Source: Nitrososphaerales archaeon TH5893 (GTDB taxonomy: Archaea > Thermoproteota > Nitrososphaeria > Nitrososphaerales > Nitrososphaeraceae). From it: a DNA stretch of 16,214 nucleotides. The notes beneath the pieces are model-generated. The model was not told where the DNA came from and did not search any database. It was given only the letters and a program-made list of their open reading frames with translations. The position numbers were made by a program, and so were the translations under genes. The stretch is taken from contig JAATVT010000001.1 in assembly GCA_014523685.1 (NCBI GenBank), forward strand, positions 1 through 16,214, read 5' to 3'. This document shows positions 1 to 16,214 of the stretch, in pieces; positions within the stretch are counted from its first letter, which is position 1, and each line of letters begins with the position of its first letter.

Positions 1-633
1 ATCTTCTACACCAGCTTTGATTAGGTTTTCACCACAGTTGAAGTTGGTTGATTCACCACTTCTGGAGTTCTTTTGTTTCACATCTTGAGCTGTGCTGGTT
101 TCACTGGTATCTTGAGCATATGCCAATGGTGTTCCAATGCCAGAGAGTGCAGTCTCAAATGGATAGGATGATGATGAACAATTGTAGTCTGCATTCTGTC
201 CCACCAAATTAAATGAGCCTGCAAACGACTCTGTTTTATATCCTGTTTGAAACACTGAATACACGATTTCATAGATACCATTAGGAGCATCACGTTCTAT
301 AGTCCAAGATATTGAAGAGCGCCCTGATGCGTCAGTAGGTACACTAAGGTGCTTTATTGTTTTGCCGTCGGCGTAGCTGACAGTTGCACTTGTAATAGCT
401 CCGCTAATCGGTTTGTCACTTTTCTGATCAGTCACTTGAAAATGTATAATCTGTTCCTTTCCATGTCCAACTACAGGATTGTTTAGATTCACGTCAATTT
501 CAAGCGTTCTAATCGCTTCCTCCTGTGAGTCGGCATAGCTATGCTGGGAGAAGGAGATGTGTATATTAGAAAATAAAATTAAGTCCATTAGAATTGATAA
601 AAATGCAACTGAGTGTAACTGTCCTCTTGTCAT
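1..633 (-). CDS. Exported Ig-like protein with NFNCG module (3' end beyond window)
   Basis: The frame is open for 211 codons from ATG at 633 to the window edge, so the C-terminus is missing. Residues 1-30 look like a signal peptide: a hydrophobic stretch ending near FSQ. Residues about 42-142 have the pattern of a bacterial Ig-like or 'surface repeat' beta-sandwich (DKPISGAI, DASGRSSISW, GIYEIVYSV, GYKTESF). A linker ending PLAYAQ leads to a second block with NFNCGENLIKAGV. That block recurs in the 96-aa protein at 10344-10634, so it is probably a mobile module of exported proteins in this genome. The Ig-like part has the same layout as the divergent plus-strand protein at 1118. Function is unknown; a cell-surface or S-layer-associated role is inferred. 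Upstream the frame stays open but has no good start, and ATG 633 fits the signal peptide. Confidence 0.85.
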   Translation of the reverse strand, partial: MTRGQLHSVAFLSILMDLILFSNIHISFSQHSYADSQEEAIRTLEIDVNLNNPVVGHGKEQIIHFQVTDQKSDKPISGAITSATVSYADGKTIKHLSVPTDASGRSSISWTIERDAPNGIYEIVYSVFQTGYKTESFAGSFNLVGQNADYNCSSSSYPFETALSGIGTPLAYAQDTSETSTAQDVKQKNSRSGESTNFNCGENLIKAGVED

Positions 634-1117
634 TTTTTTCTGGACACCTTTTTCTCTAATCTCAATGATGTTGAAAATAATGACAACAACAGTTACTCTG
701 GAGATATACAGAATTATATTAGATGTGAAAATATCATTGTTAACTCTGGTACCATTAATAATATAGTAGCAAACCTTTGTATGAATTCCTCATAATAAGT
801 AGCAATCATAGCAATATGAACTCTACAGATTAATGTCAGGAGTACGTTTGATCGGTTTTAGTTTAAGAAGCAGCTTACCTAAGTAAAGATATCTCAGTCC
901 AGAACCCAGACGATAATTTTAGTCTCGTCTCGCCCGCATGCCAGATTCTTTGTGTGAGCTTTCCAGACATCTTTCACCAATAACAAATGGTAATACTAAA
1001 TCCGCAGATTTTTAGACTATTATAACGAAGAGACAAATCGTCCTAAATAATATTGGGTATAAATCTAGTATAATGCATATATGAATACGGATCAATACAA
1101 GATAAAGTAGAGCGAAA
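634..1117. other. Divergent intergenic region
   Basis: This stretch separates two divergently transcribed exported proteins. It holds the likely promoter of the plus-strand gene (TATA near 1058). A 31-codon minus-strand frame (970 down to 875, ATG start, beginning MSGKLTQRIW) has no recognisable features and may be chance. A TATA-like TATAAT on the minus strand lies near 1021. I see no RNA gene or long repeat. Confidence 0.5.
1058..1064 (+). promoter_or_regulatory. TATA box of the exported protein gene at 1118
   Basis: TATAAAT matches the archaeal TATA element. Transcription would be expected to start about 26 nt downstream, near 1088. That leaves a leader of about 30 nt before the TTG at 1118, or about 78 nt before the ATG at 1166. 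Confidence 0.5.
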
Positions 1118-1636
1118 TTGTCTCATTTTTTAAATACTGCGAGACCAAAACCTGTTTCTTCCGTTATGCTGATTTTTTCTCTAGTTTCAGTATCTATTCT
1201 GGCGGCGGTCATATTCACCAGCTCTGAAGGATACTATGCGTTTGCTCAAACAGAAATTCAAAGAACGACAGAACTTAAAGTAAAATTCGATGTATTAGTT
1301 GAGAGAGGAAACGATCAAAACATACGTGTAAAGGTAAATGACGTCGGAAGTGGCGATCCTGTATCTGGGGCTACTGTAACTATAACCATCTATTTTCCCG
1401 GTGGAGCACCAATAAGACAGTTTACGTTGCTTTCCGATAATGATGGAAAGGCATCCTTAAAGTTGCCAATTGATGAAAATGCTGCGCTTGGAGAATATGG
1501 AATAGACTTAGACGTAGTTGCATTAGGCTATTATGATTCATTCTTACCTAATCAGGTTTTTTTTGCTGTGATGTCTGATGTTGACGAGGATGTCAGTTTA
1601 GAAGATTATAAAGATACAAGTCAAACCATTTCATAA
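1118..1636 (+). CDS. Exported single Ig-like domain protein
   Basis: The protein has 172 residues. An N-terminal signal peptide (hydrophobic core LIFSLVSVSILAAVIF, likely cleavage after YAFAQ near residue 44) is followed by one beta-rich domain, residues about 52-150. Its repeat-like features are DPVSGATVTI, DNDGKASLKL, GEYGIDLDV and a final YYDSF strand. The tail is acidic (DVDEDVSLEDYKD). The domain layout matches the edge protein at 1-633, so the two are probably distant paralogues. Substrate or partner is unknown; a surface location is inferred. The start is uncertain. An in-frame TAA at 1103 makes TTG 1118 the first possible start, giving a basic n-region (ARPKP). ATG 1166 gives a shorter signal peptide without basic residues. 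The same frame reopens after the stop (see 1646-1789). Confidence 0.85.
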   Translation: MSHFLNTARPKPVSSVMLIFSLVSVSILAAVIFTSSEGYYAFAQTEIQRTTELKVKFDVLVERGNDQNIRVKVNDVGSGDPVSGATVTITIYFPGGAPIRQFTLLSDNDGKASLKLPIDENAALGEYGIDLDVVALGYYDSFLPNQVFFAVMSDVDEDVSLEDYKDTSQTIS

Positions 1637-1645
1637 TCAAAATAG

Positions 1646-1789
1646 TTACCACAGTTAGCAACTGCTGCCGACTCTAATCTAATAGGCATCACTTATCCTG
1701 TTCTAGCTAGTGCAATAGCTGCGTGTGCACAAGATCAAATGACGGAGGTCGATGTTGCTTGTTTTACTGTTCCTTTCTATCATCTTTAA
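1646..1789 (+). other. Open continuation of the upstream frame after two stops
   Basis: After the TAA at 1634 and a TAG at 1643, the frame of the 1118 gene stays open for 47 codons to TAA at 1787. The translation looks like protein: Ala-rich, with ITYPVLASAIAACAQDQ. It has no canonical start at its beginning; an internal ATG would give only 16 codons. The YP..A..AQD pattern loosely resembles the linker after the Ig-like domain of the edge protein (YPFETALSGI...YAQDTSE). A decayed C-terminal extension is possible, and so is chance. Confidence 0.3.
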
Positions 1790-1852
1790 AATACTGCTAT
1801 ATGCTTAGCTCTAGTTCGTTCTTCTCTGCTGGCATTCAAGCATACCGATAGA

Positions 1853-1861
1853 TTATTTAAA
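1853..1861 (+). promoter_or_regulatory. TATA-like element upstream of the 82-aa exported protein
   Basis: TTATTTAAA is the best TATA candidate in front of the ATG at 1927. It would place the transcription start near 1883, with a leader of about 44 nt. It rests on sequence match and position only. Confidence 0.4.
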
Positions 1862-1926
1862 TCGACGAGCGTTACTTTAGCAAGACATATTAGCTGTATT
1901 CTTACATACTCTGTAAGACTTAAACA

Positions 1927-2175
1927 ATGATGGGCATCATTTTAAAGTCTACAATGATCAGTTTTGGCATTGCAACAATAGCTTATTGTATTAATATTGC
2001 GTTAGCACAGATCGATCCTGCTGGGAATATTAGTGCCCCTACTGGGAATACTAGTGCCCCTGCTGTAAATAGTACTACCATTGGTATTCCTGAGAGCCCC
2101 ACCATTGTTGGTCCTTCAAGCCTCGTCGCTTCGCCAATTACTAGTGAGGCAAATGGTACTAATTCAACTGAATGA
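1927..2175 (+). CDS. Small exported Asn/Ser/Thr-rich glycopeptide-like protein
   Basis: The protein has 82 residues. Residues 1-28 form a signal peptide (core MISFGIATIAYCINIALAQ). The mature part of about 54 residues is almost free of charge and rich in N, S, T, P and A. It carries many N-glycosylation sequons (NIS, NTS, NST, NGT). Two 7-residue repeats (GNISAPT, GNTSAPA) come from a 21-bp tandem duplication. There is no Cys in the mature chain. Such low-complexity exported chains are common in soil ammonia-oxidising archaea; a glycosylated surface role is inferred. An overlapping frame at 2081-2299 lacks a signal peptide and was not chosen. Confidence 0.65.
   Translation: MMGIILKSTMISFGIATIAYCINIALAQIDPAGNISAPTGNTSAPAVNSTTIGIPESPTIVGPSSLVASPITSEANGTNSTE
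2021..2062 (+). repeat. 21-bp tandem repeat inside the 82-aa gene
   Basis: Two adjacent 21-bp units (2021-2041 and 2042-2062) start CTGGGAATA and continue TAGTGCCCCT, with two visible differences. They keep the frame and encode the two GNxSAPx units. Confidence 0.8.
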
Positions 2176-2516
2176 GGCTAACAACTTATTTTTTCTGCAG
2201 TTGGTGCCCGGCCGTTTGGAGGGCCTGTTAGTGGGTGTCAGAAACTTAACGCCACCGAATACTAATGCGTCTACAGGAAACCCTTTTAAAAATAAATAGA
2301 TAAAACAAACTGCTCTGTAAAATATATGCACATCCCATTAAGCAAATCAACCAGCGGCCCACACGATTGCGAAGAAGTGAAGGCTGGTTAGTTAGTCAAG
2401 ACGTGCAGTAGTACAATAACCTTCTACCTATTCTTGTACCAAAGACGAAGACGAGGGACAAATTAGCAAATAGTTGGCTGTCCCGCCTCCAATGCAGCCA
2501 TAATGGTGTTTATGCA
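2176..2516. other. Intergenic region
   Basis: The frame of the 82-aa gene runs on after TGA and TAA for 27 codons (QLIFSAVGARP...), but nothing supports translation. On the minus strand near 2405-2440 lies a degenerate copy of the start of the 46-aa gene at 2663-2803. Nothing else is evident. Confidence 0.4.
2405..2440 (-). repeat. Partial degenerate copy of the 5' part of the 46-aa gene
   Basis: Read on the plus strand, GCAGTAGTA, ACCTTCTACC and TTCTTGT line up with 2759-2788 after allowing a small insertion. On the minus strand this is the part coding VEGYYC in the 46-aa gene. Here it reads VEGYCT and is closed by stops on both sides. It looks like a relic of a duplication. Confidence 0.5.
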
Positions 2517-2651
2517 TCAATATGAGTGGTATTTCTGTTTATGTTTGGTCAACTGTACCCGTCCGCCCTTGATCACTGTTCCACACTTATCGCACGTAGA
2601 CTGCCTAGTGTAGTCGGGCTTGCGCCTGTGTCGGATCGTAAGAGCTATGAA
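2517..2651 (-). pseudogene. C2H2 zinc-finger fragment without a start codon
   Basis: A 44-codon frame opens right after a TAG at 2652 and ends at TGA 2517. Its C-terminal half is a convincing zinc finger. It starts CDKCGTV and ends with LTKH and KYH, a C-x2-C-x13-H-x4-H spacing with the usual Leu three residues before the first His. The N-terminal part is basic (RHRRKPDYTRQ). There is no ATG, GTG or TTG before the Cys pair. It begins 11 nt after the stop of the 46-aa gene on the same strand, in another frame, so the two may be halves of one broken gene. Alternatives are a non-AUG start or an unrecognised frameshift. The zinc-finger reading is firm; the gene's integrity is not. Confidence 0.55.
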
Positions 2652-2662
2652 CTATTACGGGT

Positions 2663-2803
2663 CTATTTATAGGATTCTAGGTCTGCGTACGGTATGGTTC
2701 CAAAATCTAAGCAGCAGTTCTCTTCATCGTAAAATATGAGATACTTTTTGTAGTCGTAGCAGTAGTAACCTTCTACCCTTTTTTGTCCATTATGACGTTT
2801 CAT
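2663..2803 (-). CDS. 46-aa Tyr/Cys-rich small protein
   Basis: The gene runs from ATG 2803 to TAG 2663. The protein starts basic (MKRHNGQKRV) and continues with an aromatic, Cys-bearing core (EGYYCYDYKKYLIFYDEENC) and an acidic end (IPYADLESYK). Three Cys residues (one single, one CC pair) suggest metal binding or disulfides. There is no signal peptide, so it is probably cytosolic. A TATA-like TACTTATG centred 24-25 nt upstream is shared with the divergent gene at 2852. The zinc-finger frame follows after 11 nt. The family is unrecognised. Coding is judged from amino-acid pattern, the ATG and the promoter position. Confidence 0.55.
   Translation of the reverse strand: MKRHNGQKRVEGYYCYDYKKYLIFYDEENCCLDFGTIPYADLESYK
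2759..2788 (-). repeat. Intact partner of the degenerate repeat at 2405-2440
   Basis: This is the 5' coding part of the 46-aa gene that recurs in shortened, stop-containing form about 350 bp downstream in its reading direction. Confidence 0.5.
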
Positions 2804-2823
2804 TCACTTCACTTTCCAAACTG

Positions 2824-2831
2824 CATAAGTA
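2824..2831. promoter_or_regulatory. Possible shared divergent TATA element
   Basis: CATAAGTA (TACTTATG on the other strand) is centred at 2827.5, exactly 24.5 nt from each of the ATGs at 2803 (minus) and 2852 (plus). That spacing would give leaderless transcripts both ways from one element. The match to a TATA box is imperfect. Confidence 0.35.
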
Positions 2832-2851
2832 GGATCTCATAACGTAGAAGG

Positions 2852-3202
2852 ATGACGTACTCTTTTATGGTCACAACTATTTCAGTAGCATTTCTCGCTA
2901 TAACCGGTACCGTTTTACAGGCTTTGGGACAGATACAAGGCGGTCAACAAACCGGCGGCGATAAAGTTCCTGATTGTGTGGATCTTATGTCAACCCCGAT
3001 AGTCTTAGATTTAATAGCAGAACTTCAAACTAGAATAAATATAATATGCGCCACAGATAGAATGATTGCGTTATCATTTCAAGAACCTGAAACTAATTTT
3101 GGAATGATTGCTATCGACTACTTTATGCTAAATGGAAACTATACCCTAGATACTGTCACTACATCTGGTATGGGAAGTGAGGCAAATCCAACTAGATTTT
3201 AA
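2852..3202 (+). CDS. Exported 116-aa protein of unknown function
   Basis: Residues 1-27 form a signal peptide (MTYSFMVTTISVAFLAITGT, cleavage near LGQ). The mature chain begins with a Gly/Gln-rich stretch (QGGQQTGGDK). A compact part follows with two Cys (VPDCVDL and NIICATD), which could form one disulfide. Further on are a beta-like segment (FGMIAIDYFMLNGNYTLDTV) and a sequon NYT. The chain ends SEANPTRF with no anchor, so a secreted or surface-bound state is inferred. ATG 2852 is preceded by GAAGG. I do not recognise the family. Confidence 0.75.
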   Translation: MTYSFMVTTISVAFLAITGTVLQALGQIQGGQQTGGDKVPDCVDLMSTPIVLDLIAELQTRINIICATDRMIALSFQEPETNFGMIAIDYFMLNGNYTLDTVTTSGMGSEANPTRF

Positions 3203-3283
3203 GTTATTATGTCGAAATGAACTGCAGCCCTAGCATATAATCGAGTGTGAAAGTGAAAAACCCTTCTAAATAAGCATGGAGTT

Positions 3284-3772
3284 GTGAGAAATCTGACCTC
3301 AGAAGTAAGAAGTCAGCAAATCGAATGGAGAAGGATTAAAGTACTCGAGTTGGCTAGTGCAGGATACAATCAAACAGAGATATGTCAAAAGCTTCAGCTT
3401 GACAAATCAACTGTTAACAGAGACATCCAATTTCTACGGCAACAAGCCCAAGAGAACCTTCAAAAGCATATCCATGAAACAGTTCCAGAAGAATATCAGA
3501 AATGTATGACAGGCATGAAGCTAAACCTTAAACAGACTCTTGAAATAGCAGATACAGCTGCAGATCCTAAAACCAAGTTACAAGCTCGAGCTATCGCTAA
3601 TGATTGTTACAAGTATATCATGGATCTAACTACTAACGGTGTTGTCATAACAGACGCCCTAAAATACGTTCAAGGTAAACTGGATCATTTAAACAATCAA
3701 GAAAAGAAACTGTTACAGGATATCAAAGAAGATAAGGAAGAAGAGACTACAACGACTAACGGAATATTCTAG
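3284..3772 (+). CDS. Helix-turn-helix DNA-binding protein with helical C-terminal region
   Basis: The 162-residue protein begins at GTG 3284. No other canonical start exists between the upstream stop at 3254 and this codon, and GGAG lies just before it. Residues about 15-55 form an HTH with a sigma-70-region-4-like pattern (VLELASAGYNQTEICQKLQL, then DKSTVNRDIQFLRQQA). Residues 60-145 are predicted helical (YQKCMTGMKLNLKQTLEIAD and later VQGKLDHLNNQEKKL) and may dimerise. The tail is charged and Thr-rich. A TATA-like CATATAAT at 3234 lies 46 nt upstream. Similar HTH proteins occur as paralogues in soil Nitrososphaeria (from memory). A transcription-factor or terminase-small-subunit-like role is possible; the targets cannot be told. 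Confidence 0.8.
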   Translation: MRNLTSEVRSQQIEWRRIKVLELASAGYNQTEICQKLQLDKSTVNRDIQFLRQQAQENLQKHIHETVPEEYQKCMTGMKLNLKQTLEIADTAADPKTKLQARAIANDCYKYIMDLTTNGVVITDALKYVQGKLDHLNNQEKKLLQDIKEDKEEETTTTNGIF

Positions 3773-3942
3773 GATTTTGGTCGTCCCTTATCAATAATCC
3801 TTTCAATATAATTGCTATCAAGTACATTTCTTTGTTCAAGTAACTTTAGAAGTTCTTGTACTATTTTTCTCAGTTCGTAGTTTTCGGGTATTTCTTTTAA
3901 TCCTGACATCCAGTATCGAATGTAACTAAGAGATATATACAT
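3769..3942 (-). CDS. 57-aa helical small protein, tail-to-tail with the HTH gene
   Basis: The gene runs from ATG 3942 to TAG 3769. The palindromic CTAG at 3769-3772 holds the stop codons of both this gene and the plus-strand HTH gene. The protein is helical and charged (YELRKIVQELLKLLEQRNVL, then YIERIIDKGRPKS) with an aromatic start (MYISLSYIRYWMSGL). It has no signal peptide or Cys. The good heptad pattern suggests a short coiled coil and oligomerisation. A minus-strand CTTTAATTT lies about 37 nt before the ATG. The family is not recognised, but the amino-acid pattern strongly suggests a real gene. Confidence 0.6.
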   Translation of the reverse strand: MYISLSYIRYWMSGLKEIPENYELRKIVQELLKLLEQRNVLDSNYIERIIDKGRPKS

Positions 3943-4248
3943 TCCCTAGTCAAGTTTGAGCGCTACTCAAATTAAAGCAAAGGTTTTGTTTTAGCTTTAC
4001 ATACCAAAGCTTGTGCTAGTATCTAATAGAAATAGGAAATGAAATATGACTGACCAACTTGAACGTAACAAAAAGAATGTGATTTGCACAATCGGGGCTG
4101 TGATGCGTTGTAGTCCGTGCATGACATAATAAGATGGCATTAGTCCTTTATTCCATCGGGGGACTATGTCGTCTTTATTCAATTATCATTTTTACTGTCA
4201 TTACCTTTGACTTTGTAATTGGATAATTAGTGATAGGCGCCGACCGAA
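3943..4248. other. Intergenic region with a possible gene remnant
   Basis: A plus-strand frame of 27 codons (ATG 4046 to TAA 4127) starts MTDQLERNKKNV. From memory this resembles the N-terminus of thaumarchaeal SnoaL-like proteins, but the rest does not follow that family. It may be a truncated remnant. A minus-strand 61-codon frame overlapping it (4182-3997) looks like chance. No RNA gene was seen. Confidence 0.3.
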
Positions 4249-4962
4249 TTACTTTACATTGACAGTATATTTTACATCATCATTGTAAAATAATATGCCG
4301 GTCGTGGGATTCGTCAAACTTGCTTTGAAGTGGATATCGTGTTTCCCTGGTGATAATGGTTCAAGAATGACCCAATAGCCATCAGATACAGCGCGTGTAG
4401 GGCCTGGTTTTCCAAATATGGGGTTTTCAGGAAGATTAGTGTCAAATGCTCTTGAATGAACTCTATACGTTTCAAGTTTTTTGAATTGTTTTCCATCAAC
4501 AGATAGAAAAAGACCTGGATTGCTAGATTCGTCCTCTTCAGCACATGCATGTAACTCTTCTTCGGTCTTCACATTCATTTCCGCAAATGAGCATTCAACA
4601 ACATTTACTGGAACGGATATTGCTTTTCCAGCAGGGACATCACAGGTTCTAACTGCTGAGCCGCCGCCAGTGAATACCAGAAAGAATACAGGACTACTAG
4701 AGTTTTGATTCTCACTGCAGCGTTCTCCTGTTGTGTCAGTCATTGGACTTTTATCTTCAGGGATCGGGAGAAGCCATTGCCAAAACTTGATAGTCCAATC
4801 CTCGTATGTGCTACCATAAGGTTTGGAATCTAATGCAATTACACCTGGATTAATGCTATCTGCAAACGACGCTTTTGAGCCTGCGAAGGTCGCCACTATA
4901 GAGACATACGCTATCGTTATTATCGTTATAATTGTCAATCTGCTATGTCGATGTAAATTCAT
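4249..4962 (-). CDS. Exported protein with YGSTYEDWTIKFWQW motif
   Basis: The 237-residue protein has an N-terminal signal peptide (core LTIITIITIAYVSIVATFAG, cleavage near SFAD). The mature protein starts with the hallmark segment YGSTYEDWTIKFWQWLLPIP. Four Cys follow: GERCSE, VRTCDVP, VVECSFAE and LHACAEE. The pattern VFFLVFTGGG, then CDVPAGKAISVPVN, belongs to a widespread uncharacterised family of secreted archaeal and bacterial proteins (recognised from memory). Paired Cys would allow two disulfides outside the cell. The C-terminal half is beta-rich (GYWVILEPLSPGKHDIHFKA, ending DVKYTVNVK). A surface role is inferred; function is unknown. The gene is divergent from the membrane protein at 5096. 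Confidence 0.85.
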   Translation of the reverse strand: MNLHRHSRLTIITIITIAYVSIVATFAGSKASFADSINPGVIALDSKPYGSTYEDWTIKFWQWLLPIPEDKSPMTDTTGERCSENQNSSSPVFFLVFTGGGSAVRTCDVPAGKAISVPVNVVECSFAEMNVKTEEELHACAEEDESSNPGLFLSVDGKQFKKLETYRVHSRAFDTNLPENPIFGKPGPTRAVSDGYWVILEPLSPGKHDIHFKASLTNPTTGILFYNDDVKYTVNVK

Positions 4963-4993
4963 TATGTAATGTATTGCTATCCCTTACATTAAG

Positions 4994-5002
4994 CATTTAT
5001 AA
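4994..5002 (-). promoter_or_regulatory. TATA box of the 4249-4962 gene
   Basis: On the minus strand this reads TTATAAATG. It is centred about 36 nt before the ATG at 4962, giving a predicted leader of about 9 nt. Confidence 0.5.
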
Positions 5003-5095
5003 TAACATTTCATATCAATACAAGAGTCCTATACATCTTGTTATGTATCTCGATTCCGCTACTGAATCTGGACACACAGGTGAGAAAAATATTTC

Positions 5096-6445
5096 ATGAA
5101 AAATGGAAAATCTATCGATTATAGAATTTCCTCATTTACATTATACAGCAATAGAAAACTTGTCATTATCATCTCAGCGTTAATAGTTTTAATGGTTACT
5201 GATATTTCTTTAATTAGGGCTTATGATATTATCAGTAAGCAGTTAATTCCTATTGATACGAGGGATATTCTCTTTGGTATCATTTCGATAGTGTGTCTTG
5301 TTGCAGAATATCTTTTACTAGAACTCATCAAGCCACCTCCAGGCGATGAGAGAGGCAAAATTAGATTACATGTTATTCTATTATACAAAGTAACTAAAGC
5401 AGTCCAGTATGTAATCGGAGCAATCGTAGTATTTGTCATCTTACAAATTCTTTTTTCTTCATACTATAATACTGCAGTTTTATTGGCAATAATTCTTTGT
5501 AGTTATACATTAAGCATAGGTATTTTGTCCGTATTTATTAGCCGAATACTTACATTAAGAAGGAATACCATTTTCACGTTCCTGTTTGTCTTAGCGTTGG
5601 GAAGTATTACTATTAATGCTGCAATTGCAGTGGTTGATGTATCTCTTAGATTAGGAGATAGGCCACCAGAGACAAGAGCCTTCTTTGGTGGGAGTTCTGA
5701 TATAAGTAAGGGAAAATATAATACGATGGATGAGTCGTATTTCATATCATACATAATATCGTTTGTTAGCGCATGGATTGCAACTGCAATACTTTTGAGC
5801 AATTATTATCGTAAACTTGGCAAAATAAAGTATTTGTTTATTACAATAAGTCCTATGGTTTTCTTTATTGGACAATTTGCTGCCTTCTTTACGAATGAAA
5901 TCTCTTCAATAATCAATGTGGATCAGTTTTTCCTTGCTTCTTTAACTACCTTCATAACCACTCTAAGTAAACCCCTTGGCGGACTTATGTTAGGAATTGC
6001 ATTCTGGTCTATGTCAAGAATGGGAAAAAGCCATACTGCTCTAAACAAGTATTTGATTATCTCTGGATTTGGCTTTTTCCTACTTTTCACTTCTAACCAG
6101 GCTATTTTAATGTCTATTGCTCCATACCCACCATTTGGTATTGCTACCATTACTGTAATGGGATTATCTGCCTATCTTGTGGTGGTAGGTATTTACATGT
6201 CCACAATATCACTATCCCAAGATACACAATTACGACGATCGATTAGACGTGTTGCAATTGCGCAGTCAAAATTATTTGATTCCATGGTGACGGCAGAGAT
6301 AGAAATAGAGATAGAAAGACGAGTTAGAGAAGTTATTAATATCCAATCTGTCGAAATGGAAGATGAGACTGGGGTGCAACCATCACTAAATGAACAAGAA
6401 GCCCATGACTACTTAAAAGAGGTAATAAGAGAGATTAAAAAATAA
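5096..6445 (+). CDS. Ten-helix integral membrane protein with coiled cytoplasmic tail
   Basis: The 449-residue protein shows about ten hydrophobic helices, near residues 22-42, 57-77, 101-120, 126-148, 157-179, 213-237, 243-264, 278-305, 317-338 and 348-372. A hydrophilic tail of about 75 residues follows (QLRRSIRRVAIAQSKLFDSM, then EIEIEIERRVREVI, then EQEAHDYLKEVIREIKK). It looks like a signalling linker helix, as found between membrane sensors and histidine kinases, but there is no kinase domain. From memory, proteins of this type occur in soil Nitrososphaeria. It converges on a receiver-domain gene (stop to stop, 41 nt), so a sensory or signalling role is inferred. AGGTGAG upstream of the ATG may be a ribosome binding site. 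Confidence 0.85.
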   Translation: MKNGKSIDYRISSFTLYSNRKLVIIISALIVLMVTDISLIRAYDIISKQLIPIDTRDILFGIISIVCLVAEYLLLELIKPPPGDERGKIRLHVILLYKVTKAVQYVIGAIVVFVILQILFSSYYNTAVLLAIILCSYTLSIGILSVFISRILTLRRNTIFTFLFVLALGSITINAAIAVVDVSLRLGDRPPETRAFFGGSSDISKGKYNTMDESYFISYIISFVSAWIATAILLSNYYRKLGKIKYLFITISPMVFFIGQFAAFFTNEISSIINVDQFFLASLTTFITTLSKPLGGLMLGIAFWSMSRMGKSHTALNKYLIISGFGFFLLFTSNQAILMSIAPYPPFGIATITVMGLSAYLVVVGIYMSTISLSQDTQLRRSIRRVAIAQSKLFDSMVTAEIEIEIERRVREVINIQSVEMEDETGVQPSLNEQEAHDYLKEVIREIKK

Positions 6446-6486
6446 CAAAATTCCTGACACAGTAATGAGCCTACAGTATATCTAGT

Positions 6487-6966
6487 CTAATCCAATTCTG
6501 CCTTTATTCTTCTAACCAAATATTCTATTGTGATCGGCTTTTTGATAAAACACCCGATACTTCTCATAGGATATAACTCTCTCAACGCCTCTACGTTTGC
6601 TTCTCCTGCAGTAACAAGACAAATCTTAACATTGGCATCCAATTCTAATATTTTGCTGGATAGTTGAATGCCATCCATTATAGGCATATTAATATCAATT
6701 AATATTAAATCATAATAGTCTGGTTTAAATTCAGATAATGCTTGTAAGGGATTGTTAGACGAGTCTACTTTAAAGAATATTTTACTATTTTTCTCATTTT
6801 CAGCCTCCAACCCATTCTTAAAAGTTAAGGTTATATCTGGATCATCGTCTACGATCAAAATTCTTTTGGCAAACAGTGATAGTTTCTCAGAAGCGATTGA
6901 CTGACTTCTTTGTAAATTACTATTATTAGGCAAATGACTATTTGCTATATGATTATCAATAGTCAT
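6487..6966 (-). CDS. Stand-alone response regulator receiver domain protein
   Basis: The 159-residue protein has a flexible Asn/Ser-rich N-terminus (1-33) followed by one receiver domain (about 34-158). Key residues are visible: the acidic pair at D40/D41 in ILIVDDDPD, the phospho-acceptor D91 in LILIDINMPIMDG, T119 in CLVTAGE, and the conserved Lys K143 in IKKP. There is no output domain, so it should act by protein contact or as part of a phosphorelay. The histidine kinase is not in this window. The neighbouring ten-helix protein with a kinase-like linker is a candidate partner by position only. The minus-strand TATA box near 6995 is 29 nt before the ATG, so the mRNA is probably nearly leaderless. 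Confidence 0.93.
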   Translation of the reverse strand: MTIDNHIANSHLPNNSNLQRSQSIASEKLSLFAKRILIVDDDPDITLTFKNGLEAENEKNSKIFFKVDSSNNPLQALSEFKPDYYDLILIDINMPIMDGIQLSSKILELDANVKICLVTAGEANVEALRELYPMRSIGCFIKKPITIEYLVRRIKAELD

Positions 6967-6990
6967 TATATACAGTCTTCTTATCTGCCA

Positions 6991-6999
6991 ATATTATAA
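6991..6999 (-). promoter_or_regulatory. TATA box of the receiver-domain gene
   Basis: The sequence is ATATTATAA in an almost pure AT stretch, centred about 29 nt before ATG 6966. The predicted transcript has little or no leader. Confidence 0.55.
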
Positions 7000-7138
7000 T
7001 ATAGAAGCAAATCACTCCCTGATCTCTTGAATTATTATATGCTAGCATCGCTCTTAAAGTTGTAGTTTTATTAATTTAACAAAGTAAACTTAGAATGTGC
7101 AGATGTCATTTACACTCACAAACATGCTCATCCACCGG

Positions 7139-7222
7139 TTAGATTAGTATCATTAATAGTACAACTAACAATAATACAATGGTTATAGCGAGTGCTACTC
7201 TTCTAAATGTGACTGGTCTCAT
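7139..7222 (-). CDS. 27-aa single-helix membrane microprotein, probably leaderless
   Basis: The frame runs from ATG 7222 to TAA 7139. The peptide has a basic start (MRPVTFRRVAL) followed by an unbroken hydrophobic run to the end (AITIVLLLVVLLMILI). This is a one-helix membrane protein, N-terminus inside by the positive-inside rule. TTTATATAAA, a textbook archaeal TATA box, is centred 26.5 nt before the ATG, the distance expected for a leaderless mRNA. It sits in the 389-nt gap between the receiver gene and the 7356 gene, all on the minus strand, and has its own promoter. It could be a small subunit or regulator of a membrane complex; nothing shows which one. It would be missed by ordinary gene callers. 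Confidence 0.6.
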   Translation of the reverse strand: MRPVTFRRVALAITIVLLLVVLLMILI

Positions 7223-7243
7223 ACGGAAAAACTGTGTCTACAG

Positions 7244-7253
7244 TTTATATAAA
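7244..7253 (-). promoter_or_regulatory. Consensus TATA box for the 27-aa membrane microprotein
   Basis: TTTATATAAA is perfectly palindromic, extended to GTTTATATAAAC. Centre to minus-strand ATG 7222 is 26.5 nt. Being palindromic, it could also fire rightwards, but no convincing gene lies there. Confidence 0.65.
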
Positions 7254-7271
7254 CAGCTAAAAGCAAAAACC

Positions 7272-7292
7272 AAAAGCTTTCTTGCGGCTTTT
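7272..7292 (-). terminator. Short hairpin and T-rich tail after the 7356-7943 gene
   Basis: On the minus strand AAAAGC and GCTTTT pair over 6 bp around a 9-nt loop. GG, TTTTT and GCTTTT follow, a T-rich tract of the kind that ends archaeal transcripts. It lies about 65 nt past the stop at 7356 and just before the microprotein promoter. Confidence 0.4.
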
Positions 7293-7355
7293 ACTATTAG
7301 TGACTTTCAAAGAGGTGCAAAGAGTAGTCTAATCCCATTCTCAACTATATTCAGT

Positions 7356-7943
7356 TCAGCCTACCGGAGGAGCACCTGGTGATAGATCATTTCCTCCTTC
7401 CGCTTCTGATTCCGTTTCATCCATTTGATCTACAACTTCTTCCTGGTCTTCATCATTGCTATCTCCTTCCTCTGCTGCCGTCGCTTGTTGAACATCGCCG
7501 CTAGTTGTGTTTAAGGACAAATCTACGAACTCAGGTCTACTCGCAGGAGAATTATCACCCGTTTTGCACATTAGTTCTAAATTCTTGACTGTAGCTATGC
7601 ATGCTTTATACCCCTCACCTGAGTTCATAGTTAGATTTGGAAACGTTGCTACGTATTCTATAAGGTGACCTCCTCCCTCGCTAACATTTAATGGAACTAC
7701 GTCAGGCCCTGATGCATCAAATAGCTTTACCTTTGCGTCCTGATCTTTTGCTGTAACTATTGCAATTACATCACCCTTAGATTCGTCTACTCCAAATATT
7801 GTCAAAATGACTTTAAAAATGTCAGTTCCTAGTCCTGTCTCTGCCTGCACAGGACCTGTTGTAATAAATACAACTGCAATAGATATAAGAACAATTATCA
7901 CTGCTATAGGCAATAGGTAAACAATACCGCTTCGAATATGCAT
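7356..7943 (-). CDS. Membrane-anchored extracytoplasmic protein with acidic tail
   Basis: The 195-residue protein has an N-terminal signal peptide or anchor (residues 8-30, IVYLLPIAVIIVLISIAVVF). A domain follows at about 36-145, with beta-rich segments GDVIAIVTAKDQDAKVKLFD and LIEYVATFPNLTMNSGEGYK, two Cys (YKACIAT and LELMCKTG) that could form a disulfide, and the close NSPASRPEFVDLSL. The last 45 residues are strongly acidic (EEGDSNDEDQEEVVDQMDET) and probably disordered. Sequons NVS, NLT and NTT are present. I recall related exported proteins in Nitrososphaeria, all of unknown function. A TATA-like ACTTATTTAG about 27 nt upstream suggests a leaderless mRNA. Confidence 0.82.
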   Translation of the reverse strand: MHIRSGIVYLLPIAVIIVLISIAVVFITTGPVQAETGLGTDIFKVILTIFGVDESKGDVIAIVTAKDQDAKVKLFDASGPDVVPLNVSEGGGHLIEYVATFPNLTMNSGEGYKACIATVKNLELMCKTGDNSPASRPEFVDLSLNTTSGDVQQATAAEEGDSNDEDQEEVVDQMDETESEAEGGNDLSPGAPPVG

Positions 7944-8013
7944 GATTAGAAAATCAAATCCCTAACTAAATAAGTCACAGGTAAACAAAAATGATAAGTT
8001 AGTCCATAAATTA

Positions 8014-8283
8014 TTACAAAGTATTCTTAAGACTCATCGCTTTATCGGCCTTTTCCCTTTGTCTCTTTAATTGTTCTGGACATCTAATTGAAGAAGCAGT
8101 TTTTAGTTTAATATTATTGGGACTATGACCAGCAAACCTTAATCGTTTTATATGTATTGTAGGTTTTATTGCTGAAGCTCCTAATAATCTGAGATTTTGG
8201 TTATAGATGGAAGAGATATCACCGTTTAGGCTTAATGCTTTATGCGCTTTTTCTAATTCCTGAGTTGTACATAATTCACACAA
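8014..8283 (-). CDS. Small basic protein with N-terminal CxxC
   Basis: The 89-codon frame begins at TTG 8283 and no ATG is available; an in-frame stop lies four codons upstream. It begins with a CxxC pair (CELCTTQ). A third Cys sits in SIRCPEQLKRQREKADKAMS. A loosely repeated helix (LEKAHKALSLN and REKADKAMSLK) occurs near both ends. The middle is basic (IHIKRLRFAGHSPNNIKLK), suggesting nucleic-acid contact. It is divergent from the coiled-coil gene at 8364, with a 14-bp AT palindrome between them. The family is unrecognised. The TTG start and modest composition make this a medium call. Confidence 0.45.
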   Translation of the reverse strand: MCELCTTQELEKAHKALSLNGDISSIYNQNLRLLGASAIKPTIHIKRLRFAGHSPNNIKLKTASSIRCPEQLKRQREKADKAMSLKNTL

Positions 8284-8292
8284 TTTAATTCG

Positions 8293-8306
8293 TTATAATA
8301 TTATAA
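8293..8306. promoter_or_regulatory. Palindromic AT element between divergent genes
   Basis: TTATAATATTATAA is a perfect 14-bp palindrome and can serve as a TATA box in either direction. For the plus-strand gene it predicts a start near 8326, with a 38-nt leader to ATG 8364. For the minus-strand gene only the neighbouring CTATTATAAT lies at a suitable distance from TTG 8283. Confidence 0.45.
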
Positions 8307-8363
8307 TAGACAAATGAAAAAGCTTTTCTCTTAATGAATGAATATTAAATAATAGATTATTAG

Positions 8364-8705
8364 ATGCCATCATTTTATTCACCGACATATTATGAAGATC
8401 GAAAAAGAGAACATGACTTTTATATAAACCTAGGAAATCAATGTAAAAAAGCTGAAGAGCATAGACAGGCTTTAAGAAAAGCTCGGATGGAATTACAGAA
8501 AGAAGAAAGATGTTATCTCGTTTTGCAGGAGTATAATAAAAAAGTGGATGAGGCGAAGAGGGTGCTGGAAAAGAATAAGAAATTATCACATGCTTTAATG
8601 GAATATAATTATAATAAAGATAGGGAGTTGGTTTTATTACCGGATAGAATAGCTTGGCGTGATTGCCTTCCCTTTCTATTAGATAATAACACCGAAATTG
8701 AATGA
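8364..8705 (+). CDS. Coiled-coil protein, 113 aa
   Basis: After a Tyr-rich start (MPSFYSPTYYEDRKREHDFY), residues about 20-85 form one long charged helix with heptad spacing (CKKAEEHRQALRKARMELQK, then KKVDEAKRVLEKNKKLSHAL). A short globular-looking end has PDRIAWRDCLPFLLDN. There is no signal peptide. It probably acts as a cytosolic dimeric or scaffolding protein. The candidate structured RNA starts 13 nt beyond the stop on the opposite strand, so the gene and the RNA converge. The opposite strand is also open here (8293-8589) but has poorer composition. The family is not recognised. Confidence 0.6.
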   Translation: MPSFYSPTYYEDRKREHDFYINLGNQCKKAEEHRQALRKARMELQKEERCYLVLQEYNKKVDEAKRVLEKNKKLSHALMEYNYNKDRELVLLPDRIAWRDCLPFLLDNNTEIE

Positions 8706-8718
8706 AAAGTTCAAAGCA

Positions 8719-8836
8719 GGTAATAGAGGAGTCGAATGTCGAATATCATTTGTAGAACGATTCGCGGGTGCTTTTGTCCTTCCTTGGGTCGACATACAAA
8801 GGGCGGACTTATGGCAACCATCTATCCTCTATTACC
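8719..8836 (-). ncRNA. Candidate 118-nt structured RNA with paired ends
   Basis: The minus-strand segment begins GGTAATAGAGGA and ends TCCTCTATTACC, a perfect 12-bp closing helix. Inside are two more helices. P2 pairs 8805-8808 with 8776-8779 and 8799-8802 with 8782-8785, across a 2x2 internal loop. P3 pairs 8756-8764 with 8745-8750 and 8740-8742, nine pairs with one G-U and a 2-nt bulge. This gives a three-way junction. A minus-strand TATA box (TTTAATA, 8860-8866) is centred 27 nt before the first G, the spacing expected for an archaeal start. It lacks the conserved loop sequences of 5S rRNA and does not fold as a tRNA. No good ORF fills it, only 36 codons of poor quality. The class is unknown. 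Confidence 0.5.
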
Positions 8837-8892
8837 TAATAAGTACACTAGATGGTTCATATTAAATTAGAATGATGACAATGTATACAAAA
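8837..8892 (-). promoter_or_regulatory. Promoter repeat copy A (upstream of the candidate RNA)
   Basis: This is one of two near-identical copies. On the minus strand it reads TTTTGTATACATTGTCATC, then ATTCTAATTTAATA (TATA), then a less conserved 23-nt spacer ending GTACTTATTA. TGTATACA is an 8-bp palindrome and a plausible regulator site. The spacer ends exactly where the RNA's closing helix begins. Confidence 0.55.
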
Positions 8893-8909
8893 AATCGAAA
8901 TATGCTTCA

Positions 8910-9035
8910 TTATGCCTTTATCTCCTTATTTCTTACGACTTGCATGCATACGTCACAAAGTACTGTCGTATAGTTTCCGCACATTCTCCAATGATAGTCG
9001 TGTCCTAGTTCTGGATGCTCAAATGTACAAGTCAT
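8910..9035 (-). CDS. 41-aa zinc-ribbon-like microprotein
   Basis: The frame runs from ATG 9035 to TAA 8910. Four Cys and three His fit a small metal-binding fold: MTCTFEHPELGHDYHWRMCG, then VLCDVCMQVV. The CDVC knuckle resembles one half of a zinc ribbon; MTC and RMC could supply other ligands. The end is basic (RNKEIKA). The gene lies between promoter repeats A and B, and repeat B puts a TATA box 46 nt before the ATG, with a predicted 20-nt leader. It therefore seems to share regulation with the candidate RNA, which lies downstream on the same strand. A DNA- or RNA-binding role is inferred from size and Cys content only. A plus-strand frame over the same bases (starting at the ATG in repeat A) looks poorer. 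Confidence 0.5.
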   Translation of the reverse strand: MTCTFEHPELGHDYHWRMCGNYTTVLCDVCMQVVRNKEIKA

Positions 9036-9057
9036 TAGTCTTCATCCTTACTCTTAC

Positions 9058-9110
9058 TAATAAGTACATTAGATTGCTATTAAATTAGAATGATGACAAT
9101 GTATACAAAA
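9058..9110 (-). promoter_or_regulatory. Promoter repeat copy B (upstream of the zinc-ribbon-like gene)
   Basis: It is identical to copy A from TTTTGTATACA through TTTAATA on the minus strand, then diverges in the spacer with a 3-bp deletion and substitutions. The TATA box is at 9078-9084 and the predicted start near 9055. Copies A and B begin 221 bp apart. Confidence 0.55.
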
Positions 9111-9164
9111 GTAGCAATGAAAAAAGCTTTTAGATTTCGGCTTCTTTTGATTAGTTAATTAATT

Positions 9165-9444
9165 ATGGTTCAGACACAAATAACCATGATTAGAAACTTC
9201 GACGGTTCCCAAACCTTACGCAAACATAGCGATGGTAGCACACTCCCATATTCAGGGCCTAACCTTACTACAATGCTGTCGGGAGTAACAGACTATCTTT
9301 GTACTTCAGAGTATAAATGCTAACAATTATCGATATCCATTCACACTCCAAGCGAGAAATCAAACAGAGTTTACAACTGCAAACTTTGAGACCGCGTGGA
9401 ATCTCTTATTAGGACATCCAGATCAACCGTTTGGAAAACTCTAG
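9165..9444 (+). pseudogene. Frameshifted gene of unknown function
   Basis: Frame 1 runs from ATG 9165 to TAA 9321 (52 aa, starting MVQTQITMIRNFDGSQTLRK). The +1 frame, open from 9289 to TAG 9442, carries another clearly protein-like part (NANNYRYPFTLQARNQTEFT, then FETAWNLLLGHPDQPFGKL). That second part has no start codon. Joining them by skipping one base between about 9289 and 9320, for example after GACTAT, gives a plausible chain of about 92 residues. Three explanations are possible: a disrupted gene, a sequencing error, or +1 programmed frameshifting, for which I see no known slippery site. It converges with the minus-strand gene at 9457, 12 nt apart. The family is unrecognised. Confidence 0.55.
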
Positions 9445-9456
9445 CTTCGGACAGTT

Positions 9457-9930
9457 TTAGCTGATTTCGATAGACTGGGTTTTTCCATATGCAGGTTTTC
9501 CATCATCACCCAATTTCTGACCCGCATTGATGGCATTCCGAACTAATGATTCTACGTATTTGTTCACTGCAGAAGCCTGTTGCCTAGAATCCTCCGGTCT
9601 TCCTGGATCTACCGATTTCGCCTTAAAGACCCACCCAGACCAACATGCCAATATTATTGACAATGCAAGCATGTTCATCTCATTACTGCGATTATCATAT
9701 GATTTACCTTCTTTCTCTGTTACCTCGCGGTGGATCTCTTTTTCCAGCTTTTTGGCCAGTCCTGCACCGCCTTTCAGAACAATATTGAACTTGTCTTCAT
9801 CTAGGAATATACCTTTTCTTCCTAGCTTTCTTTCGGATTCATTAATTGCGTTATCCATAAGATGTTGTATCTCTTGTGCATAATACGAAATATCTATCGC
9901 CAAATCTAGGATCACTGTAGGTTTACTCAT
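9457..9930 (-). CDS. Unrecognised cytosolic 157-aa protein
   Basis: The gene runs from ATG 9930 to TAA 9457. There is no signal peptide. Residues 1-80 are helical and charged (DISYYAQEIQHLMDNAINES, then GLAKKLEKEIHREVTEKEGK). A hydrophobic stretch (MLALSIILACWSGWVFKAK, about 86-104) is long enough to be a buried helix or a membrane segment. The C-terminal part (SAVNKYVESLVRNAINAGQK) is helical again. The genes around it (the frameshifted gene, the start-less 9998 frame) suggest a strain-variable island. I do not recognise the family and offer no function. Confidence 0.7.
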   Translation of the reverse strand: MSKPTVILDLAIDISYYAQEIQHLMDNAINESERKLGRKGIFLDEDKFNIVLKGGAGLAKKLEKEIHREVTEKEGKSYDNRSNEMNMLALSIILACWSGWVFKAKSVDPGRPEDSRQQASAVNKYVESLVRNAINAGQKLGDDGKPAYGKTQSIEIS

Positions 9931-9997
9931 TTAAAAGCTAAAGTTTTGACTTACCTTATCATTTCATTTGCTTTGCCATCCACGTAGCTAGCGACAT

Positions 9998-10216
9998 TTA
10001 CGTTTCTTGCTTACTTACGAGTCCAACGTAAAATCCATCAACTGATGATAACTTTCCACGCCAATACGGTGACAATAAAGGCTCAGTAGACGAGGGTTGA
10101 TAAATTGCTACTTTGTTTAGATGGATGTACTCCGGTCTTCCTTCCTGTCCATTAATACCCTTAGTTCGAAGTTGCGTCATGAAATTCTTGTAATCCTCAG
10201 AATAGGATTTCCACAT
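9998..10216 (-). CDS. Unrecognised 72-aa protein, possibly 5'-truncated
   Basis: ATG 10216 gives 72 residues (MWKSYSEDYKNFMTQLRTKG, then RPEYIHLNKVAIYQPSS, then GKLSSVDGFYVGLVS). The frame is open another 17 codons upstream to a TAA at 10268. That part also looks coding (SRKTKAIPFTDDEVELG) but has no start codon, so the true N-terminus may have been lost or frameshifted. A minus-strand GCTAAAATCC near 10294 could be the promoter. The gene lies 67 nt upstream of the 157-aa gene on the same strand, perhaps in one transcript. There is no signal peptide, Cys or known motif. Confidence 0.5.
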   Translation of the reverse strand: MWKSYSEDYKNFMTQLRTKGINGQEGRPEYIHLNKVAIYQPSSTEPLLSPYWRGKLSSVDGFYVGLVSKQET

Positions 10217-10297
10217 TCCTAACTCAACCTCATCGTCAGTAAAGGGGATAGCTTTCGTCTTTCTAGATTAGGATTCCTCAAGGAGGGTGGATTTTAG

Positions 10298-10331
10298 CCG
10301 CCCCCAAATTGTTGCCCGAGGGGGTTTGCGG
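10298..10331 (-). terminator. GC-rich hairpin behind the 10344-10634 gene
   Basis: CCGC+CCCC (10298-10305) pairs with GGGG+GCGG (10321-10331) with a TTT bulge, beginning 13 nt past the stop. It stands out in AT-rich surroundings. No T-run follows on the minus strand, so it may stabilise the 3' end rather than terminate. Confidence 0.35.
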
Positions 10332-10343
10332 TTTGGTTTATTT

Positions 10344-10634
10344 TTACTCTCCTAGACCGAACAAGGGATTTGGCTGTATGGGATTCAAATCGGGTTCCAT
10401 AATAATACCATCTTCTTCTTGTCCACAAGCCTGCTCGCCTACACCCGCCTTGATCAGATTCTGGCCACAGTTGAAGTTGAGCGAGTCGCCACTTCCAACG
10501 TTCTTTTGTTTCACTAATTGGTCTGTGTTGGTTTCACTTTCGTCGGCATAAACCGTCATTGGGGCTGTTGATAAGATTCCTGTCAATGCGGCTGCAGTTA
10601 AGATAGCTACAATCGGTAACTTCTTTTGATTCAT
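10344..10634 (-). CDS. Small exported protein with NFNCG module
   Basis: The 96-residue protein has a clear signal peptide (MNQKKLPIVAILTAAALTGI, cleavage near VYADE, about residue 31). The mature chain is hydrophilic and contains LNFNCGQNLIKAGVGEQACG, with two Cys 14 residues apart that could form a disulfide. A Pro/Asn-rich tail follows (IIMEPDLNPIQPNPLFGLGE). The block KQKN..SG.S.NFNCG.NLIKAGV is shared with the C-terminal part of the edge protein at 1-633, also at DNA level. It seems to be a family of exported proteins in soil Nitrososphaeria (from memory). Function is unknown. The TATA box 27 nt before the ATG implies a leaderless mRNA. Confidence 0.82.
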   Translation of the reverse strand: MNQKKLPIVAILTAAALTGILSTAPMTVYADESETNTDQLVKQKNVGSGDSLNFNCGQNLIKAGVGEQACGQEEDGIIMEPDLNPIQPNPLFGLGE

Positions 10635-10656
10635 GTTTAAGATAGCTATCGCCTCA

Positions 10657-10665
10657 GATTATATC
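10657..10665 (-). promoter_or_regulatory. TATA box of the 96-aa exported protein gene
   Basis: GATATAATC on the minus strand is centred 27 nt before ATG 10634. A 10-bp palindrome GATAGCTATC (10641-10650) lies between it and the start codon, where a repressor could bind. Confidence 0.55.
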
Positions 10666-10801
10666 TCAGTTGAGAAGCTAAATGCTATAGCGAGTAGGGT
10701 GATTCATTGCATTGTTTTACCTTCTCCCATATTGTAGCAAGTCTATGGGAGCTAGATTAGAGCTCTAATATTTAGACTAGAAAAAGTACTTAAATCAATT
10801 A

Positions 10802-10819
10802 TTGGAATTGAAATTCCAA
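10802..10819. repeat. Inverted repeat TTGGAATT-GA-AATTCCAA
   Basis: The 8-bp arms are perfect with a 2-bp centre, typical of a dimeric regulator site. It lies about 170 bp upstream of the 96-aa gene, in AT-rich intergenic DNA. A related TTCCAAT/ATTGGAA palindrome occurs at 15222-15235. Confidence 0.4.
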
Positions 10820-10912
10820 AATTCAATATATCAATGATGATGTAGGGGTGAAGAATCTCCTAAATCACTTGAAGGGATGACAGGCTAACAAAGGTAATAC
10901 AACAAACGGGGA

Positions 10913-10984
10913 GGCTGCAGGTGTCTCAACGAATGACTACAAAGGCTTGTATCTAAAATCGTTGAGTACTGGAATCCTGCAGCC
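10913..10984 (-). ncRNA. Long two-part hairpin, candidate small RNA
   Basis: GGCTGCAGG (10913-10921) pairs perfectly with CCTGCAGCC (10976-10984). After an asymmetric internal loop, CTCAACGA (10925-10932) pairs with TCGTTGAG (10959-10966). That is 17 pairs around a 26-nt loop. On the minus strand a TATA-like ATAAAA (11009-11014) is centred about 27 nt before the first base of the stem; no such element precedes it on the plus strand. No coding frame of quality crosses it. It could be a small RNA, a regulatory structure, or the remnant of a mobile element. Confidence 0.45.
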
Positions 10985-11084
10985 CTGATAGTAATACGCT
11001 CTATAAGCTTTTATGAAGCTCGATGACAAATTACAGAATATTCCGTAATTTCCGGAACTATTCCATCAAACTAACGTGTACTCG

Positions 11085-11102
11085 CTCACTCACTCACTCA
11101 CT
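11085..11102 (+). repeat. CTCA microsatellite
   Basis: Four CTCA units plus CT stand 8 nt beyond the stop of the 50-aa minus-strand gene. Confidence 0.7.
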
Positions 11103-11109
11103 TACACAC

Positions 11110-11262
11110 TTACCTGATATGGCTAGACTCTAGATTGTCGTTAAAAGACCTATCCATTTTAAACTTGGGAGTAATAGCTTCTAGCCACAGGTCATCAAAT
11201 GGCCTCTTTGTGAATTGTTCCAAGTTAACTATCTGTCGTGGTGCTTCGCTTGACCCCTGCAT
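11110..11262 (-). CDS. 50-aa small cytosolic protein
   Basis: The frame runs from ATG 11262 to TAA 11110. The sequence is varied and protein-like (MQGSSEAPRQIVNLEQFTKR, then PFDDLWLEAITPKFKMDRSF), with no signal peptide or Cys. A minus-strand GCATTATCC about 25 nt upstream of the ATG could be its promoter. It stands alone in a stretch otherwise thought empty. I do not recognise the family. Balanced composition with Trp, Phe and charged residues makes chance unlikely, but translation is unproven. Confidence 0.5.
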   Translation of the reverse strand: MQGSSEAPRQIVNLEQFTKRPFDDLWLEAITPKFKMDRSFNDNLESSHIR

Positions 11263-11333
11263 ATATTGACAAACTTACGGATAATGCCGATTTCAATGGC
11301 CTTTGTTCATATTGTTTATCAAAATTCTCCTGG

Positions 11334-11648
11334 TTAAACGGTAGTCGTTATAGTAAAACGAGAAAATAAATGATGAAAAAATAAAAGGGATTGTTTTTTA
11401 TTCACAGCGATATAAGTGATAGATCTCAGTAGGGAGAGGGAGTAAGGAGTAGGAAGTGGGAGATAGCTAATGTAGCTGATTCGCGAAATATATTCAGACC
11501 ACATACGAACGTATGAGCCTGCACGATTGGCGTCGGTGAGTAGTAAGGTTGCAATCCCGGATGTCCGGTAACTAAACCCTACTTTACTTAAGCTGGTTTT
11601 TCGTCTATTCATATAATCACCAAATAAAGCCAAGCCCACTTGGTTCAA
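11334..11648 (-). CDS. Doubtful 104-codon ORF
   Basis: The frame begins at TTG 11648; the first ATG is codon 13. The first 55 codons look coding (DYMNRRKTSLSKVGFSYRTS, then LLLTDANRAGSYVRMWSEYI). The second half is low in information (SYISYLPLPTPYSLSLL, then a Phe/His/Thr tail) and overlies a purine-rich tract, as expected for noncoding DNA. It may be the truncated or frameshifted end of a gene. There is no known motif. Confidence 0.3.
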   Translation of the reverse strand: MNQVGLALFGDYMNRRKTSLSKVGFSYRTSGIATLLLTDANRAGSYVRMWSEYISRISYISYLPLPTPYSLSLLRSITYIAVNKKQSLLFFHHLFSRFTITTTV

Positions 11649-11674
11649 GTCTGCTTTAATATCTTGGTGGGTGT

Positions 11675-11761
11675 ATGCACACTATACAAAATGTATTGGT
11701 TGGAGTTATTTCAGCGTTCATAGTTTGTGCTTCTGCGGTATTTGTTGCCTTAGGTGGATAG
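11675..11761 (+). CDS. 28-aa single-helix membrane microprotein
   Basis: The frame runs from ATG 11675 to TAG 11759. The peptide has a short polar start (MHTIQN) and a hydrophobic helix to the end (VLVGVISAFIVCASAVFVAL, then GG). Composition is strongly biased to V, A, I, L and F with no charged residues, so it should lie in the membrane. AT-rich elements precede it: CTTTAATATC 17 nt before the ATG is too close, while ATATAATC near 11610 would give a leader of about 36 nt. It resembles the microprotein at 7139-7222 in size and build, not in sequence. The partner is unknown. Confidence 0.45.
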   Translation: MHTIQNVLVGVISAFIVCASAVFVALGG

Positions 11762-11998
11762 TTCTGTCATATGAGGTGTCACCAGCATTAAAAAAAGTAC
11801 TGTTAGAACAAAAGTAGGTGAAGTTATTCCTGACATACAATAATATTTGAATTCATGTTATTAGGTTTTTTGATCTCATCTTGCTAGGGCGGCACTGAAT
11901 TTCCTAACTAATTATGGTACTAATGGAGAACTACATCAAACTAATCACAGTCTCAAATAATATCAAGGAGGCTTCTCTAGATTTTATACATAGTCATT

Positions 11999-12142
11999 TT
12001 ATTTCATGTCGAACACCATAACAAGATGATGGGCTTCTTTAAATCCTAGCAAGCCGGAGATGTCCTTGAATGCGAAGTAGTCTTCAAACCTAAAGGATCC
12101 TTCCCTACTGCAGCTAGAGAGAATTATCCGGCAGGATTTCAA
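11999..12142 (-). pseudogene. C-terminal protein fragment downstream of the kinase
   Basis: A 48-codon minus-strand frame overlaps the last codons of the kinase in another frame and ends at TAA 11999. Only a TTG (12142) can start it. The C-terminal 32 residues are clearly protein-like (GSFRFEDYFAFKDISGLLGF, then KEAHHLVMVFDMK). The first part, over the kinase gene, is not. It looks like the tail of a gene whose front was replaced or lost next to the kinase, or like an older kinase C-terminus cut off by a frameshift. The family is unrecognised. Confidence 0.4.
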
Positions 12143-13031
12143 TTTCAGATATTAAATCCCATATCGAATGCTGTCTATTTTCAGGCTCAAGGTCAATCAT
12201 CTTCAGTATGCATTCCCCCAATGGGTGGGATACAAGCGGATTACGTTTTGAGGGTGCGACCACAGGTGCTCTGATAAGATTAGAGTTGTTAGGATCATAT
12301 GGTGGTGGACGCTGCCTTGTTAGCATTTCATAAAATATTATTCCTAGAGAAAAGATATCAGTTCGTCCATCAATGAATCCTTCATTGCGATGAACAGAGG
12401 CGAACCATTGTTCTGGAGAACAATAATCAGGCGTTCCTCCTATGTTTCCTTCACCTACTACAGCGGTCAGTTCTAATGATCTTCTATCTATGTCGATTGT
12501 AGATGAGGAGCTGGAGTCAACATTGTCTCCATTAGTCTTTGGAGATGTTTCGACCTTGACAAGCCCCCAGTCTGTAATCTTAATTGTCGATTTTGTAGCA
12601 TCTGTAAACATTATATTGCTTGGTTTTAGGTCTCTATGATAGATATTGGAGCTATGTACTTGTGCTAATGCATTACAAACAGGGAGAATTATCCTATTTA
12701 TAGTCCATTTTGTATCAAAATAGTAGCTATCATCACCTCGAAATTTTTCGTCCATATGCTGTCTGAGTGAACCTCCACTCAAATATTCCATAACATAATA
12801 AGGATTAAAATTTGGAGGATCCCCCTCAATGTTCCATTGGATAATTTTAACGATATTCTGGTGATCTAATTGTGACAGTACTTTGATTTCTCTCTCAAAA
12901 CGTTGTTTGAAAACCGTATCCATATTTTTTAACTCCTTTAAGGCATAGATCTTGTTATCATCTTCACCTAATACTTCGTATATAGTTCCAAATGAACCAG
13001 TACTGATTTTTTTTTCAATGAGATATTTCAA
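12114..13031 (-). CDS. Hanks-type Ser/Thr protein kinase, kinase domain only
   Basis: The 305-residue protein is almost entirely one kinase domain, residues 3-300. Catalytic elements are present: G-loop ISTGSFGTIYEV (Ser replaces the first Gly), ATP Lys K32 in YALKEL, helix-C Glu E48, HRDLKPSN with D134 and N139, metal-binding D154 in TDWG (the usual DFG Phe is Trp), SPE at 205-207, D225 in DGRTDIFSLG and R286. Activity is therefore expected. The activation segment has a Ser-rich insert (DNVDSSSSSTIDIDRR), possible autophosphorylation sites. There is no membrane helix or sensory domain, unlike bacterial PknB kinases, so it is soluble. Substrates are unknown. DUF72 lies 110 nt upstream on the same strand. 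Confidence 0.95.
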   Translation of the reverse strand: MKYLIEKKISTGSFGTIYEVLGEDDNKIYALKELKNMDTVFKQRFEREIKVLSQLDHQNIVKIIQWNIEGDPPNFNPYYVMEYLSGGSLRQHMDEKFRGDDSYYFDTKWTINRIILPVCNALAQVHSSNIYHRDLKPSNIMFTDATKSTIKITDWGLVKVETSPKTNGDNVDSSSSSTIDIDRRSLELTAVVGEGNIGGTPDYCSPEQWFASVHRNEGFIDGRTDIFSLGIIFYEMLTRQRPPPYDPNNSNLIRAPVVAPSKRNPLVSHPLGECILKMIDLEPENRQHSIWDLISEIEILPDNSL

Positions 13032-13141
13032 ATTTGATTGTACAAACCATAATATGGGATACAGATAATATAATGATTCATTAATTAGATTTTGCTTGAA
13101 GACAAGTATGTAGGAACTAGTTTTGCGTTTAGAAAATAAGT

Positions 13142-14017
13142 CTAGATTGGTAAGGTTGATTGTCTGTTGGACAGATACTCCTGAGCACGCTCCAATGTAT
13201 TACTTTCATTTTCAGAAAGTTTAATACCTATCATTTCTTTGAATTGTAGAGCGTTGACAACCGCAGCTCCCCCATAATGGTTATTAAAATAGGCTCTTAG
13301 AACTCTTGTCTGCTTCTTAACTTCTTCTACTTTTTCAACCCATGGCTCTAGTTCCTCTTTACTGTAGAGGTAATTATACCAATAATGTCCTTTTGTATTC
13401 CTTCCATGAAATCTAATAAATGAATGATCAGGAGTAGTCACAGTAACATCAGAAAGGAAATCCAGATTTTCCACTGAGGGAGAATCTGTCATGACAGCTG
13501 CAATATTGTAATGCTTTAGCAGATCCCATGGTCCTTCTGTCTTCCATGATGGATGTCTAAATTCAACTGCAAACTGGTAACCTAAGGGCAGTTTTTGCAG
13601 AAATCCTTCTATATTCTTGAAATCATTTACGGTAAAACTTGGAGGCAATTGCAATAGTATGGCTCCTAGTTTATTGGAATTCTTTAGAGGTGATATTCTG
13701 GCAAGAAACTCGTCGAATAATGTTATAGCTCCATGGTTAACATCTAACCTTTTTTTATGTGTAATTGTTTCTGGAACCTTTAGCGAGAATTGGAAGTTAT
13801 CTGGAGTGGCTCTAGCCATCCCGATGAAGGTGCCCATGGTCATATGAGAATAGAATTTTTCATAAAAAATTGAATCCATTTCTGCAGTATTGAAGAATTG
13901 GGAATAAAATCTAAGTCTTTTGGTATCCTTGTTTGGATAGAATACTCCAACCCAACCTCCTTTCTCCGGAGTATCGCCGTAATTCCAGCCGGAACAGCCT
14001 ATTAGAAGATCTCCCAT
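13142..14017 (-). CDS. DUF72 (YecE-like) TIM-barrel protein
   Basis: The 291-residue protein is full length for the DUF72 family. Family signatures occur in order: LLIGCSGWNYGDTPEKGGWV near the start, FNTAEMDSIFYEKF, FQFSLKVPETITHKKRL, GAILLQLPPSF, FAVEFRHPSW, MTDSPS, FIRFHGRNTKGHYWYNY, and VLRAYFNNHYGGAAVVNA near the end. The fold is a beta/alpha barrel. The biochemical function of the family is not settled; conserved acidic, His and aromatic residues suggest a sugar- or nucleotide-related enzyme. It is cytosolic, with no signal peptide. An inverted repeat about 80-105 bp before the ATG (14095-14123) may be an operator. The kinase follows after 110 nt and may share the transcript. Confidence 0.93.
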   Translation of the reverse strand: MGDLLIGCSGWNYGDTPEKGGWVGVFYPNKDTKRLRFYSQFFNTAEMDSIFYEKFYSHMTMGTFIGMARATPDNFQFSLKVPETITHKKRLDVNHGAITLFDEFLARISPLKNSNKLGAILLQLPPSFTVNDFKNIEGFLQKLPLGYQFAVEFRHPSWKTEGPWDLLKHYNIAAVMTDSPSVENLDFLSDVTVTTPDHSFIRFHGRNTKGHYWYNYLYSKEELEPWVEKVEEVKKQTRVLRAYFNNHYGGAAVVNALQFKEMIGIKLSENESNTLERAQEYLSNRQSTLPI

Positions 14018-14094
14018 TTCTGCCTGATCATAATTTGTTTTATCTCATTTCAGCATTTTGTTTTTATCTGCAAATAAGATATGTGTGGGTGTAC

Positions 14095-14123
14095 TGTATA
14101 GTGTAAAGAAGGTAAACTATACA
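14095..14123. repeat. Inverted repeat TGTATAGT/ACTATACA, possible operator
   Basis: Perfect 8-bp arms surround a 13-bp spacer containing GTAAAGAAGGTAA. The repeat lies about 80 bp upstream of the DUF72 start. Spacing and size fit a dimeric regulator or a small hairpin. Confidence 0.4.
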
Positions 14124-14167
14124 CAAACATAATTGCCATAATATTCTATTAAATGAAGCGTGACAAA

Positions 14168-14320
14168 TCAAGAGAAGCCAGCTCCTGTATCGCTAGCGAT
14201 AAGCAATGATAGTAAATAGGGAGATACGACGTGGTTAGACAGTTTACTTGAAACGTAATTTTGATCACTGTTACAATTTATTAATCCGTCGTTTAATCTA
14301 CGTTTATCTCTTTTTCTCAT
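14168..14320 (-). CDS. Possible 50-aa small protein
   Basis: The frame runs from ATG 14320 to TGA 14168. It starts very basic (MRKRDKRRLNDGLI), has a polar middle (CNSDQNYVSSKLSNH) and a moderately hydrophobic end (VVSPYLLSLLIASDTGAGFS). It lies between the cupredoxin promoter and DUF72, in the same direction as DUF72. No strong promoter is visible. It may be real or chance; I favour neither strongly. Confidence 0.25.
   Translation of the reverse strand: MRKRDKRRLNDGLINCNSDQNYVSSKLSNHVVSPYLLSLLIASDTGAGFS
14188..14201. repeat. 14-bp perfect palindrome TATCGCTAGCGATA
   Basis: A long perfect palindrome with a GC-rich core in AT-rich DNA, between DUF72 and the cupredoxin. It also lies inside the weak 50-codon frame. 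A protein-binding site is possible. Confidence 0.4.
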
Positions 14321-14372
14321 TTCCTTTGGACTGAATAAGCATTTCCCAGTCTAATCGCGTATTAGTGTGAAT

Positions 14373-14381
14373 GATTATATT
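14373..14381 (+). promoter_or_regulatory. TATA box of the cupredoxin gene
   Basis: GATTATATT is centred 28 nt before ATG 14405, so the transcript is probably leaderless. Confidence 0.6.
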
Positions 14382-14404
14382 GTCCTTCGAACTGATAGTT
14401 CTCA

Positions 14405-14869
14405 ATGAAGTTCAGACAATTTGAAAGGAGTATCATCATAGGAGCCAGTATGGTATCTGTTCTTTTGACAGTATCAATTCTTGGCTTAAGTCCTACCGAT
14501 ACGATGGCACAGGGGACAAATGCAACCAATGCAACTGGTGCAGCTAATGCTACGGGTGCAGCTGGAGGAGGAGAGACTACGGTAGTTATGCCTCTTGGTT
14601 CTTCATCTTCTACTAGTGGAGAAGGATATGAACCAGACCCAGTCACTGTTTCTCCAGGTGCTATAGTGGTATGGGATAACGAAGACAATGCTCTCCACAC
14701 AGCAACTTCTGGAAACCCTGACACTCAAACTCCAGATGGTAAATTTGATACAGGTTATGTTACTGCTAATACGCCAAGCAAACCAGTAACAATGCCCACT
14801 GAACCTGGAGAATATAAATACTACTGCCAGCTGCATCCATTCCTCGTGGGTACAATCACAGTGCAGTAA
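14405..14869 (+). CDS. Exported plastocyanin-like blue copper protein
   Basis: The 154-residue protein has a signal peptide or anchor (residues 8-36, core SIIIGASMVSVLLTVSILGL, ending TMAQG). An Asn/Thr/Ala linker with sequons (NATNATGAANATG) is followed by one cupredoxin domain, 58-154. Copper ligands are visible: H98 in ALHTATSG, C141 and H144 in YYCQLHPFL. The position normally holding the axial Met (C-x2-H-x2-M) is L147, so this is a three-ligand type 1 site, expected to have a raised redox potential. Such proteins are abundant in ammonia-oxidising archaea and are proposed to carry electrons outside the membrane. The gene is monocistronic, with a TATA box 28 nt upstream and a T8 tract 9 nt after the stop. 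Confidence 0.95.
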   Translation: MKFRQFERSIIIGASMVSVLLTVSILGLSPTDTMAQGTNATNATGAANATGAAGGGETTVVMPLGSSSSTSGEGYEPDPVTVSPGAIVVWDNEDNALHTATSGNPDTQTPDGKFDTGYVTANTPSKPVTMPTEPGEYKYYCQLHPFLVGTITVQ

Positions 14870-14877
14870 CAACCATC

Positions 14878-14885
14878 TTTTTTTT
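14878..14885 (+). terminator. T8 terminator of the cupredoxin gene
   Basis: A run of eight T begins 9 nt after the stop codon with no hairpin, the usual form of intrinsic termination in archaea. Confidence 0.65.
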
Positions 14886-15128
14886 GTTAAATACACTATA
14901 TCATAAGACGGTTATTGGAAATACTCCTGTTATTTTTTATTTGACATCTATTATGAATAAGATTATTGATTAGTTTGTACCAGAGGAATTAATTGAGATC
15001 AAAACCACATGTGTAATGATACTGCAGTTGCGATCAGTAAAGATTATGTCATTTCTGCTATGACAAGACTCGCTCCATATACGATCCCCTTTTACTACGA
15101 TATTTTATGACGTGTGAATATATGGACA

Positions 15129-15203
15129 TTAGAAAGAGGTAGCAGTAATAATAGCAGCCACACCTGTAACGATGGGTGAAATGCTTTCCTCACACATATT
15201 CAT
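15129..15203 (-). CDS. Possible 24-aa microprotein with hydrophobic tail
   Basis: The frame runs from ATG 15203 (or 15197) to TAA 15129. It starts MNMCEES and ends with a hydrophobic stretch (ISPIVTGVAAIITATSF), marginal for a membrane helix. The palindrome TTCCAATATTGGAA is centred about 26 nt before the ATG, where a TATA box should be, but is a poor TATA match. It overlaps the 5' part of the plus-strand acidic ORF, so both starts cannot be taken for granted. Confidence 0.25.
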   Translation of the reverse strand: MNMCEESISPIVTGVAAIITATSF

Positions 15204-15367
15204 ATACCACTAATGTCCTTCTTCCAATATTGGAAAAGGAGAATAAACAAGATCATAAAAAAGTGGAAAAGCAACCAGAAGATCATAAAGAAATTAATGA
15301 TTATGATTACAAACGCCAAGCAGATTTTGAAGAAGAAGGCGACGAGGAAATATCTGGAGAAGGTTAG
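15176..15367 (+). CDS. Small highly charged acidic protein
   Basis: GTG 15176 gives 63 residues, the longest option after an in-frame TAA at 15167. The credible part begins near residue 19: LEKENKQDHKKVEKQPEDHK, then YKRQADFEEEGDEEISGEG. It is rich in E, K and D with a short repeat-like pattern (QDHKKVEKQ and EDHKEIND), probably disordered or helical. TTG 15230 would give 45 residues and has a TATA-like TTCATATAC about 27 nt upstream, so it may be the real start. Purine-rich DNA can give such ORFs by chance. The family is unrecognised. Confidence 0.4.
   Translation: MKCFPHTYSYTTNVLLPILEKENKQDHKKVEKQPEDHKEINDYDYKRQADFEEEGDEEISGEG
15222..15235. repeat. 14-bp perfect palindrome TTCCAATATTGGAA
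   Basis: It overlaps the start region of the acidic ORF and the presumed promoter of the minus-strand microprotein. The TTCCAAT/ATTGGAA half-sites recall the inverted repeat at 10802-10819. Confidence 0.4.
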
Positions 15368-15513
15368 ACATTCTCTATTTGGTAAATAGTAAGGAATAAA
15401 GTGTTACAGGTGTATTCTAAGAAATATCAATTGACCTTCCAGATCTGAATCATCATGTCATTAGATCTTGATTGATGCCTTTTCTGTTTTATTGTGAGTA
15501 AATTTTGAATTAT

Positions 15514-15606
15514 TTATGTAATTAAAGAGATTGTAAGCATAACGAAAAGTAAAGTTGAGGATGTGATATTCCTCAAATAATTATCAATTGATTTTCTATT
15601 GTCCAC
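15514..15606 (-). CDS. Possible 30-aa protein with C-terminal hydrophobic tail
   Basis: GTG 15606 to TAA 15514. A polar start (MDNRKSIDNYLRN) is followed by ITSSTLLFVMLTISLIT. The frame is open upstream for about 25 more codons without a start. It would be a tail-anchored microprotein if real; no promoter is evident. Confidence 0.2.
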   Translation of the reverse strand: MDNRKSIDNYLRNITSSTLLFVMLTISLIT

Positions 15607-15742
15607 ATTTAATGTACTAACGGGTAGATTTCTTGATATTATAGAATAATGATATGTGTGCGCTATCAGGATGGTTTAATATTGAATAATAGTTCTTCAT
15701 GCTTGTCGGGCAGGTTCAGCGAGGACTGATATGGATAATAAT

Positions 15743-15825
15743 AACCACAGGTGAGCCCTACGATCCTCAGTCCGCTACTTTTCATTTCACGTCGTGGGAT
15801 GAATCGCTGAATCCCTCCTGTGGTT
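15743..15825. ncRNA. Hairpin-closed element, strand uncertain
   Basis: AACCACAGG (15743-15751) pairs perfectly with CCTGTGGTT (15817-15825). Inside, GGGAT (15796-15800) pairs with ATCCC (15811-15815) around a 10-nt loop. On the plus strand the outer stem runs straight into seven T (15824-15830), like a terminated RNA. On the minus strand a TATA-like ATTTTATC near 15862 lies about 37 nt before the stem. The segment is less AT-rich than its surroundings. An 80-codon minus-strand frame (15908-15666, GTG start) covers it and cannot be excluded, but the pairing is hard to explain as coding sequence. Confidence 0.4.
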
Positions 15826-15939
15826 TTTTTGATCTCTCGCAAACCCAGTATTGTTGATGATAAAATGTGCAGATTATTCAGAAGTACCCTCAGTTGCGTT
15901 TTTTGCACCTTGTTTTTTTATCTTTCCTACAATTCCTCA

Positions 15940-16097
15940 CTATAGGATGCTGATTATTAAGTAGGGTAGATTCATTTCATTACGATTGCTTCTTGCCTTT
16001 TTCACAAGACCCAATTTAGCTAGCTTTTTGAAAGATAATCGTTCAAGACGCTAATTGCAAAACTTTTTTGACTCGAGTCTGGTTTATCATAGATCAT
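15940..16097 (-). pseudogene. Frameshifted small HTH-like gene
   Basis: Frame 1 runs from ATG 16097 to TAG 16020 (25 aa, MIYDKPDSSQKSFAISVLND, then YLSKS). A second frame, open from 16050 to TAG 15940, reads KKLAKLGLVKKARSNRNEMN, then LPYLIISIL. The break falls at a run of five A (T5 at 16025-16029 on the plus strand). A sixth A would fuse the frames into about 52 residues, joining YLSK to KLAKLGLVKK. The pattern of a helix, then K.LGLVKK and a basic wing, resembles the recognition end of a winged-helix regulator. Real decay or a homopolymer sequencing error would both explain it. Confidence 0.45.
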
Positions 16098-16183
16098 CAA
16101 TACTAGTACTTGAATATTTTAAATGCCCAAATTATGTTATTTGGAAAAGAACAGAGTTTCGAGTACTGGTCAGACAAGAAGGT

Positions 16184-16214
16184 CTAAAAGTCACCAAAAC
16201 CTCCTCCGTCAAAT
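16184..16214 (-). CDS. C-terminus of a gene entering from the right edge
   Basis: The last ten codons on the minus strand read FDGGGFGDF and then TAG at 16184. A Gly/Phe-rich acidic C-terminus is a common protein ending, but with nine residues no family can be named. Confidence 0.3.
   Translation of the reverse strand, partial: FDGGGFGDF

Follow-up and report, generated by a model that had tools for sequence, protein, structure and literature searches.

A candidate family of free-standing small RNAs with a fixed three-way-junction core and variable arms in soil ammonia-oxidising archaea

What does the minus strand of positions 8719–8836 encode in the window analysed here, a stretch of 16,214 nucleotides from Nitrososphaerales archaeon TH5893? 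A first-pass annotation, made from the letters of the DNA, had taken this segment for an undescribed structured RNA candidate with a promoter of its own. Ammonia-oxidising archaea are important soil nitrifiers and, to our knowledge, their small regulatory RNAs have hardly been described.

The 118-nt minus strand of 8719–8836 folds with a minimum free energy of −34.6 kcal/mol, as compared with a mean of −22.6 kcal/mol (sd 3.2) for shuffled sequences (z −3.79), and none of 200 dinucleotide shuffles reaches its value. In the predicted fold the closing helix is accompanied by two main arms inside it and by a hairpin that is short and weak; this agrees with the three-way junction with two internal helices that had been proposed at first pass. 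The exact complementarity of the 12-nt ends, also claimed there, is borne out as well: the first 12 nt of the RNA (GGTAATAGAGGA, 8836 to 8825), which make up the 5' strand of the closing helix P1 (8825–8836), are the exact complement of the last 12 (8730 to 8719), which make up its 3' strand (8719–8730). In the inner helix P2, GGUUGC (8814–8819) pairs with GCACCC (8766–8771), with one U-C mismatch in this copy, and the helix bears an internal loop in which CAUAA (8809–8813) faces AAAA (8772–8775). Beyond this loop lies P2b, a variable apical hairpin on a GUCC/GGAC base (8776–8808), while the second arm is formed by a further variable hairpin, P3 (8740–8764).

A known RNA class is not recognizable in this element, which is in line with the first-pass opinion. 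Rfam at its gathering cut-off gave no match over the whole window, and ARAGORN found no tRNA or tmRNA gene in it. Permissive Rfam scans of window positions 8600–9150 and of 22 loci with copies (see below) returned eight matches, all below cut-off, only one of which overlaps an element; this is snoR113 (14.5 bits against a cut-off of 47), the sole snoRNA match to overlap the window element, and it lies on the opposite strand. Altogether three C/D snoRNA models matched in 8600–9150 with 14.5–17.6 bits against cut-offs of 45–50, scores that do not place the element among the C/D RNAs. The matches to NsiR4 (L048, E 0.1) and Flavivirus_DB (L050), and likewise three further permissive ones, fell outside the elements and were discarded. 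As to coding potential, there are stops in all three sense frames, and although one antisense frame is open throughout, the lengths of the element among its relatives are not kept modulo 3, so that no coding signal is seen and the earlier statement that the segment holds no good ORF can be upheld.

The window element has many relatives in its own genome, an assembly of 1.88 Mb in 258 contigs that is 79% complete. A blastn search with the window segment revealed that its 5' end recurs there about a dozen times. Eleven of 15 listed places were aligned with MAFFT (alignment A1, fitted to no model), leaving aside the promoter-only places C43:9044 and C166, the degenerate copy on C135 and the cut copy on C124, and this alignment was the basis of a covariance model, R1. 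R1 matched 33 places in the genome at E ≤ 10, and 28 at E < 0.001, 11 of the latter being founders of the model; the window copy is such a founder, and its 75 bits come about by construction. A second model, R2, which was built from 40 copies, matches 8719–8835 with 68.7 bits (E 4.9e-13), the window copy being again among its builders. Matches of the family are 62–249 nt long. Compared with its relatives, the window copy differs in the arms and keeps the core; in P2 it has G-C in place of one U-A pair, besides one mismatch. It is a diverged member of a large paralogous RNA family.

The true copy number in this genome may be higher, because several copies sit at contig ends; on the other side of the count, the copies C194 and C100 have near-identical flanks and may represent one locus assembled twice. 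Decayed copies were recognised by eye on C240 and C188, where R2 gives no match and a match with E 0.59, respectively. Three copies, those on C116, C199 and C130 (L076, L077 and L070), lie downstream of genes for related proteins that recur in the genome, with about 100–115 codons and 60–64% mutual identity; the one member tested had no Pfam match.

The alignments also allowed us to ask whether the helices are maintained by compensatory changes. In A1, RNAalifold recovered P1, P2, the foot of P2b and one lone pair, with double changes in 7 of 22 pairs, 6 of which fall inside the three helices. In a 40-copy alignment (A2) 13 of 21 pairs are changed on both sides, and in an 83-copy alignment (A4) 17 of the 21 pairs of P1, P2 and P2b are (9 of 11 in P1, 4 of 6 in P2 and all 4 foot pairs of P2b), a number that 1 of 500 shuffles reaches; A2 and A4, unlike A1, were fitted to the model, and their pair counts lean towards structure. 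Over the 83 copies, double-change cells number 267 versus 94 in shuffles, and the covariation score amounts to 0.436 versus 0.181 (sd 0.008), with none of 500 shuffles as high. Related sequences can exceed shuffles even without any structure; however, controls in which the partners were slid by 1–3 columns retain this relatedness and yet their score in the same 83 copies collapses to 0.05–0.14. Furthermore, G-U and U-G cells outnumber A-C and C-A cells by 145 to 59 (89 to 59 among minor states), an excess that favours the minus strand of the window as the RNA strand.

P3 lies outside the covariance model, and its two halves were therefore paired either with their own or with swapped partners. 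In 27 copies of the own genome the energies were −6.1 versus −4.8 kcal/mol (none of 2000 permutations as low), and in 16 copies of other genomes, hand-picked to avoid close orthologues, they were −6.8 versus −5.0 kcal/mol (1 of 2000 permutations), indicating that the halves of P3 pair specifically. Of the checks suggested at first pass, the covariance model built from relatives and the search for compensatory changes turned out positively: the former found many more copies, the latter found such changes at the foot of P2b as well as in P1 and P2, and what had been a lone candidate is now supported as a member of a multi-copy RNA family with no counterpart in Rfam at its cut-off. On this comparative evidence, the copies form a family selected as RNA, on the strand given above, and mostly intergenic. 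In 4 copies the element is overlapped by an ORF of 90 codons or more; in addition, copy C244b, in which part of P1 has been lost, touches a 316-codon ORF at its end.

The strongest conservation within the family falls on unpaired nucleotides, namely (G/C)AUAA facing AAAA in the P2 internal loop and UA-A and UUGA at the junction. Across the 83 copies, 4 of the 5 positions on the 5' side of the loop are 96–100% conserved, and those on its 3' side 94–99%. P2b above its foot and P3 vary in sequence and length from copy to copy, and most copies fold better than shuffles as a whole (mean z −2.5; z < −1 in 66 of 83), with mean z values of −1.6 for P2b (z < −1 in 47 of 80) and −0.9 for P3 (z < −1 in 34 of 82). 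Among copies of the group labelled g8, P2b formed no hairpin in the three that were folded, and in the two others it was too short for this test.

Copies of the genus g2 fall into subtypes with features of their own. Those of subtype C (L119, L128, L142 and L151) carry an extra 5' hairpin upstream of P1, weak in G042, the stem of which differs between species (CCAAT/ATTGG versus ACAAT/ATTGT). A TATA-like stretch is found about 60 nt upstream of P1 in this subtype, and it may be that some g2 RNAs begin further upstream than P1. Three of the same loci (L142, L151 and L128) have a second match about 200–350 nt away. Subtype A (L137, L125, L149, L155, L120 and L138) has a conserved 5' extension in which CCUACC-like motifs flank a possible hairpin.

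In the window, the TATA-like box TTTAATA (8860–8866, minus strand) spans −30 to −24 relative to 8836, just as the first-pass annotation had it with a box centred at −27. A TATA-like site occurs at −29 to −24 from the P1 start in 13 of 22 own copies, the next fullest of 17 overlapping bins holding 8. Since the words used had been chosen after the upstream sequences were viewed, the count was repeated with three generic TATA words, which gave 14 of 22 copies (next bin 7), or 13 of 22 with TTTATATA alone; the A+T content of the upstream DNA of own copies peaks at −30 to −24 too, with 0.81. Left out of these counts were four copies in which the beginning of P1 is lost or unclear (C138b, C244b, C213 and C136), two with too short a stretch of DNA upstream (C128 and C34) and C100, which nearly duplicates C194; for C124 the start was placed manually. 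The expected bin is empty in 8–9 of the 22; a promoter of its own, as required of a trans-acting small RNA, is thus predicted for 13–14 own copies and not for the other 8–9. As for other groups, TTTAATAA stands at about −28 in all five g8 copies inspected, and the g5 and g2 copies inspected are mostly devoid of a good TATA-like site at the expected place. At the 3' end no excess of a terminator signal was seen, a T5 run being present in the 60 nt that follow 8 of 71 copies, versus 13 of 79 for a control stretch.

The promoter-like block of the window RNA, 33 nt in length (8860–8892, minus strand), is repeated exactly at 9078–9110 (minus strand), 218 nt upstream, where it precedes a small ORF. 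This putative gene of 41 codons, with Cys and His pairs and no Pfam match, lies between the two blocks (8910–9035, minus strand), and the window RNA seems to have taken over its promoter. The range given in the first-pass annotation, which extended to 8892, takes in the nearer block. At up to three mismatches the only other match of the block in the genome is C166:1223–1252, which precedes a gene reading, by eye, like a response regulator. Several own copies have a common longer upstream block, different from that of the window copy, which by eye is also found before a protein gene on C92. By eye, the shared upstream block stands before a protein gene at L157 (about 2162–2181, minus strand), and it may for this reason serve as a promoter element in a regulon that extends beyond the RNA genes. 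A search with the upstream motif AGTTnTTGCTAnCTnnCTGT at up to three mismatches gave 33 matches versus 30 for the reversed control, which is no excess; among its best matches, several precede RNA copies and one, by eye, the protein gene on C92.

With respect to the distribution of the family, blastn with the window segment produced only marginal short matches in relatives outside the own genome, and covariance models were needed. R1 had matches in 9 of 60 relatives, and R2 in 22 of 70 Nitrososphaeraceae genomes, including the own genome with its 28 matches, the other 21 carrying 1–8 each; the positives belong to 5 of the 12 genera of the family, Nitrosocosmicus and Nitrosopolaris included. An order-wide sample of 400 genomes yielded 22 positives under strict filters, all of them within Nitrososphaeraceae. 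Scans of more than 40 genomes used these stricter filters, and the 400-genome scan scored only some ten candidates for each genome listed, so that weak copies in distant relatives may have escaped. When 25 chosen genomes were searched under laxer filters, the single-contig g2 genomes G020, G013 and G002 showed 6, 8 and 3 matches and two g8 genomes one each (all six g8 genomes have exactly one in the R2 scan), and there was no match in ten genomes of g4, g6, g7, g10, g11 and g12 or in two genomes of other families. Three g2 genomes that are 94–99% complete (G064–G066) likewise gave no match with laxer filters, which argues that the RNA is dispensable within this genus; G001, the only sister genome in the own genus and 59% complete, has no match either.

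A search for the core pattern over 84,980 species, each represented by one genome, returned 33 stretches, of which 23 are titled Nitrosocosmicus, 9 bear other archaeal titles (Nitrosopolaris, Nitrososphaera sp. AFS, Nitrososphaeraceae, Nitrososphaerales, one Nitrosopumilus and one Nitrosopumilales) and 1 is from Xylanibacter. The stretches titled Nitrosopumilus and Nitrosopumilales appear to belong to genomes G063 and G008, which lie inside Nitrososphaeraceae. When 9 of the 33 loci were given to the model, 6 matched and L168 (near the locus end), L184 and L169 did not; the last is the Xylanibacter stretch, which is left unsupported, as is a pattern match in one viral contig. A tree of the core separates g2 and g3 from the own genome, g5 and g8 with a support of 0.99, on 82 columns only and with most inner nodes weak.

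Sequence evidence of this kind leads us to favour, with some confidence, the interpretation that 8719–8836 (minus strand) is a free-standing small noncoding RNA gene built on a fixed-core three-way junction and putatively acting in trans. P1 closes the ends, P2 bears the near-invariant internal loop, and P2b and P3 vary by copy. Each RNA gene would be transcribed from its own promoter and exert its effect in trans. The constant core (P1/P2, the AUAA/AAAA loop and the UA-A and UUGA junction) would serve all paralogues as the docking site of one and the same partner, most likely a protein, whereas each paralogue would have a target of its own through its variable arms, by analogy with other multi-copy regulatory RNA families.

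The main rival of a docking core is a metabolite-sensing or catalytic one, that is, a stand-alone RNA whose core binds a small molecule or self-cleaves, the arms being scaffolding. This would account for the near-invariant internal loop as well as for the wide drift of P2b and P3 and the near loss of P2b in g8 copies. However, for a sensor with no genes attached to it, amplification to nearly thirty copies within a single genome would be unusual, and no Rfam match of any kind was obtained at cut-off; we thus regard this alternative as unlikely, albeit deserving serious attention.

We are more sceptical of a cis-acting riboswitch or leader, located in a 5' UTR and controlling the downstream gene by binding a metabolite. 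An invariant loop core with variable arms does resemble an aptamer, and the RNAs of C85a and C135 lie 62 and 79 nt before same-strand dehydrogenase-like genes (a Pfam zinc-binding dehydrogenase in C85a; that of C135 judged by reading only). Nonetheless, among mechanically called, uncurated ORFs of at least 90 codons downstream of 62 copies, 30 are on the same strand and 32 on the opposite one (10 and 13, respectively, within 250 nt), and the neighbouring genes differ in kind, so that the RNAs do not consistently stand upstream of related genes. C100 and four g8 and five g2 entries (recurring in the other set or near-duplicate) were left out of this count, which orthologous copies from other species entered individually. 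As far as these predicted ORFs tell, neither the orientation of the neighbouring genes nor their kind is linked to the RNA genes.

Very little speaks for a non-autonomous mobile element (MITE or palindrome-associated), in which P1 would be a terminal inverted repeat and the copies would have been spread by a transposase. A repeat search did find exact 13-nt inverted arms that constitute a terminal inverted repeat (8718–8730/8825–8837), there are 28 matches in one genome, and several copies sit at contig ends. On the other hand, no target-site duplication above chance was detected in 22 copies (sum 22 versus 26.4 with flanks swapped; longest 2 nt), the interior core is the most conserved part while P1 varies with compensation, and several subtypes occupy syntenic positions between species. 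In g8, for example, the RNA follows a proteasome-subunit gene at a distance of about 250 nt in 5 of 6 genomes, and in 3 of 6 the RNA is followed within about 200 nt by a gene that matches Snf7 (ESCRT-III-like) weakly, below the Pfam cut-off; similarly, one and the same gene (69.5% identity) precedes both C85a in the own genome and G042_35775 in g2. A blastn search of phage and plasmid collections with the window copy found nothing, though diverged copies would escape it. Finally, chance secondary structure in intergenic DNA can practically be dismissed, for a single hairpin can arise randomly but no shuffle folds as well as the window element and the covariation over 83 copies refutes it.

Returning to the interpretation as trans-acting RNA genes, we would tentatively go one step further and propose a new archaeal class of riboregulator or RNP, in which the three-way-junction core binds one dedicated partner, two exchangeable arms give specificity, and nearly thirty genes have radiated in a soil ammonia-oxidiser lineage, several of them under a shared promoter type; this proposal may well prove wrong. 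Since one genome carries nearly thirty copies, functional tests of the conserved core and of the variable arms have become feasible, and three genomes of the Nitrosocosmicus genus group, each a single contig, carry the family, which makes it directly accessible to experiment. Full-text literature searches, as far as they reached, brought up no paper on such an RNA family, which is apparently undescribed.

It remains to compare this family with known systems. Y RNAs, the ligands of Ro60, share several features with it: their ends pair in a closing helix that bears a conserved element, their inner loops vary, and they occur as several paralogues; the present family, however, has no Rfam match and its hosts are without TROVE/Ro60, which, considered as the partner, was absent from all 70 Nitrososphaeraceae genomes (the same search was positive in 1 of 14 control genomes). 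Three-way-junction riboswitch aptamers likewise have an invariant unpaired core and free arms, but here there is no consistent downstream gene and neighbour orientation is even. Archaeal C/D and H/ACA guide RNAs also come in many paralogues per genome, and differ in that the present RNAs have no Rfam match above cut-off and no recognised open guide stretch, their variable parts tending to pair with themselves. The bacterial trans-acting families Qrr and LhrC resemble them in being paralogous, intergenic and endowed with a common core, whereas closed ends, a three-way junction, about thirty copies per genome and archaeal hosts set the present family apart. Multi-copy small RNA genes are a known kind, and it is the core, the host group and the extent of amplification that are new within the literature and Rfam as searched here.
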